Origin: Pectinatus haikarae
GTDB taxonomy: Bacteria > Bacillota > Negativicutes > Selenomonadales > Selenomonadaceae
Direction: 5' to 3'
Assembly (NCBI RefSeq): GCF_015732185.1
Contig: NZ_WIQM01000015.1
Coordinates: forward strand, 1-64,000
DNA length: 64,000 nucleotides
Below are positions 1 through 64,000 of the stretch, piece by piece (positions within the stretch are counted from its first letter, which is position 1; each line of letters opens with the position of its first letter). The notes below the pieces were generated by a model. It had not been told where the DNA came from and ran no database searches. It saw nothing but the letters and a program-made list of their open reading frames with translations. Both the position numbers and the translations under genes were made by a program.

Positions 1-3000
1 CGCTGCAGCAGGTCGGCATAAATGGTTGCTTTCAATACATCTATAAAAAGGCCCGTAGTCATTTTAAACGAATCTGTTTCTCTGCCCCAGCAGGCAAAAA
101 CAGGAACCTGCGGCATACCAGCATCATGCAAGGCTTTGCGCATAAGATTCAAATAGTTAGTAGCACGACAGGCACCGCATGTCTGAAAAAGCATAATAGA
201 AGTCTTATTCACATCATACTTGCCCGATTTTAACGCATAAAGGAGCTGCCCAATGACTATGATAGCCGGATAACACATATCATTATTCACATAACGCAGA
301 CCCTCATCGACAGCTGCTTGATTCGGCATTTCTGGTATAACAATGCGATAGCCATGTTTCTTTACGGCAGCTTCTATAAGCTCAAAATGCAATGGAGACA
401 TTTGAGGTGCGAGAATAGTATGCTCTGTCTGGCATTCCTGCCTGAAATAAGCTCTTTCTTTAACCGGAAGCGGCGTTCTGCCGCCTTCTCTCATTCCGTA
501 TTTCCATGCAGCCATAAGAGAACGCAGTCTTATTCTGGCTGAGCCAAGATTGCTTACTTCATCAAGCTTTATCATTGTGTATACACAATTACTGCGCTCC
601 AAAATTTCTTTTACCTGCCCTGTAGTTATCGCATCCAATCCGCAACCGAAGGAACTGAATTGAATCAGAGTAAGTTCAGGATGTTCCGCAACATACTGCG
701 CCGCCCGATACAAGCGTGCATGGTAGACCCATTGATTGACAATGCTGAGCTTTTCATCTTCTATCGGCAAATGAGCGAGCGCATCTTCGGATAAAACCGC
801 TATACCATAATTTTGAATCATCTCAGGAATACCATGATTTATTTCCGGATCTATGTGATAAGGTCGGCCGCAAAGAACAACCGCCTTCATATGTTTTTCC
901 CTGATCTGCTCCATTATGACCTTGCCATAGTCCTGAACATCTCTTTTATAATGTTCAAGTTCAGCATAAGCATTTTCCAATGCCCTGCGTATATCCTTTT
1001 TTCCGCAGCAAAGTGATTTTAATTCCTCTGTAAGCCGTATATACATTCTTTTTTTGTCATTTATCGGTAAAAACGGCTGCAGAAAATTTATATTTTTCTT
1101 TTGCAGTATATCCATATTTGCACGAATATTTTCCGCATATGATGCCACAACAGGACAATTATAATTGCTGTCTCCATTGTCAAGTTCATCTTTTATATTA
1201 GACGGGATACATGGATAAAAAATTGTTTTTATCCCTTTTTCTATCAAATCCACTATATGTCCGTGCACCAATTTCGCCGGATAGCACAGTGAATCCGACG
1301 GTACCGTTGACATACCCTTGTAATAAAGCTGCGCTGAAGATTTGCCGGAGAGAACTACCTCATACCCCAATTCCGTAAAAAAGGTAAACCAAAACGGATA
1401 ATCCTCATACATATTAAGGCTGCGCGGCAAGCCTATTTTCCCCTTTGGTGCATTTAACTGTGGTTTGTAGTAAGAGAAAAGCCGATCATATTTGTATTTA
1501 TAAATATTAGGGAAATCCTGCATTGTTTTTTTCACGCCGCCGATTCCTCTTTCACAGCGATTGCCGATGAAGTATCTTCCTCCATCCGGAAATTTCTGCA
1601 TGGTTATAAGACAATTATTTCCGCATTTCTTACAGCGATATGAAGTCTGTTCTGCCTTAAAACCGACCAATGCACCGGCAGACAGCAATGCAGATTTTTC
1701 CTGTTTTCTTTCCATCGACAGCAGTGCCATGCCATATGCACCCATAAGGCCTGAAATATCCGGACGAATAACTTTTTTATCAAGCAAAATCTCCATTGAC
1801 CGCAAAACAGCGTCATTATAGAACGTACCGCCCTGAACTACTATTGCATCGCCAAGCTCCTCAGTATCCTTTATCTGTATAACCTTGAACAACGCATTTT
1901 TTATGACAGACAACGCTATTCCCGCAGAAATATCGGCAACAGCCGCACCTTCTTTTTGCGCCTGTTTCACACGGGAGTTCATAAATACGGTACACCGTGT
2001 ACCAAGATCCACAGGATGCTCCGCGGCAATACCTTTATCGGCAAATTCAGCGGCTGTCATAGAAAGTCCCTGTGCAAAATTTTCAATAAAGGAGCCGCAC
2101 CCGGCAGAACAAGCCTCATTCAGAATGATTTGAGCTATATGTCCATCCTTCACAAAAAAGCACTTCATATCCTGCCCGCCGATGTCGAGTACGCAGCTGA
2201 CTTTCGGACAAAATTCCCTGGCTGCTCTTAAATGGGCAAAAGTTTCAACTTCGCCAAAATCAGCATGCACGGCCGCTTTTACTATATGCTCGCCGTATCC
2301 CGTTGTTCCTGCACTTTTGATATAGGTTTCCCCATTTATCTTACTGTATAAATCGCGCAGGGCCTCTAGGACACTGTCAAGAGGGACTCCCTTATTGCTG
2401 CCATAAGAAGTGTACAGAAGTTGCTTTTCAGCTCCTACAGCAACGACTTTTGTCGTTGTCGATCCTGCATCTATTCCTACATACAAGGGTCCCTTGTATG
2501 TACACAGATTTCCTCTTTTCACAACATCCTGATCGTGCCTTTTCTTAAATTCGGCATATTCCTCTTCGTTTTTAAATAAAATAAATGGTGTTTTTTCTAT
2601 ATCCGCCTTTACGTTTTTTCCCGCAAAAAGAGCCGTAAGAAGCTTTTCATAATCAAGAACAGATGCATTTTCAGAAAGAGCTGCTCCCATGGCCACAAAA
2701 TAACAGCCATCCGGCGTGTTTACAATATGTTCATCCGACAGATTCAATGTTTTTATAAAACGATCACGCAGCATAGGCAAAAAATGCAGCGGCCCGCCCA
2801 AAAAAGCGACGTTCCCTTCGATAGGCCGGCCCTGCGCCAAATTGCCGATAGTCTGATTTACTACAGCCTGAAAGATGGAGAATGCTATGTCTTCTCTTGA
2901 TACTCCGTCATTTATAAGGGCTTGCACATCAGTTTTTGCAAAAACACCGCAGCGTGAAGCAATTGTATGAACCTGACCACCATTTTCAGCCAGCTTCTCA

Positions 3001-3441
3001 AGCCCCCTGGCATCAGTATGCAGAAGAGCTGCCATATGATCGATAAAGGATCCCGTGCCGCCCGCACAGACCCCATTCATCCGCTGTTCGGGCGCTGTAC
3101 CAAAATATGTTATTTTAGCATCTTCACCGCCTAATTCAACTGCGGCATCTGTATGCGGTATCCATTTTTTCACAGCCTGTGTACAGGCTATAACCTCCTG
3201 AACAAATGTAACTTTCATAGCCGCGGCCAGTCCCATACCGGCCGAACCTGTAAATGTACAGTAAAACTTGCGGTTATGCAGCTTATCTTTCAGTGCAGCA
3301 ATATCTTCACTCAAAGCTTTATAAATCTCAGAAAAATGTCTTTTGTACTGTTTAAACACCGTTCTGTCCGATTCATCCAAAACTACAGTTTTAATCGTAG
3401 TAGATCCTATATCAATACCGATTTTCCAAGTAGGATTCATA
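1..3441 (-). CDS. 2-hydroxyacyl-CoA dehydratase activase-like protein, two ASKHA domains plus DUF2229 (3' end outside window, 5' frameshift)
   Basis: About 1,146 codons are readable before the left edge. Two ASKHA ATPase modules occur in tandem, with IDIGSTT and IDAGSTTTK phosphate loops, GGEDAK and GGQDMK phosphate-2 motifs, and the cysteine segments VCAGGTGSF and ACSAGCGSF that hold the bridging [4Fe-4S] cluster in activases such as HgdC. A DUF2229-like and HgdB-like region with many cysteines follows. Family members use ATP to push an electron into 2-hydroxyacyl-CoA or benzoyl-CoA-type enzymes; the substrate of this large standalone class is unknown. The natural start is ATG at 3441 with a GGGGTG ribosome site, but the frame starting there stops after about nine codons. 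One extra C near 3420 separates it from the frame that continues IDIGSTT to the window edge. The break is a real mutation, a sequencing error or, least likely, programmed. Confidence 0.85.
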
Positions 3442-4029
3442 ACTAACACCCCAAAATATAATAAACAAAAGCTCCCGGTGCCACCATGAGAAAGATCACC
3501 GGAAGACCATTATCCCCAAATCACACAGCCCGTCTGCAGCCAAAACAACTGACAAAACATTCAGCATAAGCCGGACAATAAATACAGTCATGCATATGAT
3601 AATATAAATGCTGTTTACTGTAAAGGACAGATCAGCAATAGATTCTATGCATTCTGAAGGAATAAGGCCGAACAAGTTTTCATTGGTGCATCATCACTTG
3701 CACACTGGCAACTGTTGGTAATTCTGTTAAAAATCAACCATAAAAATAATAAGTGATATTATAAAATATACTTATCTTTATTCTTATCAAAACAATAATT
3801 CTTCTGATTATGTTATACCATAATCAATAATTAATTTCAATAAGTAATGCGTCCTGCTTGGCAAATTGTCCTATAAGAATTATAATCAGAGCTTATTTAG
3901 CCCTGGCATTTATGCTATAATAAACGAAGATTGTTCTTTGCGATAAGTTTTGCAATTATATGTCCATTTATACCAGGAAAATCCAGCGTTATCAAAAATC
4001 GCTATATTATAAGCTTGGAGGAACAAAAA
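3442..4029. other. intergenic stretch with possible decayed membrane-protein fragment and minD promoter
   Basis: No intact gene. On the minus strand about 3450-3690 holds a short hydrophobic reading that ends a few bases before the activase start and shifts frame once; its tail (positions about 3446-3500) reads IFLMVAPGAF, faintly like the C-terminal LPPGAF segment of RnfE/RnfA-type membrane proteins. I do not regard this as an identification. On the plus strand a TGCTATAAT extended -10 element lies at 3914-3921 and probably serves minD. Confidence 0.35.
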
Positions 4030-4818
4030 TTGAGCGAAATCATTGTTATCACATCGGGTAAAGGAGGAGTCGGCAAAACGACGACCGCAGCAAATCTCGG
4101 TGCTGGTCTGGCCTCCTTAGGAAAAAAAGTCGCCCTCATAGACACTGATACAGGCCTCAGAAACCTTGATCTTATACTCGGCGTTGAAAACTTCATCTGT
4201 CATACTCTCATAGATGTAGCAGCAGGAAAAATCCCTTTTGAGAAGGCTCTTATCCGCCATCCCCAGTACAAGAGCTTATATCTTCTGCCTACGTCGCAAA
4301 AATATGATAAATCAGCTCTCAATGGCGATGATCTTATAAAAATATGCGATCAGATGCGCAATCAATTCGACTTTATTATAATTGACTGCCCTGCTGGTAT
4401 CGAACAGGGATTTAAAACTGCTATCGCAGCCGCTGATTCGGCTATAATAGTAACTATGCCGGAAATGGCAGCACTGCGGGATGCCGATAAAGTAGTCGGT
4501 GAATTAAACCGCGCTGAATTCACAGACATCAGGCTCATTATCAATCGCATCCGTCCTGATATGGTAACCCGCGGCGATATGCTCGACATAACAGATATAA
4601 AGGATATCCTTGGTGTAACCGTCATAGGGCAGATACCTGATGAAGAAACGATCATAAAATACACCAATAAAGGCCGCCCTGTCATCGAAGATAAAAATTC
4701 TCTCGCTGCACAGGCATACAGAAACATAACCCACCGGCTTTGCGGTGAAACGGTTCCTTTTCCCGATCTTGGCTGCAAACCTACATTTCTCGGCAAGCTC
4801 AAAAATCTTTTCAAATAA
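4030..4818 (+). CDS. minD: septum-site-determining ATPase MinD
   Basis: A 262-residue ParA/MinD ATPase with the deviant Walker A motif GKGGVGKT at residues 10-17 and the D-C-P-A-G switch segment (IIDCPAGIEQG). The last dozen residues, PTFLGKLKNLFK, form the amphipathic membrane-targeting helix of MinD. The start is set at TTG 4030, preceded by GGAGGA at 4017-4022; the in-frame ATG at 3931 would add 33 residues with no family counterpart. In other bacteria MinD places the division site by recruiting MinC to membrane away from mid-cell, helped by MinE or DivIVA/MinJ. No minC or minE lies in this window, so the gene stands alone here between convergent truA and the divergent activase. Confidence 0.93.
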   Translation: MSEIIVITSGKGGVGKTTTAANLGAGLASLGKKVALIDTDTGLRNLDLILGVENFICHTLIDVAAGKIPFEKALIRHPQYKSLYLLPTSQKYDKSALNGDDLIKICDQMRNQFDFIIIDCPAGIEQGFKTAIAAADSAIIVTMPEMAALRDADKVVGELNRAEFTDIRLIINRIRPDMVTRGDMLDITDIKDILGVTVIGQIPDEETIIKYTNKGRPVIEDKNSLAAQAYRNITHRLCGETVPFPDLGCKPTFLGKLKNLFK

Positions 4819-4861
4819 TTTAGATAAGCAATTCTCTTTTTACACTAGAATCAATTAATTT

Positions 4862-4929
4862 CCCCTGACTAAATAAAAACAGCAGCAATGTCTTTTTGCA
4901 CAGTATGTTTTTTAGTCAGGGGTTTTTAT
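4862..4929. terminator. bidirectional terminator between minD and truA
   Basis: The arms cccctgactaaa (4862-4873) and tttagtcagggg (4911-4922) pair perfectly and are followed by a T run on the plus strand; on the minus strand the loop side carries A/T-rich sequence. It serves minD, and probably truA whose stop lies at 4931. Confidence 0.8.
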
Positions 4930-4930
4930 T

Positions 4931-5704
4931 TCAATAATTTACATGCCACAGCGTCAGCCCTCTGGCTGGTGCTGTTTTTCCGGCTTTGTTTCTGTCCTTA
5001 GCCTGCATTATCTCCGCAAAATTATCCGGTGAAAGCCTTCCGTTGCCAACTTTCACAACAGTGCCGACAATATTTCTGACCATATGATATAAAAAACCAT
5101 TACCCCAAAAGCGAAAAGTAAGCATAGCCCCTTCCTGTTTACACTCCGCCTCATAGATAGTCCTCACCGGATTCATCCCGAGAGCACCTCCTGCCGCCCG
5201 AAAAGCTGAAAAATCATGTTCGCCGGTCACCAGTGTCAGGGCTTTTCTCATATCCGCCAAACACAACTTATATTCATACTGCCAGCTATACCGATGCAGA
5301 AGGGGATCCGGCACCTTGCTGTGATAAAGTTGGTAAACATATATCTTACTCTTTGCACTATGCAGTGCACTGAAGTCTCTGTCTGCTTCCTGTGCTTCTG
5401 TCACTACTATATCCTTCGGCAAGAGTCTGTTTGCGGCCTTTGGAATATTCTCTATAGGTATCATCCCGTCTGAAAAGAAATTTACCACTTGCCCTCTGGC
5501 ATGAACTCCCGCGTCTGTTCTTCCTGCCGCTGCTATTTCTATGGAATCGCCAAAGACAGCCGGCAATATTTCTTCCAATACATTTTGAACAGCCACACAT
5601 TTATTTTGCCGTTGAAAACCATGATAGGCAGTCCCGTCATATGCCACTGTCAGTTTTATATTGCGGCGTCTTCTTTTCATTGTTTCCTTATGTTCTTGCC
5701 TCAT
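4931..5704 (-). CDS. truA: tRNA pseudouridine(38-40) synthase TruA
   Basis: A 257-residue enzyme that converts U38, U39 and U40 of the tRNA anticodon arm to pseudouridine. The catalytic motif GRTDAGVHA at residues 61-69 contains Asp64, and the C-terminal RNA-binding segment (MVRNIVGT) is intact. The start ATG at 5704 has AGGGA nine bases upstream and lies directly behind the ecfT stop, so it is the last gene of the ecfA2-ecfT-truA operon. In many Firmicutes rplM-rpsI follow truA; here a terminator and convergent minD follow instead. Confidence 0.95.
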   Translation of the reverse strand: MRQEHKETMKRRRRNIKLTVAYDGTAYHGFQRQNKCVAVQNVLEEILPAVFGDSIEIAAAGRTDAGVHARGQVVNFFSDGMIPIENIPKAANRLLPKDIVVTEAQEADRDFSALHSAKSKIYVYQLYHSKVPDPLLHRYSWQYEYKLCLADMRKALTLVTGEHDFSAFRAAGGALGMNPVRTIYEAECKQEGAMLTFRFWGNGFLYHMVRNIVGTVVKVGNGRLSPDNFAEIMQAKDRNKAGKTAPARGLTLWHVNY

Positions 5705-5707
5705 CAG

Positions 5708-6511
5708 TCATATTCCCTTTATTTTTAATACAATCATTCCCGCAATTATCAAAACAGCTATTGCCGCGATAAAAAAATCCAGTCTGCCAAATTTCATTTC
5801 TTTCATACGTGTACGTCCCTGCCCGCCCCGATAGCAGCGCGATTCCATAGCCAGTGCCAATTCATCGGCACGTCGGAACGCACTGACAAAAAGAGGGATC
5901 AATATCGGCATAATATATTTTATCCGCTGTATAATATTGCCCGAAGAAAAATCAGCGCCGCGTGACTTTTGCGCTTTTATGATCTTATCGGTCTCTGTTA
6001 TGAGCGTTGGTATGAATCGAAGAGCTATAGTCATCATCATAGAAAGTTCATGTGCCGGCACGCCTATTTTTTTAAAAGGACTAAGCAGGCTTTCAAGAGC
6101 ATCCGTTAAAACTAAAGGTGATGTGGTAAAGGTCAGTATAGATGCCATCAGTACCAGTAATATCAATCTTAAAGTTATGAATATCCCTTCTGTCAGCCCT
6201 TCCCATGTAGCTGAAAAAATCCACAGATCAGCTATTATTGTCCCCTCTCCACTGAAAATATGCATTATGAATGTAAATAGAACTATCCAGAACATCGGTT
6301 TAACAGCCTTTAAGTACATGACAAAAGGTATTTTTGAAACAGTCATCAATATTATGTTCAATAAAGTCAAAAGGATATAATCAGTCTTACTGTCGCATAA
6401 AAATATAGCAATAATGAAAATGAACAACAGCATGATTTTCAATCTGGCATCCATCCGGTGAAGGACAGAATCAGCAGGGAAAAATTGGCCCAGCATCATA
6501 TCATCTAGCAT
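5708..6511 (-). CDS. ecfT: energy-coupling factor transporter transmembrane protein EcfT
   Basis: The T component of group II ECF vitamin transporters: about 267 residues, several hydrophobic segments and the cytoplasmic Ala-Arg-Gly-type coupling motif SRGADF followed by FRRADELALAMESR. It links the EcfA ATPases to exchangeable substrate-binding S proteins for cobalamin, folate, riboflavin and others. I chose ATG 6511, with GGGAG eight bases upstream, over the ATG at 6559, which lies deep in ecfA2; the two genes then overlap by 11 bases. No S component is encoded nearby, as expected for the shared module. Confidence 0.93.
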   Translation of the reverse strand: MLDDMMLGQFFPADSVLHRMDARLKIMLLFIFIIAIFLCDSKTDYILLTLLNIILMTVSKIPFVMYLKAVKPMFWIVLFTFIMHIFSGEGTIIADLWIFSATWEGLTEGIFITLRLILLVLMASILTFTTSPLVLTDALESLLSPFKKIGVPAHELSMMMTIALRFIPTLITETDKIIKAQKSRGADFSSGNIIQRIKYIMPILIPLFVSAFRRADELALAMESRCYRGGQGRTRMKEMKFGRLDFFIAAIAVLIIAGMIVLKIKGI

Positions 6512-7370
6512 CTTTTTCTCTCCCGTAATATGCCGCACAGACGGCATCTGCCGCATCACTTTTATTCAAGCAGTCACTTCTTACCGGAAATGCCTGTTCA
6601 TTTATTTGCCGCAACAGTTGTGTCAGATGCGGCGCACGCAGTCCTGCAGCCTGCAAAATATCATTCTTTTTAAAAATATCCTGCGGCATTCCGTCCGCAG
6701 CAACACAGCCGTCATGCAGCACAATTATGCGTCCTGCCAGTCCTATTATATCATCCATATTATGCGACACCATTATAATTGTGGTATTGCCTTTACGGTA
6801 AAGAGCTCTTATATTTTCCAGCAAATCATGTTTTGCCTTTGGATCCAGTCCTGCCGTCGGTTCATCCAGCACCAGATATGCCGGTTCCAGCGCTACTATT
6901 CCTGCGATTGCCACACGCCTCATCTGTCCGCCGCTGAGTGCAAACGGTGAAGCGTCTCTATACTGCTCATAGTCAAGCCCGACAAAGGACATCGCCTTTT
7001 TTACTCGTTTGTCAACCGCATCCGGCTCAAGGCCAAAATTTTTTGGACCAAATGCTATATCAGCGTATACGGTTTCTTCAAAAAGTTGTGTTTCCGGATA
7101 CTGAAAAACCATTCCTACCGAGTGTCTTGCCTTTATTTTTTCTTTTCCCCCGCGGTTTATATCCACTCCGTCCACCTTGACGGTTCCGGAGCAGGGAGAT
7201 ATAAGTCCGTTTAAATGCTGCATCAAAGTAGACTTTCCTGATCCGGTATGTCCGGCTATAGCAACGAATGATCCCTCTTCGATTTTGAGATTTACATTTT
7301 TCAAAGCATCTTTTTCGTATGGAGTCTTTTTCATATATGTATAGGTAAGATTTTCTATTTCAATAGACAC
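6501..7370 (-). CDS. ecfA2: energy-coupling factor ATPase EcfA2
   Basis: A 289-residue ABC ATPase with Walker A GHTGSGKST (residues 40-48), Q-loop MVFQYPETQLFEETV, signature LSGGQMRR and Walker B LVLDEPTAGLD. The Q-loop sequence FQYPE is typical of EcfA2 (CbiO2), against FQNPDNQ in EcfA1. It drives vitamin uptake as a heterodimer with EcfA1. Start is GTG at 7370. In most Firmicutes ecfA1 lies immediately upstream; here its partner is about 46 kb away at 53679-54509 on the same strand. Confidence 0.93.
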   Translation of the reverse strand: MSIEIENLTYTYMKKTPYEKDALKNVNLKIEEGSFVAIAGHTGSGKSTLMQHLNGLISPCSGTVKVDGVDINRGGKEKIKARHSVGMVFQYPETQLFEETVYADIAFGPKNFGLEPDAVDKRVKKAMSFVGLDYEQYRDASPFALSGGQMRRVAIAGIVALEPAYLVLDEPTAGLDPKAKHDLLENIRALYRKGNTTIIMVSHNMDDIIGLAGRIIVLHDGCVAADGMPQDIFKKNDILQAAGLRAPHLTQLLRQINEQAFPVRSDCLNKSDAADAVCAAYYGREKDAR

Positions 7371-7533
7371 TTGCTTATCACCATTACCTTATTTTTTATT
7401 TCCGTCGTCACATATTATACATCGGCAAATATTGTCAACGCAATTATTTATCCTATTTACCTTATAAATAAATTATCTAAAAAATACGGCTCAGTTCAAA
7501 ACACACAGAAAACAAAAAGAGTTTTTGAGCAGA

Positions 7534-7580
7534 AAAATAAAAGCATCTTCTGAAAAATCTTCAAATAGATGCTCTTATTG
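7534..7580 (-). terminator. terminator downstream of the phosphohexomutase gene
   Basis: On the minus strand gagcatct pairs with agatgctt and is followed by a T-rich run. It closes the minus-strand unit ending at 7604 and separates it from ecfA2. Confidence 0.65.
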
Positions 7581-7603
7581 TCAGCTATATACTATATTTT
7601 TCT

Positions 7604-9121
7604 TTATTTCTTCAAAGAACTTTTATCTAATTGATCAAAGCCGATGAGCAGTTCCTGCATGACAGCCGTTATTTTATCACAGTCACCCGCACCGTTTCCT
7701 TCTATATTAAGCGGCATTTTAGGATCATGCAGAGACTGACGCAAAAGGGCCCAGCCATTCACGCTTCCCTTGAATGACAATCGTACGCCTTCATAAGATG
7801 GTGTGACAACTGTATATCCTTTTTCCTTAGCACGTTCCTCGAAAGTTTTCAGTACCTTTTGTCCGTATTCTCTAAAGTTTTCACAATTTATAGACATGCG
7901 ATATTCTGCCTCTTCAAAAATGGGCTGCAGCTTTTCTATAAGACTTTCTAAAGATTTATCTTCTTTTTTTGCAATAGCCGCTGCAACCAGCAGCTTCACA
8001 GCAAGATATGCTCCGTCATCCAGATAATAGTTTTCTTTAAGAGCGCCGTGGCCGCTTGTTTCTATGGCAAGAGGCGATATTTCGCCCTTATCGTTAAGCC
8101 GCCTGCATTCATTGATAACATTTTTATAGCCGCGCATATAACGATGATGCTTTAAATGCAGTTCATTTTGTAAAAAGTCAGTCAGTTTATCGGAGGTTAC
8201 CGAATCAGTTATAATTGTAGATTCAGGATAATCGGGTGCCAAAATCGCTGCCATCATAGCGATAAGAGCATCACGATTTATTTCTCTGCCGTCTGCCAGG
8301 ACAGCTGACATTCGATCGACATCAGTATCAAAAATGAGACCTAAGTCGGCTTTATTAGTGATCACAGCACTGCGCAGAGCCTCCATAGCCTGCTTATTTT
8401 CCGGGTTTGGTATATGATTGGGGAAATGCCCGTCCGGCTCAAGGAACTGACTGCCCGCAGTATCAGCACCTAACTGGCCCAATACCTTTTCGACAAAAAA
8501 TCCGCCGGCTCCATTGCCCGCATCAACTACAATATGAATACCCTTAAGCGGGTGATAAAATTCCTCTGAATTTATGCCTTTGCGTATTTTTTCGCAAAGA
8601 TCCTGTGCATAAAGGTCTATGAGCTCACAGTTTTGAACAGTGCTTATGTCTGTATCAATCTTTGCCGTATTCACCGCAATTTTCAATGCATCCGTAAGAT
8701 CGCTTTTTTCCATTCCGCCATCAATAGTAAAGAATTTCAAACCATTGCGATTGAAGGGCAGATGGCTTGCCGTTATCATTATTGATCCGTCAAATTTAGT
8801 CTGATCATATACAAGCGACATAAACATCGCCGGTGTCGTAGCCATATTGCAATCATAAGCTTTTGCCCCAAGACCCATTATTGCCTTCAATGCCTGTTTC
8901 TTAAGATCGGACGCCGATATTCTGGAATCATGTCCCACAGCAATTTTCAAGTCTGCCACAGCTTTTCCGTTTTTTGCAGCAAGCCATTTCACAAAACCTG
9001 CTGTGATCCTGTTAGCGTATTCGCCGGTCAAAGTAACTGGTTCCCCTTCAACACCTTCTACGGCAACACCGCGGACATCACTGCCATTCTGCAAACTTAA
9101 TATCGCTTTTTCATCTGACAT
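7604..9121 (-). CDS. phosphomannomutase/phosphoglucomutase family protein
   Basis: An alpha-D-phosphohexomutase of 505 residues that moves phosphate between C1 and C6 of hexose phosphates. The active-site loop TASHLPFNRNG carries the phosphoserine at residue 119 and the Mg-binding loop is DTDVDR. The C-terminal substrate loop (NGWALLRQS) is present. Start ATG at 9121 has AGGAAGG six bases upstream; an earlier in-frame start adds 13 unrelated residues. It is separated from the rpiB-transketolase unit by a terminator, so it probably has its own promoter. The preferred hexose cannot be told from sequence; family members act on glucose, mannose or glucosamine phosphates. Confidence 0.88.
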   Translation of the reverse strand: MSDEKAILSLQNGSDVRGVAVEGVEGEPVTLTGEYANRITAGFVKWLAAKNGKAVADLKIAVGHDSRISASDLKKQALKAIMGLGAKAYDCNMATTPAMFMSLVYDQTKFDGSIMITASHLPFNRNGLKFFTIDGGMEKSDLTDALKIAVNTAKIDTDISTVQNCELIDLYAQDLCEKIRKGINSEEFYHPLKGIHIVVDAGNGAGGFFVEKVLGQLGADTAGSQFLEPDGHFPNHIPNPENKQAMEALRSAVITNKADLGLIFDTDVDRMSAVLADGREINRDALIAMMAAILAPDYPESTIITDSVTSDKLTDFLQNELHLKHHRYMRGYKNVINECRRLNDKGEISPLAIETSGHGALKENYYLDDGAYLAVKLLVAAAIAKKEDKSLESLIEKLQPIFEEAEYRMSINCENFREYGQKVLKTFEERAKEKGYTVVTPSYEGVRLSFKGSVNGWALLRQSLHDPKMPLNIEGNGAGDCDKITAVMQELLIGFDQLDKSSLKK

Positions 9122-9206
9122 ATAAACCTTCCTTTCATTTTTAAACATATTATCTACCATAATAAAGCTACTATCATAATAGCAGTTTTATTGCCGCTGT
9201 GAAAGA

Positions 9207-9250
9207 AAAAGAGCGTAAAATGATGACAAACTATGCCCATTTTACGCTCC
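9207..9250. terminator. terminator downstream of rpiB-like gene
   Basis: Inverted repeat gagcgtaaaatg ... cattttacgctc around a 15-base loop; on the minus strand it is followed by CTTTTTCTTTC. It ends the transketolase-rpiB operon. Confidence 0.7.
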
Positions 9251-9287
9251 TGCCTTCCGATTCTTTAAATCTGCCGCAGACTTTTGA

Positions 9288-9749
9288 TCACTTAGCTGCT
9301 TTGATATGATCCTGTTCAAGTTCATTTATCCGCATTACTTTTGGCTGTGATCTTGATTTTTCAGAGTAATCGGAATCAAGCCATGTATCAAGAAGAGCTT
9401 TGGCAAGCTCAGTGCCGATAACGCGTTCTCCCATACAGATTATCTGCGCATTATTGCTCATTCTGCTGCGCTGTGCCGAAAATTGATCATGACATACTGC
9501 CGCGCGTACACCCGGCACTTTATTTGCACAGATGCACATTCCTATGCCCGTACCGCAGACAAGCACTGCCCGTTCATATTTGCCTTGAGCGACAGCATCT
9601 GCCACTTTATAAGCAACATCCGGGTAAAGAACAACTTCGCCTTTTTCTGCACCAAAATCATCAACTTCATAGCCTTTTGCTTCCAAGTGTTCCTTTAAGA
9701 CGATTTTCAAACTATATGCTGCTTCATCGCAGCCGATTGCTATTTTCAT
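9288..9749 (-). CDS. RpiB/LacAB-family sugar-phosphate isomerase, resembling tetrulose-4-phosphate isomerases (EryI/DerI type)
   Basis: 153 residues with the RpiB catalytic segment VCGTGIGMCICANKVPG (Cys65) and a conserved SNNAQII...GERVIG block. In ordinary ribose-5-phosphate isomerase B the N-terminal loop reads G-x-D-H-x-G; here it is GCDEAAY, with Glu in place of His. Loss of that His together with GTGIG-x-CI-x-ANKVPG recalls EryI/DerI enzymes that turn D-erythrulose-4-phosphate into D-erythrose-4-phosphate. That comparison is from memory and the substrate remains an inference. The gene follows the transketolase halves in one operon, which suits either pentose or tetrose phosphate traffic. 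Confidence 0.8.
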   Translation of the reverse strand: MKIAIGCDEAAYSLKIVLKEHLEAKGYEVDDFGAEKGEVVLYPDVAYKVADAVAQGKYERAVLVCGTGIGMCICANKVPGVRAAVCHDQFSAQRSRMSNNAQIICMGERVIGTELAKALLDTWLDSDYSEKSRSQPKVMRINELEQDHIKAAK

Positions 9750-9774
9750 GATATTTTTCTCCTTAGCTTCAATA

Positions 9775-10713
9775 TTATTTTAAATATGCACTTACTTTTT
9801 TATCTATGCCTTCAGCATCAAGTCCAAACTCATGCAGCAAGCCCACTGCCGGACCTGAGTGCCCAAAACAATCATTCACACCCAAACGCAGGACAGGTGT
9901 AGGACAATTTTCTGAAAGAACTTCACATACAGCACCGCCCAGGCCGCCGATCACAGAGTGTTCCTCAACAGTTATGATCTTACCTGTTTTTTTAGCCACT
10001 TCTATGATCAGTTCCTTATCTATCGGCTTTATTGTATGTATGTTTACAACTCCCACATCAATACCCTTTTGTGCCATCTTTTCTGCAGCCTCAAGAGAAG
10101 CATTCACGCAAAGTCCCGTTGCTATAATGGTAGCATCTTTACCTTCGCGGAGCACAATACCCTTGCCCAGCTCAAATTTGTAATCCGGCTTATCATTGAT
10201 AATAGGAATTGCCAAGCGGCCGAAACGCATATAAACCGGACCATCGTGATCATATGCGGCCGTTACGGCAGCTTTTGCTTCAATATCATCGGCAGGATTG
10301 AGCACTACCATCCCCGGTATAGTGCGCATCAGGGCAATGTCTTCATTACACTGATGTGTGGCACCATCCTCACCTACAGATATCCCCGCATGAGTAGCAC
10401 CAATTTTAACATTAAGGTGCGGATACCCTATGGAATTTCTTACTTGTTCAAAAGCACGCCCTGCCGCAAACATGGCAAATGTACTCACAAACGGCACCAA
10501 ACCTGTGGAAGCCAGTCCGGCAGCTATTCCCATCATATTGCCTTCTGAAATGCCGCAGTCATAATGTCTGTCCGGAACGGCTTTCTTAAAAATTCCCGTC
10601 TTGGTTGCGGCGGCCAAATCAGCATCCAAAACAATTATATTATTATGTTTTTTGTATAATTCTACAAGAGCATTTCCATAGCTGTCTCTTGTAGCAATTT
10701 TTACTGCTGTCAT
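9775..10713 (-). CDS. transketolase, C-terminal subunit
   Basis: 312 residues covering the pyrimidine-binding and C-terminal domains of a thiamine-diphosphate transketolase, with the conserved Glu segment and ATHAGISVGEDGATHQ followed by MRTIPGMVVLNPAD. It works with the N-terminal half encoded just upstream; the two genes overlap by four bases (ATGA), typical of translational coupling. The complex moves two-carbon units between ketoses and aldoses such as xylulose-5-phosphate, ribose-5-phosphate and erythrose-4-phosphate. Split transketolases are common as accessory, pathway-dedicated copies. Confidence 0.92.
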   Translation of the reverse strand: MTAVKIATRDSYGNALVELYKKHNNIIVLDADLAAATKTGIFKKAVPDRHYDCGISEGNMMGIAAGLASTGLVPFVSTFAMFAAGRAFEQVRNSIGYPHLNVKIGATHAGISVGEDGATHQCNEDIALMRTIPGMVVLNPADDIEAKAAVTAAYDHDGPVYMRFGRLAIPIINDKPDYKFELGKGIVLREGKDATIIATGLCVNASLEAAEKMAQKGIDVGVVNIHTIKPIDKELIIEVAKKTGKIITVEEHSVIGGLGGAVCEVLSENCPTPVLRLGVNDCFGHSGPAVGLLHEFGLDAEGIDKKVSAYLK

Positions 10714-11540
10714 GCCAACGCCTCCCCATTTTTTTCCAATTCAGCCATTGCTTGCTTATATTGTTCCTCATTAGGAGCTTTTCCATGCCAGCCCACAGCA
10801 TTTTCCATGAAGGAAACGCCTTTTCCTTTTACACTTTTAGCAATTATAGCCGTTGGCTTTCCTTTTGTTTGTGCCGCTTCTTTAAAAGCAGCTCTGATCT
10901 GATCAAAGTCATGCGCATCAATATTTATAACATGAAAATTAAATGCCTTGAATTTTTCATCTATAGGATACGGAGAACAAATTTCCTCAACCGTTCCATC
11001 AATTTGCAGATTATTATTGTCGACCACAACTGTCAGATTATCGAGCCCGTGGCTGCCGGCAAACATGGACGCTTCCCAAACCTGTCCTTCCTGCAGTTCA
11101 CCGTCTCCCAGCATGGTGTATACGCGGAAACCTTTATCCTGTACTTTTGCAGATAAAGCCATCCCTACCGCGGCAGAAATTCCTTGTCCGAGAGAACCTG
11201 TAGACATATCCACACCTGCCGTATGCTTCATATCAGGATGTCCCTGCAAGTAAGAATCGATATGGCGAAGTGTTTTTAAATCAGCCGCCGGGATGTAACC
11301 TCTCAACGACAGTACGGCATACAGGCCCGGTGCGGCATGTCCCTTCGACAATACAAACCTGTCCCGGTCCTGATCATCAGCTTTTTTGGGATCTACATTC
11401 ATTTCTTCAAAATAAAGATACGTTAAGATATCAGCCGCCGACAAAGATCCGCCCGGATGACCTGATTTTGCATGAAATGTTTCAATTATAACATTTTTAC
11501 GCAATTCATTGGCAGTCTTTTTCAAAGCTAAATTATCCAT
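10710..11540 (-). CDS. transketolase, N-terminal subunit
   Basis: 276 residues holding the diphosphate-binding domain: SGHPGGSLSAADI near the N-terminus and the thiamine-diphosphate/Mg motif GDGELQEG ending in VVDNNNLQ. Start ATG at 11540 has an AAAGGAGG ribosome site. It is the first gene of the tktN-tktC-rpiB operon, divergent from a DeoR regulator 412 bases away. Confidence 0.93.
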   Translation of the reverse strand: MDNLALKKTANELRKNVIIETFHAKSGHPGGSLSAADILTYLYFEEMNVDPKKADDQDRDRFVLSKGHAAPGLYAVLSLRGYIPAADLKTLRHIDSYLQGHPDMKHTAGVDMSTGSLGQGISAAVGMALSAKVQDKGFRVYTMLGDGELQEGQVWEASMFAGSHGLDNLTVVVDNNNLQIDGTVEEICSPYPIDEKFKAFNFHVINIDAHDFDQIRAAFKEAAQTKGKPTAIIAKSVKGKGVSFMENAVGWHGKAPNEEQYKQAMAELEKNGEALA

Positions 11541-11740
11541 TTAGAACCTCCTTTAAATTTACCAGTAAGACTGGTTTGAACTGTAAATACAAGCAACTAT
11601 CAACATAAAACAAAATTTTCCGCATACACGGAGAAGCCGTATTCATTATTTTTGGTAACTTTCTTATTTGATGCGCAGTAATTGTTTTGTTTGATATTGT
11701 TTATCTTTTTTTACAGTTTTTTTATTCTATTTTTGCTTTT

Positions 11741-11768
11741 ATTATAACAAAGTCCAAAATTTTTTCAA
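11741..11768 (-). promoter_or_regulatory. sigma-A-type promoter for the transketolase operon
   Basis: On the minus strand TTGAAA (11768-11763), a 16-base spacer and TATAAT (11746-11741). Downstream, repeated A/T-rich AAACAA-like stretches (11680-11710) are candidate DeoR sites. The rest of the 412-base gap holds no gene. Confidence 0.6.
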
Positions 11769-11872
11769 GTGTTTTTTCACTTTTATTTTTTCAGTCTCTG
11801 TATTTATTTCTTGTTTTTATTTTTGCATGCTTGTTTTTTATTATTTTTTTTGTGGAACAATCATGAAATTGA

Positions 11873-11901
11873 TTGTCAAAATTTCCGCATTGCTATATAA
11901 T
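11873..11901 (+). promoter_or_regulatory. sigma-A-type promoter for the DeoR regulator
   Basis: TTGTCA at 11873-11878, a 17-base spacer and TATAAT at 11896-11901, about 50 bases before the chosen start codon at 11953. Confidence 0.65.
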
Positions 11902-11952
11902 ATTAACAAATTGATGATATTATTCAAAATTACTATCCGAGGAGGCTGTGCT

Positions 11953-12759
11953 ATGTTTGCTATAGAACGGCAAAATATTATACTGGAACATATAAAAGAA
12001 CACGGTAAAATAACTACTCAGCAAATTTGCGAAAAATTTACAGTTTCGGCCACAACAGCAAGAAACGATATGAAAGAACTGGAAGAAAGGAATCTTATAA
12101 CAAGAACACACGGCGGAGCTACTCTGACTGATAAGCAGTTGACAATGCAGCCGGATATAACGCATATTTTTCAAAAAGGACAGGAAGACAGCTACAGCTT
12201 TCTTTCCAGAGAAAAAAAATGCACTGAAGAGAAAGAACATATAGCACAAAAAGCTCTTTCCTATATTACAGAGCGGGGATCAATCTATCTTGATTCAGGA
12301 ACGACTGCACTCGTAATGGCTAAAAAACTTGCTGCCATGCAAAAAAAACTGATCGTAGTTACACACGGCATTCATATTATGTCCGCGCTTATATCCAATC
12401 CTAATATTACAGTTATATTTGTCGGCGGTATCGTCGGCAAGGATGCCGCTTACATAGAAGGCACTCTTGGTTCGGGTATTTTTGATAATCTCAATATTGA
12501 TCTGGCATTTGTTTCCGGTTATGGCATGACCATCAAATCGGGGCTTACTGATTTCAATCCCTACGAAGTAGAATTAAAACGCATTGTTGTCAAGCATTCC
12601 CACAAGATAATCGCACTTGTCGATTCATCGAAATTCGATGTGGTCTCAACTGCAAACTTTTGTCCGACAGACAGTATATCCACGATAATTACAGATCCAA
12701 AAGTTTCTCCGGATGTAATTCATGAATATCAAGACAAAAATATCAATATAGTATACTGA
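11953..12759 (+). CDS. DeoR-family transcriptional regulator
   Basis: 268 residues: N-terminal DeoR helix-turn-helix (RQNIILEHIKEHGKITTQQI ... SATTARNDMKELEERNLI, then RTHGGAT) and a DeoRC sensor domain with the DSGTT phosphosugar-binding loop and SGYGM/VDSSKFD segments. Start ATG 11953 has GAGGAGG just upstream; the longer frame beginning at 11827 runs through the promoter. Members usually repress a neighbouring sugar operon until a sugar phosphate binds. Its divergent placement points to the transketolase-rpiB operon as target. Confidence 0.9.
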   Translation: MFAIERQNIILEHIKEHGKITTQQICEKFTVSATTARNDMKELEERNLITRTHGGATLTDKQLTMQPDITHIFQKGQEDSYSFLSREKKCTEEKEHIAQKALSYITERGSIYLDSGTTALVMAKKLAAMQKKLIVVTHGIHIMSALISNPNITVIFVGGIVGKDAAYIEGTLGSGIFDNLNIDLAFVSGYGMTIKSGLTDFNPYEVELKRIVVKHSHKIIALVDSSKFDVVSTANFCPTDSISTIITDPKVSPDVIHEYQDKNINIVY

Positions 12760-12808
12760 ATAATATATTGCTGTTGCACCGTGCCAAACGCATATAAGCA
12801 GACCGCAA

Positions 12809-12870
12809 AATAATTCACGCACGAAGGCCGGGTCCTTTTGATAGGGCCCGGCCTTCGTGCGTGAATTATT
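12809..12870. repeat. 62-base near-perfect hairpin downstream of deoR
   Basis: Two 27-base arms (12809-12835 and 12844-12870) pair except for one G-U pair, around the loop ttttgata. The inner half is GC-rich (ggccggg), unlike the surrounding DNA. No long T run follows, so it is either an unusual terminator for deoR or a structured repeat element. Confidence 0.75.
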
Positions 12871-13192
12871 TCTGTGCTGTCTGAAAAAACATTATATTTC
12901 AAGCTGATTTTTACTGTTCTTGCCTAATATCATCTACCGTCTTTCTGTTTTAAATCAGCAGGCTACTGGCATACCTTCATCCCAAAAACCTGTCTGAAAT
13001 TATAATTCCATTATTAAAAAATTTATAAATAAATTGACTATTTTAAAAAATATGCGTTATAATTTCATCAAAAGTTATCAATCAGAATCTAATCACAATA
13101 TTATATAGGATATTATAACATCGCCAATTTATTTCTATAAATTTGGCGATGTTATTGTTGAATATTTTTTTGTATGAGGAGCACATATTATA
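12871..13192 (+). promoter_or_regulatory. araC upstream region: promoter and inverted repeat
   Basis: No gene. A promoter TTGACT (13034-13039), 18-base spacer, TATAAT (13058-13063) is followed by an inverted repeat of about 17-base arms (13115-13155, core acatcgcca/tggcgatgt) within the presumed leader of the araC-type gene. It could be an operator or an attenuator; nothing shows which. Confidence 0.55.
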
Positions 13193-14089
13193 ATGACGGT
13201 ACAATATTATATAAAAAAAATTTTCCGACCTGGCTTAGAGACAAATACCAGATTACTTTATGTATGCAATGCAGATGAATTTCAGACCAAACTACCAACA
13301 GTTTTCCATTCTCATCACGACCGTATAGAAATTGTATATATCTATAAAGGATATGGCATACATCGAATAGACAATCAGCTGTACCATACCAAAGCCGGTG
13401 ACCTGCTGATTTACAACAGTGGCATTATTCATGACGAATGTGCAGACCAGCATACAGGTATGTGCGTATACAATTGTGCTATAAGGGGTTTAAAAATAGA
13501 CAATCTGCCGGAGAATCACCTGATAGCCGACGACATGTGCCCGGTATTGAGCTGCGGTGAAATGTCTGTACAGATTAAGCACATTTTTTCATCCATGCAC
13601 GAACAGATTGCCCAGAACCAGTCCCACAGTGAAGCAATCTGCCAATATCTACTGAATGTGCTTCTCATGATCCTTATATATCAAATGCCCTGGCAGAAAA
13701 AAGCATACACCAGGAAGGATTCTCTGTTTGTCAATCTAAAGGCATATATTGATCAGCATTATCTGAATGATATAAGAATAGAAGATTTAAGCAAAAGAGC
13801 TTATATGAGCACTTCTTATTTTACACATCAGTTCAAGAAGCAGACAGGTTTTTCACCCATACAGTATATTATCCGGCGGCGGATCGGGAAAGCCCAGTCA
13901 TTGCTCATCAGCAGTGATCAAAGCATCACTGAGATCAGCGGCAGTATAGGCTATGACAACATAAGTTATTTTAACACTCTGTTCAAGCGGATTGTCGGCA
14001 TGACGCCCAGGAGTTACCGAAAATACCGTGTCGGTGAAAACCAGTATAAAAGGCTGAATTATCTTTGCAGGCTCTGGGATAAATTTTAA
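13193..14089 (+). CDS. AraC-family transcriptional regulator
   Basis: 298 residues. The N-terminal half is a cupin-like sensor (HSHHDRIEIVYIYKG, AGDLLIYNSGIIHDE), and residues about 180-285 form the paired AraC helix-turn-helix region (MSTSYFTHQFKKQTGFSPIQ and GYDNISYFNTLFKRIVGMTP). Upstream of an oxidoreductase and an IolT-like transporter on the same strand, it is a likely activator of their use. Its own terminator follows directly, so it is a separate unit. Confidence 0.9.
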   Translation: MTVQYYIKKIFRPGLETNTRLLYVCNADEFQTKLPTVFHSHHDRIEIVYIYKGYGIHRIDNQLYHTKAGDLLIYNSGIIHDECADQHTGMCVYNCAIRGLKIDNLPENHLIADDMCPVLSCGEMSVQIKHIFSSMHEQIAQNQSHSEAICQYLLNVLLMILIYQMPWQKKAYTRKDSLFVNLKAYIDQHYLNDIRIEDLSKRAYMSTSYFTHQFKKQTGFSPIQYIIRRRIGKAQSLLISSDQSITEISGSIGYDNISYFNTLFKRIVGMTPRSYRKYRVGENQYKRLNYLCRLWDKF

Positions 14090-14132
14090 AAACAGCGTAT
14101 GTTCTGAATTCGGAACATACGCTGTTTTTTTC
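14090..14132 (+). terminator. terminator downstream of the araC-type gene
   Basis: Perfect stem acagcgtatgttc / gaacatacgctgt with a short loop, then seven T. Confidence 0.85.
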
Positions 14133-14400
14133 TGACACGGGGCCGGCCGGTTCCATTCACTCTGCATCCGTCCCGGTTCAGCATATTCGGCAACCCGTAA
14201 AAAGAAAAATTCTGCATGATATTTGCGGTATTATTTTTAATATTTATAATAATTAAGCAAAAAGGCAACAATTACTGCAAAAAAAGTCCTCTTTATATCC
14301 CAAAATGAGCAATTTAAAGAAAGAACCGTAGGAGCTATTCACCTATAATAAATCCATCAGTTAAGTAAAGCTGTAAAAAATATAAAGGAGTTGTATAACT
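14133..14400 (+). other. upstream region of the oxidoreductase gene
   Basis: No gene or clear operator seen. The segment becomes A/T-rich toward 14300 and ends in the ribosome site AAAGGAG of the next gene. Confidence 0.5.
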
Positions 14401-15579
14401 ATGTTGAATGGAGAAAAAAAAATCAAAAGACCTTTGCGCTGGGCAATGATCGGCGGAGGGCGGACAAGCCAGGTCGGTTATAAGCATCGCAGCGGCGCGC
14501 TGCGTGACAACACAGCCTTTCAATTGGTTGCGGGAGCATTCGATATAGATGCGCAGAGAGGCCTTGCTTTCGGCACAAACCTGGGCGTTGCGGCAGATCG
14601 CTGCTATCCCGATTACAAAATCATGTTTGCTGCGGAAGCCGGACGCACCGACGGCATTGAAGTCGTATCAATAGCGACCCCCAACGGTACGCACTACGAA
14701 ATTTGCAAAGCTGCGCTGGAAGCCGGTCTGCACGTCATCTGCGAAAAACCACTTTTCTTTCAGGTGGAGCAGGTGCAGGAAATCAAGCGTCTATCCGAAC
14801 AAAAGAAAAAAATTGTCGGCGTAACATATGGTTTTTCGGGATATCAGATGCTGCGGCAGGCCCGCCATATGATCGAAAGCGGCGATCTGGGTGATATCCG
14901 CATGGTGAATCTGCGCTATACGCACGGATTCTCGTCAACAGAAGATGCCGAAAAATACAGCGATGCGCAAAAATGGCGCGTAAATCCCCAAATTGCCGGT
15001 CCCACATTTGTAATCGGTGATCTTTCCACACACACATATTATATGTCGCAGCTGATATTGCCGAAATTAAAAATCAAAAGCGTCCTTTGTGACCGGCAGA
15101 GTTTTATTCCCAGCCGTGCCCCGCTTGAGGATAATGCTTATATTTTAATGCATTATGACAACGGTGCCGTCGGCTCGGCATGGATCTCATCTGTAGATGC
15201 GGGACACATGGGCTCCCAGACAATCCGCATTACCGGGTCAAAAGCCAGTATAGAGTTCACTGATATCAATCCGACGCAGCTTTTATACGAAGTTCAGGGA
15301 AAACCCAACCAGACTTTATACCGCGGAATGGATTATCTGGATGAAACCGCTCTGGCCGATGAACGTCTGGGAGCACTTCACGTGGAGGGACTGTCCGATG
15401 CCTGGGCTAATATATATCTGAAATTTGCCGTTGCCATTGAAGCAAAAAATGAAGGCCGGGAAGATTTCCTAGAAGATTTTGTGTTCCCCGATATCAATGC
15501 CGGCCTGGAAGGTGTCCGCTGGATCACAAATTGTGTCCGTTCGTCGGAGCAAGGCAGCGTATGGGTTGATTTCAAATAA
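14401..15579 (+). CDS. Gfo/Idh/MocA-family oxidoreductase, inositol-dehydrogenase-like
   Basis: 392 residues: N-terminal Rossmann domain with GGGRTSQVG, the family EKP motif (CEKPLFF) and the catalytic-region motif GDLSTH. The family oxidises or epimerises cyclitols and sugars with NAD(P). The C-terminal half matches the usual beta-sheet domain in length. It sits 276 bases ahead of an IolT-like transporter, so myo-inositol or another cyclitol or hexose is the likely substrate, but no iolBCDE genes are present in the window. Ribosome site AAAGGAG precedes ATG 14401. Confidence 0.85.
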   Translation: MLNGEKKIKRPLRWAMIGGGRTSQVGYKHRSGALRDNTAFQLVAGAFDIDAQRGLAFGTNLGVAADRCYPDYKIMFAAEAGRTDGIEVVSIATPNGTHYEICKAALEAGLHVICEKPLFFQVEQVQEIKRLSEQKKKIVGVTYGFSGYQMLRQARHMIESGDLGDIRMVNLRYTHGFSSTEDAEKYSDAQKWRVNPQIAGPTFVIGDLSTHTYYMSQLILPKLKIKSVLCDRQSFIPSRAPLEDNAYILMHYDNGAVGSAWISSVDAGHMGSQTIRITGSKASIEFTDINPTQLLYEVQGKPNQTLYRGMDYLDETALADERLGALHVEGLSDAWANIYLKFAVAIEAKNEGREDFLEDFVFPDINAGLEGVRWITNCVRSSEQGSVWVDFK

Positions 15580-15703
15580 GCAGCATACCGTCTGCATCGC
15601 GAAATAAAAAATATATAATAATATGAGTACTGTAATCCGGATCATCTAATAATTATAATGTTTTTTTATGGTTATTAGATGATTGTTTTGTCCGATGATT
15701 AAT

Positions 15704-15747
15704 CCGGTCTTTATATACCGCTCTTATAAGCGGCATATAAAGACCGG
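15704..15747. repeat. strong nested hairpin between oxidoreductase and transporter
   Basis: Outer arms ccggtctttatat/atataaagaccgg enclose inner arms ccgct/agcgg. A second, A/T-rich hairpin (atcatctaataa/tattagatgat) lies just before it at about 15636-15682. The pair may attenuate read-through into the transporter or end the oxidoreductase transcript. Confidence 0.6.
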
Positions 15748-15855
15748 CATATTCCATGCATAATAATTTCTGAATTTCAGCAAGAAAAAGCCTCCGCTTG
15801 AAATAAAAATTCATTTATTCACAGTGTAAAAAATTTACTATCGGGAGGGTAAAAG

Positions 15856-17295
15856 ATGTCTACAATGATTACCTCGGCAAATGCTCAAAGCTATCAGTTT
15901 TTACGAAAGATAGCTGTTTCAGCGACATTTGGTGCATTATTATTCGGCTATGACACAGGAGTCGTAAACGGCGCACTGACATTCATGTCAAAACCGGATC
16001 AATTGAATCTTACTCCGGCCATGGAAGGCGGCGTTGCCAGCAGTCTGCTGTTCGGTGCCGCATTCGGCGCATTTTTCGGCGGACGCATAGCGGACAGCAG
16101 AGGACGGCGCAAAATGTTGATGATCCTATCAGTGATCTTCTTCTGTGCCACTATCGGATGCGCTTTGTCACCTAATTTTGAAGTTCTCGTGTGTTTTCGT
16201 TTTATCCTTGGCAACGCCGTCGGCGGTGCCTCGGTAACAGTGCCTGCATATTTATCAGAATGTTCACCCGTAGAAGGACGCGGCCGTCTGGTAACGCAAA
16301 ACGAACTGATGATAGTTTCCGGACAATTGCTGGCGTTTATTATAAATGCCATACTAGGCATTTTCTTCGGCGAAGTCGGACACATTTGGCGCTGGATGCT
16401 GTCCGTGGCCACCATACCGGCGGTCTGCCTGTTTATAGCCATGTATAAAATGCCGGAAAGTCCGCGCTGGATGGTGCGCCAGGGCAGGATCAGCGAAGCT
16501 CTTGAAACCTTGAAAAAAATCCGCAGTACTGAAGAATCAGCCGTAGCAGAGCTTGAGGAAATCAAAACAAATATTGAAAGGGAAAATTCGGCGAAGAAGG
16601 TAAAATTCAGTGAACTTGGTATTCCCTGGATTCGCCGCATAATCCTGATCGCCGTTGGCATTGCGATGTGCAATCAGGCCGGCGGAGTCAATTCTGTTAT
16701 GTATTACGGCACACAAATTTTACAAAATGCCGGCTTCAGCACCAATGCCGCAATGATCGGAAATATAGCCAATGGTGTTATTTCAGTAATTGCCACTTAT
16801 ATGGCGATCTACCTGATGAAAAATCATGGCCGCCGCAAATTGTTGATGCTGGGTTTCATTACTACCATGATTTGTCATATCATTATAGGGACTTCCAGTT
16901 TACTGTTCTCGCATGAAACAATTTTTCCATATTTTATCCTTTTTATGACCGTAACATTTATGTTCTGCAATCAAGGACTTATCGGTCCCATAACCTGGCT
17001 ACTGCTTTCGGAAATTCTTCCAATGCGTCTGCGCGGTATGGGTATGGGTTTTGCAGTTTTCTGGCAATGGATTGCCAGTTTTACTATCGGTTTTTTATTT
17101 CCTGTTTTTATGTCTCTGGTGGGATTATCGGGTACATTTTATATATTTGCCGTAATTGGCCTGATCGCTTTGATTTTCACGAAACTTTTTGTTCCTGAAA
17201 CTAAAGGTTATTCTCTGGAAAATATCGAAGAATCATTCCGAAGTTATAACGCTATCGATGAGGCAAAGGCAAAACAATATATAGAAAAACTTTAA
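15856..17295 (+). CDS. iolT: MFS sugar porter, IolT-like (probable myo-inositol/H+ symporter)
   Basis: 479 residues, twelve predicted membrane segments and all sugar-porter signatures: FGYDTGVVNGAL, ADSRGRRK, the PESPRW motif after segment 6, GHRGRR-like NHGRRK, and PETKGYSLE at the C-terminus. Segments such as VTVPAYLSE and VTQNELMIVSGQLLAF closely follow Bacillus IolT as I remember it. It imports inositol or a related sugar with protons. Good ribosome site (GGGAGG) at 15841. Probably transcribed with the oxidoreductase upstream or from its own leader. Confidence 0.88.
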   Translation: MSTMITSANAQSYQFLRKIAVSATFGALLFGYDTGVVNGALTFMSKPDQLNLTPAMEGGVASSLLFGAAFGAFFGGRIADSRGRRKMLMILSVIFFCATIGCALSPNFEVLVCFRFILGNAVGGASVTVPAYLSECSPVEGRGRLVTQNELMIVSGQLLAFIINAILGIFFGEVGHIWRWMLSVATIPAVCLFIAMYKMPESPRWMVRQGRISEALETLKKIRSTEESAVAELEEIKTNIERENSAKKVKFSELGIPWIRRIILIAVGIAMCNQAGGVNSVMYYGTQILQNAGFSTNAAMIGNIANGVISVIATYMAIYLMKNHGRRKLLMLGFITTMICHIIIGTSSLLFSHETIFPYFILFMTVTFMFCNQGLIGPITWLLLSEILPMRLRGMGMGFAVFWQWIASFTIGFLFPVFMSLVGLSGTFYIFAVIGLIALIFTKLFVPETKGYSLENIEESFRSYNAIDEAKAKQYIEKL

Positions 17296-17384
17296 GCACT
17301 GCATATTATAATAACATTAATTAACAATATTTTCTAAATAAAATGATTATTTTAATCAAAAAAAATATGAATATGTACTGTATA

Positions 17385-17426
17385 AAAAATCCTCTATAAT
17401 TCCAAATATCAAAATAGAGGATTTTT
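17385..17426. terminator. bidirectional terminator between iolT-like gene and levR-type gene
   Basis: Perfect arms aaaaatcctctat / atagaggattttt around a 16-base loop, with A/T tracts on both sides. It separates two convergent genes. Confidence 0.8.
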
Positions 17427-17430
17427 ATAT

Positions 17431-20217
17431 TTATATATGCGTAGTGATTATTTTTATTATATAAGCTACCTCTGCATCGCTCACTTTCACATTATAATCT
17501 TCTTCTATAGGCTGAAGAACCTTGTGCACACGTTTGAACAATTCCTTATGCTTCAGATGAAACTCATCAAAGTCATCAAAGGTAATGCTTATCCCGCCCA
17601 CACATCGATCCAATACGCATCCCATATGAAGGACCAGATCCAGCACCATGCTTTTATTTTTATCTGAATAATTTATTGCTTCCACGAAATTCCGTATCTG
17701 GAAAATAGCATGCCTGGGATTAACGAATTTTACATATTTTTCCAAAAGTCCCTTCGCTGTTTCATATAATGTAGGCATTTGCAACGGTTCAGGCAGCGAA
17801 AACGGTCCCTCCATATTACCGTCGAGCAAATGGAAAAATATCTGCTGAGTTTGTTCCTGTAACAGTTGATCAATAGGAAAAAATGGTACGGGCAGCTGCG
17901 GATCTATATTCCCGACAACTGCTGCAACATAACTATATTCACCGGACTGTTCAAAAACCTCCCTGGCATTTACATAATCTGTCGCTATAACTTTTATTGA
18001 ATCTGTATAATATTTTTCCAAAAGCTCGTCAAGCATATTCTTTATTATCATACTGCTGCCTTGTCCTGTGGCACAAACTGCCAATACAGCAAGTGGTTTT
18101 CTTTTCACAGTGGCAGCAGTTTCTTCCTGTTGATTATTCTTCTGTGCATAAACCTCATCGATATCATCCATATCATAAAGGACGTGACGCAGTACATCTA
18201 AAACTGCAGGCGTAGACACGGATTTTACAAGCTTGGTCTTTATTCCCGTATCAGCAGTCAGCCGCTTGTCAAAAAATAAAAGTGATCCCATGTCCACAAG
18301 GAGGATAATTCCTTTCCCCTTGCTTATTGTCAATGCCATCGCTTTAAGCTTTCCATATGTTTCATCAATGCTCTGATTTAAAGGCATATCCACAGCCTTT
18401 ACAAGATCTGTATTAAGCAATGCATTACATGCGCCGGCCATGCTTGAAGCGGTGGAATCACCATGACAGATAATGATCATACCGATTTTCTTGCTGTCCG
18501 CTTCCACCCTGCTATGATATAAAAGCAGTGCAATAAAACCCTTTTCATTTTCCGGTACTATCATCCCAAACTTGTCACTGAGCATTTCTACCATTTTTTC
18601 TGCCACTTTAAATTCATCAGGATGCTCTGTTTTTATTTTAAATAGATGCTTGTCATCACCCGCAGAAATTCTGCCGGCCCTTTTGATCAATGCCTGAATA
18701 TGCATTGATAAGCCAAACAAAAAATAATTGTTGAAATTTACTTTCAGCTCTTCTCTTGCATATTCGATAAACTGCATTGTGGTATCTATGACCTCTTTGG
18801 GCACCAATTTATGCAGATTTATTATTTTTGAATGCAGATTGGAAAAATATTTATTGACACTGCTCAAATAAGCATCTATTTCATTCTTTAATACGTCTGT
18901 TATATTTTCTACATTTCCTCCCTGTTGTTTGAGTTTTTTCAATTTATCCAAAATTATATCGTAGACATCATTTTCAACCTCATCAGACATGATTCCTGTA
19001 TTTTCCTGAGGTTGTATAGCTATATCTTCTGAAAACATATCAAGATATCGTGTAGCTGTTTTATCCATTTTCACATAATTGAATAAAATATCACGAATAT
19101 CCTTATCCAGCATTTGGTATCCTACATAAATAGCTTGGTTGTTCTGCAAATGCTGTAAAAAAGCATTTGCACAAAGCAATTTTACTTCCGAGCGCAACTG
19201 TCCGATATTGCCTCCTTTAAATTCATATAAGGCCAGAGCCCGCAATACTTCAGGTGCGATATTTATTGTTTTTTGCAGATTCATCGCCTCAAAGCGAAAA
19301 AATTGCTCTATTATTTCCACCTTTTCCGCGATCGGCTTTTCTTTATAATTGGGTAATATTATATTTACAGGCACCCGTCTCATAAATGTATTCAATAACA
19401 CATCCGAAGGATTTTCTGTGGTTGCCGCAATAATCAATATGTTGCTTTTTCTTTTATTGCCATCTCCCAGTCTGTTGTATTCTCCCTTATCCATCAAATA
19501 AAACAACATTTCCTGTCCATCAGGCGGCAGCCGATGTACCTCGTCCAAAAAAAGTATTCCGCCGTCAGCCTGCTCCACCAACCCTTTTTTATCTGCTTCT
19601 GCTCCTGTAAACGCATTTTTGGCATGCCCAAACAACTGTGACAGCAAAAGCTGCGGATTATTAAAATAGTCTGCACAATTAAATGTTATAAAAGGATATT
19701 CCGATATGTTTTTATTATTTGCCAACAATCCATAAGCATGCATGGCTTGCGCAAAAGTGGTCTTTCCCACACCGCTTTCCCCCAGAAGCAGTGTATGAAG
19801 ACCGCGCGGAGGATATACAATGGCTGCTTTTGCCTGCCGTATTTGGTAAAGCAGACTGCTGTTACAGCCCAGAAGCCGCATAAAAGGATCTTCCATTTCC
19901 ATTTGCCTGTCACTGATTTTTTCCTGCAATTCTGCCAGGGTATACATGTTTTTCTCTTCTATACCATATTTCTCACACATACGGCATGTAACTTCATGAG
20001 GCAGAAACGTCACTGGTCTGCTGTTTATTTTTACAAGTCCCCCATCCTTGCAGATAGAATTTAGAATACTGCTGGCATTGTTGCGTAATATACCAAAATG
20101 CTTTTGTATCTCACCAGCCTGTATCCCCGGATTATCTCCATTTTGTATAGCTTCTATCATTTCACCAAACACGCATTTTTCCTTGATATAAGTTATTATC
20201 ATATCTGTTTGCCGCAT
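17431..20217 (-). CDS. LevR-type sigma-54 activator with PRD and PTS domains
   Basis: 928 residues. N-terminal helix-turn-helix; AAA+ domain with Walker A GESGVGKT (146-153), the sigma-54 contact loop as NAFTGA (about 208-213; Asn replaces the first Gly) and Walker B GGILFLDEVHRLP; a PRD with His in LSMHIQAL; an EIIA-mannose-like domain (ICHGDSTASSM); an EIIB-galactitol-like domain with the Cys motif VCATGQGSSM; and a C-terminal PRD with His in LVLHMGCVLDRC. Such proteins activate a sigma-54 promoter and are controlled by PTS phosphorylation of the PRDs. It is divergent from the galactitol-type PTS operon, whose -24/-12 promoter lies at 20445-20460, and is almost surely its activator. Confidence 0.93.
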   Translation of the reverse strand: MRQTDMIITYIKEKCVFGEMIEAIQNGDNPGIQAGEIQKHFGILRNNASSILNSICKDGGLVKINSRPVTFLPHEVTCRMCEKYGIEEKNMYTLAELQEKISDRQMEMEDPFMRLLGCNSSLLYQIRQAKAAIVYPPRGLHTLLLGESGVGKTTFAQAMHAYGLLANNKNISEYPFITFNCADYFNNPQLLLSQLFGHAKNAFTGAEADKKGLVEQADGGILFLDEVHRLPPDGQEMLFYLMDKGEYNRLGDGNKRKSNILIIAATTENPSDVLLNTFMRRVPVNIILPNYKEKPIAEKVEIIEQFFRFEAMNLQKTINIAPEVLRALALYEFKGGNIGQLRSEVKLLCANAFLQHLQNNQAIYVGYQMLDKDIRDILFNYVKMDKTATRYLDMFSEDIAIQPQENTGIMSDEVENDVYDIILDKLKKLKQQGGNVENITDVLKNEIDAYLSSVNKYFSNLHSKIINLHKLVPKEVIDTTMQFIEYAREELKVNFNNYFLFGLSMHIQALIKRAGRISAGDDKHLFKIKTEHPDEFKVAEKMVEMLSDKFGMIVPENEKGFIALLLYHSRVEADSKKIGMIIICHGDSTASSMAGACNALLNTDLVKAVDMPLNQSIDETYGKLKAMALTISKGKGIILLVDMGSLLFFDKRLTADTGIKTKLVKSVSTPAVLDVLRHVLYDMDDIDEVYAQKNNQQEETAATVKRKPLAVLAVCATGQGSSMIIKNMLDELLEKYYTDSIKVIATDYVNAREVFEQSGEYSYVAAVVGNIDPQLPVPFFPIDQLLQEQTQQIFFHLLDGNMEGPFSLPEPLQMPTLYETAKGLLEKYVKFVNPRHAIFQIRNFVEAINYSDKNKSMVLDLVLHMGCVLDRCVGGISITFDDFDEFHLKHKELFKRVHKVLQPIEEDYNVKVSDAEVAYIIKIITTHI

Positions 20218-20347
20218 TATTATCCCCCTATTGATACAAAATATTAGTCATATAAAATATTTTATGTCTCTCATAAAAAAATTTATTTATATTTTTTGTT
20301 TATTGCAAATTTTATTTAAATTTTTTATAAATATAATTTTAATAATA

Positions 20348-20441
20348 TATACACTAATAATTTATTTATATACACTATCATATTTCACGCAATTTGTGTA
20401 TATATTTTTTCAACAGCTTAGCTAAAAAGGCCTATACACTA
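20348..20441 (+). promoter_or_regulatory. TATACACTA repeats, candidate activator sites upstream of the sigma-54 promoter
   Basis: The nonamer tatacacta occurs at 20348-20356, 20369-20377 and 20433-20441, and an inverted gtgtatata at 20396-20404. They lie within 100 bases upstream of the -24 box, where enhancer sites of LevR-type activators belong. No gene lies in 20218-20689. Confidence 0.55.
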
Positions 20442-20444
20442 TCT

Positions 20445-20460
20445 TGGCATGATTCTTGCA
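20445..20460 (+). promoter_or_regulatory. sigma-54 (-24/-12) promoter of the galactitol-type PTS operon
   Basis: TGGCATGATTCTTGCA matches the consensus TGGCAC-N5-TTGCA, with GG and GC ten bases apart. It predicts an untranslated leader of about 215 bases before gatC, containing the palindrome atacttgcaagtat near 20485 and a ctcacgtgag palindrome near 20610. Confidence 0.85.
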
Positions 20461-20689
20461 TTCTCTAATAGCAGAATATACTTGCAAGTATTTTTTATCA
20501 TTGGCAGCTCCTGTTTGTAATTATTTCCATCAAGTATCGGAAAAAGTGCATCATTGCTTTCGCTTATATTTTCTGATACGGCTTCCGTGAAATCAGCCGT
20601 CACTTACGCTCACGTGAGTATTGCTATTTCAAAACTGTTGGTGCAGCGGCACGACGGCGTTATTTTTTTAATAAAGGAGAAAAAATCCC

Positions 20690-21952
20690 ATGGACGCAAT
20701 TCAAAATCTTATACGTTTCATCTTGGATTTAGGCGCTACAGTAATGATGCCTATAATCATAATGCTTCTGGGCTTAGGATTAAGGCAAAAATTTTCGCAG
20801 GCGATCCGCTCTGGTTTGACTGTGGGAATGGGTTTTGCCGGTATATTTTTAGTGATAGGTCTTTTTTCCAGTAACCTTTCTCCCGCAGCAAAAGCTATGG
20901 TGGATAATTTTGGTCTTCATCTTGATGTGCTCGATGTCGGCTGGCCTGTTCATGCCGCGATAAGCTTTGGTACACCCATAGTTCCCATTGTATTCATTTT
21001 AGGTGTCCTGATAAATATCATTATGCTGACAATGAACTGGACTAAGACTATGGACATAGATCTTTGGAATTACTGGCATTTCATTTTTGCAGGCGGTCTG
21101 GTAATGTACAAAACAGGCAGTGCTCTGCTGGGCATTGTTGCTTCTTGTATAACAATCATAATCGTTCTCAAACTGGCAGATTACACCCAGCCTTATGTTG
21201 AAAAATTTTTTGGCATGCCGGGAATCTCTCTGCCGCATACAGAAGATGTCGGATGGGCACCCATATGTATTTTTCTTAATAAAGTAATAGATAAAATTCC
21301 TGTAATAAATAAAATTGAATTAGATCCCCTGTCTATTCAAAAACGCTTTGGTGTGATCGGCGAACCAATGTTTATCGGTCTTATCCTTGGTGGATTCATT
21401 GGTTTCCTCGCCGGTTATGATTCTAAAGGAGTTATCCAGCTTGGCATCAACATGGCAGCCGTTATGTTTTTACTGCCACGTATGTCCAAAATTCTTATGG
21501 AGGGGCTAATGCCTTTATCTGACAGTGCCCGTGAATTTTTGAACAGCAGGTTTCCTGGTAAAAAAGTCTTCATAGGTCTTGATTCAGCTGTAGTTGTCGG
21601 TCATCCGTCCGTAATGGCAGTATGTCTGCTCATGATCCCCATTACACTTCTGCTGGCAGCGGTACTGCCCGGCAATCGCATAATGCCCTTCACTGATTTA
21701 GCAGGTCTTTGTTTTTGCCTGCTTTGGGCCGTTGGCGCTTCGCGCGGCAATGTGTTCCGCGGCCTTGTAATCAGCACGATTCTTATGGTTTTCATTCTTT
21801 ATATTGCCACAGATATAGCTCCGGTAAGTACAATAATGGCAAAAGAAGTCGGCTTCCCCTTTCCTGAAGGCACCCTTGCAGTATCTTCCCTCGACGGAGG
21901 TTCTCATTTTGTTCCATATATTATTTACAAAATCATTGCTCTGTTCCAATAG
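20690..21952 (+). CDS. gatC: PTS galactitol-type permease EIIC
   Basis: 420 residues, a polytopic membrane protein of the galactitol (Gat) EIIC family: conserved segments GLGLRQKFSQAIRSGLTVG, GFAGIFLVIGLF and the C-terminal half with PMFIGLILGG and GLDSAVVVGHPS. EIIC moves a polyol across the membrane while EIIB/EIIA phosphorylate it. Ribosome site AAAGGAG before ATG 20690. First gene of the operon gatC-small protein-GpsA-like-gatA-gatB. The polyol could be galactitol, an arabitol or a tetritol; the missing gatY/gatD and the GpsA-like partner argue against plain galactitol. Confidence 0.88.
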   Translation: MDAIQNLIRFILDLGATVMMPIIIMLLGLGLRQKFSQAIRSGLTVGMGFAGIFLVIGLFSSNLSPAAKAMVDNFGLHLDVLDVGWPVHAAISFGTPIVPIVFILGVLINIIMLTMNWTKTMDIDLWNYWHFIFAGGLVMYKTGSALLGIVASCITIIIVLKLADYTQPYVEKFFGMPGISLPHTEDVGWAPICIFLNKVIDKIPVINKIELDPLSIQKRFGVIGEPMFIGLILGGFIGFLAGYDSKGVIQLGINMAAVMFLLPRMSKILMEGLMPLSDSAREFLNSRFPGKKVFIGLDSAVVVGHPSVMAVCLLMIPITLLLAAVLPGNRIMPFTDLAGLCFCLLWAVGASRGNVFRGLVISTILMVFILYIATDIAPVSTIMAKEVGFPFPEGTLAVSSLDGGSHFVPYIIYKIIALFQ

Positions 21953-22006
21953 AAAAATACGATCCGGGTATTTTTCATCCCGTACCCCGGACAGCGAGGT
22001 GTTTTT

Positions 22007-22165
22007 ATGTTTCTTATTCAGACAATGCGGATAATGGCGGGACCCTATTTATGCAGTATGGCTGACATGTATTATGCAAATCAGGATATATTAAACACAA
22101 TCGTTGTATTGTGCGGGACCGCATGGCTAATATATAAAAGATATACCAAAAAGCCTTCCGTATAA
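22007..22165 (+). CDS. small membrane protein in PTS operon (52 aa), unknown function
   Basis: A complete 52-codon frame with a GAGGTG ribosome site eight bases before its ATG. It begins MFLIQTMRIMAGPYL and has one clear hydrophobic segment (ILNTIVVLCGTAWLIY) followed by a Lys/Arg-rich tail, so a single-pass membrane protein is likely. It sits between gatC and the GpsA-like gene with 54 and 25 base gaps. I recognise no family. It could be an accessory subunit of the EIIC. Confidence 0.55.
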   Translation: MFLIQTMRIMAGPYLCSMADMYYANQDILNTIVVLCGTAWLIYKRYTKKPSV

Positions 22166-22190
22166 AAACAATTTCAAAGGAGTAATAAAA

Positions 22191-23270
22191 ATGGCAAAGA
22201 TAACAGTCATAGGTGCCGGTGCAATGGGCAGCGCTTTCACCAAGCCTATAGCCGATAATGGCAATGACGTGAGATTATGGGGTTCTCCCCTTGATAATTC
22301 TATAATTGATGCGCTCAAAGCTGGCAGAGATCATCCTAAGCACAAATATCCATTGTCCAAAAATATCAGTTTTTTTTATCATCATGAATTGGCAGAGGCA
22401 CTTCATGACGCCGATGCTATAATAATGGCCATCACCTCCGATGCTCTGGGTGATGTTTTTGAACAGATCGTTCCCTATCTGAAACCGGGGATACTCATTG
22501 GCAGCGTAACTAAAGGCTTCAATTATAACAAAGCCGGTGAAATCGTCCTTCTGCCGGATATTTTAGAAGAACGCCTGCCCGATAAATTAAAGCATCAAGT
22601 AGATTTTGTATTTGTTGCCGGTCCATGTAAAGCTGTTGAAGTATTATGGGGTGTCCCCAGCTCCGTAACTTATGCCAGCACAAATATAACTGCCGCAGAA
22701 AAATTGCGTTCTTTCGCCGAAACGGATGTTTATAATGTAGATATAACAACCGATGTTATCGGTACGGAAATCTGCGCCGCTATGAAAAATGCCTATTGTG
22801 TCGGTCTTGGTATGGCTGAAGGATTTCCCCAGCAGAAAAATAATTTTCTGCATAAAAACACCAAGGGATCTCTCTTCACATATGCCGTAGCCGAAATGGG
22901 CATTTTTGCAAAAGCTCTCGGTGGAACTCTTGGTCCTGTACTCGGTCTTCCCGGTATCGGCGACCTCGAGCTTACAGGTGAAGCCGGACGCAATCGCACA
23001 CTCGGAGAAGCCATAGGCAGCGGGTTATCCGCCAGTCAGGCAATAGCCAAAATGAAAGAAAATGACATTACAGTAGAAGGATATCCTGCAATAAAATTTG
23101 GCTATCTTCTGATGAAAACTATGGAGACCGAAGGAAAAATACGATCCTCTCAGATGCCATTATTGTCCGGACTTTACGACATTCTCTATAATGATGCTGC
23201 CGGTTATGAATCTATTAAAAAGCTTGTCAGACTCTGCACTGCTGCCAACATAAGCAACAGAAAACTATAA
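22191..23270 (+). CDS. GpsA-family NAD(P)H-dependent glycerol-3-phosphate dehydrogenase, probable PTS-linked paralogue
   Basis: 359 residues, slightly longer than typical GpsA (about 330-340). Rossmann motif GAGAMGSAF, the NAD-side loop (TKGF), the catalytic Lys region GTEICAAMKNAYCVGLGMAEG and the C-terminal GIGDLELT...RNRTLG block are all present. Classical GpsA reduces dihydroxyacetone phosphate to sn-glycerol-3-phosphate for lipids. Here the gene lies inside a sigma-54-controlled PTS operon, which suggests it instead oxidises the phosphorylated polyol imported by GatABC. That role is inference. Ribosome site AAAGGAG precedes ATG 22191. Confidence 0.85.
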   Translation: MAKITVIGAGAMGSAFTKPIADNGNDVRLWGSPLDNSIIDALKAGRDHPKHKYPLSKNISFFYHHELAEALHDADAIIMAITSDALGDVFEQIVPYLKPGILIGSVTKGFNYNKAGEIVLLPDILEERLPDKLKHQVDFVFVAGPCKAVEVLWGVPSSVTYASTNITAAEKLRSFAETDVYNVDITTDVIGTEICAAMKNAYCVGLGMAEGFPQQKNNFLHKNTKGSLFTYAVAEMGIFAKALGGTLGPVLGLPGIGDLELTGEAGRNRTLGEAIGSGLSASQAIAKMKENDITVEGYPAIKFGYLLMKTMETEGKIRSSQMPLLSGLYDILYNDAAGYESIKKLVRLCTAANISNRKL

Positions 23271-23275
23271 GCCGC

Positions 23276-23325
23276 AGGGAGGTGAACCGTCTATTATAAA
23301 AATCAGATAATAGACAATATGCATG
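23276..23325 (+). promoter_or_regulatory. distant ribosome site with intervening hairpin before the gatA start
   Basis: A strong ribosome site AGGGAGGTG (23276-23284) lies 38 bases before ATG 23323, too far to act in linear form. Between them gtctattat (23289-23297) and ataatagac (23307-23315) pair perfectly; folding this 27-base hairpin leaves 11 unpaired bases between site and start. No start codon in the gatA frame lies closer, because an in-frame TAG precedes. Confidence 0.5.
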
Positions 23326-23790
23326 GAAAAAACATTTCAATTTGATACAGCCGTAAATCAAATAAAGCTGGAAGTCAAAAATTCAGATGAAGCATTAAAA
23401 AAAATAAGTTCTCTTTTGTACAGCTTTGGTTATGTAAAAGACACTTATTCTGATGCGATAATTGCCAGAGAAAAATTATTTCCCACCGGACTTCCCTTTG
23501 AAAAATGCGGTGTTGCGCTTCCGCACACTGATTGCTGTCACGTAAATAAACCCATGATTGCTATTTGTACACTCAAAACTCCCGTCACCTTTCAAAATAT
23601 GGGAGATGCCAGTCAGCCTGTATCTGTAAAAATAATTTTCATGCTTGCGATGAAAAAAAGTGAAAATCAACTTCAGCTTCTATCCGAGCTTATGGAAAAT
23701 CTACAGGACAATATGCTTATGGAAAATCTTCTTCAAACAGATTCAGCGAAAGAAATTACAGCTCTTATGGCAGGAAGAATAACCGTATGA
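23323..23790 (+). CDS. gatA: PTS EIIA component, galactitol/fructose type
   Basis: 155 residues of the PTS EIIA type-2 fold; the phosphorylated His lies in GVALPHTD and the flanking KLFPTGLPFE segment is typical of Gat EIIA. It passes phosphate from HPr to the EIIB encoded 84 bases downstream. Part of the sigma-54-driven operon. Confidence 0.9.
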   Translation: MEKTFQFDTAVNQIKLEVKNSDEALKKISSLLYSFGYVKDTYSDAIIAREKLFPTGLPFEKCGVALPHTDCCHVNKPMIAICTLKTPVTFQNMGDASQPVSVKIIFMLAMKKSENQLQLLSELMENLQDNMLMENLLQTDSAKEITALMAGRITV

Positions 23791-23873
23791 TTTCACAGTG
23801 AAGAAAACTGTATATATCGAATCTTATTGACTGAAAAACTTATTTTATTAAAAGAAATTATGAGGTGTTTATT

Positions 23874-24176
23874 ATGAAATACAGATTGCTCGCTATTTGC
23901 GGATCAGGTATCGCTACTTCGACAGTTGCCGCTGAAAAATGCCGCAAACTTTTAACTGAAAAAGGAATTGACATAGACGTTCTGGAATGTAATGCCACTG
24001 ACATAACAGCCAAACTGGCGACTTTTCATCCTCATGTGGTCGTGCCCACAACCACGGTAGCAGATTCCATGCTCGGAGGCGTGAAAAGATTTCCGGGGCT
24101 GCCTTTTATCACCGGCATAGGAACCGAAGCAGTAGTGAATGATATAGCAGAATACTTAAAGACTATCAAAGAATAA
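23874..24176 (+). CDS. gatB: PTS EIIB component, galactitol type
   Basis: 100 residues with the EIIB phosphocysteine loop AICGSGIATS near the N-terminus. I chose ATG 23874 over the GTG nine bases upstream because GAGG lies at a normal distance from the ATG. Last gene of the operon; a terminator follows at 24193. Confidence 0.9.
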   Translation: MKYRLLAICGSGIATSTVAAEKCRKLLTEKGIDIDVLECNATDITAKLATFHPHVVVPTTTVADSMLGGVKRFPGLPFITGIGTEAVVNDIAEYLKTIKE

Positions 24177-24192
24177 TTATTGTATCTCTTAT

Positions 24193-24243
24193 AAAAAAGG
24201 ACTGTACATAAGTGAAAACTCACTCATGCACAGCCCCTTTTTA
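24193..24243. terminator. bidirectional terminator between gatB and srlB
   Basis: Imperfect stem aaaaggactgt ... acagcccctttt enclosing tgagt-type inner pairs, with T and A tracts outside. It separates convergent operons. Confidence 0.7.
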
Positions 24244-24258
24244 TACTACATTATATTT

Positions 24259-24621
24259 TTACTCAATTGTAATAATATCACCAATTTTAGGAGATGGTAC
24301 GCTGTCTCCCTTGAGATTTATCTGTCCCGGCAGCTCAACCTCATGATTATCGACAAATTTCAATGTACAGTGTCCCAGTGTTGCCAGCGTATGCTGCGCC
24401 TCTTCCCCGACAGCAGCTACAGTGTATATATTTTCACCAATACTAAAGCGGTCTCCCACAGCTACCAGTTCCCTGAGCTCTCCCTTAGTATGCATAAAAC
24501 AAACTTCTGCCAAGGCTTCCATTTCACACTGTTCAAATATGACCATATCACCGGCTTCCAGCAGATCTCCGGCTAAAGGCCCTATGCTGGTTATTTCCAC
24601 TCTATATTTCAAACTAACCAC
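24259..24621 (-). CDS. srlB: PTS glucitol/sorbitol-type EIIA
   Basis: 120 residues of the SrlB/GutA family, with the phosphorylated His in the VCFMHTKGEL region and the C-terminal GDSVPSPKIGDIITI segment. Supplies phosphate to the SrlE/SrlA permease encoded upstream in the same minus-strand operon. Confidence 0.9.
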   Translation of the reverse strand: MVSLKYRVEITSIGPLAGDLLEAGDMVIFEQCEMEALAEVCFMHTKGELRELVAVGDRFSIGENIYTVAAVGEEAQHTLATLGHCTLKFVDNHEVELPGQINLKGDSVPSPKIGDIITIE

Positions 24622-24656
24622 TCCTAAAATATTACGTTATTATCTTCTTAAAAACA

Positions 24657-25634
24657 TTATGCAAATAATCCGATACCGACAAAATAAGCCACGATGACGC
24701 CGATAGGTCCGCCTACAGCACGCGACACAAGTATAGCCGGCACCCCGATATCTACCGTTTCGGGTTTTGCTTCCATAAGACTGAGTCCTACAGGCATAAA
24801 GTCACAGCCTACCTGTGAGTCGATGGCAAATAAGGCCGGAAGGGCAAACTGCGGTGAAATGGCTCCGGCTCCTATCTGTGTGCCGATGAGTACGCCGATG
24901 ACCTGCGCGATGACCGCACCGGGGCCAAGCATCGGTGAGAGGATCGGCAGTGAACAGATCACTGATATGATAAACAGTCCCGGCAGTGAGCCTGCGTACG
25001 GTGACAGATGGGCTGCTATGAAGTCTCCCAGTCCCGATCCCATTATAAGTCCTATTATCATGCTGACAAAGGCCATGAACGGCAGTATCGTTTTTACTAC
25101 CATGTCTATGGTATCACGTCCCGCCTGGAAGAAGATGGCTATTACTCCGCCGGCTGCTTTGCCGAATCTTGTCAGTATGTTTCCTTTTTCTGTTTTTGCC
25201 GGTCCCGCAGGTTTTGCCGCTGCGGGTGCTGCCGCGGGTGCCGGCGCGCTGCTTACTGCTCCGTCTGCCGAAACTGCGCTTATTCCTGCCGGTTTTACAT
25301 CAGATACATATATTGTTTCATTTATAAATGCTGCCAGCGGGCCTGATTTTCCCACCGGTGTCAGGTTTACTGTGGGAATGCCTTTTTTCGGGTATATGCC
25401 GCAGCGCAGGGTCCCGCCGCAGTCTACTATCGCTACCGCTATTTCTTCATCCGGCACGCCGTTTTTAAATCCGTCGATCAGTTCTGCTCCCAGTATTTCT
25501 GCTATTTTGTCTGCTATTGCCGGTTTTTCTCCTCCGGTTATATAGACAACTTTGTTTCGGCCGCCTTCCAGTTTTACGGTCAGCGGTCCGCCGAATCCGT
25601 TTGGCCCTTTTTCTATTCTTACTGCATTAGCCAT
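24657..25634 (-). CDS. srlE: PTS glucitol/sorbitol-type EIIBC (SrlE)
   Basis: 325 residues: EIIB part with the phosphocysteine motif [14 protein letters not shown], an Ala/Pro-rich linker near residues 130-145, then the EIIC2 membrane part ([40 protein letters not shown]). Length and order match SrlE of enterobacteria. Ribosome site GGAGG before ATG 25634. Confidence 0.92.
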
Positions 25635-25647
25635 TTTTATATCCTCC

Positions 25648-26196
25648 TTATACCTGCATGCCTTTTTTCTTCATCATATACAATGTGATTTTTTCAGTAA
25701 TGATGCCGCGTATCAATATTACTATGACACCGGCAACGAAATAGCGCACAGCGAGTTCGCTCGTCGGCAGTCCCAGCTGGGTGATCCCGTTTGCTATCCC
25801 AAGCCATACAAAAAGTTCTGCCGGATTGGCATGCGGAAAAAGGCCTGTGATCGGATGACAAAAAGTAATGCATGAATCCATAAATGCCGGTTTGTATTTT
25901 TCCGGCAGGAAACGGCCTAATGTATATGCCATCGGATTTCCTAGGAAAAACATAGCTATTACGTTAAATACTGTGTACCGCAAAATAATATTTTTGCTCG
26001 TCAATTGTGCGAACCTGTTTATTCTGTCCTGTCCCAAAACATTTATGAACGCGTTGATAGCCGTAATGAGCACTATCAATGTTGGCAGCATGCCTGTGAC
26101 CATCCCGACAAAACTCTCACCGCCCTTATGAAAAAGGCCGATAAATCCTGCTGCCAGAACCCCCAGATACTGCATAATTCCTGTTACTCCATCCAT
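25648..26196 (-). CDS. srlA: PTS glucitol/sorbitol-type EIIC (SrlA)
   Basis: 182 residues with the GutC/SrlA signature blocks [19 protein letters not shown] and [19 protein letters not shown] plus several hydrophobic segments. It forms the membrane channel with SrlE, 13 bases downstream. The gap to the upstream gutM gene holds a large inverted repeat. Confidence 0.92.
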
Positions 26197-26271
26197 CTTT
26201 GTTCCTCCTCAACATTTTTTACTTATATGGGGCAATTCTTTTATATAAAAATATTACTCCCTTTTATTATT

Positions 26272-26329
26272 GGAAAATTAACTGCATAAACCGTCTGGCA
26301 GACTACACAGCTTATGCAGTTAATTTTCC
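26272..26329. repeat. 18-base perfect inverted repeat between gutM and srlA
   Basis: Arms ggaaaattaactgcataa and its complement flank a 22-base loop, inside the srl operon. Without a T run it is not a standard terminator. It may protect or tune the srlAEB part of the transcript. Confidence 0.7.
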
Positions 26330-26416
26330 TGTTGCTGCACAATCATTGTAATAATTATATTAATTTTTATAAATAAGATATTACAAATTTTCTAACTATT
26401 TATTGAAAAACATTTT

Positions 26417-26782
26417 TTAGGCTATTTTCAACTTTTCTTCCAGACTTTCCAAAGCCTGCAGCAATGCCTTATCCTTTTTTTTCTCACTTTCAGCTTCCTG
26501 TCTGAGCTCTCTAAAGTCCCGAGTTTCCCATCTGGCAACATTTTTAAATCTGGCAAGTAAGGTCATACCCTTCATCCGTTTTGCTTCAATTATCATTCCC
26601 GAATCATCACTTACCAAAACGACAACATTGCCTGAGGACATTTTCCGCTTTCGCACGCCTATGCCAACATGCCCTTTACTCATCAATTCTCTTACCGTAG
26701 CTTTAAAATGATTCATCTGTATATACATAAAAAAACATTGGGCAATATACAAGACAAACGCAACGAACAATACTTTTTCCAT
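26417..26782 (-). CDS. gutM: glucitol operon activator GutM family protein
   Basis: 121 residues: an N-terminal membrane segment (VLFVAFVLYIAQCFFMYIQ) and the GutM core SKGHVGIGVRKR...GNVVVLVSDDSGMI...EAKRMKGMT. Found with SrlAEB in glucitol operons, where E. coli GutM aids activation. The C-terminal 40 residues are charged and probably coiled coil. Lies between the AraM gene and srlA. Confidence 0.9.
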   Translation of the reverse strand: MEKVLFVAFVLYIAQCFFMYIQMNHFKATVRELMSKGHVGIGVRKRKMSSGNVVVLVSDDSGMIIEAKRMKGMTLLARFKNVARWETRDFRELRQEAESEKKKDKALLQALESLEEKLKIA

Positions 26783-26846
26783 ACTCTTCTCCTATTACTG
26801 CAGAATGCGAGAAACAGTACACCCGCATTCTGCGGTATATTAACGC

Positions 26847-28217
26847 TTATTGCTTAATGAAATCATCTATAATATGAGTATATTTTTCAGTCAGCCCCAA
26901 ATCAGCAAGCATATTCAAGATAGTATATCTCTGGCGCACTTCTTTAGCCACCAGCATGCTATTGTGAACTATTTCTTCATCAATCCCTACTTCCTGCGGA
27001 CGAAGAGGAGCTCCGGCACGTTTCATAATGCCTTCAATAAATGCCGCTGTCTTTGCTGTCTTTACCAAAGCCGATATTTCAGCAAATTTTTCTTTTATAG
27101 TTTGAATTCTCTTAAGACGATTTTCTATTGAATTTCTATTGTCTTTTTTGGCATTCTTTAAAATACCGGGGGCTGCTTTTCCATAAAGTTCCTTTATTTC
27201 AGCTTCCCATTTCTTTTCGTCAAAATTCTTTGCTTTATCAACAGCTTCATCAAAATCCACTGTTTCCTGCGCAAAGGTTTCATAAAGTTTACCGGCGATA
27301 ATACTTGTAAGACCAACCTTTGTTCCGTGTAAGAGAGCCTCTCTTCCCTGGAACAAGAATGTCATTTCCCAATAATGTGACAGATGATGCTCGCATCCGG
27401 ATGCAGGACGCGAATTATTCACATAACTCATGGCAATCCCGGTACGTAAAAGTCCATCCATAATATTGCCGATTGCCGCATCGGTGCGTGTTTTTACTCC
27501 GTCTATATTTTCTACGCATTTTTGAATAGCATCTTCCGATATTCTGGCAGTTGCTTCACAATAATATTCATTATTTATGATCCGGCTCAACTGCCAATCG
27601 ATAAGAGCCGAACACTTTCCTATCATATCACCCAAACCTGCTAAAATCATTCGTTCCGGTGCTTTTTTCAATATATCTATATCGCCAAGAATAACTTTAG
27701 GCAATTCACATGAAACACTAGTCTTTAAATTGTCAATTGTCAAGGCAGATGTATCTGAAACAAAACCATCCATTGAGGGAGCCGTAGCCACGATCATTGA
27801 TTTGACTCCGGTGCGCCGGCTTATATATTTAGTCAAATCATTCAATACACCGGAGCCGATTGCTACAAGGAAGTCGATTGAATCATCAACAGCCAGAATT
27901 AGTTTGCCCATAGCCTGTTCATCCGGAACTAAATCTCTCTCTACCTGATAGATTAAAGTTTTATACTCAACACCATTTTTCGTTAAAATATCCTCTATTT
28001 TTTTACCGGCTACTTCGTATGTATGTGTATCTGCTATCAATAGAGGATGCTGACTTTTATATTCGCCGATTACATCAGCGATCTTATTTATAGCACCATT
28101 CTCGATAATTACCTTATCGACGTTCATATAATGTCCGCGTCCGCATTCACATTCAATTTTTTTGCCAATAAAATCATTAATATTCATCTTATCAACAGCT
28201 TGTGCCACTAATTTCAT
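26847..28217 (-). CDS. AraM/EgsA-type sn-glycerol-1-phosphate dehydrogenase, copy 1
   Basis: 456 residues of the iron-dependent alcohol dehydrogenase fold, AraM/EgsA branch: NAD-binding GSGVLNDLTKYI, substrate segment TAPSMDGFVSD and metal ligands in ASGCEHHLSHYWEM plus HGTKVG. Characterised relatives reduce dihydroxyacetone phosphate to sn-glycerol-1-phosphate in Bacillus. Start ATG 28217 has AAAGG at good distance; an ATG nine bases earlier does not. It heads the gutM-srlAEB operon, so it probably oxidises the phosphate of whatever this PTS imports. A diverged copy lies at 45499-46845, also in a PTS operon. Confidence 0.88.
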   Translation of the reverse strand: MKLVAQAVDKMNINDFIGKKIECECGRGHYMNVDKVIIENGAINKIADVIGEYKSQHPLLIADTHTYEVAGKKIEDILTKNGVEYKTLIYQVERDLVPDEQAMGKLILAVDDSIDFLVAIGSGVLNDLTKYISRRTGVKSMIVATAPSMDGFVSDTSALTIDNLKTSVSCELPKVILGDIDILKKAPERMILAGLGDMIGKCSALIDWQLSRIINNEYYCEATARISEDAIQKCVENIDGVKTRTDAAIGNIMDGLLRTGIAMSYVNNSRPASGCEHHLSHYWEMTFLFQGREALLHGTKVGLTSIIAGKLYETFAQETVDFDEAVDKAKNFDEKKWEAEIKELYGKAAPGILKNAKKDNRNSIENRLKRIQTIKEKFAEISALVKTAKTAAFIEGIMKRAGAPLRPQEVGIDEEIVHNSMLVAKEVRQRYTILNMLADLGLTEKYTHIIDDFIKQ

Positions 28218-28417
28218 ATAATTCATCCTTTCTTCATTCTGACCATGAAAACATCCCTTCTCCTGATATACATAAGATTTTTTGCTCTTCTCAATTGTCC
28301 CCGTAATTATATTTTAGATCGGACATTCGTTTTGAGCAAAATCAGAAGATAAAATGCTTTAATTTTTATTTCTTTTGTTTTTTATCGTTTATATGATGTT
28401 TACCGTTATTTACATTT

Positions 28418-28445
28418 ATTATAGCAAACTTTTTTTAAAAATCAA
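28418..28445 (-). promoter_or_regulatory. sigma-A-type promoter of the araM1-gutM-srl operon
   Basis: On the minus strand TTGATT, 16-base spacer, TATAAT. Just downstream are two related stretches AACGGTAAACAT and AAACGATAAAAA (about 28380-28405), candidate repressor sites of the DeoR type. The remainder of 28227-28871 is A/T-rich without genes. Confidence 0.6.
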
Positions 28446-28803
28446 GTGTTTTTTTATAATTTACATTACTTATTTCCGTTTTATACTTTTCTAAACCACC
28501 TTGGTACATTATCACAATTGATTCTTTGCTATAAACTTTTTATTGAATAGACTTTTTCAATAAAAAATCATCCCTTTAACTTATTGCAAAAACATTTATT
28601 AATACATAATACATTCATTGCTTCAACATCATAAGTAATATTTTTTCCTAAATTATTGTTCGTAAAACTTCCTAAGTTCCTTATATAATCAGCCTTATTG
28701 CCTATTATCCGGAAAAAAATTGTCTACCTTGCTTCTAAAAAAGAATATATAAATATTTAAACAGTATGCTAATATATAAATTTCAATATTTTTAAATAAT
28801 AAT

Positions 28804-28832
28804 TTGACAAGGCATCATTTATTGGTTATACT
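28804..28832 (+). promoter_or_regulatory. consensus sigma-A promoter of the HAD phosphatase gene
   Basis: TTGACA (28804-28809), 17-base spacer, TATACT (28827-28832), about 40 bases before the start at 28872. The ribosome site is AAAGGGGTG. Confidence 0.8.
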
Positions 28833-28871
28833 CTAAGCATAAACGGAAAGTAACCAAAGGGGTGTAAACAA

Positions 28872-29681
28872 ATGTTTGCGAATACAAACGAAGATAAAAA
28901 CAACATTTTAAAAAATATTGATTGTTTTGCACTTGATATGGATGGTACCATTTACCTTGACGATCATTGGATAGATGGTGCAAAGGATTTTTTAAAGAAA
29001 ATAGAAGCATCCGGTCGAAAATATATATTTCTGACCAATAATTCATCCAAAAATCCTAAAAATTATGTTGATAAACTTCATAAAATGGGCCTAGATGTTG
29101 ATTTAGATAAAATAGTCACTTCAGGACAAGCAACAGTTTACTATCTGCAACAAAATTATCCTGGAAAAAAAGTTTTTCTTTTGGGAAATGATTTGCTGAA
29201 GGAAGAATTTGAAGAAGGGGGAATTTTACTTGATGATAAAACCCCTGATATGGTAGTCACAGCTTTTGATACTTCACTGAATTATGAGAAAATGTGCAAA
29301 GTTTGCGATTTTGTGAGAGCGGGTTTACCTTATATAGCTACCCATCCAGATTATAATTGTCCAACTAAAACTGGATTTATACCAGATGCCGGTGCTATTC
29401 ATGCTTTTATAAATGCTTCAGCCTTCAGAAATCCGGATCGCATCATAGGCAAACCCAATACCGATATTATTAAGTATTTACTGTCAAGGCTTCATACTTC
29501 CGCCGACAAAGTCATCATGGTAGGCGACCGACTTTATACCGATATAGCTGCCGGTAAAAATAACGGTCTTTATAGCATGCTCGTACTCAGCGGTGAAACC
29601 AAGCTTGAAGATGTGGAATCTTCCGAAGTCAAACCTCATCTTATATTTGACTCCGTAAAAGAAGTTATCCCACTTTTATAA
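28872..29681 (+). CDS. HAD-superfamily sugar phosphatase, AraL/NagD type
   Basis: 269 residues, HAD subclass IIA: catalytic DMDGTIYLDD (nucleophile in motif I), FLTNNSSKNP motif II, the capping domain, and MVGDRLYTDIAAG motif IV. AraL/NagD enzymes hydrolyse sugar phosphates and glycerol phosphates with low specificity. In Bacillus subtilis araL and araM are operon neighbours; here an AraL-like and an AraM-like gene stand back to back. A role in draining accumulated polyol or glycerol-1-phosphate is an inference from that pairing. Confidence 0.88.
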   Translation: MFANTNEDKNNILKNIDCFALDMDGTIYLDDHWIDGAKDFLKKIEASGRKYIFLTNNSSKNPKNYVDKLHKMGLDVDLDKIVTSGQATVYYLQQNYPGKKVFLLGNDLLKEEFEEGGILLDDKTPDMVVTAFDTSLNYEKMCKVCDFVRAGLPYIATHPDYNCPTKTGFIPDAGAIHAFINASAFRNPDRIIGKPNTDIIKYLLSRLHTSADKVIMVGDRLYTDIAAGKNNGLYSMLVLSGETKLEDVESSEVKPHLIFDSVKEVIPLL

Positions 29682-29717
29682 TATTTACAACATTAATAAC
29701 CACCTAAATCATCAAAA

Positions 29718-29776
29718 CAAAAAGGACAACAGCGTATCTCTTCCCAAGATTAACCGCTGCTGTCCTTTTTGTTTTG
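29718..29776. terminator. bidirectional terminator between HAD phosphatase and EIIA gene
   Basis: Arms aaaaaggacaacagcg and cgctgctgtcctttttg pair with one bulge, then a T-rich tract. It separates convergent genes. Confidence 0.75.
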
Positions 29777-29778
29777 TT

Positions 29779-30243
29779 TTATTTATTTTCACCATCAATA
29801 TCTATTCTGTCAAAAATTAACCTCATGTCATTTTCGGATGAAGTCTTACAAAAATCATCTACCCATTCTTCATTTTGAAGAGCCTTCATCAATCTCGCAA
29901 TAACAGCCAATTGTTCATTGATCCCCTTGACAGCCAGTAAAAAGACTATGCTTACTGGCGTTGTTTCACTTACCACTATCATGGAACCAAATGAAACAGG
30001 TTTTTTCAAAATTCCTATTGCTACTGCCGTATTATTAATCAATTCTACATTATTGGTATGTGGTATGGCGATAGAAATATTATTTAAATCTATCCCCGTT
30101 GCTAAATTTATCTCTGCTTCAATGACAGATGAGGTATATGCCGGTAAAACCTCTTCATTCTTAATTAAAATGTTGCTTAAAACTTCTATAGTTTCTTTAT
30201 CTGTTTTAGTCTCTAATCCCGAAATAAAATATTTAGTGATCAC
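29779..30243 (-). CDS. orphan PTS EIIA domain protein in tetronate operon
   Basis: 154 residues of the PTS EIIA type-2 (Gat/fructose) fold with the phosphorylatable His in ISIAIPHTNN. Its GTG start overlaps the pdxA stop by four bases (GTGA), so it is translated with the C4-acid genes. The operon has an MFS permease and no EIIB or EIIC, so this EIIA has no obvious local phosphate acceptor. It may serve the galactitol-type EIIB elsewhere in the island, or act as a PTS-linked regulator. Confidence 0.85.
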   Translation of the reverse strand: MITKYFISGLETKTDKETIEVLSNILIKNEEVLPAYTSSVIEAEINLATGIDLNNISIAIPHTNNVELINNTAVAIGILKKPVSFGSMIVVSETTPVSIVFLLAVKGINEQLAVIARLMKALQNEEWVDDFCKTSSENDMRLIFDRIDIDGENK

Positions 30244-31265
30244 TTTTTTGCCCCCGTGCCGTTATTTTCATAACGGCGTATAGATTTTGCATATGTGCCT
30301 GTTACTTTTACGCATTCCTCCATACTTTTGGCGCTTGCTATTCCTTTACCGGCTATATCAAAAGCTGTTCCATGATCTACAGATGTTCTGATGAATGGTA
30401 AGCCTACAGTAATGCTGACCGTTCTTGTCAGATCATGTACTTTAGCAGCAATATGTCCTTGATCATGATATAACGACAATACCGCATCGCACTTTTGCAA
30501 TTCAAAAAGCCGAAATACAGAATCTGCCGGAATAGGTCCAAATACATTAACTTTGTTCTTGTTTGCTGTCTCAACAGCCGGCTGCAATGCTGTTATTTCT
30601 TCATCGCCGCATAATCCTTTTTCTCCGCCATGCGGATTTAGAGCAGCTAATGCCAAACGTGCATTCGGCATTCCCAGCTGAGTCATTGCCTTATCACTGT
30701 TTTTTATAAATTCCAGCACATGGTCATATGTTACATATTTGCAAGCGTTTATCAGTGACAAGTGCCTTGTCAAAAAGAAAATTCGCATCTTATCGACGTG
30801 AAACATCGTCAATGCATCCGGGCTGTTTGTAATCCCCTGATACATTTCTGTATGTCCTATATAAGGAATACCCGCCATATGAATAGCTTCTTTCTGAATT
30901 GGTGCGGTTGCCACCCCGTCAACTTTTTTTTCAAGCCCCAGTTCAATGGATTTCTTTATGTAATCATATGCTGCTGCACCGGCCTTCGCACTTATAACGC
31001 CGCAGGGAATTTCCTCTGTATCCGCATTGTCTATATTCAAAATATCCACTGTACCAAATTTAAATTTACCTTCTTCCGGTGAACTTATTATATTGAATAC
31101 GGATTTATTATCCACTACCTGAGAAACTCTTTCCAAAAATTTTACATTACCAATTATAAAAGGCCTTACTTCTTCATATATTTCTTCATTATTCAAAGTC
31201 TTTAAAACTATTTCCGGGCCTATGCCAGCCGGATCTCCCATTGTAATCGCAATTATCGGTTTCAT
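30240..31265 (-). CDS. PdxA2-type 4-phospho-tetronate dehydrogenase (4-hydroxythreonine-4-phosphate dehydrogenase family)
   Basis: 341 residues with the PdxA hallmarks: TMGDPAGIGPE at the N-terminus, and metal ligands in GHTEMYQG, NPHGGEKGLCGDEE and YHDQGHIAAK. PdxA2 members oxidise and decarboxylate 4-phospho-D-threonate or -erythronate to dihydroxyacetone phosphate. The kinase upstream makes exactly that substrate class, so a vitamin B6 role is unlikely. Good ribosome site AAAGGGAG before ATG 31265. Confidence 0.9.
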   Translation of the reverse strand: MKPIIAITMGDPAGIGPEIVLKTLNNEEIYEEVRPFIIGNVKFLERVSQVVDNKSVFNIISSPEEGKFKFGTVDILNIDNADTEEIPCGVISAKAGAAAYDYIKKSIELGLEKKVDGVATAPIQKEAIHMAGIPYIGHTEMYQGITNSPDALTMFHVDKMRIFFLTRHLSLINACKYVTYDHVLEFIKNSDKAMTQLGMPNARLALAALNPHGGEKGLCGDEEITALQPAVETANKNKVNVFGPIPADSVFRLFELQKCDAVLSLYHDQGHIAAKVHDLTRTVSITVGLPFIRTSVDHGTAFDIAGKGIASAKSMEECVKVTGTYAKSIRRYENNGTGAKK

Positions 31266-31329
31266 AATTTAACGCTCCCTTTTCATTGGTAATTCACATA
31301 TATAATATTTTCCAGCCACATATAGCTAT

Positions 31330-32622
31330 TTATTGATTTAACAAATATTTTATACAGGTCAAAACTGTATCCGGTGCTCCTATTAAACCACCTTTAGTAA
31401 CAATGGGAAGATTATCACTGTCTCCTCCCACTAAAAAACCATATGATATATGCGGTTGTATTTCACCTTTAAGTTCCAAAGCCTTCACATTGCATTCTTC
31501 ACAGAATGCCACCGTCATATCACCTCCCGTAAGATAAATTCCCTTCAAATTATCAATTCCCATCGACAGTATGAGCGATGATATCCTGGCCAAACCGTGT
31601 GTTATCCGCCTTGTTATGTCGTCAGGCTTTATTCCCCTTTTGGCAGCTTCAATATTAATATTAATAAACATATCACTATCCCCTTCAACTCTGAACCCGA
31701 TAACATCGCTGAGATAGGATAAGCCGACAACTCTTTTTGCTATTATTTTTTCTTCCGGTATAGGTTCATCCGAATCAATAAAACGCCTTATATCAATTGA
31801 AATTATTCTTGCATCTGTTTGCGCGTGCAAAAAAGCCATCTGTTCATGGGTGAGACTGGAAGCACTGCCGGCAACTATCAATATTTTCCCATTAAATTTC
31901 TTCTTTTTCTTTCCATTTAAAAGTTCATATCCTTTTTGTGTATACGGCCCCGGATCTACGGCGATCCACGGTCGGTCAAATGATGACATAGCCTTTGCAA
32001 TAATATCTATATCATTGAATGTTATTGCATCAAAAATAATTATTTTTTTACCGTGATCTATATTTTCCTGTATAGCCGCTATGGTATTTTCAATTCCTGC
32101 CGTTATGTCATTAAGTGATACACAACCTATTTTCAATTTTGTTTGATTTTTAAAATTGTCCACCATCAGACTGCTTCGCACAGGTTTTACCGGATCAGCA
32201 CCAGCCATTGTTAAATGAACCGGCACACCATTCACTAATTGATAATTCCCTACTACTATTCTGCCAGAGGCAGGAAATGCCGCAACAACACATGCTATGG
32301 TATCTTCCGGCAAAGCATCGAGCATCCCTTCCGTTTCAGCTCCCAGATTTCCCCTGATAGTGCTGTCTATACGTTTGGAAAAATGACGTATCCCATAATC
32401 ATACAAAATTTTTGTACAGAACCGTACTCTTTCTCGTGCATCCTCCCCATTCAGAGTGCGACTGGCTGCATTAACGACTATTGCATCATATTTGTCTTCC
32501 AAAAATTCCGAAATATGCCTGTGATCCACTGTCGTAATTGTCCTAAAGCCGCTATTGGTCAAAAGTGCCGCCGCAGTATTTGCACCAGTAAGATCATCGG
32601 CAACAACGCCCCATTTTATCAT
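31330..32622 (-). CDS. four-carbon acid sugar kinase (DtnK/OtnK type)
   Basis: 430 residues of the DUF1537 kinase family: N-terminal VADDLTGANTAAALL with the acid-sugar-binding Asp, the KRIDSTIRGN motif, and the C-terminal nucleotide domain with LTGGDMTVAFC and GGLIGAPDTV. Characterised members phosphorylate D-threonate, D-erythronate or L-threonate at C4. ATG 32622 has GGGGG at correct spacing; an earlier in-frame start would add 13 residues. Next to PdxA2 and a TIM this reconstructs a short C4-acid route to triose phosphate. Confidence 0.9.
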   Translation of the reverse strand: MIKWGVVADDLTGANTAAALLTNSGFRTITTVDHRHISEFLEDKYDAIVVNAASRTLNGEDARERVRFCTKILYDYGIRHFSKRIDSTIRGNLGAETEGMLDALPEDTIACVVAAFPASGRIVVGNYQLVNGVPVHLTMAGADPVKPVRSSLMVDNFKNQTKLKIGCVSLNDITAGIENTIAAIQENIDHGKKIIIFDAITFNDIDIIAKAMSSFDRPWIAVDPGPYTQKGYELLNGKKKKKFNGKILIVAGSASSLTHEQMAFLHAQTDARIISIDIRRFIDSDEPIPEEKIIAKRVVGLSYLSDVIGFRVEGDSDMFININIEAAKRGIKPDDITRRITHGLARISSLILSMGIDNLKGIYLTGGDMTVAFCEECNVKALELKGEIQPHISYGFLVGGDSDNLPIVTKGGLIGAPDTVLTCIKYLLNQ

Positions 32623-32667
32623 TTCATTTCCCCCGAAAATATATTTGCAAACAGATAACAATTTAGA

Positions 32668-32752
32668 AATAAGCAGCGGAACCCTTCGCCGTTGTTATGA
32701 AAAAGCAATTTATGATTCGCCGGATATTCATCCCATTTCGCTGCTTACTTCA
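32668..32752. other. structured gap between permease and kinase genes
   Basis: Arms taagcagcg (32670-32678) and cgctgctta (32739-32747) bracket a 60-base loop inside the operon. It might be a processing or attenuation element. Confidence 0.35.
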
Positions 32753-32790
32753 TTTGACCAATATAGTAAGTCTGTCTCAAGTATTATTTA

Positions 32791-34116
32791 TCAATCTGAT
32801 ACTTTATCAACCGCTTTCCCCATAGGTTCATCCAAAGTTAATATTAAAATAAAACCAATCAACGCGGCCACACCAAAATACATAAATACAGTGTTAAAGT
32901 TTCCGTACATATCCAGCAATGCACCTGCTATCATCGGTGCAAAAAAACCGCCCAGATTTCCTCCAGTATTCACTACCGAAATAGCCAATGGATATATTTT
33001 TTGATTTGTTAAGCCCATGGGATATGCCGTAAATGCCGGCCAACCGACATTCAGCAAAAGCCCGGTAGCAAATAAAGATAAAGCAACTGCCATTACGCTA
33101 TTGGGAATATTCAGCATTATTATCATCATTATCACTGTAGATATTGCAGTTATGAGCATCGTAGGTTTGCGGCGTTTTTTGAAAATCTTATCCGATATAT
33201 ATCCGCCGGATATAGCTCCTATTAAACCGCCGATCCACGGTGCAGCCGCCACAAACCCCATCTTAGTGAAAGAATAACCGGCTTCTTTTACCAGATAAGT
33301 GGGTATCCATGTCATCAATCCATACAGAACGCTGACCATCATGAAGTATGCAAGAGTATCTCCCCATATATTCCATGATTTAAAAACATCAAGTCTTTTC
33401 TCCAATTTGACAACTTCTTTAACACGAATCAGCCTATCCAATGGTCCCATAGATTTAAAAACATTTTCTATTTTCTGATTATTTTCATCTATATTTTTTT
33501 CTCGTATATAATCAAGCTCCGCCTGATTAACAGATTCACTTTGCTCCGGACGTTCCCTTATAAGCCAGTACCACACAGCAGCCATTATAAATCCGGGAAC
33601 GGCGCAAACGATAAACATAGAGCGCCAGCCATATGTCGTTGCCAGCCATACACATAACGGAGGCACAATTATAGGCGCAAACATTGTTGAAGCGATGTAT
33701 ACACCGACAGCCGTGGCTTTTTCCTTAGCAGGAAACCAATTATTTATAGTCGATGTCAAACCAACAGGACAAGGGCCTTCCGTCAAACCTAAGCCGAAAC
33801 GCAGCCATTTAAGCATGCTTGCCGAACTGGCTGTCCCAATAAGAAAAGTAATAATAGAAAAACCTATTATTGAAATAGAAACCAAGCCTCGCAAACTCAT
33901 CTTGGTGAATAGATATCCTGCCGGAATCTGAGATACCGCATAGCCAAAAAAGAACATCGATGCAACGGCACCAGCTTCAAAATTAGTAATATGGAACTCC
34001 TCAGAGATAAATGGCAGCGCTATTCCGATATTGCTCCTGTCTGCGAAGTTTATTGTATAAGCTATAAAAATTACTGTCAAGACAACCCATCTATAATTTG
34101 TCATCTTCTGAACCAT
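32791..34116 (-). CDS. MFS anion:cation symporter (ACS family), probable sugar-acid permease
   Basis: 441 residues, twelve membrane segments. The NFADRSNIGIALP segment in helix 1, the ADR-type signature and TEGPCPVGLTSTINNWFP resemble glucarate/galactonate/hexuronate permeases of the ACS family. It likely brings tetronate into the cell with protons. ATG 34116 follows GGAGGGG; the longer frame begins inside the upstream gene. Second gene of the operon after the TIM gene. Confidence 0.88.
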   Translation of the reverse strand: MVQKMTNYRWVVLTVIFIAYTINFADRSNIGIALPFISEEFHITNFEAGAVASMFFFGYAVSQIPAGYLFTKMSLRGLVSISIIGFSIITFLIGTASSASMLKWLRFGLGLTEGPCPVGLTSTINNWFPAKEKATAVGVYIASTMFAPIIVPPLCVWLATTYGWRSMFIVCAVPGFIMAAVWYWLIRERPEQSESVNQAELDYIREKNIDENNQKIENVFKSMGPLDRLIRVKEVVKLEKRLDVFKSWNIWGDTLAYFMMVSVLYGLMTWIPTYLVKEAGYSFTKMGFVAAAPWIGGLIGAISGGYISDKIFKKRRKPTMLITAISTVIMMIIMLNIPNSVMAVALSLFATGLLLNVGWPAFTAYPMGLTNQKIYPLAISVVNTGGNLGGFFAPMIAGALLDMYGNFNTVFMYFGVAALIGFILILTLDEPMGKAVDKVSD

Positions 34117-34135
34117 ACCTGAAATCCCCTCCTGT

Positions 34136-34921
34136 TTAATTAGATTTAGCATCAAATGCTGCTTTGACCGAACGTATCAATTCGTTGAATTTTTCTGCCT
34201 TCCATGCACTGCGTCCGACATAGAGCCCGTCTATATATTTTTCAGAAATAATCTGCCGGGCATTATCCATATTTACACTGCCGCCATATAAAACAGGAAC
34301 CCTTGTCCCTTCATCGCCAAAAAGTTCTTTTAGAGTATCTTTTATAATCGCGTGCTTTTCCCTTGCATATTCGGCACTGGCAGGTTCACCATCTATACCG
34401 ATAGACCATACCGGTTCATAACCGATCATCACATTTTTTATATCTTTTTTTTCAATATTGTATAACCCTATTTTCAACTGTCTGCGCAAGACTTCATCGC
34501 TGACATTGTACTGCTTTTCTTCTTTAGTTTCTCCTATACATAAAAGCGCGGTAAATCCATGTGCCAATGCAGACAAGATTTTTTTATTCTCTTCACTGTC
34601 AGTTTCTCCAAAAACATGGCGTCTTTCAGAATGACCTGCCATAACTATATCTACATTAAGCTCTTTCAGCATAAGGGGTGATATTTCTCCGGTAAATTGG
34701 CCAGTTTCTTCCCAGCACATATTTTGTGCACCGATTTTTATATATCTTTTATCAACAGCATCCACCGCTGCAGCTAATGTAGTATATGATGGTAAAACAA
34801 AAATTTCCATTTTTTCTCTGTCAATATCCGATGTCAATTTCTGGAGATCATTTAAATAGGCTTTAACAGCACTTATCGTTTTATACATTTTTAAATTAGT
34901 TCCTAAATACAATTTCACCAC
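34136..34921 (-). CDS. triosephosphate isomerase family protein, operon-dedicated copy
   Basis: 261 residues with TIM catalytic residues in place: TNLKMY (Asn, Lys), AGHSERR (His), YEPVWSIG (Glu) and YGGSVN for phosphate. Housekeeping TIM usually reads NWKM and has AYEPVWAIGTG. Either it isomerises dihydroxyacetone phosphate made by PdxA2, or it is an EryH-like erythrulose-1-phosphate isomerase. First gene of the operon; tandem GTG start codons at 34921 and 34918 follow AGGAG. Confidence 0.85.
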   Translation of the reverse strand: MVKLYLGTNLKMYKTISAVKAYLNDLQKLTSDIDREKMEIFVLPSYTTLAAAVDAVDKRYIKIGAQNMCWEETGQFTGEISPLMLKELNVDIVMAGHSERRHVFGETDSEENKKILSALAHGFTALLCIGETKEEKQYNVSDEVLRRQLKIGLYNIEKKDIKNVMIGYEPVWSIGIDGEPASAEYAREKHAIIKDTLKELFGDEGTRVPVLYGGSVNMDNARQIISEKYIDGLYVGRSAWKAEKFNELIRSVKAAFDAKSN

Positions 34922-35050
34922 TCAGTCATCTCCTATTACAAATTTTCATGTTTTTCACAAGATATAATTTATTCTTCCTGAACTTAATACTGATAATGGT
35001 TTGCAAACAAAAACAAATAGGCCGCTATATAGCTTTTAATTAATATTATC

Positions 35051-35112
35051 ATATTGAGTATCAAAAGTAAATAATTTTTGATTAAAAATTATTTACTTTT
35101 GATACTCAATAT
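35051..35112. repeat. 62-base perfect palindrome in the tpi/deoR divergent region
   Basis: Two identical 29-base arms in opposite orientation (35051-35079 and 35084-35112) surround the loop gatt; the arms begin atattgagtatcaaaagtaa. It lies in the 387-base gap between two divergent start codons and overlaps possible -35/-10 sequence of the tpi operon. Operator for the DeoR regulator is the simplest reading. No gene is present in 34922-35308. Confidence 0.8.
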
Positions 35113-35308
35113 TTTATTTCAATGTAATTTTCCATTTAAATCATTTTCATATACTATATACATTCTTCGTTCTATGATGATATACTAAATTTATGTATGA
35201 TTCTTATGCCAGCCTGATGTTATAAAATATGTGCATTAATATTGTGAACAAAAATAATTTTTATACGATCAAAAATATATCATGACTATAATGTGAGGAG
35301 AAACTATA

Positions 35309-36079
35309 ATGTCTACACAAAAAGAACGCTTGGAATTTATAGTAAAAGAAGTAAATCAGTCGGGCGAAGTCAGTGTGTCCAAATTAAGTCACAGGTTCGA
35401 CTGTTCAGAAGCTACTATAAGAAATGATATAATCAAACTGGACCAAAAAAACCTAGTAAAAAAAGTTTATGGCGGAGCCGTAAAACTACTCGAAGATTTC
35501 AAAATAGAATTTCAAACGGGAGAAATTTTTCAGCATAAAGAAAAAAAAATAAGAATAGCTGAAAAAGCCTATTCTTATATAGGAAATATGGACTCTATTT
35601 TTATTGACGACTCAACCACTGCGTATTATCTTGCAAAATATATATCCCAAAATAATCAAAAATCTATCTCAGTTGTTACAAATTCAATAGCAACTGCGGC
35701 CACATTATCTAATCTGTCTTATATTGAGCTTTTTATGCTGGGAGGGCATGTCATCGGTACCCCGCCGGCCACACTCGATAATATATCCAAAAATGATCTT
35801 GAACAATTTTATGTAAATAAAGCTTTTGTTGGAACCAATGGTATAGATTTTGAATACGGCCTAACTTCAATTGGTCTCCCGCAAAAAAACATCAAACAAA
35901 AAATCATAAGTATTGCCCGGCACACTTATGTTCTTGTTGACAGTTCAAAATTTGGCAATAGAAGTCTTTTTCCTGTTTGCTCTGTTGCCAAAATACATAA
36001 ACTAATAACAGATACTGACATCAGCGAAAAAGATTTGGCTTTTGCCAAAAAAGAAAAAATTAATATTGACTGTGTATAA
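35309..36079 (+). CDS. DeoR-family regulator of the tetronate operon
   Basis: 256 residues: DeoR helix-turn-helix (RFDCSEATIRNDIIKLDQKNLVKK cut here to its core motif EATIRNDI, then VYGGAV) and the DeoRC domain with DDSTT, LGGHVIG and VDSSKFGNRS. It is divergent from the TIM-permease-kinase-PdxA2-EIIA operon and probably represses it until a phosphorylated C4 acid binds. Ribosome site GTGAGGAG before ATG 35309. Confidence 0.88.
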   Translation: MSTQKERLEFIVKEVNQSGEVSVSKLSHRFDCSEATIRNDIIKLDQKNLVKKVYGGAVKLLEDFKIEFQTGEIFQHKEKKIRIAEKAYSYIGNMDSIFIDDSTTAYYLAKYISQNNQKSISVVTNSIATAATLSNLSYIELFMLGGHVIGTPPATLDNISKNDLEQFYVNKAFVGTNGIDFEYGLTSIGLPQKNIKQKIISIARHTYVLVDSSKFGNRSLFPVCSVAKIHKLITDTDISEKDLAFAKKEKINIDCV

Positions 36080-36572
36080 ATCAGCAGATAATGTTTAACC
36101 TGCATGCACACACCATTTTACCCTAAAAACTATCCACATATTCTCTGGAAATCCGATGATGTATTTGCTTATGATGATGTATTTGCTTATTTAGAAGTAA
36201 CATGTTATTTTGATTTAAGTTTGATCCAAAATAGAATAGAATAAACAGAGTAAAAGCCATCGTACAATCGGAAAAAGAAAAAACCGTTGTTCGATGGTTA
36301 GTTGTATCATATAATTGTTTTTTATATTTATAGGCCCTGATTTTCGGTGCTTTTCTATAAAAGCGGCTTTGTATACGACACCAGTTCGAGATTTTTCTCG
36401 AACTGGTGTTTTTTTATACTTCCACGCCCCTCTCCATTCATCAACCTATAACCCCCTGCGTAACAATTCACAAACATATGATATCTTTTGTAATTAATGA
36501 ATTCCTTTCGGTTGCAAAAACATAAATTTCTTAATCTAACAAAGATTCAAAAAAATTTATGTTATCGTTTCA
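36080..36572. other. gene-free stretch with tandem repeat and terminators
   Basis: Contains an 18-base perfect tandem repeat gatgatgtatttgcttat (36155-36172 and 36173-36190), a hairpin ccatcgtacaatcgg/ccgttgttcgatgg (about 36258-36300) that may end the DeoR transcript, a textbook terminator at 36379-36416, and an A/T-rich hairpin (aacataaattt/aaatttatgtt, about 36520-36562) that may end the aldolase operon. No convincing gene. Confidence 0.6.
36379..36416 (+). terminator. strong terminator
   Basis: Perfect arms acaccagttcgag / ctcgaactggtgt around atttt, then seven T. No intact gene lies directly upstream, so it may mark a lost gene or back up the DeoR terminator. Confidence 0.85.
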
Positions 36573-37448
36573 TCATATCAGTGAAAATACTTTCATTGCT
36601 GCTTTCACATTTTCTTTTATACCGTCCTGCCCCATTTTAACAATATCATGATAAAATATTTTTCTGCCGCCCGCTTCCTCCACACCCCTCTTCACTGCCT
36701 CAGCCCCGGACATAGCTCCGTATGTGTAATAATTGATTTTGGTTATACCGTTATATATTGCGGTTCTGAAATCCTCATCGGATACTCCCGACCCGCCGTG
36801 CATTACAAACGGAACATCAATCTTGGCCTTAATTTCGGCGATACGCTTCAAATCAAGCTTGGGTTCTGTCAAATACACACCATGCGTCGTGCCGAAAGAA
36901 ATAGCCAGCGCGTCTACTTTCGTGGTATCTACAAAATCCCTTGCCATTGCCGGATCAGTATAGCAGTCCTCAAGCGACTGAAAATCCTCTGCTCCGACCG
37001 CACCGCGTCCTTCTCCGCCGCCCACGGCCGAAGTAAATACGTGTCCCAGCTCCGCTTCCACAGAAACATTTACGCTATGGGCTATCCGCACAATTTCACT
37101 GGTTTCCCGCAAATTTTCCTCATAGCTCTTTTCCGACGCATCGTACATGACCGATGTAAAGCCCAGGCGTATTGCCCGCATGCACATTTCAAAGCTGGCG
37201 CCGTGGTCGAAATGAACGGCTACGGGCACACTGCTCTCTTTAGCATACATCAGCATGATCGGTCCTATTTCAGACAGCGGAATATAATTTTCATGCACCT
37301 CGGCGTGCTGCAGTATGACGGGTACGCCAAGCTCTTCAGCAGCCGCGGTCACGCCTCTTATCGATTCCAGATTGGGGACGTTGAAAGCCCCTACCGCATA
37401 TTTTTTTTCCTTTGCTTTGCGTAATATATCAGATAAATTTACCAGCAT
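36573..37448 (-). CDS. class II ketose-bisphosphate aldolase family protein
   Basis: 291 residues with zinc ligands in VHFDHGASFE and VEAELGHVFT, the phosphate-binding HGGSGV and the SFGTTHGVY segment. Family members (FbaA, GatY/KbaY, LacD-like class II) cleave ketose phosphates into dihydroxyacetone phosphate and an aldehyde. Last gene of the GntR-mannose-PTS-dehydrogenase operon, with no kinase in between, so it probably cleaves the keto-phosphate made by the MDR dehydrogenase. Ribosome site GGGAG before ATG 37448. Confidence 0.9.
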   Translation of the reverse strand: MLVNLSDILRKAKEKKYAVGAFNVPNLESIRGVTAAAEELGVPVILQHAEVHENYIPLSEIGPIMLMYAKESSVPVAVHFDHGASFEMCMRAIRLGFTSVMYDASEKSYEENLRETSEIVRIAHSVNVSVEAELGHVFTSAVGGGEGRGAVGAEDFQSLEDCYTDPAMARDFVDTTKVDALAISFGTTHGVYLTEPKLDLKRIAEIKAKIDVPFVMHGGSGVSDEDFRTAIYNGITKINYYTYGAMSGAEAVKRGVEEAGGRKIFYHDIVKMGQDGIKENVKAAMKVFSLI

Positions 37449-37476
37449 TTTCTCTCCCGGCTTTCATGAATTATTC

Positions 37477-38520
37477 TTAGAAATCGATCACTACTCTGAA
37501 TTTATCGCCCCTGCAGGCCGACTCAAAGGCCTCCTGCACTCTTTCCACAGGATAAACCTCACTTATAAACGGTCTTACATCAATGATTTTATATGACAGC
37601 AGCCGAACAGCTTTTATAAAATCCCGTGTATTGGAATTGGCGGTTCCCATGATCTGTACGGCACTTTTATGCACCCAGTCGGCACTGAAGGTAATCGGCT
37701 TATCCGGATAAAATGAGCTGTAGAGCACCAGTCTGCCGTTATTGGCAAGGCATTTTCTTGCTTCCTCCACGACCTCGCCGATCGGTGTAGTATCAAATAC
37801 CGCCTGAGCCTTCACACCCCCGGTGATTTCGCTGACTCTCTTTTCAAGATTTTCAGCCACGGGATTGATCGCATATTTGGCGCCTAATTCCAATGCCAGC
37901 TTAGTTCTTTCCTCATTGGTATCCGAAACGATGACAGCCGCCCCCTTCCGCACAGATAAGAGCACATGCAAAAGCCCCATTATGCCGCAGCCGATCACCA
38001 CTACCACTTCGCCCAGCTGAATGTCGGCAGTTTCCACACTGTGAATAACGCAGGACAGCGGTTCGGTGATAGTTGCCTCCTGGGCGGAAATCTTATCATA
38101 TTTAAATAGATTCACCGGATCCGCCAGTAAATGCGAGCTCATCCCGCCCATTCCTCTGTGAGGCAGACCATCCAGCTGCTTGCTGTGATCAAAATGGGGG
38201 CAGTTTTGTTCATTGCCAGTTTTACAGCTGAAACAATTATGGCAGGCCAGCGTCACTCCAACAGCTGCCTTATCATTTATATGCCATTGCTCCCTATTCA
38301 CTTTATCACCCATTGCAATGATTTTCCCAACCATCTCATGTCCGCCGATAAAAGGAAATTCCACTTTTTTTATTCCCAGATATACACGCTGCTCCCATGT
38401 ACAGATAGCGCAGGAATCCACTTTTATCAGTATCTTATCAGAAGGCACCTGTGGTATTGCACATTCTTCCACATGAACTTTCTTCACATCCGTAAATACA
38501 ACTGTCTTCATTTTTTCCAT
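37477..38520 (-). CDS. zinc-dependent medium-chain alcohol/polyol-phosphate dehydrogenase
   Basis: 347 residues, MDR superfamily: catalytic zinc ligands C-x-x-C-type CAICTWEQ, GHEMVGKI and TITEP; structural zinc site with four Cys (CHNCFSCKTGNEQNC) ; Rossmann VIGCGIMGLL. Homologues oxidise sorbitol, galactitol-1-phosphate or L-threonine. Placed between EIID and the aldolase, it likely oxidises a polyol phosphate delivered by the PTS. ATG 38520 has GGAGG eight bases upstream. Confidence 0.88.
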   Translation of the reverse strand: MEKMKTVVFTDVKKVHVEECAIPQVPSDKILIKVDSCAICTWEQRVYLGIKKVEFPFIGGHEMVGKIIAMGDKVNREQWHINDKAAVGVTLACHNCFSCKTGNEQNCPHFDHSKQLDGLPHRGMGGMSSHLLADPVNLFKYDKISAQEATITEPLSCVIHSVETADIQLGEVVVVIGCGIMGLLHVLLSVRKGAAVIVSDTNEERTKLALELGAKYAINPVAENLEKRVSEITGGVKAQAVFDTTPIGEVVEEARKCLANNGRLVLYSSFYPDKPITFSADWVHKSAVQIMGTANSNTRDFIKAVRLLSYKIIDVRPFISEVYPVERVQEAFESACRGDKFRVVIDF

Positions 38521-38540
38521 TAAGCCTGCCTCCATATATT

Positions 38541-39365
38541 TTATAATATTCCCAATGCCCCTCCCACAGCGCCAATTATTATCAATATCCCCATTACAGT
38601 CGTCGCCTTCATCTGCCGATTTTTCAGCATGTACAGTGTCAGCAGTGTCACCGCGAGCGGCAGGATTCCCAAGAACAGTTTATCGAACACTGCCGTCTGC
38701 ACTTCCATTTGCAGCGCCCCCAGTACTATCACAGCCGGGGATTTCACCGATACAAACTGAGCCGACAATGCACCGAGAACAATAGCCCCCATGCAGGAAG
38801 CTCCTGTTATTATCATTTTTATCTGATTGCCGCCGAGGATTTTTTCTATACCGTCTTTGCCAAGCTCATACCCTTTCATCCAGCACAAATATGCCACCGG
38901 AAACATTATTCCAAACATCAAAAGAGTATACACCAGAGGTCCCAGCAAATTTCCTTGTGAGCCTATGCTTATACCGAATGCCAGCAGTATTGGTGTCAGA
39001 GTCCCCTGCCACAATGTATCGCCGATGCCTGCGAATGGCCCCATCAGACCGGTCTTCACTCCGTTTATAGCTTCGTCCGTGACCGGTTCTCCATTGGCCC
39101 GCTCTTCCTCCATTGCCAGAACGATCCCCGGAATTATACCGCCGACATGCGGTTCTGTGTTAAAAAACTGCATATGGCGCTTGATCGCTGCTATATATGC
39201 CTCTTCATCGTCACCGTAAAGTTTTTTTATTATATGCTTATAAGCAAAAACCAGACCTGTTGCTTCAAGACGTTCATAATTATAATTGGCATGGGAAAAA
39301 AAAGTCCAGCGCCAGAAAGCTCTTACAATATCACCTTTGGATAATTTTTTACGCTTTTCCGCCAT
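38541..39365 (-). CDS. PTS mannose-family EIID, system 1
   Basis: 274 residues of the EIID family: WTFFSHANYNYERL, FFNTEPHVGGIIPGI and GVKTGLMGPFAGIGDTL blocks, membrane segments at the C-terminus. Its ATG lies one base after the EIIC stop. Completes a four-gene EIIA-EIIB-EIIC-EIID permease. Confidence 0.93.
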   Translation of the reverse strand: MAEKRKKLSKGDIVRAFWRWTFFSHANYNYERLEATGLVFAYKHIIKKLYGDDEEAYIAAIKRHMQFFNTEPHVGGIIPGIVLAMEEERANGEPVTDEAINGVKTGLMGPFAGIGDTLWQGTLTPILLAFGISIGSQGNLLGPLVYTLLMFGIMFPVAYLCWMKGYELGKDGIEKILGGNQIKMIITGASCMGAIVLGALSAQFVSVKSPAVIVLGALQMEVQTAVFDKLFLGILPLAVTLLTLYMLKNRQMKATTVMGILIIIGAVGGALGIL

Positions 39366-39366
39366 A

Positions 39367-40173
39367 TCAAAAATCCTCCTCATCGTCATCAGCCACACCT
39401 GCCGCACCAGCAATCTCAGCCGGCGGCTGGTTGCTCAGCACAGTATAAAAATAAGCGATTACGGCGCCGAGCACCGCCACGGCAATAACCGGCAGCTTCA
39501 AATAAACCACAAATACGAAACCGGCCATAAAGAACAACAAGGTTCCCGGTCTGCCTATGGCACGCAGATTCATTGCTATCCCCAAAGCCGGCAGCAGCCC
39601 GCCGATGACTTCGAGTATATGCAGCGGCGTTCCTGTCAGATTGGCGATGATTCCCTGTACTGCCTCAGACCCGAAATAAGTGGCGACAGCAGCCGGCACC
39701 ACGCATAGAAAAAACATCAGCAGCTGCGGCGGGACCACATGCAGAAAACATATTTTATCCAGATCCCCTCGTTCGGCAGCCTTATCAGCCATATGAACAA
39801 ATGTCACATCAAGCGTCATATGCAAGACCCATATCATAGTCCCTAAAAGTCCCAGCGGAAGTGCTATTGTTACAGCTGCGGCCGGTGAAACTCCTGCCGC
39901 AAGCGCCCATGCCGTTCCGACTGTCCCCGCCAGCCCCGGATCCTGCGGCGCCGTTCCGCCCGCCGATATAAACGCAACATAGGGAAGATTTATTGCCGCT
40001 CCGATAATACAGCCCTGGACCGGATCGCCCAGAATGAAGCCCACCAATGTTCCCGCGACCAGCGGTTTGTACACGACACTTATGCTGCCCAGCAGGGACA
40101 GCCACGGTGTCCCTATATTTCCCAGATAATAAACAATACCTATTGCCACTGCCTGTCCGGTCGATATAGTCAT
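39367..40173 (-). CDS. PTS mannose-family EIIC, system 1
   Basis: 268 residues of the mannose/sorbose EIIC family with conserved KPLVAGTLVGFILGDPVQG and the INLPYVAFISAGGT segment, eight or so membrane helices and a short acidic C-terminal tail (DDDEEDF). Starts at ATG 40173 after a GGAGG site rather than at an earlier in-frame ATG. Confidence 0.93.
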   Translation of the reverse strand: MTISTGQAVAIGIVYYLGNIGTPWLSLLGSISVVYKPLVAGTLVGFILGDPVQGCIIGAAINLPYVAFISAGGTAPQDPGLAGTVGTAWALAAGVSPAAAVTIALPLGLLGTMIWVLHMTLDVTFVHMADKAAERGDLDKICFLHVVPPQLLMFFLCVVPAAVATYFGSEAVQGIIANLTGTPLHILEVIGGLLPALGIAMNLRAIGRPGTLLFFMAGFVFVVYLKLPVIAVAVLGAVIAYFYTVLSNQPPAEIAGAAGVADDDEEDF

Positions 40174-40200
40174 ATTCCTGCCTCCTATCATAAAAAATCC

Positions 40201-40680
40201 TTACAGCATGCCCGATATATCCGTCTCGCTGTCCTCAGCGATGATTCTTACATGAATTTTTGATCCCTTCACTGTAAGCTCTTTAAGCATGGCCTTTTCT
40301 TCCTCCGACATTGAAATATTTTTATAAAATTTTTTTCTTTCTCCCGTCACCCCCATACCGCCTATATTAACAGAATCAAATACTATTCCCTGCTTCATTA
40401 AGCCATATAATGTTTCCGGATATTTGATAAGCACGATGCATCTATCACCGGCAAAGCCTTTTTTCAGCCGGACCGCTGCTTTCTCCACAGAAAATGTCGC
40501 CAGCTTCACATTTGCCGGAATACATGTTTTTAATACACTTTTTATAAAGGGATCTTCCGCTACCTGATTATCAATAATCATTATTTTATTGGCACTTGTA
40601 TAATTGAGCCATGACGTCATGACCTGCCCGTGTATCAGCCTGTCATCAATTCTCACCAATGTTATTCCCTCAATATTCAT
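40201..40680 (-). CDS. PTS mannose-family EIIB, system 1
   Basis: 159 residues with the phosphohistidine motif RIDDRLIHGQV at the N-terminus. ATG 40680 follows AAAGGAG; the longer frame overlaps the EIIA gene. Transfers phosphate from EIIA to the incoming sugar. Confidence 0.93.
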   Translation of the reverse strand: MNIEGITLVRIDDRLIHGQVMTSWLNYTSANKIMIIDNQVAEDPFIKSVLKTCIPANVKLATFSVEKAAVRLKKGFAGDRCIVLIKYPETLYGLMKQGIVFDSVNIGGMGVTGERKKFYKNISMSEEEKAMLKELTVKGSKIHVRIIAEDSETDISGML

Positions 40681-40717
40681 TTTAAATTCTCCTTTCTGAA
40701 TTTTCTTTATATTTAAT

Positions 40718-41149
40718 TTAAAAATCAGCGCTGCTTTCCTCCTCAACCATCATTTTCTGTGCAACAGCATTCAATGACACAATCCCAGAAATCCCGGCAG
40801 TGCGGCATTTTTCAGCCAGCTCCCATACGTCGGTATTACCGCGATTCATAACGGCCTCAAGCACCATCGGCATATTTACTCCCACGATGCATGGAAAATT
40901 TTTCATTTTCATGCATCTGAGCATAGCATTGGACGGTGAACCGCCCAAAAAATCGCATAAACCTATAACGCCATCTCCCTGGTCCATTTCCTCCAGATAA
41001 TAAAACACCTTTTCCTCAAATACGGTTATCCCGTCCCCGTGATTCAGCCCTATCGTTTTTACGTTCTCGTGGGTCCCCGTGATGAGCTTTACCGCGTTAA
41101 TAACCCCTTGTCCGAAATCAGCATGAGTAGCAATTAAAATACCTATCAT
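40718..41149 (-). CDS. PTS mannose-family EIIA, system 1
   Basis: 143 residues, EIIA-Man fold with the active His in ILIATHADFGQG and the GGSPSNAM loop. First PTS gene after gntR; ATG 41149 follows GAGGTGA at normal spacing. Confidence 0.92.
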   Translation of the reverse strand: MIGILIATHADFGQGVINAVKLITGTHENVKTIGLNHGDGITVFEEKVFYYLEEMDQGDGVIGLCDFLGGSPSNAMLRCMKMKNFPCIVGVNMPMVLEAVMNRGNTDVWELAEKCRTAGISGIVSLNAVAQKMMVEEESSADF

Positions 41150-41300
41150 TTTCCAACTCACCTCAAAAAATTTTTAAAATTTGCGGTCAACCATTTATTT
41201 TGCGCACTGAAGTCAGCTTCACCAGGTTCGTATACGGCTTTCTATTCAGTCAAGCACAGCCGCAGGACAAAATTGCCTCCGCTGAGATTCACACAAAGAC

Positions 41301-42044
41301 TCATCTGTACAAAGTCAAATTGAAGCAGTACTGATCTGACCTGAGCCAGATTATTCCAAGATCGACCGGGACATCGTTATCCAAATGGGCCAGCTGCTCT
41401 CCATACAGAACCGGTGTTTCCCTGTCTATTCCCAGCAGAGCGCCCCGCTTGCAGCCTATGCTCCTGGCCACATAATGCCCCTTTATAAATTTTATCTTAT
41501 GCTGTGATGAACCTTCCACCACTGAGAACAAAGTTTTCCTGTTAAAATCATTCCTATCCGCGTTCGGACACAGAACAGGATTTATCCAGTTTTCCATGAA
41601 AATTGCCTTATTTCCGTTGATCAAGCGTATGCGTTCCAGATAAAAAACTGCATCACCTTTTTTTATCTGCAGTTTTTTTGCAATATCTTCATTTGCCTTC
41701 TCAAAGCAGGCCTTAACTACTTTTGTCTCATAATCGATTCCCATGCGGTCAAGCGACTCCGAAATTGACAAAAAACCGTGCCCATTGGTTCCCAGCGAAT
41801 AGGACACATTACTGTCAGCCACAAAAGTGCCCTTCCCCTGTATTTTCAATATCAAACCTTGTGTAGCTAAAGTTTCAACCGCTTTTTTTATTGTGCCTCT
41901 GCTTATCCGCAGAATATCCATCAGCTGATATTCGGAAGGAATACTTTCGCCTGCCTTCCATATGCCCGCATAAATATTTTCTCTTATCCAATCAGCTATC
42001 TGCATATATAAAGGCACTACGCCATTCTTTTTAAAGTCCAGCAT
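41301..42044 (-). CDS. GntR-family regulator (HutC/UTRA subfamily)
   Basis: 247 residues: winged helix-turn-helix (LYMQIADWIRENIYAG ... PSEYQLMDILRISRGTIKKAV) with the wing IQGKGTFVAD, then a UTRA ligand domain ending LGIIWLRSDQYCFNLTLYR. ATG 42044 has GGGGG at eight bases; an ATG 15 bases earlier is the alternative. It leads the minus-strand operon of the mannose-type PTS, dehydrogenase and aldolase, which it probably represses. The 151-base gap to EIIA holds no gene. Confidence 0.9.
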   Translation of the reverse strand: MLDFKKNGVVPLYMQIADWIRENIYAGIWKAGESIPSEYQLMDILRISRGTIKKAVETLATQGLILKIQGKGTFVADSNVSYSLGTNGHGFLSISESLDRMGIDYETKVVKACFEKANEDIAKKLQIKKGDAVFYLERIRLINGNKAIFMENWINPVLCPNADRNDFNRKTLFSVVEGSSQHKIKFIKGHYVARSIGCKRGALLGIDRETPVLYGEQLAHLDNDVPVDLGIIWLRSDQYCFNLTLYR

Positions 42045-42070
42045 CCTGCTTACCCCCATGGTTTATCAGT

Positions 42071-42110
42071 TATATACAACTATGAACGACTATATACAAC
42101 TATATACAAG
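42071..42110. promoter_or_regulatory. tatatacaa repeats, candidate GntR operator
   Basis: The decamer tatatacaa(c/g) occurs at 42071-42080, 42091-42100 and 42101-42110, within 70 bases upstream of gntR. Spacing of 10 and 20 bases fits binding on one DNA face. Confidence 0.5.
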
Positions 42111-42211
42111 TTATATTATATATTCATTTACTGCTTTTGTAAATACCGTTGTAAAATATTTCGGAAAATTCTATTTCTTTTTTTTTGCAACGCACTCTAT
42201 ATTAATTTATA

Positions 42212-42345
42212 GGAATGGGCAGAGGTCATATTCCAGCCTATGATTTTTCTGGCAAAAAGATCAAGGTCAATGCACAGATAGTTTTGAACCTGCCATTGAC
42301 CTTGATGTAGGTAAATAACTGACCCAAGGAACAATCCACATCCGA
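42212..42345 (-). pseudogene. IS3-family transposase remnant
   Basis: On the minus strand 42280-42212 reads YLCIDLDLFARKIIGW and on, and 42312-42280 in a second frame reads TYIKVNGRFKT; together these match the ITYI...YL-x-x-DL-x-(S/A)RKI-x-GW core of IS3-family OrfB integrases. Both ends and most of the gene are missing and a frameshift lies near 42280. The rest of 42111-42430 shows no intact gene. Confidence 0.75.
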
Positions 42346-42429
42346 GTTGAAACCTTGATTAAGAGGCCTTACACATAACCCATCCTAAGAGTTCTTCAAG
42401 TTTTGTGTAAACACAAAGCTAATATAAAT

Positions 42430-42495
42430 TTAAATAGGCACCTTGCAATTACGGTAATATTATTGTATCATTATATTGCTAGGTACCTATTTATA
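42430..42495 (+). promoter_or_regulatory. inverted repeats flanking the marR promoter
   Basis: taaataggcaccttgcaat (about 42431-42449) and a close inverted copy (about 42475-42493, attgctaggtacctattta) match at 17 of 19 positions and bracket an A/T-rich promoter stretch 22-85 bases before marR. A MarR-type autoregulatory operator is the likely function. Confidence 0.6.
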
Positions 42496-42515
42496 AATGG
42501 AAGGAAATTTTATTT

Positions 42516-43127
42516 ATGGAAGATGAAAAGCAAAACACTACTGATCTAATAATTTCTGTCAATGAATTATTACCTGTATTCACAAGATTTATCAAAATGT
42601 ATCAAAGAAGTCTTTACAAATTAAAACCACCTTTTATTCCCTATCAAGGACAAATACGTGTATTGAATGTCATTGCTGATAACGATGGTATATTATTTAA
42701 GGAACTTATGGAATTACTCGACATCAGATCGGCCTCATTGTCTGAGCTTTTAAATAAATTGGAGAAAGCTGATTTAATAAGGAGAGAAAAAGATATTGCG
42801 GATAAGCGCATAACACATGTTTATTTATCTACTTCAGGTAAAATAATCGTAAAAAATTCACAAAATCAATTTAATCCTGCCGAGTTACTATTCGGTGAAT
42901 TATCATCAGAAGAAAAAATATCTTTTTATAATATAATAAAAAAACTCTGTGCGTCTTGCGAAGCACAATTGATTTTAAGCGACGAATTTGATGAAACCAG
43001 ACCGCTTCCTCCTCATTTAAAAGATCATTTACCTGGCGCCCCCTTGCCCCATATACATGATCATCCGACTTTACATGTAAATCCATCATGTTCTCCACAT
43101 AAGAAAAATTTAGATGGTGACGATTGA
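42516..43127 (+). CDS. MarR-family regulator with His/Cys-rich C-terminal tail
   Basis: 203 residues, longer than usual MarR proteins (140-150). The winged helix core is clear (FKELMELLDIRSASLSELL ... RREKDIADKRITHVYLS). The last 40 residues contain seven His and one Cys in motifs such as PPHLKDH, PHIHDH and HVNPSCSPH, which look like a metal-binding tail. It is followed 35 bases later by an ion-transporter gene it probably controls. Ribosome site GGAAGGA before ATG 42516. Confidence 0.85.
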   Translation: MEDEKQNTTDLIISVNELLPVFTRFIKMYQRSLYKLKPPFIPYQGQIRVLNVIADNDGILFKELMELLDIRSASLSELLNKLEKADLIRREKDIADKRITHVYLSTSGKIIVKNSQNQFNPAELLFGELSSEEKISFYNIIKKLCASCEAQLILSDEFDETRPLPPHLKDHLPGAPLPHIHDHPTLHVNPSCSPHKKNLDGDD

Positions 43128-43162
43128 TTTATTTTTTAATCGTACAGAAAGGAGACTATAAA

Positions 43163-44296
43163 ATGACTTTAAAATTTACTGTTCTATCGTCTTTGCTTAG
43201 AAATCAATTTAATAAAAACATCGTTTTTTCAATTTCATTGCTAAGTGCTATTTTTACTTCTATGATAAATCTGCCTAAGTTAGAATACATTAATTTCAAT
43301 GTAATTATTTGTCTTTTCGAATTAATGATCGTAATAAAGATAATAGAAGAATGTGGGATGCTCAAGTACATTGCTGTAAGAATAGCAAGTAGTTGCAAAA
43401 ACCACCGCAGTTTGACACAAGCACTTTGTCTTATTTCCTTTTTTACCTCTATGTTCATCACAAATGATATTGCCATACTCACTATAATACCTATTTTAAT
43501 TGTAATTTCTCAACGCAGCAATTATCCTATTATTTTTCCCTGCGTGTTGCTGACAATATCAGCAAATTTAGGCAGTAGTATTACACCAATAGGAAATCCT
43601 CAAAATTTGTTCATCTATGCATATTACAAAATGAATTTCTTAAATTTTTTGTCTTTATTATTTCCCTTCTTTTTATTAAGTCTACTGCTGTTAATAAGTC
43701 TTACTTTTATTATAAAAAAAGAATATATCCAAATATCTATCCCTGCAAAAGAAATTACAGATAAATACTTTAATTTTTCTTTAATTTCATTATTTACTGT
43801 CCTGATTATACTCAGCATGTCCAACACTAATTTTACAACCTTTACTGTTTTTAGCATAATCATAATCACATTATTGTCCAAACGATCTTTACTCACAAAA
43901 CTTGATTATCGTTTGCTTTTAACTTTTTTATTTCTATTCGTTGCAATCGGAAATATTTCCGCTATGCCATTGGTAAAAATGTATTTGCCATATTTGACGC
44001 ATACTGCTTTTCAGACATATTTATTGGCTTTATTTTTAAGTCAATTAATAAGTAATGTTCCTTGTACAGTCATGTTGGCTCCTTTTTCAAACCATTTGCA
44101 GGCTCTACTTTATGGTGTTAATGTCGGTGGATTAGGAACACCTATTGCCTCACTGGCTAGTATAATAACATTCACACTATTTAATAATGCTCATCCTCAA
44201 AAAAGCGGTGCATTGATCAAAGCTTACTCTATACTCAATTTTTCCAGTTTAATTATACTGGGCAGTTTGTTTTATATAATATTATTATATTTTTGA
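43163..44296 (+). CDS. ArsB/NhaD-SLC13-type ion transporter (IT superfamily)
   Basis: 377 residues, ten or more hydrophobic segments. The two re-entrant signatures of the IT superfamily are visible: ANLGSSITPIGNPQNLFIY and, in the second half, NVPCTVMLAPF followed by GGLGTPIASLASI. Family members move arsenite, sodium or dicarboxylates. Basic-poor and strongly A/T-rich codon use (many Ile, Leu, Phe). ATG 43163 has AAAGGAG; the longer frame starts upstream of that site. Paired with the His-rich MarR, metal or metalloid export is a possibility, not a conclusion. Confidence 0.75.
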   Translation: MTLKFTVLSSLLRNQFNKNIVFSISLLSAIFTSMINLPKLEYINFNVIICLFELMIVIKIIEECGMLKYIAVRIASSCKNHRSLTQALCLISFFTSMFITNDIAILTIIPILIVISQRSNYPIIFPCVLLTISANLGSSITPIGNPQNLFIYAYYKMNFLNFLSLLFPFFLLSLLLLISLTFIIKKEYIQISIPAKEITDKYFNFSLISLFTVLIILSMSNTNFTTFTVFSIIIITLLSKRSLLTKLDYRLLLTFLFLFVAIGNISAMPLVKMYLPYLTHTAFQTYLLALFLSQLISNVPCTVMLAPFSNHLQALLYGVNVGGLGTPIASLASIITFTLFNNAHPQKSGALIKAYSILNFSSLIILGSLFYIILLYF

Positions 44297-44557
44297 TTTT
44301 TTCCTAAATCGCAATAACAGGCTGTATGCTCTAATGAGATTCCAGCAAATCCAATCCATATACAACATATCGAGAAACATATTAACAAATTTATTCTATG
44401 TTGGATATATTGTAACAATATCTATTTATGCATTTATATTCACAAATCAAACGTTGTGTCTTTTTATACTATATCAATGACTGCAAACCTAAAGGGGGAG
44501 GCCGCTACTTATAGAACGGCCTCCCTCTGCATTGCTGCGGGAACAAATTCCAGATCA

Positions 44558-45223
44558 CTATTTCATTTTTCTATCAGGACTCTTCTTGTTCCTATAGGAC
44601 ATAAAATAGATTGCTGTTCCTGTCACGGCAATTGCAATAGCAATACTTCCAAATGCTATCATTCTATTATCTATTGATTCATATAGACCGAACAGCCCGA
44701 AAAAAATAAAAACTATTGCAGCGGCCCATTTGACTGTGCGCTCCGGAATCTTTTTCCCCAGAACAATGCCTATAATAATTCCCAGTCCATCGGCCAGCAT
44801 CATCCCTGTGGTACTGCCTATCCATACTGGGAGCAGTGTGTTGAATTTTGCTGAAAGAGCTATTGTAGCCAATTGTGTTTTGTCTCCCATCTCTGCCATA
44901 AAAAAAGCAATCACAATTGTCCAAAAAGGTCCATATCGAGATGCATTTTCTTCTCCATTTAATTTATCACCTCTTATCGTCCATAACCCAAATACTATAA
45001 ACGAAACAGATGCAGCGATTTGAATATAATGTATCGGGATCAGCTGTGTAAGATAATTCCCGATAAGCACCGCAAAAAGATGATTGACAACGGTAGCTGC
45101 AAATACTCCCCACATTACAGTCTGCCAACGATACCTCACAGCAAATGCCATAGCCAGGAGCTGTGTCTTATCTCCCATTTCTGCCAAAACCACAAAAGCC
45201 AGCGAAGCTAAAAATGCTGTCAT
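44558..45223 (-). CDS. UPF0016/GDT1-family Mn2+ exporter
   Basis: 221 residues, two homologous halves, each with the E-x-G-D-K-T motif (LAEMGDKTQLLAMAF and MAEMGDKTQLATIAL) and three membrane segments. Bacterial members (MneA/MntX, related to TMEM165/Gdt1) export manganese. The preceding yybP-ykoY-type leader supports manganese control. Ribosome site GGAGG before ATG 45223. Confidence 0.9.
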   Translation of the reverse strand: MTAFLASLAFVVLAEMGDKTQLLAMAFAVRYRWQTVMWGVFAATVVNHLFAVLIGNYLTQLIPIHYIQIAASVSFIVFGLWTIRGDKLNGEENASRYGPFWTIVIAFFMAEMGDKTQLATIALSAKFNTLLPVWIGSTTGMMLADGLGIIIGIVLGKKIPERTVKWAAAIVFIFFGLFGLYESIDNRMIAFGSIAIAIAVTGTAIYFMSYRNKKSPDRKMK

Positions 45224-45261
45224 TCCTTCATTCCTCCAATAATTTTTCTCTCTATATATAA

Positions 45262-45394
45262 ATAAAAAAACGAGACCCCCGGTGTGATAAAAATCACGCC
45301 GAAAGTCTCGCTAATCAGCATTTGCTAACGATAAGGCCAGGTAAAATACCAGTTTGTTGACCTCATCTATTTAAGCTACTCCCTTTTGGACATT
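45262..45394 (-). ncRNA. yybP-ykoY-type manganese riboswitch
   Basis: Read on the minus strand: AAAGGGAGTAGC near the 5' end, GGTCAACAAACTGG and ACCTGGCC in the middle, and a 3' stem GAGAC...GTCTCG followed by seven T (45270-45264). The GGGAGTAG box, GTCAAC segment and terminator match the yybP-ykoY class that binds Mn2+. It lies directly before the Mn exporter gene and would prevent termination when Mn2+ is high. Confidence 0.85.
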
Positions 45395-45400
45395 AGTGGT

Positions 45401-45429
45401 AGTATAACCTATACCAATACCATTGTCAA
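45401..45429 (-). promoter_or_regulatory. consensus sigma-A promoter of the Mn riboswitch transcript
   Basis: On the minus strand TTGACA, 17-base spacer, TATACT; the predicted start lies just ahead of the riboswitch. Confidence 0.8.
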
Positions 45430-45498
45430 TATACACAAATTTTTATTTATTGGCCATGGCATCAGACTTTTGTATAATATGCCGATTACTTAAAACTG

Positions 45499-46845
45499 TT
45501 ATTCTATTTTTTTTACTTGAGCACAAACGGCATCTGCCAGTTCTTCCTGCCATCCGCAGTCAAATATAAGCTGCAGCAGCCCATATCTGTTACGCAATTC
45601 CTTTGCATAGATAATACCGTTTCTGAGCATTTCCGCTGTCACATCTATCTGCTCCGGATGATATGGTGCATTTATATTTTTCATGCGCTCAATCATTTTG
45701 TCAACGGATGGAAGATTTTCCGTCAATTCAATAATTTCCCGTTTATGTTTTCCGATCATAATAAGACGCTTAGCCACATTTTCATCAGCATTTTTTCGTA
45801 CCCGATTTTCAAGGGCTATCACACTCGGCGCCGCAGGACCATATACACGCCGTATGTTTTCCTCCCATCTGTTTTGATCAAAGTGTGGTTTAGCAAATTT
45901 TACTGTATTTTTAAGTTTTTCAGCTGTTTTTTGATACAAAAGCAATGCTATTATTGTTCCCACACCTACTTTTGTCCCATGATGCACGCCTTCATGCCCG
46001 TGCTGCAGGAAAATCATTTCCCAATAATGTGACATATGATGTTCACTGCCCGAAGCCGGACGTGAATTACCGCTGTAGCTCATATCTATCCCTGCCAGAA
46101 TCAAGCCTTCCATTACGGCTCCCACTGCTTTTTCATCACGTTCTTTTATGCCGTTGTCAGCTGCCGCAGCTACATCCGCCACTGCACTGTACATCATGTC
46201 AACCAATTTTGAACAATAATATTCATCATTTACTATGTGTGCCAGCTTCCAATCGGTGAGACATACATATTTGCCGAAAATATCTCCTATCCCTGCAGTA
46301 ATCAGATGCATCGGCGCATTTTTCAGAACAGCTGTATCGGCTGCGATCACTGCCGGACGTCCCATATTTTCATAAGTTGTTTTTAAATTATCAACCATGA
46401 GCGGTGCGACATCAGAAGCATACCCGTCCATTGATGGCGCAGTGGCAATTATAAAATAGTCGGCCTTTATGGTGTGTGCCGTGAATCGGCACAGATCATT
46501 AATAACCCCCGATCCTATTCCCACCAGAAGATCGCATCCGTTTGGTATATGCGTTATGATCCTGCCCGCCGCCAGCTCATCCGGAACAATCTCATGATCA
46601 GAAAATATATATTTGTCATAAGCAATACCATTTTTTTCCAATATTCCGTAAACTTTTTCTCCGGCAGCTTTTTGTGTATTAATATCAGCAATAACACAAA
46701 TCTTTTTGTATTTTTTTTCCTTTACATATTCCGCTACTGCAGAGATCGCATCGTGACCTACATGTACATGCCGCATATCACATTCATGTACTTTCCCGCA
46801 GTCGCAATCTATTTTTTTACCTATATAATCGTTCCATGTGCGCAA
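45499..46845 (-). CDS. AraM/EgsA-type sn-glycerol-1-phosphate dehydrogenase, copy 2
   Basis: 448 residues, the same family as the gene at 26847-28217: GIGSGVINDLCRF, TAPSMDGYASD, ASGSEHHMSHYWEM and HGTKVG motifs. The two copies are clearly related but diverged throughout. Start is TTG at 46845 after AGGGA; no in-frame ATG fits. Last gene of a sigma-54-driven mannose-type PTS operon, so it should act on that system's imported phosphate ester rather than on lipid synthesis. In Bacillus the enzyme makes sn-glycerol-1-phosphate from dihydroxyacetone phosphate. Confidence 0.87.
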   Translation of the reverse strand: MRTWNDYIGKKIDCDCGKVHECDMRHVHVGHDAISAVAEYVKEKKYKKICVIADINTQKAAGEKVYGILEKNGIAYDKYIFSDHEIVPDELAAGRIITHIPNGCDLLVGIGSGVINDLCRFTAHTIKADYFIIATAPSMDGYASDVAPLMVDNLKTTYENMGRPAVIAADTAVLKNAPMHLITAGIGDIFGKYVCLTDWKLAHIVNDEYYCSKLVDMMYSAVADVAAAADNGIKERDEKAVGAVMEGLILAGIDMSYSGNSRPASGSEHHMSHYWEMIFLQHGHEGVHHGTKVGVGTIIALLLYQKTAEKLKNTVKFAKPHFDQNRWEENIRRVYGPAAPSVIALENRVRKNADENVAKRLIMIGKHKREIIELTENLPSVDKMIERMKNINAPYHPEQIDVTAEMLRNGIIYAKELRNRYGLLQLIFDCGWQEELADAVCAQVKKIE

Positions 46846-46925
46846 TGAAATCCCTCTCTTCGTTTATTGCAAGCATAATTGATCGCCGCTGACATAAATC
46901 TTCCGTTCAGAAATGCGGTCCTATT

Positions 46926-47744
46926 TCAAAATATCCCCAGACAGCCTGTTATAATACCAAATAAAATCAAGGCACCCATCATTTTTATCGGCGATACTCC
47001 CTTGCGTACATAATGCAGAACAACTAAAGTCAACACCAAAGGTATCAGCCCCGGCATCAATTTGTCGAGCAGATCATGCTGTAAGCTGAACGCGGCACCC
47101 CCGCCCAATTCAAAATTCAAATAGAATTGAAGAGGTATAAATCGTCCCACCAGTCCGCCCATTACCATCGTTCCTAAAAGTGAAGCTGCTTCAATGACTC
47201 TATTGACCTTGCCGCCTGACATTATTTCTTCAACAGCTTTTCTGCCATATTTATAGCCGTTAAACCACATATTATAAGAAATTCCTGTCATTATGACAAA
47301 TTGTGCTAAGAGGAAAATTATCGGCCCCGCGATATTATTATTATTTGTTATGCCGATACAGATGGCCAGCATGATCGGTGTAATAACACCTTGTGTCAAG
47401 GTATCGCCGACTCCGGCCAGTGGTCCCATCAGACCCGTTTTTATCCCGTTAAAGGCCTCGTCGGTTATAGGCTGCCCGTTGGCACGTTCCTCCTCCATTG
47501 CCACAGTCACACCATGTATAACAGAACCGCAAATAGGTTCTGTGTTGAAAAAAGACATGTGGCGTGTTATCCCCTGCTTTTGTTCTTCTTTATCCTGCGG
47601 ATAAAGTTTTTTCATTATGGGCAGCATCGAATGGGCAAAAGCAACTGCCTGCAACCGTTCATAATTGTAATTCGATTGAGCGAACATAAACCAGTTCAGC
47701 CATGATTTTCGCACATCTGCTCTTGTAAGTTTATTGCCATCCAT
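46926..47744 (-). CDS. PTS mannose-family EIID, system 2
   Basis: 272 residues with FMFAQSNYNYERL, FFNTEPICGSVIHGV and GIKTGLMGPLAGVGDTL blocks. Shares a base with the EIIC stop, so it is coupled. Compared with system 1 it lacks an N-terminal extension. Confidence 0.93.
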   Translation of the reverse strand: MDGNKLTRADVRKSWLNWFMFAQSNYNYERLQAVAFAHSMLPIMKKLYPQDKEEQKQGITRHMSFFNTEPICGSVIHGVTVAMEEERANGQPITDEAFNGIKTGLMGPLAGVGDTLTQGVITPIMLAICIGITNNNNIAGPIIFLLAQFVIMTGISYNMWFNGYKYGRKAVEEIMSGGKVNRVIEAASLLGTMVMGGLVGRFIPLQFYLNFELGGGAAFSLQHDLLDKLMPGLIPLVLTLVVLHYVRKGVSPIKMMGALILFGIITGCLGIF

Positions 47745-48505
47745 TAGGCATTTCCTCCCTTATCACCGCGATAATTTACGGCACTTATTGTAAGTGCGAT
47801 AACTATACCTATGATTGAAATAATGATAATATCCATTTGGAAATAAACCGAACATAATATACCTAAAACAAAGAACGGCATCGTAAAACTATTGCCGATC
47901 AGCTTCAGATTCATAGCGATCCCCAGTGCAGGGAGCATCGCACCGATTACATTGAATACATGCAGAATATTTGGCGTCAGCAGGCTGAGCATGCCGTTCA
48001 CAGCTGTAGGTCCGTAATAAACAACAAGCGTTGCGGGAATAAAACTCATTACAAATAATAATATCTGCGGCGGCACTATATTTATAAATGCAACCATATT
48101 CAAATTTCCTTTTTCCACTTCCCTGTCAGCCCAATGCACAAAAAATGAATTTACCGTCATTTTAGCTATCCACAAAACAGTTGCAATCGTTCCCAAAGGA
48201 ACTGAGATAGCCATTGCCGTTCCTACGTCAAGATTCGATGCTATAGCCAAAGCTGTCCCCACATAACCCGCAAAGGAAGGATCTCCCATCTGGGCTCCAC
48301 CGGCTGATATAAATCCTAAGTAGATAACATTTATACCTGCGCCGATCAATGCGCCTTCCATTGGCTGTCCCAAAATTATCCCCGTTACAAGTCCTGCCAA
48401 AAGCGGCCTGTTGAAGGTGAAAAAACCGACATAAGTCAGCCACGGACTCCACGAAAGATAATAGAATAATCCTATCAAAGCTGCCTGAAGCAATGTCATT
48501 TCCAT
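47744..48505 (-). CDS. PTS mannose-family EIIC, system 2
   Basis: 253 residues with RPLLAGLVTGIILGQPMEG and NVIYLGFISAGG segments, about eight membrane helices. Forms the channel with EIID. Ribosome site AAAGGGG before ATG 48505. Confidence 0.93.
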   Translation of the reverse strand: MEMTLLQAALIGLFYYLSWSPWLTYVGFFTFNRPLLAGLVTGIILGQPMEGALIGAGINVIYLGFISAGGAQMGDPSFAGYVGTALAIASNLDVGTAMAISVPLGTIATVLWIAKMTVNSFFVHWADREVEKGNLNMVAFINIVPPQILLFVMSFIPATLVVYYGPTAVNGMLSLLTPNILHVFNVIGAMLPALGIAMNLKLIGNSFTMPFFVLGILCSVYFQMDIIIISIIGIVIALTISAVNYRGDKGGNA

Positions 48506-48523
48506 TTTTGTACCCCTTTCTTT

Positions 48524-48997
48524 TTAAAAGAAATTTTGAATATCTTTAGGTGAATCGTCCGGCACTATCTGGACTACCACATGAACACCCTTGTCTATAA
48601 GCTGCCTGAAGCAGTCTTTTTCAGCCTCTGAAATGGAGATATTGCGGTAGAGCTGTTTACGGCCTTTTGTCGCCCCCATACCGCCAAGATCAAGTTCTTT
48701 TATTTTTACCCCCTTATCCATAAGAGCCTGCACCGTCACAGGTGTCTTCACAAGCACTATCACTCTTTCTCCGGTATCATCCTGTTTTAATATTTCTGCC
48801 GCCTGCTCTATAGTGTGTATGCCTATTTTGAAAGATGCCGGAGCAGCCATTTTAATTATTTTTGACATAAAATCATCATTAGCCACCCCATCATCTACTA
48901 CCACAATACGATTTCCCTTGGTAACCTTCGCCCATGCGGTAACCACCTGTCCATGTATCAGCCTGTCATCGATCCTTGTCAATACAATGTTTAACAT
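48524..48997 (-). CDS. PTS mannose-family EIIB, system 2
   Basis: 157 residues with the phosphohistidine motif RIDDRLIHGQV and the ARKGRKQLYRNI-like segment after GGMGATKG. Second gene of the operon. Confidence 0.93.
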   Translation of the reverse strand: MLNIVLTRIDDRLIHGQVVTAWAKVTKGNRIVVVDDGVANDDFMSKIIKMAAPASFKIGIHTIEQAAEILKQDDTGERVIVLVKTPVTVQALMDKGVKIKELDLGGMGATKGRKQLYRNISISEAEKDCFRQLIDKGVHVVVQIVPDDSPKDIQNFF

Positions 48998-49012
48998 AAT
49001 AGCATTTCTCCT

Positions 49013-49426
49013 TTAATCTTTTGCTGATGATAACTCTTCGAATAATTCTTTTATACCTTCCCTGCCTGATTTTATACAGTGTTCTGTCAGCCCAGATAAA
49101 TCATAACTGCTGCGCATCGTCAGTGCTTCAAGAAGCATCGGAAAACTCAATCCCGTGATACACTTATACGGCACATTTATGCTTGAACTGGCAATGGCCG
49201 CTGCATTATATGGACTTGCACCAAACAGATCAGCAAAAACAAGTACACCTTCCTTTTGATCCAGCTCTTCGATCTCGTTTTTTACTTTACCGCAAAATTC
49301 TGTAATATCATCTCCTCTATGCAGACCCAGCGTCTTTACTCTTTCTACAGTTCCCAATACCAATTCGGCACTTTTAAGCATGGCTTTCCCGAAATCTTCA
49401 TGAGTTAAAAGTAAAACTGCAATCAT
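49013..49426 (-). CDS. PTS mannose-family EIIA, system 2
   Basis: 137 residues with the active His in VLLLTHEDFGKAML and the FGASPYNAA loop. I set the start at ATG 49426, which has GGGAGG upstream and leaves the sigma-54 promoter outside the gene; a frame to 49522 would run through that promoter. First gene of EIIA-EIIB-EIIC-EIID-AraM2. Confidence 0.92.
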   Translation of the reverse strand: MIAVLLLTHEDFGKAMLKSAELVLGTVERVKTLGLHRGDDITEFCGKVKNEIEELDQKEGVLVFADLFGASPYNAAAIASSSINVPYKCITGLSFPMLLEALTMRSSYDLSGLTEHCIKSGREGIKELFEELSSAKD

Positions 49427-49465
49427 TTGAACTCCTCCCTGTGTTGCTGTCTCGCTTACTATATA

Positions 49466-49482
49466 AGCAATATGCATGCCAA
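49466..49482 (-). promoter_or_regulatory. sigma-54 (-24/-12) promoter of mannose-type PTS operon 2
   Basis: Minus strand TTGGCATGCATATTGCT: GG and GC dinucleotides ten bases apart, near-perfect -24/-12 consensus. It lies about 40 bases before the EIIA start, so the leader is short. Confidence 0.85.
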
Positions 49483-49509
49483 TACACATTAAAATGTGTA
49501 TTGGCATGC
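49474..49509. repeat. 36-base perfect palindrome overlapping the sigma-54 promoter
   Basis: gcatgccaatacacatt and its exact complement meet at a two-base centre. It includes the -24 box of the promoter. In the same gap taatacagat (49594-49603) and atctgtatta (49641-49650) form a second inverted pair, in the position expected for activator sites. Confidence 0.75.
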
Positions 49510-49671
49510 TAAAAATATCCACATTTTATATACGTTTAAATGTTTTATTCAGATTTTTCTTTTTATATGGATTATCCTAAAATTTATTAATTTTAATACA
49601 GATTATTATGTTATAATTATCCGTATTAGCTATTATTTTGATCTGTATTAAGAAATAAAGGAGTTTTTTAT

Positions 49672-52299
49672 ATGCATTATTCACGCAAACAAAAAATATT
49701 GCATATTCTCAAAAAGCACGGAAACACTGTCCTCGAAAAACTTTATCCCGGAATATCGCCCCAGCTGGGCTGCACTACCATGGATATTGCGGCTGCCACC
49801 GGTATATTGCGGAATAATGTGAGTATGGAACTCAACGCCGCCCTAAAGCAAAATCTGGTAATAAAAATAAATGGCAAGCCTGTCATCTATATTGAAAAAA
49901 ATTTGCTGGAAACCGCCTATAATACACATCTGACCGCAAATGTTTTCAACAGCTTCTCCGCTCTCGAAAACTGCCTGCATCTCTCTGCCGCTGATACATC
50001 ACCTCAGTCATTATCCGTCGATGACATTTCACCCTTACGACCGGCAGATAAAGACACCACACCGGCCAGCGCGCCACATGATGTTTTTGACAATCTGATA
50101 GGAGTGACCGATGACCTTTACACCCAATCCAAACAGGCAAAAGCAGCTGTCCTGTATCCGCCCAACGGTCTTCATACTCTTATAACAGGACCTACCGGCA
50201 GCGGTAAAACTACCTTTGCCAATATAATGTACCGTTATGCGATAGAAATGAAAACATTATCGGAACATGCTCCCTTTATAATTTTTAATTGTTCCGATTA
50301 CGCGGAAAATACACAGCTGCTTTTATCTCATCTTTTCGGACATATAAAAGGTGCCTTCACCGGTGCCTTTAAGGACACTACCGGTCTCGTCGGGCAAGCC
50401 AACGGCGGTATTCTTTTTCTTGATGAGATACATCGGCTGCCCCCAGAAGGACAGGAAATGCTTTTTTCACTCATTGATCACGGCAAATATCGTAAACTTG
50501 GCGAAACGGAAAGCTACCATGAAGCGAATGTACTAATTCTGGCAGCCACGACAGAAAATCCCCAGTCAGCTATACTCAAAACATTTTTCCGCCGTATTCC
50601 CATTCTTATTACTTTGCCTGAACTTAACGAACGTCCTCTAAAAGTGCGCATGAAACTTATCAATCATTTTTTTCAGACTGAATCGAAAATTATAAAAAAA
50701 CCGCTTGTCGTTTCCAAAGAAGTTTTAAAGGTACTTCTTACCTACAAATGCAGCGGCAATATCGGTCAATTGCATAATGACATTCAAGTCCTGTGTGCCA
50801 ATGCTTTTATAGAAAATGTATTATCATCAGGTTCAGGGGATAAACAAAATATAAGCATAAAATTATCGCAGCTGACTGATAACTTGAAAAATGAATTTTT
50901 TCAATCGGCATCCAATCGTCAGGAACTTTATAAAACTTTTAATTTCAATGATATTAAACCTATTATTTTCGACGGTGATAATGATCAGCTAAGCGATCTG
51001 CTGCTCAAAGATGACTATGCTGTCGATGCTGGTTTTTATGAATACATTCTTAAAACAGCTCAATCTTTTTATAATGATGGTATCGCTATAGAAACCATAA
51101 AGGAAAAAATCCATTCTAAACTGCATCACTACAAAACCGTAACCAATGACAGTCAAAAAGTAAAAATCGACAAAGATATTCTTAATAAAATAGTCAATAC
51201 TGATCTGACAACCATAATTAAAAAACATCTTAATCCCAGTGAAATTACTATTGCTGACAATAAAACAATCTACAGTCTGGCACTTCATCTTGAACTGCTT
51301 AAGGACAGACTGGAAAATGGTCAAGCCGCAACAGGTATCAATGCTAACGAAATAACAGCTAAACATCCTAATGAATATAAGCTGGCAAAAATGATATGCA
51401 CTGATGCGGCCAGCTTGTTCGATATAGTAATACCGCCGGAAGAAACAGCCATTATCGCTTTATTTTTATACACCATCAAGCAAAACAAGTCTGCTGCTCT
51501 TCCTATAATTGTTATCTGCCACGGACGCAGCACTGCCAGCAGTATGGTTGAGGTTGTAAAAACATTGATAGGGAACTCGGAAATATACGCTATAGATATG
51601 CCTCTTGATGCCAAGGTCGACACTATTCTGACACTCGCCGCGGGGTTGGCCGAAAAACTTCATTATGAGCGTGGTATTCTGATTCTTGTCGATATGGGAT
51701 CATTGATAGATTTTGGCGATATGATCACTGCAAAAACAGCCATTCCCATAAGAACCATCAGCAACATTTCTACGCCTCTTTTACTTGAGGCTGCACGGCG
51801 CTGCCTGATGCCCGATATTACATTGGATGCTATTGTAAAATTACTCAATAACCAGCTTGCTTATGCATCTGAGCTGTCTTCTGAGCTTAATAATCCCCCG
51901 CTTTTTTCCTGGGCCTCGTCCATAGATGCCTGGCTGCTAAACAAAATAATCACCGCTCTAGCCGATATCGCTACTTTTATTGACGTAAAAAAAGCGACAG
52001 ACCTGCTGGGCCAATCGCTTAATGATATATTAAAACATTATAACCAACCGCTCAATGAGCATATATTTGTAAAATTTATTTTTCATTCAATTTGCATGCT
52101 TGAACGTGTTATCCGCAAAGAAGAGCTTCCGTACAAAAACTATGACAAATTAAAGTGCGGCCACGAAATGCTTTTTAGCACAATCCGAAAAAGTTTTATT
52201 GTCATAGAAGAGACATACGGAATAGCAATACCTGATACCGAATTATCCTATGTCGCAGAAATGTTTCTTCTGATTTTGCCTCAGAAACTGCAGGCATAA
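49672..52299 (+). CDS. LevR-type sigma-54 activator, second copy (no EIIB domain)
   Basis: 875 residues. N-terminal helix-turn-helix, a Ser/Pro-rich linker (about 105-135), AAA+ domain with Walker A GPTGSGKT (173-180), the complete GAFTGA loop and GGILFLDEIHRLP, a PRD with His in LALHLEL, an EIIA-mannose-like domain (VICHGRSTASSM), and a C-terminal PRD with His in IFHSICMLERV. It differs from the copy at 17431-20217 in having no Cys-containing EIIB-like domain between the last two. Divergent from mannose-type PTS operon 2 and its sigma-54 promoter, it is the likely activator. Ribosome site AAAGGAG before ATG 49672. Confidence 0.92.
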   Translation: MHYSRKQKILHILKKHGNTVLEKLYPGISPQLGCTTMDIAAATGILRNNVSMELNAALKQNLVIKINGKPVIYIEKNLLETAYNTHLTANVFNSFSALENCLHLSAADTSPQSLSVDDISPLRPADKDTTPASAPHDVFDNLIGVTDDLYTQSKQAKAAVLYPPNGLHTLITGPTGSGKTTFANIMYRYAIEMKTLSEHAPFIIFNCSDYAENTQLLLSHLFGHIKGAFTGAFKDTTGLVGQANGGILFLDEIHRLPPEGQEMLFSLIDHGKYRKLGETESYHEANVLILAATTENPQSAILKTFFRRIPILITLPELNERPLKVRMKLINHFFQTESKIIKKPLVVSKEVLKVLLTYKCSGNIGQLHNDIQVLCANAFIENVLSSGSGDKQNISIKLSQLTDNLKNEFFQSASNRQELYKTFNFNDIKPIIFDGDNDQLSDLLLKDDYAVDAGFYEYILKTAQSFYNDGIAIETIKEKIHSKLHHYKTVTNDSQKVKIDKDILNKIVNTDLTTIIKKHLNPSEITIADNKTIYSLALHLELLKDRLENGQAATGINANEITAKHPNEYKLAKMICTDAASLFDIVIPPEETAIIALFLYTIKQNKSAALPIIVICHGRSTASSMVEVVKTLIGNSEIYAIDMPLDAKVDTILTLAAGLAEKLHYERGILILVDMGSLIDFGDMITAKTAIPIRTISNISTPLLLEAARRCLMPDITLDAIVKLLNNQLAYASELSSELNNPPLFSWASSIDAWLLNKIITALADIATFIDVKKATDLLGQSLNDILKHYNQPLNEHIFVKFIFHSICMLERVIRKEELPYKNYDKLKCGHEMLFSTIRKSFIVIEETYGIAIPDTELSYVAEMFLLILPQKLQA

Positions 52300-52354
52300 A
52301 TTACAAACTACGAAATATAATAAAAATATATAAGATATGCTAAAATAATAAGCA

Positions 52355-52564
52355 ATGAATTTTAATGTTTATAAATCAAATAATATCATGGGAATTGCCA
52401 ATATTTATCAAAATTGTAAAACAACGACGGAAATTCAGGCGGCAAATAAGAACTATTTTCTGAAAGAATGCAAAAAGCTTGATGCCTGAAGTGAAGATAA
52501 AAAATCAACGTTGAATGAAGAAACCAAGAATTTGGATAAACTAATCAAGGAGAAGATTGAATGA
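52355..52564 (+). pseudogene. small gene interrupted by in-frame TGA, ahead of rhuM
   Basis: A 69-codon frame from ATG 52355 is broken by TGA at 52487-52489 and resumes as SEDKKSTLNEETKNLDKLI to a TGA at 52562-52564 that overlaps the rhuM start. Without the break it would encode a short, Lys/Glu-rich protein translationally coupled to rhuM. I recognise no family. It may also be a 44-residue gene followed by unrelated sequence. Confidence 0.5.
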
Positions 52565-53571
52565 TGAGTGGAAAGCATCAACCAGCCCAAGGAGAAATCC
52601 TGATTTATCAGACGGAGCTCGGAGATACTAAAGTTGATGTGTATCTCAATCAGGATACGATATGGATGAGCCGGGTGAACATAGCAAGACTTTATGCCAC
52701 GACGCCGCAAAATATTTCCATGCATATAAAAAACATCTATCATGATAATGAATTGAAACAAGAGGGAACTAGTAAGGATCACTTACTAGTTCAATCAGAG
52801 GGAACACGTGATGTTTCACGGCGAACAAAATTCTATAATCTTGATATGATTCTGGCTATCGGCTATCGGATACGTTCCTCTGTTGGTATTCAGTTTCGCA
52901 ATTGGACGAGTAATATTCTCAAGGAATATATGAAAAAAGGGTTTGTCATGAATGATGAACGGTTGAAAGATCCGCAAAAGTTCGGACAAGATTATTTTGA
53001 TGAATTACTCGAACGGATTCGTGATATCCGGGCATCAGAAAAGCGTTTCTATCAAAAGGTACGAGATATCTATGCACTATCTGTGGATTATAATCCGTCT
53101 CTAGCGATAACCAAAGACTTTTTTGCATCGGTTCAAAATAAGATGCTATATGCCGTAACAGGAAAGACGGCTGCTGAAATCATTATGGAACGTGCTAATG
53201 CGCATAAGGATAACATGGGCCTGACTTCCTTCAAGGGAGCAAAAGTTCGTAAAGCAGATGTCGTGATCGCAAAAAATTATTTGCAAAAGGACGAATTTGA
53301 AGATTTGAATCGCATTGTAACGATGTTTCTGGATCATGCAGAGGATCTTGCTCGTCATGGTCAGGTGATGACTATGCAGGATTGGGCCGTCAGCGTCAAT
53401 GAATTCTTGACTTTCCGTCATCGGAAAATTTTGCAGGACAAGGGAATTATATCGCATGAAGCTATGGAGTGTAAGGCTTTAGAAGAGTATGCAATCTATC
53501 ATGTCCGACAGCTGCAGCTGCCGGAGAATGAAGATATTAACTTATCAGATTTACCGAAGAAAAAACAGTAA
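52561..53571 (+). CDS. rhuM: RhuM-family protein
   Basis: 336 residues matching the virulence RhuM family in order and sequence: ILIYQTELGDTKVDVYL, TIWMSRVNIARLYATTPQNI, FYNLDMILAIGYRIRS, and the long C-terminal DYFDELLERIRDIRASEKRF...TAAEIIMERA part. RhuM proteins travel with type I restriction systems, islands and prophages; one is linked to Salmonella virulence in worms, and the biochemical role is unknown. It has ATG ATG at 52561/52564 behind an AAGGAG site. It is flanked by a broken gene and an IS256 remnant, so recent acquisition is likely. Confidence 0.85.
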   Translation: MMSGKHQPAQGEILIYQTELGDTKVDVYLNQDTIWMSRVNIARLYATTPQNISMHIKNIYHDNELKQEGTSKDHLLVQSEGTRDVSRRTKFYNLDMILAIGYRIRSSVGIQFRNWTSNILKEYMKKGFVMNDERLKDPQKFGQDYFDELLERIRDIRASEKRFYQKVRDIYALSVDYNPSLAITKDFFASVQNKMLYAVTGKTAAEIIMERANAHKDNMGLTSFKGAKVRKADVVIAKNYLQKDEFEDLNRIVTMFLDHAEDLARHGQVMTMQDWAVSVNEFLTFRHRKILQDKGIISHEAMECKALEEYAIYHVRQLQLPENEDINLSDLPKKKQ

Positions 53572-53574
53572 ACG

Positions 53575-53677
53575 TTAGAACAAGGAGTGCCGGAAAATTT
53601 TTGTTACTTTTCGTAATTGGCGGTTGAAATTTTCAATAGCATTGGTGGATCTTTGAAATATGACAATACCCGCCTGC
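53575..53677 (-). pseudogene. IS256-family transposase fragment
   Basis: On the minus strand 53652-53575 reads RSTNAIENFNRQLRKVTK and on to a stop; this is the conserved C-terminal TTNAIEGFNRQLRKVTK block of IS256-type (mutator) transposases. Only this piece is left, filling the gap between the rhuM stop and the ecfA1 stop. Confidence 0.85.
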
Positions 53678-53678
53678 T

Positions 53679-54509
53679 TCATTTTTGAAGCGATTTTACC
53701 AGGTCATTATCCGTATAAATATCCGCCGGAATATTCATCCCGCGTTTTCTCAAATCGTATGCCATTTGTGCAGCCAAGGGCGGTTCGAGCCCTAACTCTC
53801 TTATCTTCCCGCTGTTGCGAAATATTTCACGCGGTGTTCCGTCCGCAGCGATTTTTCCATTACTCATTACCACTATTCTGTCAGCAGATACTGCCTCATC
53901 CATAAAATGTGTTATCAATATCACTGTCATGCCATATTTTTCACGCACAGCACAAATTGCCTCCATCACGGCCTCCCTGCCGGAGGGATCAAGCATCGCC
54001 GTCGGCTCGTCAAGCACCATATAATCCGTCCGCATGGCCAACACACCGGCTATGGCAATAAGCTGTTTCTGCCCTCCTGAAAGAAGATGCGGTGCAAGAT
54101 TTCGTTGTTTTTCCATGCCTATCGCCTTGAGGCTTTCTGTAACTCGTTTTTTTATTTCTTCCGGCATTATTCCCAGATTTTCCGGTCCAAAAGCAACATC
54201 ATCTTCAACAATGGCCGCTATTATCTGATTATCCGGATTCTGAAAAACCATACCCACTTTTTGCCGGATCTGCCATATTGACGCTTCGTCCTTAGTATCA
54301 AGTCCATTCACTGTACACGATCCCTCTGATGGCAGTAAAAGTCCGTTAAAATGTCTGGCCAGCGTGGATTTTCCTGAACCGTTCATGCCGATAACAGCAA
54401 CGAATTCTCCCTTATTTATTATCAGGTTTATATTATCGAGTGCCTTTTTTTTCTTATTATCTGCCTGTACATATTCATAAGCAAGATTTTTTACTTCAAT
54501 TTTATCCAT
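53679..54509 (-). CDS. ecfA1: energy-coupling factor ATPase EcfA1
   Basis: 276 residues, ABC ATPase with Walker A GMNGSGKST (41-49), the EcfA1-type Q-loop GMVFQNPDNQI, signature LLSGGQKQL and Walker B YMVLDEPTAMLDP. Partner of EcfA2 at 6501-7370 in vitamin uptake. ATG 54509 follows GGGAG; 21 extra residues of the longer frame have no counterpart. Normally it follows rplQ and precedes ecfA2 directly; here neither neighbour is adjacent, and an IS256 remnant abuts its stop codon. Confidence 0.93.
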   Translation of the reverse strand: MDKIEVKNLAYEYVQADNKKKKALDNINLIINKGEFVAVIGMNGSGKSTLARHFNGLLLPSEGSCTVNGLDTKDEASIWQIRQKVGMVFQNPDNQIIAAIVEDDVAFGPENLGIMPEEIKKRVTESLKAIGMEKQRNLAPHLLSGGQKQLIAIAGVLAMRTDYMVLDEPTAMLDPSGREAVMEAICAVREKYGMTVILITHFMDEAVSADRIVVMSNGKIAADGTPREIFRNSGKIRELGLEPPLAAQMAYDLRKRGMNIPADIYTDNDLVKSLQK

Positions 54510-54827
54510 CTTTGTCTCCCGTCCGCCATAGTCATCATGATGCTTTTTAATTCTTGCTGCTGTATATACCAATTATTTTCTGCAATTTTATACTCTATTT
54601 TACAGCAATAACTGCTTCTGTGCCATAATCATCACCCATTATCTTTTTATATCTGCAAACGTATAACTGTAATTTATCACTAATGTCTTTGTGATAAGAT
54701 CCTAATTTTTTGATAAAGTCTTCTCTCTATTGACATTTTTTTTGCCATATGCAACAATGTCGATGTAGAATTTATTATGTTGATTTATTAAAATCCATAA
54801 ACTAATATAATAGATCTATTATTGTCT
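54510..54827. other. ecfA1 / riboswitch divergent region
   Basis: No gene seen. It contains a short inverted repeat ttatcac/gtgataa near 54676-54699 and A/T-rich sequence with a possible -10 TATAAT near 54805 for the riboswitch transcript. Confidence 0.4.
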
Positions 54828-55000
54828 AAGGAACAGGTGTCAGCGACTTAATAGAGAATCCGGGAAAAATAAACCGGAGCTGTCCCGCAGCTGTGATGCG
54901 GAGTAACCTGCAGGGACCATTGAGGTATTAACCTTGAGAAGGTGCAGGACGCAATGAAGCAAAGCCAGAAGAACTGCCTGTTCATCAGTCACCATACCGT
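54828..55000 (+). ncRNA. cobalamin riboswitch
   Basis: In order: GGTGTCAGC, GAATCCGG, CTGTCCCGCAGCTGTGATG and the B12 box AAAGCCAGAAGAACTGCC (54961-54978), with GTCACC closing the outer stem against GGTG. These are the conserved blocks of the adenosylcobalamin riboswitch. The nearest gene downstream, 50 bases on, encodes a lactate/malate dehydrogenase-family enzyme, not a cobalamin gene. Regulation is probably at translation, as no terminator follows. Confidence 0.9.
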
Positions 55001-55049
55001 AAATTTATGTATGCGGTACACCTACGAGTGATAGGGAGGAGAATTTTCT

Positions 55050-56006
55050 ATGATTAACAAGGGTAAAATCGTGATCATCGGTGCCAGTAATGTCGGTTCG
55101 GCAATACTGAATAAAATAACCGATTTTCAGTTGGCGTCCGAAATAGTCCTGCTGGACATAAACGCCGACAAAGCAAAAGGTGAGGCGCTCGACGCCAGCC
55201 ACGCCACTTCGTGCATATACAGCACGAATATCAATGTGCATGCAGGCACCTATTCCGACTGCAGGGATGCCGGTATAATAATTATTACCGCAGGTCCCAG
55301 TATCAGACCCGGTGAAACACCCGATCGTTTAATATTGGCAAAAACCAACATCAAAATAATGAACAGCATTATGACCGAAATAACCAAATATACCAAGGAT
55401 GCTATGATAATCGCGATAACGAATCCTCTCGATGTGGCAACGTACTATATTTCCACTCATTTTGATTACCCGCGCGAGAAAATAGTCGGCACCGGAACAA
55501 TGCTGGAAACATTTCGTTTCAGACGCATTCTGGCGGATCATTACCACGTCGACCCCAAAAACATTCACGGTTATATTCTCGGAGAGCACGGCAATTCTGC
55601 TTTCACGGCATGGAGCACTGTTAATATAGCAGGTATGCCTCTTGAACATCTCGATGAGTGTTTCAATTTTTCTCAAAAGATAAACCGACAGGCAATTGAG
55701 GATGAAATCGTTCAGGTTGCCTATGATATAATAAATCTAAAAGGCTGGACCAATACCGGCATAGCCATGGTAGCCTGCCGCTTCATAAAGTCCATCCTAT
55801 ATGACGAACACACTATTTTGCCCATGTCAGCGGTTTTTGAGGGAGAGTACGGACTGCGTGACATTGCTCTGAGTATCCCTCGCATGCTTTGTGCGGAGGG
55901 GGTTGTAAAATCGTTTGAAGTAAAGCTGACCGAGACTGAACAAAATTTACTGTTCAGTTCTGCTGCCAGTGTAAAAAATGCTTTATCCTGCTGCAAAAAC
56001 CTGTAA
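55050..56006 (+). CDS. L-2-hydroxyacid dehydrogenase of the lactate/malate family (HicDH-like), cobalamin-riboswitch controlled
   Basis: 318 residues: NAD-binding GASNVGSA with Asp36 for NAD, ITNPLDV, and catalytic His180 in GEHGNSAF. The substrate loop AGPSIRPGETPDRL has Ile85 where lactate dehydrogenase has Gln and malate dehydrogenase Arg, and its Arg is shifted as in L-2-hydroxyisocaproate dehydrogenase. The GEHGNSAFTAWST block also recalls that enzyme. Glu153 replaces the usual Asp of the His-Asp pair (LETFRFR against LDTARFR). The substrate may be malate, a bulkier 2-hydroxyacid or something else. Ribosome site GGGAGGAG precedes ATG 55050. Confidence 0.85.
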   Translation: MINKGKIVIIGASNVGSAILNKITDFQLASEIVLLDINADKAKGEALDASHATSCIYSTNINVHAGTYSDCRDAGIIIITAGPSIRPGETPDRLILAKTNIKIMNSIMTEITKYTKDAMIIAITNPLDVATYYISTHFDYPREKIVGTGTMLETFRFRRILADHYHVDPKNIHGYILGEHGNSAFTAWSTVNIAGMPLEHLDECFNFSQKINRQAIEDEIVQVAYDIINLKGWTNTGIAMVACRFIKSILYDEHTILPMSAVFEGEYGLRDIALSIPRMLCAEGVVKSFEVKLTETEQNLLFSSAASVKNALSCCKNL

Positions 56007-56032
56007 GCAGTTTATCATATTTTGCCATTTTG

Positions 56033-56062
56033 TACGCCTTATACTTTTGTATAAGGCGTTAT
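56033..56062 (+). terminator. hairpin terminator downstream of the dehydrogenase
   Basis: acgccttata / tataaggcgt around a short loop, then tattaattt; the T tract is weak. Confidence 0.55.
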
Positions 56063-56090
56063 TAATTTATAAAATAAAAAACTACTGTAT

Positions 56091-56250
56091 CGAAAGCCTT
56101 TATTTATAAATACCTATATATCTATTATTTATATTTATAAGTAAAAGGCTCTCGAGAACAGCAATTTTTCTGTTATTTTTGCAATAAATCATTTTTAGAT
56201 ATAAAAGTGAAAAAATAACTATTGTTTATATCTTATCATAGTAGTATAAT
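56091..56250 (+). promoter_or_regulatory. suf operon promoter region with inverted repeat
   Basis: TTGTTT (56222-56227), 17-base spacer, TATAAT (56245-56250), 100 bases before sufC. Upstream, an imperfect inverted repeat (cgaaagcctttatttataaa and its mate, 56091-56154) could be an operator or end the upstream transcript. No gene in 56007-56350. Confidence 0.55.
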
Positions 56251-56350
56251 ATCATCAATGAGCTATACACTAATTTAATCATATTATAAGATTTTATTCA
56301 ATAAACCTTACATCAAATCACTTAGTCAAATTTGAAGGAGAGTTTTCAAT

Positions 56351-57115
56351 ATGAGCGATAATTTACTTGAAGTAAAAAATTATTCAGTTGCCTCTACAGA
56401 CAACGTACCTATACTGCATTCATTGAATCTTACTATAAAAAAGGGAGAAACTCATGTTCTTATGGGCCCTAATGGTGCGGGGAAATCCACTTTCGGCTCG
56501 TCGCTTCTATCCAATCCGGCTTACAAGCTCACTGATGGCAGTATTTTTTTTGAAAAAGAAAATATAACGGAACTATCTACCGATAAAAGAGCTAAGAAGG
56601 GCATTTTTCTGTCCTTTCAGGCGCCTGTCGAAATACCGGGAATTTCTCTTTATAGTTTTCTGCGGGCTGCTGTAAAGAATGCGGAAACTCCATTGACAGG
56701 AAAACTTTTCCGCAAAAAGCTCAACGAAATATTAAAAGTCTTAGACCTAAAACAGGAATATCTTGAACGCGATCTCAATGTCGGTTTTTCCGGCGGTGAG
56801 CGAAAAAAAGTAGAAATGCTTCAGCTTCTCATGCTTTCTCCCAAAATGGCTGTTTTAGATGAAACTGATTCCGGTCTTGATGTGGACGCTGTCAATATCA
56901 TGCTCAAGGGTATCAATGAATTCCAGCAGACGGACGAAAAGGGAATGCTCATAATTTCACACAATATGCATATTTTAAATCGGCTCAAGATAGATAAAGT
57001 ACATATTCTTGTAAAAGGCCGTATTGTAGCCGACGGCGGCAGTGAATTGATACAGGAAATAAATGAAAACGGCTTTATTCGTTTTGAAAATCAGGCGGGT
57101 GATGGAAATGTCTGA
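56351..57115 (+). CDS. sufC: Fe-S cluster assembly ATPase SufC
   Basis: 254 residues, ABC-type ATPase: Walker A GPNGAGKST, signature FSGGERKK, Walker B MAVLDETDSGLD, typical of SufC. Drives conformational change of the SufBCD scaffold. First gene of sufCBDSU; ribosome site GAAGGAG before ATG 56351. Confidence 0.95.
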   Translation: MSDNLLEVKNYSVASTDNVPILHSLNLTIKKGETHVLMGPNGAGKSTFGSSLLSNPAYKLTDGSIFFEKENITELSTDKRAKKGIFLSFQAPVEIPGISLYSFLRAAVKNAETPLTGKLFRKKLNEILKVLDLKQEYLERDLNVGFSGGERKKVEMLQLLMLSPKMAVLDETDSGLDVDAVNIMLKGINEFQQTDEKGMLIISHNMHILNRLKIDKVHILVKGRIVADGGSELIQEINENGFIRFENQAGDGNV

Positions 57116-58526
57116 TATTTCAACTAAGAATTCGTCAATAACTGATGTCAATCGCAGCTTATATGATTTTACAAAAGAAGAAAAAGACGTAGAAAAACTC
57201 GCCAGCGGCCTTACAGAAGAAATAGTCCGTCAAATAAGTGCAAAAAAGAATGAACCGGCATGGATGCTTGATCATCGTCTCAAGTCTCTGCAAATATATA
57301 ATGAATTAAAAGTTCCCAATTGGGGCCCGGATATTTCCGGACTTGACATAAATAATATTGTTACCTACGTTCGTCCCAATACTAAAATGGCGGCAAAATG
57401 GGATGACGTTCCCGAAGATATTAAAGACACTTTTGAACGTCTTGGCATCCCCGATGCTGAACGTACATCACTCGCAGGCGTCGGCGCACAATATGATTCA
57501 GAGTTGGTTTATCATAACATTCAGGAATCAGTGGCTGAAAAGGGTGTAATCTACAGCGGTATTGAAGAAGCTTTAAGCGGTCCATATGCCGAAATGATAG
57601 AAAAACATTTTATGAAGCTGGTCCCTTCCACCGATCACAAATTTGCTGCTCTGCACGGAGCCGTCTGGTCTGGCGGTTCATTTGTCTATGTGCCTCCATA
57701 TACGGACGTTGAGATTCCCCTGCAGTCTTACTTCCGTTTAAATTCCCCCGGAGCCGGGCAGTTTGAACATACTCTCATCATCGTCGATAAGGGTGCGCGC
57801 TTGCATTTTATCGAAGGCTGCTCTGCACCGAAATATAACGTCGCCAATCTTCACGCCGGCTGCGTTGAATTATTTGTCGGTGAAGAAGCTCATTTAAGGT
57901 ACTCGACCATTGAAAATTGGTCCAAAAACATGTATAACTTAAATACTAAACGAGCAAAAGTAGAAAAAAACGGCGTTATGGAATGGGTATCCGGGTCCTT
58001 CGGTTCACATATTTCATATCTATATCCCATGACTATTTTAAATGGTGAATATGCAAAATCAGAATTTACCGGTATAACATTTGCAGGCGAAGGTCAAAAT
58101 CTTGACACCGGTACAAAGATACTGCATAACGCACCTCATACTTCTTCTGTCATCAGTACAAAATCTCTTTCTAAATCCGGCGGTATCAGTACTTTCAGAA
58201 GCGCCGTCACCGTGACAGAAAAAGCTCATAAAAGCAAAACCAGCGTTTCCTGTCAATCGCTTATGCTAGATGACAAATCACGCTCTGACACCATTCCTTT
58301 AATGGACGTCCGCTGTAATGACGTCAATGTCGGTCATGAAGCTTCCATCGGCCGTATTGACGATGATGCGGTCTTCTATCTGATGAGCCGCGGGCTCAGC
58401 GAAGAAGAAGCAAAAACGCTCATCGTCAATGGCTTTGCCAATCCTATATCAAAAGAACTGCCCTTGGAATATGCCGTAGAAATGAATAATCTCATACGTC
58501 TTGAAATGGAAGGGAGCATAGGCTGA
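57108..58526 (+). CDS. sufB: Fe-S cluster assembly scaffold SufB
   Basis: 472 residues. Conserved SufB blocks: PAWMLDHRLKSL, WSGGSFVYVPP, PGAGQFEHTLIIVD, GCSAPKY (the cluster-linked Cys region) and MDVRCNDVNVGHEASIGRID. I prefer ATG 57108, spaced correctly from GGGTG, over ATG 57102; either overlaps the end of sufC. Confidence 0.95.
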   Translation: MSDISTKNSSITDVNRSLYDFTKEEKDVEKLASGLTEEIVRQISAKKNEPAWMLDHRLKSLQIYNELKVPNWGPDISGLDINNIVTYVRPNTKMAAKWDDVPEDIKDTFERLGIPDAERTSLAGVGAQYDSELVYHNIQESVAEKGVIYSGIEEALSGPYAEMIEKHFMKLVPSTDHKFAALHGAVWSGGSFVYVPPYTDVEIPLQSYFRLNSPGAGQFEHTLIIVDKGARLHFIEGCSAPKYNVANLHAGCVELFVGEEAHLRYSTIENWSKNMYNLNTKRAKVEKNGVMEWVSGSFGSHISYLYPMTILNGEYAKSEFTGITFAGEGQNLDTGTKILHNAPHTSSVISTKSLSKSGGISTFRSAVTVTEKAHKSKTSVSCQSLMLDDKSRSDTIPLMDVRCNDVNVGHEASIGRIDDDAVFYLMSRGLSEEEAKTLIVNGFANPISKELPLEYAVEMNNLIRLEMEGSIG

Positions 58527-59599
58527 TGTATACTGCACTTAACGCAAATAAACTTCCTGTTCTCACATGGAACCGTTTCAATGTAAACAGCAAAGAGCTT
58601 CATTTGTCAAACGAACCAGACTCCGCAGTCACTCCCAAGATTATTACAGACAATGATGCTATTAAAATAAATGATAATCGTACACTTGACGATATCGTCT
58701 TTTCCGGCAGTGACAAAAAAACTGAAGCATATATACTGAAAAATGCTTCAGTGACAAAATCTATAATTGTTCCCCAAAACAGCACCTTGGCAGCACCTCT
58801 CATTTTTGACCTGACACTGCAGCCGACTGATAAGCTTACAGGTATTTTTGACATAAGCCTTGAAGAGAACAGCTCCGCCAACATAATGATCTCGGTAAGC
58901 TCTCTTGCACAGAGTACCGCACAATATGCCGATCTTATCAGAGTACATGCAGCAAATGGTGCTTCACTGAAACTCACCTGTCTGCAGCTGCTGGGAAGCT
59001 CAGCTGTATCCTTCAATAACATTGTTTCCCGTCTTGAAAACGATGCCAAAATCAGCATACTGCAAATTCCTTTGGGCGCGGGAACTGCACTTGCCTCCGC
59101 AACAGCAGATCTGCGGGGATATCATTCATCCGCCTCAATACGATCTGACTATATCGGTCACCTTGAGCAGGATATTGATCTTAATTATGTGGTACGCCAT
59201 TACGGCAAAAAAACTCTCTCTGACATAAAAATGACCGGATTGCTTTCGGATGCAAGCAGGAAAACAGCCCGTGGTACCATAGATTTTCACCGAGGCTGCA
59301 AGGGTTCATCCGGCAACGAAAGCGAAAATGTACTCCTTTTGAGTGAAAAAGCGAGAAACAAAAGCGTTCCTTTGATTTTATGCGATGAGGATGATGTAGC
59401 CGGTACGCATGGAGCCGCCATTGGCACATTGGATGAGGATCGTTTCTTTTACCTGAAATCGCGCGGTATTGATGAGAAAGCTGCCCGACAGCTGTTTCTT
59501 GATTCTGCTGTCTCCCGTTTGAAAAATCTATTACCAGAAATACTAGCGGCAAAAATCGATAACTATAGTAAGGAAGTGCTTTTTAATGAATCAGTATAA
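58526..59599 (+). CDS. sufD: Fe-S cluster assembly protein SufD
   Basis: 357 residues of the SufB/SufD beta-helix family with the C-terminal DEDDVAGTHGAAIGTLDEDRFFYLKSR-type block (motif GTHGAAIG) and RGTIDFHRGCKG. Overlaps the sufB stop by one base and sufS by 14. Completes the SufBC2D complex. Confidence 0.92.
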   Translation: MYTALNANKLPVLTWNRFNVNSKELHLSNEPDSAVTPKIITDNDAIKINDNRTLDDIVFSGSDKKTEAYILKNASVTKSIIVPQNSTLAAPLIFDLTLQPTDKLTGIFDISLEENSSANIMISVSSLAQSTAQYADLIRVHAANGASLKLTCLQLLGSSAVSFNNIVSRLENDAKISILQIPLGAGTALASATADLRGYHSSASIRSDYIGHLEQDIDLNYVVRHYGKKTLSDIKMTGLLSDASRKTARGTIDFHRGCKGSSGNESENVLLLSEKARNKSVPLILCDEDDVAGTHGAAIGTLDEDRFFYLKSRGIDEKAARQLFLDSAVSRLKNLLPEILAAKIDNYSKEVLFNESV

Positions 59600-60800
59600 A
59601 AATTTTTTCCCCATTATGCGCCACTATAAAGATCTGGCATATCTTGATAATGCTGCTACCAGTCAAAAGCCGGATATGGTCATAGATGCCGTGGCTGATT
59701 ATTACAAACAGGAAAATGCAAATCCGTTGCGCGGTCTGTATGAACTTTCCCAAAAAGCCACTGATGCTTACGAAAATGCCCGCAAAAAAATTGCTGAATT
59801 TATCGGCGCCGCAAAACAGCAGGAAATTATTTATACAAGAAACGCTTCCGAATCACTCAATATAGTAGCTTATTCGCTTTCTGATCTTCTTTTGTCCAAA
59901 GATGATGAAATACTTATTTCCGTCATGGAACATCACAGCAATATGCTTCCATGGCAGCAGGCCGCAAAACGGCATCAGGCAAAACTGGTTTATCTGTATC
60001 CTGATAAAAATGGACTTATAACAATAGATGAATTAAAAAACAAACTTTCTGCAAAAACAAAAATACTGTCTCTGACACAACTTTCAAATGTGCTGGGGGC
60101 GGAACAAAATCTGAAAGAACTCATAAAAATAGCTCATGCCAATAAAACCATCGTTTCTGTTGATGGCGCACAGGCTATTCCTCACAATAAAATAGATGTT
60201 CAGGCTCTTGATTGCGATTTTTATTCTTTTTCCGGTCATAAAATGTATGCGCCTATGGGGATAGGCGTCCTCTATGGCAAAGAAAAATATCTTGAAGAAA
60301 TGCCTCCGTTTCTTACCGGCGGTGAAATGATCGATTATGTAGATGAACAAAGTGCCACTTTCGCTGAACTGCCTTATAAATTTGAAGCCGGCACACAGAA
60401 TGTCGGCGGAGCTGTGGGTTTATCGGCCGCAATTGATTTTATGGAGTCAATCGGTTATGATACTATTATCAAAAGAGAAACTGAGCTGGGTCGTTTTGCG
60501 GGAGAAGAACTTAGCAAGCTTCCATATGTTACGATATACGGTGATAATGACTTTTCCCAGCACCATGGAGTTATTGCTTTCAATATTGAAGGTATTCATC
60601 CTCATGATGTCGCTTCTCTTATGGATTCCGGCAACGTTGCCATACGCGGCGGACACCACTGTGCCCAACCGCTCATGCGCTATTTAAAATGCAATTTTTG
60701 CTGCAGAGCAAGTATCGCTTTTTATAATGATGAAGAAGATATCACCAAACTTATCAACAGAACAAAATACATAAGGAGTTATTTCAATGGCGCTCAATAA
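59586..60800 (+). CDS. sufS: cysteine desulfurase SufS
   Basis: 404 residues, class V PLP enzyme: YLDNAATSQKP, the PLP Lys in YSFSGHKMYAPMG, and the sulfur-carrying Cys in RGGHHCAQP of the SufS type. Delivers sulfur to SufU and then SufB. Coupled to sufU by overlap. Confidence 0.95.
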   Translation: MNQYKNFFPIMRHYKDLAYLDNAATSQKPDMVIDAVADYYKQENANPLRGLYELSQKATDAYENARKKIAEFIGAAKQQEIIYTRNASESLNIVAYSLSDLLLSKDDEILISVMEHHSNMLPWQQAAKRHQAKLVYLYPDKNGLITIDELKNKLSAKTKILSLTQLSNVLGAEQNLKELIKIAHANKTIVSVDGAQAIPHNKIDVQALDCDFYSFSGHKMYAPMGIGVLYGKEKYLEEMPPFLTGGEMIDYVDEQSATFAELPYKFEAGTQNVGGAVGLSAAIDFMESIGYDTIIKRETELGRFAGEELSKLPYVTIYGDNDFSQHHGVIAFNIEGIHPHDVASLMDSGNVAIRGGHHCAQPLMRYLKCNFCCRASIAFYNDEEDITKLINRTKYIRSYFNGAQ

Positions 60801-61269
60801 TATTTACAATGAAATTCTTATGGAGCATAATACACATCCTGACCATAAGCATAAGCTGTCTGTAAGCAGTGATTGCAAAACAGCCATCAATCCGAACTGC
60901 GGCGATGAGGTTTTAGTAAAAAAAGGAATCAATCCCAGCTGCGGTGATGAAATAGTATTAGAACTCAATATTGAGGACGATATTATAAAAGATGCTGCTT
61001 TTAACGGACAAGGCTGTGCCATCTCACAAGCATCGACCGATATAATGGCCGACCTGATAATCGGCAAGAAAATCGATGAAGCCGTAGAATTAACTGATTT
61101 ATTTATAAAGATGGTACGCGGCGAGGAAAAAGATGAAGAAAAGCTGGAACAATTGGACGAGGCAATGGCATTAAAGGATATTGCGCATATGCCCGCACGA
61201 GTAAAATGCGCAGTTTTGGCCTGGCACACATTAAACGAAATGCTCAAGGAAAAAAAGACTGCTGAATAA
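60787..61269 (+). CDS. sufU: SufU sulfurtransfer protein with duplicated Cys-Gly-Asp motif
   Basis: 160 residues, a little longer than Bacillus SufU. The zinc ligands expected are Cys and Asp of NPxCGD, then Cys in GQGCAIS and Cys in ARVKCAVL (Cys77 and Cys141 here). The first motif is present twice, INPNCGDE (residues 34-41) and INPSCGDE (48-55), the second copy being at the canonical place. SufU takes sulfur from SufS. Last suf gene; a terminator follows. Confidence 0.92.
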   Translation: MALNNIYNEILMEHNTHPDHKHKLSVSSDCKTAINPNCGDEVLVKKGINPSCGDEIVLELNIEDDIIKDAAFNGQGCAISQASTDIMADLIIGKKIDEAVELTDLFIKMVRGEEKDEEKLEQLDEAMALKDIAHMPARVKCAVLAWHTLNEMLKEKKTAE

Positions 61270-61280
61270 TCCCCATCTGA

Positions 61281-61320
61281 TAAGGAAAACTCTGATCATA
61301 AATGATCGGAGTTTTCTTAT
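61281..61320. terminator. bidirectional terminator between sufU and the beta-decarboxylating dehydrogenase
   Basis: aaggaaaactctgatca / tgatcggagttttctt around four bases, flanked by A and T tracts. Confidence 0.8.
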
Positions 61321-61322
61321 TT

Positions 61323-62402
61323 TCACAGCAGAATCATTTGCCGTATTATCTCTGCCCCAACCTCTTCAGTTGATGCGCTGCCGCCGAAATCAGCTGTCAG
61401 AACAGTCTTTTCTGTCAAAACTTTTTCCATGGCGAGGATAAGTTTATTACTCCATACCTTTTTGCCAAAAAATTCCAGCATCTGCGAAGCTGACCAAATT
61501 GCTGCCATAGGATTTGCCACTCCTCTACCTGCAATGTCAGGAGCGGACCCATGTATAGGCTCAAACATAGACGGATATTTTTTATCCGGATTAATATTAG
61601 CTCCGGCTGCCAGCCCCATTCCTCCTGCAATAGCGGCTCCCAGATCAGTTAATATATCACCAAACAAATTTGAAGTGACAACAACTTGAAAACGCGCCGG
61701 ATCTTTTACAAAAAACATAGCTGCTGCATCTACCAAATATGTATACTGTCTGACATCAGGATATTCTTTTCCTACATCACGGAATATTTCATCCCAGAAT
61801 ACCATTGAATAGTTCAGAGCATTTCCCTTACTTATACTTGTTATTGTTTTCTTTTCACGTCTGGCCAATTCATATGCATAGCGAATTATTCGTTCTGTTC
61901 CTTTACGGGAAAATACACTGGTCTGTAAAACTACTTCCTGCTCTTTTCCCTTATAAAGCCAATCACCTGCACCCGCATATTCACCTTCCGAATTTTCTCT
62001 TACTACGACCATATTTACGTCTTCACGCCTTACTCCTTTTATGGGACAGGGAACTCCATTCAGCAGTTTAATCGGCCGCAGATTAACATATTGGTCAAAA
62101 CCCTGCCGTATCTTGATCAGCAGATCACGCAGAGATATATGATCCGGCACATTTGGAGCACCCACTGCACCAAGATAGATAGTGTCAAATTTACTCAAAC
62201 GTTCCAATCCGTCATCATCCATGACCTTTCCTGTTTTGCAAAAATATTCACATCCCCATGGAAAGTATTCAAATGAAAAAGCAAACCTGCCATCCAGTTC
62301 TGCCACCTTTTTTAAAACCTTTATGCCCTCAGCTATTACTTCCGTACCGATTCCATCGCCAGGTATAACTGCAACATTGTATTCTTCCACATTAAGCGCC
62401 AT
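61323..62402 (-). CDS. beta-decarboxylating dehydrogenase, D-malate/tartrate type (DmlA/TtuC-like)
   Basis: 359 residues of the isocitrate/isopropylmalate dehydrogenase family: IPGDGIGTEV, RENSEGEYAG, SNLFGDILTDL and EPIHGSAPDIAG. The RENSEGEYAGAG reading and the loop DHISLRDLLIKIRQGFDQYVNLRP point to tartrate/D-malate dehydrogenase rather than LeuB or Icd. It would oxidise and decarboxylate D-malate or tartrate, making pyruvate from D-malate. It stands alone between the suf operon and rplQ, on the ribosomal strand but behind a terminator. Confidence 0.82.
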   Translation of the reverse strand: MALNVEEYNVAVIPGDGIGTEVIAEGIKVLKKVAELDGRFAFSFEYFPWGCEYFCKTGKVMDDDGLERLSKFDTIYLGAVGAPNVPDHISLRDLLIKIRQGFDQYVNLRPIKLLNGVPCPIKGVRREDVNMVVVRENSEGEYAGAGDWLYKGKEQEVVLQTSVFSRKGTERIIRYAYELARREKKTITSISKGNALNYSMVFWDEIFRDVGKEYPDVRQYTYLVDAAAMFFVKDPARFQVVVTSNLFGDILTDLGAAIAGGMGLAAGANINPDKKYPSMFEPIHGSAPDIAGRGVANPMAAIWSASQMLEFFGKKVWSNKLILAMEKVLTEKTVLTADFGGSASTEEVGAEIIRQMILL

Positions 62403-62489
62403 CCTTTCATTGTATTATCTTTAAAGTAAACTTTATTAATAAAAAAATCAATAGTTATTTTAAAATAATACAACATAGCTATATTGGGA

Positions 62490-62524
62490 TAAAAAAATAA
62501 GAACCGCCAAAAGACAGTTCTTAT
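62490..62524 (-). terminator. terminator downstream of rplQ
   Basis: Minus strand AAGAACTG / CGGTTCTT with a short loop, then ATTTTTTT. It ends the alpha operon after rplQ; in most Firmicutes transcription would continue toward ecfA1. Confidence 0.8.
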
Positions 62525-62571
62525 AGATATCAAGTTTATCATTGACAGGCATCACCTGCAATAACAAGTTT

Positions 62572-62913
62572 TTATTTTACTAGTTCAAGAATAACCATCG
62601 GAGCGGCATCACCGCGGCGAGGACCAAGCTTAAGAACACGTGTATAGCCGCCTTGACGTTCACTATACGAAGGTGCTGTTTCATCAAACAATTTTTTGAT
62701 TACCGCTTCATCAAGCAAATCTGCAGCTATCTGACGGCGAGCATGTAAATCACCACGTTTAGCCAAAGTAATCATTTTTTCAGCAAGAGCACTGATTTCT
62801 TTCGCTTTGGCTTCGGTTGTTTCTATACGTTCATATTTAAATAACGAAGTCAGCACACTGCGGAAAAGAGCACGACGGGCACTGCTGTCACGACCTAATT
62901 TTCTGTAAGCCAA
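62572..62913 (-). CDS. rplQ: 50S ribosomal protein L17
   Basis: 113 residues, [19 protein letters not shown] start and [18 protein letters not shown] end, the standard bacterial L17. Eleven bases after rpoA; ribosome site AGGAGG. Confidence 0.98.
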
Positions 62914-62924
62914 TTTCTTTCCTC

Positions 62925-63884
62925 CTATTCTTCATTATGTGAAAGTGAAAGACCAAGTTCTTTCAGCTTATTTCTCACTTCATCAAGTGATTTACGTCCT
63001 AAGTTTCTGACCTTCATCATATCGTCTTCGGATTTTTGGACAAGATCAGCTACTGTATTAATTTCTGCCCGTTTAAGACAATTGAAGGAACGAACCGATA
63101 AATCAAGATCTTCGATAGTCATTTCCATTACTTTGTTTGCATCATCTTCTTCATTTTCCAAAAAAGTGCTTTCTGATTCATTTTCTTCTTCTGAACAGCC
63201 TGCCATACTTTGGAAAAGTTTAAAATGTGCAATCAATATACTTGCAGATTTACTTATAGCTTCTTCTGGCCGCAGCGAACCGTTAGTCCATACTTCCAGA
63301 GTCAGCTTATCATAATCTGTGACATTTCCTACACGAGTATCCGCTACAGTATAATTCACTCTTTGAATAGGGGAAAAAATTGAATCTATAGGAATAACAC
63401 CGATAGGCTGATCGGCTCTTTTATTCTTATCGGCCGGTACATAACCGCGTCCGCGTTCAACAGTCATTTCTATTTTGAGTGAACCGCTTTCGTCGACAGT
63501 TGCTATATGCAGATCGGGATTTAATATCTCAATGTCAGCGTCAGCTTTAATGTCAGCACCGGTTACTTCTTTTTCACCTGTGACATCTATACTGATCGTA
63601 TGCGGTTCATCATTATGCATTTTGAGGCACAACGATTTGAGATTCAAAATGATATTAGTGACATCATCCCGCACACCAGGTATTGTAGAGAATTCATGAA
63701 GCACACCATCAATTTTTATTGATGTTATCGCAGCCCCCATCAAAGAAGACAAAAGTATGCGGCGCAGCGAATTACCGAGAGTAGTCCCATAACCACGTTC
63801 AAGTGGTTCACAAATGAACTTACCGTATTTTTGATCTTCACTTATTCCTACAATTTCTATTTTCGGCTTTTCGATTTCGATCAT
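62925..63884 (-). CDS. rpoA: DNA-directed RNA polymerase subunit alpha
   Basis: 319 residues: N-terminal assembly domain ([31 protein letters not shown]), an acidic linker ([19 protein letters not shown]) and the C-terminal domain contacting UP elements and activators ([17 protein letters not shown]...[10 protein letters not shown]). Confidence 0.98.
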
Positions 63885-63945
63885 CTAAGGTTCCCCTCCT
63901 TTATTCTATGCACATAAAGTGCCACAATATGACCAATATGACATA

Positions 63946-64000
63946 TTATCTGGAGTACAATTCGACGATAGCCTGTTCGTCTACTGGAACATCGATTTCA
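63946..64000 (-). CDS. rpsD: 30S ribosomal protein S4, C-terminal end (partial)
   Basis: The last 17 codons read EIDVPVDEQAIVELYSR and stop TAA at 63948-63946, the usual C-terminus of S4; the rest lies outside the window. About 60 bases separate it from rpoA, as in the alpha operon. Confidence 0.9.
   Translation of the reverse strand, partial: EIDVPVDEQAIVELYSR

Follow-up and report, generated by a model that had tools for sequence, protein, structure and literature searches.

The locus and its gene

The window, that is, the whole 64 kb stretch of DNA that was analysed, carries a gene for an L-lactate dehydrogenase (LDH) behind a cobalamin (B12) riboswitch. The features of the locus are the following:

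54730..54758, + strand: possible promoter, TTGACA, 17 nt and a TG-extended AACAAT (10 of 12 matches, TG before the second hexamer)
54818..54995, + strand: cobalamin riboswitch aptamer, RF00174 (covariance model and covariation)
54831..54838, + strand: 5' arm of P1, GAACAGGT, with its partner GCCTGTTC at 54976-54983
54883..54887, + strand: L5 loop UCCCG, the kissing-loop partner, equal to the published L5 consensus
54963..54978, + strand: B12 box AGCCAGAAGAACTGCC, the same in the four intact Pectinatus LDH leaders
54995..55018, + strand: accessory hairpin TACCG/CGGTA between aptamer and P13 (3 of 5 pairs changed on both sides)
55021..55035, + strand: P13 stem CCTA/TAGG with L13 loop CGAGTGA, the presumed switch hairpin
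55033..55041, + strand: Shine-Dalgarno AGGGAGGAG, overlapping the 3' strand of P13
55050..56006, + strand: NAD-dependent L-lactate dehydrogenase, 318 aa, ATG start (TIGR01771; nearest solved structures 7nay and 8q3c)
56034..56059, + strand: terminator-like hairpin 3' of LDH

The riboswitch is the sole above-threshold cmscan match in the 64 kb of the window. It scores 95.4 bits (gathering score 31.5 bits; E 1.7e-22), covers the model in full length (1-189) and ends 54 nt before the LDH start. An earlier sequence-only reading had proposed a complete B12 riboswitch with a clear B12 box, which this covariance-model check bears out. It had also placed the feature at 54828-56006. The end agrees with ours, while the start falls 10 nt within the Rfam match. 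The lone lactate/malate-family dehydrogenase of that reading is likewise confirmed as a single-gene unit whose product passes an L-LDH model. Upstream lies a divergent ECF-transporter ATPase. Downstream, the terminator-like hairpin is followed by the suf operon (read by eye). A RhuM-like ORF, recognised by eye only, lies near the locus at 52561-53571 of the window.

The protein passes the NCBIfam L-LDH equivalog TIGR01771 with 359.3 bits (cut-off 303.55) and stays below the cut-off of every malate dehydrogenase model listed. With the narrower L-LDH model NF000824 it reaches 296.8, below the cut-off of 339. NF000824 is a subfamily model; therefore, the failure speaks against that subfamily and not against an LDH. 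The motifs GEHGN and LETFRFR line up with those of solved LDHs, with glutamate instead of aspartate in the LDT motif. We take GEHG to hold the catalytic histidine and L-D/E-T-x-RFR the substrate arginine.

The specificity loop differs from the usual form. It reads SIRPGETPDRL against NQKPGxTRL, with isoleucine for glutamine and two more residues; the two ordinary LDHs of the alignment have glutamine at this position. The solved protein 7nay, which matches the window LDH with 502.5 bits over residues 2-313, has the same extended loop PSIRPGETPDRL and a LET-type motif. Both nearest solved proteins, 7nay and 8q3c, were deposited as L-lactate dehydrogenase, and their source organism is presumably Selenomonas ruminantium. 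Because TIGR01771 was passed and 7nay has the same loop, we name the gene LDH, noting the departure at glutamine. At the position of the isoleucine, 8q3c has arginine, and this seems to be an engineered change in the direction of malate dehydrogenase. Elsewhere in the window genome, a separate protein passes two malate dehydrogenase models, and a lactate permease is present.

The riboswitch and its expression platform

In the four intact Pectinatus LDH leaders, seven of the eight P1 pairs show no variation at all. The B12 box has CAGAAG, compared with CAGGAG in most other riboswitches; the CAGAAG form is common to these four leaders and some other Pectinatus leaders. The L5 loop is exactly the UCCCG of the published consensus (PMC10653944), and the CGAG of L13 pairs to it only through a mismatch. 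P13 consists of four pairs only and is invariant among the four LDH leaders, so it has no covariation support there. L5, L13, P13 and the Shine-Dalgarno are all invariant across the four, and AGGGAGGAG is also unchanged in a decayed leader of P. cerevisiiphilus (see below). The spacing from GGAGG to the ATG is 10 nt. The AU-rich hairpin at 54995-55018 was considered as P13 and dropped: similar inserts occur in other leaders, and the conserved hairpin is CCTACGAGTGATAGG.

No terminator-like hairpin was found between the aptamer and the LDH start codon. For three of the four Pectinatus LDH leaders, a loose terminator rule picked out irregular hairpins within the coding sequence of LDH, and these were left out of the terminator count. 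Translational repression by B12 is the most likely mode of control suggested by this anatomy, because the 3' strand of P13 leads into and overlaps the Shine-Dalgarno. The ensembles predicted for the leader, folded with the aptamer or without it, did not separate and showed no clean two-state switch. The Shine-Dalgarno region was predicted to be largely or partly paired in either case. Therefore, the sign of the switch rests on anatomy and on studied relatives.

The promoter scan of the region found 7 sites where 7.0 were expected, a number that by itself gives no support for a promoter. All six LDH copies of Pectinatus have a TTGACA-based site 202-308 nt 5' of their ATG.

The hairpin read as P13 belongs to a wider family motif. 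We compared 53 riboswitch leaders, which come from the window genome, the LDH loci and family f1 among the matches listed. Three of them (L006, L177 and L182) have no B12 box by pattern and were left out. In 48 of the 50 leaders with a B12 box, the motif CCYRCGA-N-YRGG, read as P13 plus L13, stands 3' of the aptamer; the pattern is missing in L178 and L179, and the rest include the near-copies L002/L003 and L017/L155. Counted as non-LDH were 44 leaders with P13, the Propionispira LDH leaders L017 and L155 among them. The script found no terminator in two of these (L158 and L170), and L170 shows one by eye.

The purine-rich 3' strand of P13 pairs with the 5' arms of these terminators at a mean of -9.5 kcal/mol, against -7.2 kcal/mol for shuffled arms. 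Individually, the pairing falls below 0.05 in 10 of 42 leaders and in none of the six tested switches of the window genome. The signal is modest. It suggests that, in terminator-type switches, the strand may form the 5' side of an antiterminator, which would resemble that of Priestia megaterium metE (PMC10653944). In the LDH leader, that strand is the Shine-Dalgarno region.

Conservation of the pair in Pectinatus

Five Pectinatus genomes were compared: the window genome (3.11 Mb, 17 contigs), P. frisingensis, P. cerevisiiphilus, P. brassicae and the genome G004. The three species names were assigned through identical sequences. The LDHs of the other four are 87-90% identical to that of the window. 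Together the five genomes hold six LDH copies. The riboswitch is intact before four of them, decayed to a relic before one, and missing before one. It stands 51-53 nt 5' of LDH in P. frisingensis, G004 and one copy of P. brassicae (C40).

The relic is that of P. cerevisiiphilus. Its L5 segment is gone, the CG of L13 is altered, and the Shine-Dalgarno is retained; L5 and the L13 CG were thus lost together. This leader gives no Rfam cobalamin match at E up to 10. Between LDH and suf, the same genome has an intact cobalamin riboswitch (L015 2750-2928) and a btuC-like transport operon.

The two LDH copies of P. brassicae share 89% and 88% identity with the window LDH. One copy, at another place, has the intact riboswitch, and the other, in the suf context (C8), is without one. 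From their leaders, the two copies would form a natural pair, one regulated and one unregulated. A relic seen by eye before the second copy was rejected, since a short-word BLAST against two intact leaders gave a best E of 0.077, which is not significant.

When the four intact leaders were aligned to the structure, 95.8% of the cells pair. Seven of the 36 pairs changed on both sides, in an alignment of four sequences only and with a structure that was named after these had been looked at. Shuffles gave 2.3 such pairs, and one shuffle of 500 gave as many. The signal disappears when the partners are slid. On the other hand, further pair types numbered 10 versus 10.5 in shuffles and were not above control (one of five measures). 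The both-sides changes fall in the P6 region and the accessory hairpin; P1, P2, P4 and P13 hardly vary.

Recurrence in Propionispira and origin of the riboswitches

Propionispira arboris and P. raffinosivorans, both named through identical sequences, have an orthologous LDH, 74% identical, also behind a cobalamin riboswitch (110.7 bits each). In both searched species it is the first gene of an operon LDH-mutA-mutB-meaB, and mutA follows after 35 nt; in P. arboris the operon genes were also confirmed by Pfam. LDH and a B12-dependent methylmalonyl-CoA mutase consequently share one B12 signal, since they form one operon behind the riboswitch. This leader has terminator-like hairpins between riboswitch and LDH. 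Around the operon, a btuFCD-like transporter, TonB-system genes and TonB receptors were recognised by eye.

Among the best matches in other genera, none of 31 distinct LDH loci has a cobalamin riboswitch before the gene. These loci (L018-L028, L200-L218, L070 and L077) are 32 in number and were counted as 31 because L077 and L203 are identical; each has at least 1.49 kb upstream, except L201 (61 nt). The more distant LDH paralogs (L029-L041, L045, L046, L063 and L081-L085) are also without one. A survey of related genomes, as the first reading had suggested, thus finds the pair in four of six Pectinatus copies and in two Propionispira species, and not at the best-matching loci of the other genera.

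The LDH tree of 30 proteins recovers the six Pectinatus sequences as a single group and the two from Propionispira as a second, with no resolved branching between these groups. The aptamer tree holds 48 distinct sequences, with the identical rows L003 and L155 collapsed. There, the Pectinatus LDH aptamers group at 99.5/100 and join four other Pectinatus riboswitches at 99.7/99. The aptamer of the Propionispira LDH groups at 93.2/98 with two riboswitches from its own B12 cluster. A tree constrained to hold all LDH aptamers in one group is 26.9 log units worse, and the AU test does not reject it (p 0.18). Two recruitments of the riboswitch, one in each genus, are therefore favoured, not proved: the best tree separates the aptamers, but the AU p is 0.18. 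A single recruitment followed by gene conversion is possible.

Of the four relatives of the Pectinatus LDH aptamers, L158 precedes a TonB receptor, and L164 precedes a large protein with a TonB-receptor-like part (by eye). In P. frisingensis, a riboswitch of the LDH-nearest subfamily (G002:C32:45342-45519) lies upstream of ORFs that by eye are GH25-like, lactonase-like and glucose-6-phosphate dehydrogenase-like.

The aptamer groupings, with other Pectinatus riboswitches in one genus and with neighbours in the B12 cluster in the other, would fit a riboswitch that was captured by chance beside LDH, with little physiological meaning, and that is now being lost; the two Pectinatus copies without an intact riboswitch agree with such a loss. 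We consider this unlikely. The four leaders keep their structure through both-sides changes, with L5, L13, P13 and the Shine-Dalgarno invariant, and LDH stands behind a B12 riboswitch in two genera.

The methylmalonyl-CoA mutases

Pectinatus are anaerobic, beer-spoiling, propionate-forming Negativicutes. The window genome has two methylmalonyl-CoA mutases. One of them (550 aa plus a separate B12 domain), which has no riboswitch, belongs to an mmd cluster whose further genes resemble those for a CoA transferase, MeaB, an epimerase and a decarboxylase. The second, mutAB-meaB, stands behind its own terminator-type B12 riboswitch (G000:C1:138185-138364). The sequence-only reading had assumed a propionate former with a B12-dependent mutase. 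The mmd cluster fits this, but the simple picture is complicated by the second mutase, which has a B12 riboswitch itself. Because a B12-dependent mutase is also under a B12 riboswitch, the regulon does not consist simply of B12-free substitutes.

A riboswitch upstream of mutA was seen by eye in at least 16 of 34 homologs, including all five Pectinatus and at least 11 of 29 others; in P. arboris, which is part of this count, LDH lies between the riboswitch and mutA. The mutAB-meaB mutase is apparently a B12 enzyme repressed by B12, perhaps a backup mutase for low B12. Scarcity of B12 probably raises both this mutase and LDH, because mutAB-meaB has a riboswitch and the mutA switch of Veillonella parvula represses. 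The window genome also has a homolog of CbiD, a marker of de novo B12 synthesis.

In Xylanibacter ruminicola, by contrast, none of four predicted B12 riboswitches is near propionate genes, and the authors consider control mainly post-translational (PMC11575231). Cobalt-poor diets were reported to raise rumen succinate (PMC7601760).

Proposed mechanism

We propose, with a modest preference over its negation, that the B12 riboswitch represses the translation of LDH and that at low B12 this enzyme serves as a substitute electron sink. The full aptamer with L5 UCCCG precedes the gene and is followed by the hairpin read as P13, with the loop CGAGUGA. By analogy with studied relatives, bound adenosylcobalamin would let L5 and L13 kiss and so stabilise P13. 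Stable P13, whose UAGG overlaps AGGGAGGAG, would hide the ribosome site and turn LDH off. The standard repressing part of terminator-type switches would then be reused in the LDH leader as the ribosome site. When B12 is short, P13 would open and LDH would be made. Under these conditions the mutase of the succinate-propionate route would lack its cofactor, and the propionate route would stall there. Pyruvate and NADH could be disposed of as lactate, whose formation re-oxidises NADH. LDH and the second mutase mutAB-meaB would together make up a response to low B12. In Propionispira they stand in a single operon, which suggests that its cells answer low B12 with more mutase and more LDH together.

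Previous works support parts of this scheme. The kissing loop stabilises P13, and translational members of the class then hide the ribosome site (PMC10653944). In a panel where repression itself was the criterion of function, 38 of 86 reporters were repressed with corrinoid and called functional, V. parvula mutA among them (PMC9600662). Nevertheless, mechanisms vary even among Negativicutes, because of two Sporomusa ovata switches one lies outside the P13 model and the other follows it in part only (PMC10653944). The possibility raised in the first reading, that B12 turns the gene off, gains from the leader anatomy, which argues for repression. The decayed or missing riboswitch of two Pectinatus copies and its absence from the 31 loci of other genera speak against the scheme.

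The enzyme could have another place in the same metabolism. It might serve the succinate-propionate route itself, as a malate dehydrogenase-like or other 2-oxoacid reductase that is raised with mutAB at low B12. LDH clusters with mutAB-meaB in Propionispira, its loop has isoleucine for glutamine and is two residues longer, and the NF000824 cut-off was missed. However, the proteins of the window and of P. arboris both pass TIGR01771 and fail all malate dehydrogenase models, a separate protein of the window genome passes two of these models, and L-lactate dehydrogenase is the deposited name of the nearest solved proteins, one of which shares the loop. Such a role appears improbable.

The sign of the switch could also be the opposite. 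B12 would then turn LDH on, and lactate would be oxidised to feed propionate when the mutase works. Lactate is a plausible substrate, given the permease in the genome, and an activating corrinoid riboswitch exists at cobT of A. halodurans (PMC10653944). There, however, P13 is an antiterminator that has bases in common with the terminator (PMC10653944), so activation of this type misfits the LDH leader, where no terminator was found before the start codon and P13 overlaps the ribosome site. Moreover, all 38 working switches of the reporter panel repressed, with repression as the criterion (PMC9600662). We regard an activating sign as very unlikely.

Equally hard to credit is that LDH reduces another 2-oxo acid rising at low B12, for detoxification and not as an electron sink: 2-oxobutyrate, for example, is tied to propionyl-CoA or methionine metabolism, the specificity loop is unusual and the Propionispira LDH stands beside methylmalonyl-CoA mutase, but the protein matches a deposited L-lactate dehydrogenase strongly (502.5 bits, residues 2-313).

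Comparison with known systems and meaning

Cobalamin riboswitches are known on genes for B12 synthesis and for transport, such as btuB, on mutA, and on B12-free isozymes. LDH is not a mutase, a reductase or a methionine synthase, and it does not take over the same reaction in the way that metE does. It could work as a B12-independent isozyme at the level of the pathway only.

The mutA switch of V. parvula (Kennedy et al. 2022, PMC9600662) is of the same riboswitch class and from the same bacterial class as the LDH switch. It represses in a B. subtilis reporter (PMC9600662), and mutA is the mutase gene that adjoins LDH in Propionispira. Two things differ. A terminator is predicted for 37 of the 38 functional switches of that study, as against none found in the LDH leader, and the target here is a dehydrogenase and not a B12 gene.

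The metE switch of Priestia megaterium (Procknow et al. 2023, PMC10653944) shares with the LDH leader the L5 UCCCG and a P13 whose 3' strand is the switching strand, here by prediction, and represses a gene needed when B12 is scarce. However, metE replaces the MetH reaction, whereas LDH, if our reading is right, replaces the electron-disposal role of the pathway and not the mutase. In addition, the metE switch is transcriptional and the LDH switch probably translational. Translation is blocked in E. coli btuB and env8HyCbl by a kissing loop that stabilises P13 (PMC10653944). These belong to other lineages and have other targets; in the LDH leader the ribosome site comes directly after P13 and overlaps it.

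A predicted B12 riboswitch upstream of mutA was also described in another propionate former, Propionibacterium freudenreichii (PMC5644110). This bacterium belongs to a different phylum, and the targets named in the available part of the paper are cbiL, cbiB and mutA, with no LDH among them. The LDH of 7nay, presumably from Selenomonas ruminantium, resembles that of the window in the loop PSIRPGETPDRL and by its 502.5 bits. By contrast, orthologs in other genera of the family show no B12 riboswitch at the 31 distinct loci scanned.

In the open-licence literature, as covered by titles and abstract beginnings among the matches listed, no B12 riboswitch at an LDH gene was found. Likewise, the available parts of five papers that combine riboswitch and lactate-dehydrogenase terms (PMC5644110, PMC5756557, PMC11494915, PMC6239172 and PMC6167967) do not describe the pairing. 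The riboswitch class and the enzyme family are known. The pairing, the probable reuse of the repressing strand as ribosome site, and the recurrence in a mutase operon would make up a form of B12 control that was not found in this literature.

More tentatively, and short of a conclusion that we would defend as probable, B12 could act as a product selector in propionate-forming Negativicutes. Low B12 would raise the second mutase and a dedicated LDH and shift the products from propionate to lactate, with LDH recruited separately in each genus, through its own translational riboswitch in Pectinatus and through a place ahead of mutAB-meaB in Propionispira. The vitamin supply may thus decide whether Pectinatus disposes of electrons as propionate or as lactate. 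If true, this would be a riboswitch choosing between fermentation end products and not between isozymes. A fermentative dehydrogenase under such a switch would give the vitamin a direct hold on which main product a fermenter makes. The choice between propionate and lactate matters in beer spoilage by Pectinatus, and it would be relevant to rumen and gut fermentation if related bacteria behave alike.

Other cobalamin riboswitches of the window genome

The window genome has eight cobalamin riboswitches. Their targets, named by eye except for the mutase, are mutAB-meaB, a PepSY-like protein, a cbiK-like gene, two TonB-receptor-like genes and LDH; the remaining two are a gene-less copy and an orphan. 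A terminator-like hairpin follows each of the seven non-LDH switches (six by script and the orphan, L006, by eye).

Two of these switches, G000:C3:126745-126919 and G000:C3:129949-130123, have identical aptamers 3 kb apart. One stands before a PepSY-type membrane protein, and the second has no gene of at least 100 aa for about 490 nt. With their identical aptamers, the two would be a recent duplication.

The orphan lies at G000:C4:327496-327686 on the minus strand, with 98.3 bits and terminator-like hairpins, and has no downstream gene of its own of at least 100 aa. It faces the 3' end of an acetolactate synthase-like gene that lies on the opposite strand, and a second terminator-like hairpin stands between the two. 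This orphan is possibly a small RNA or a relic.
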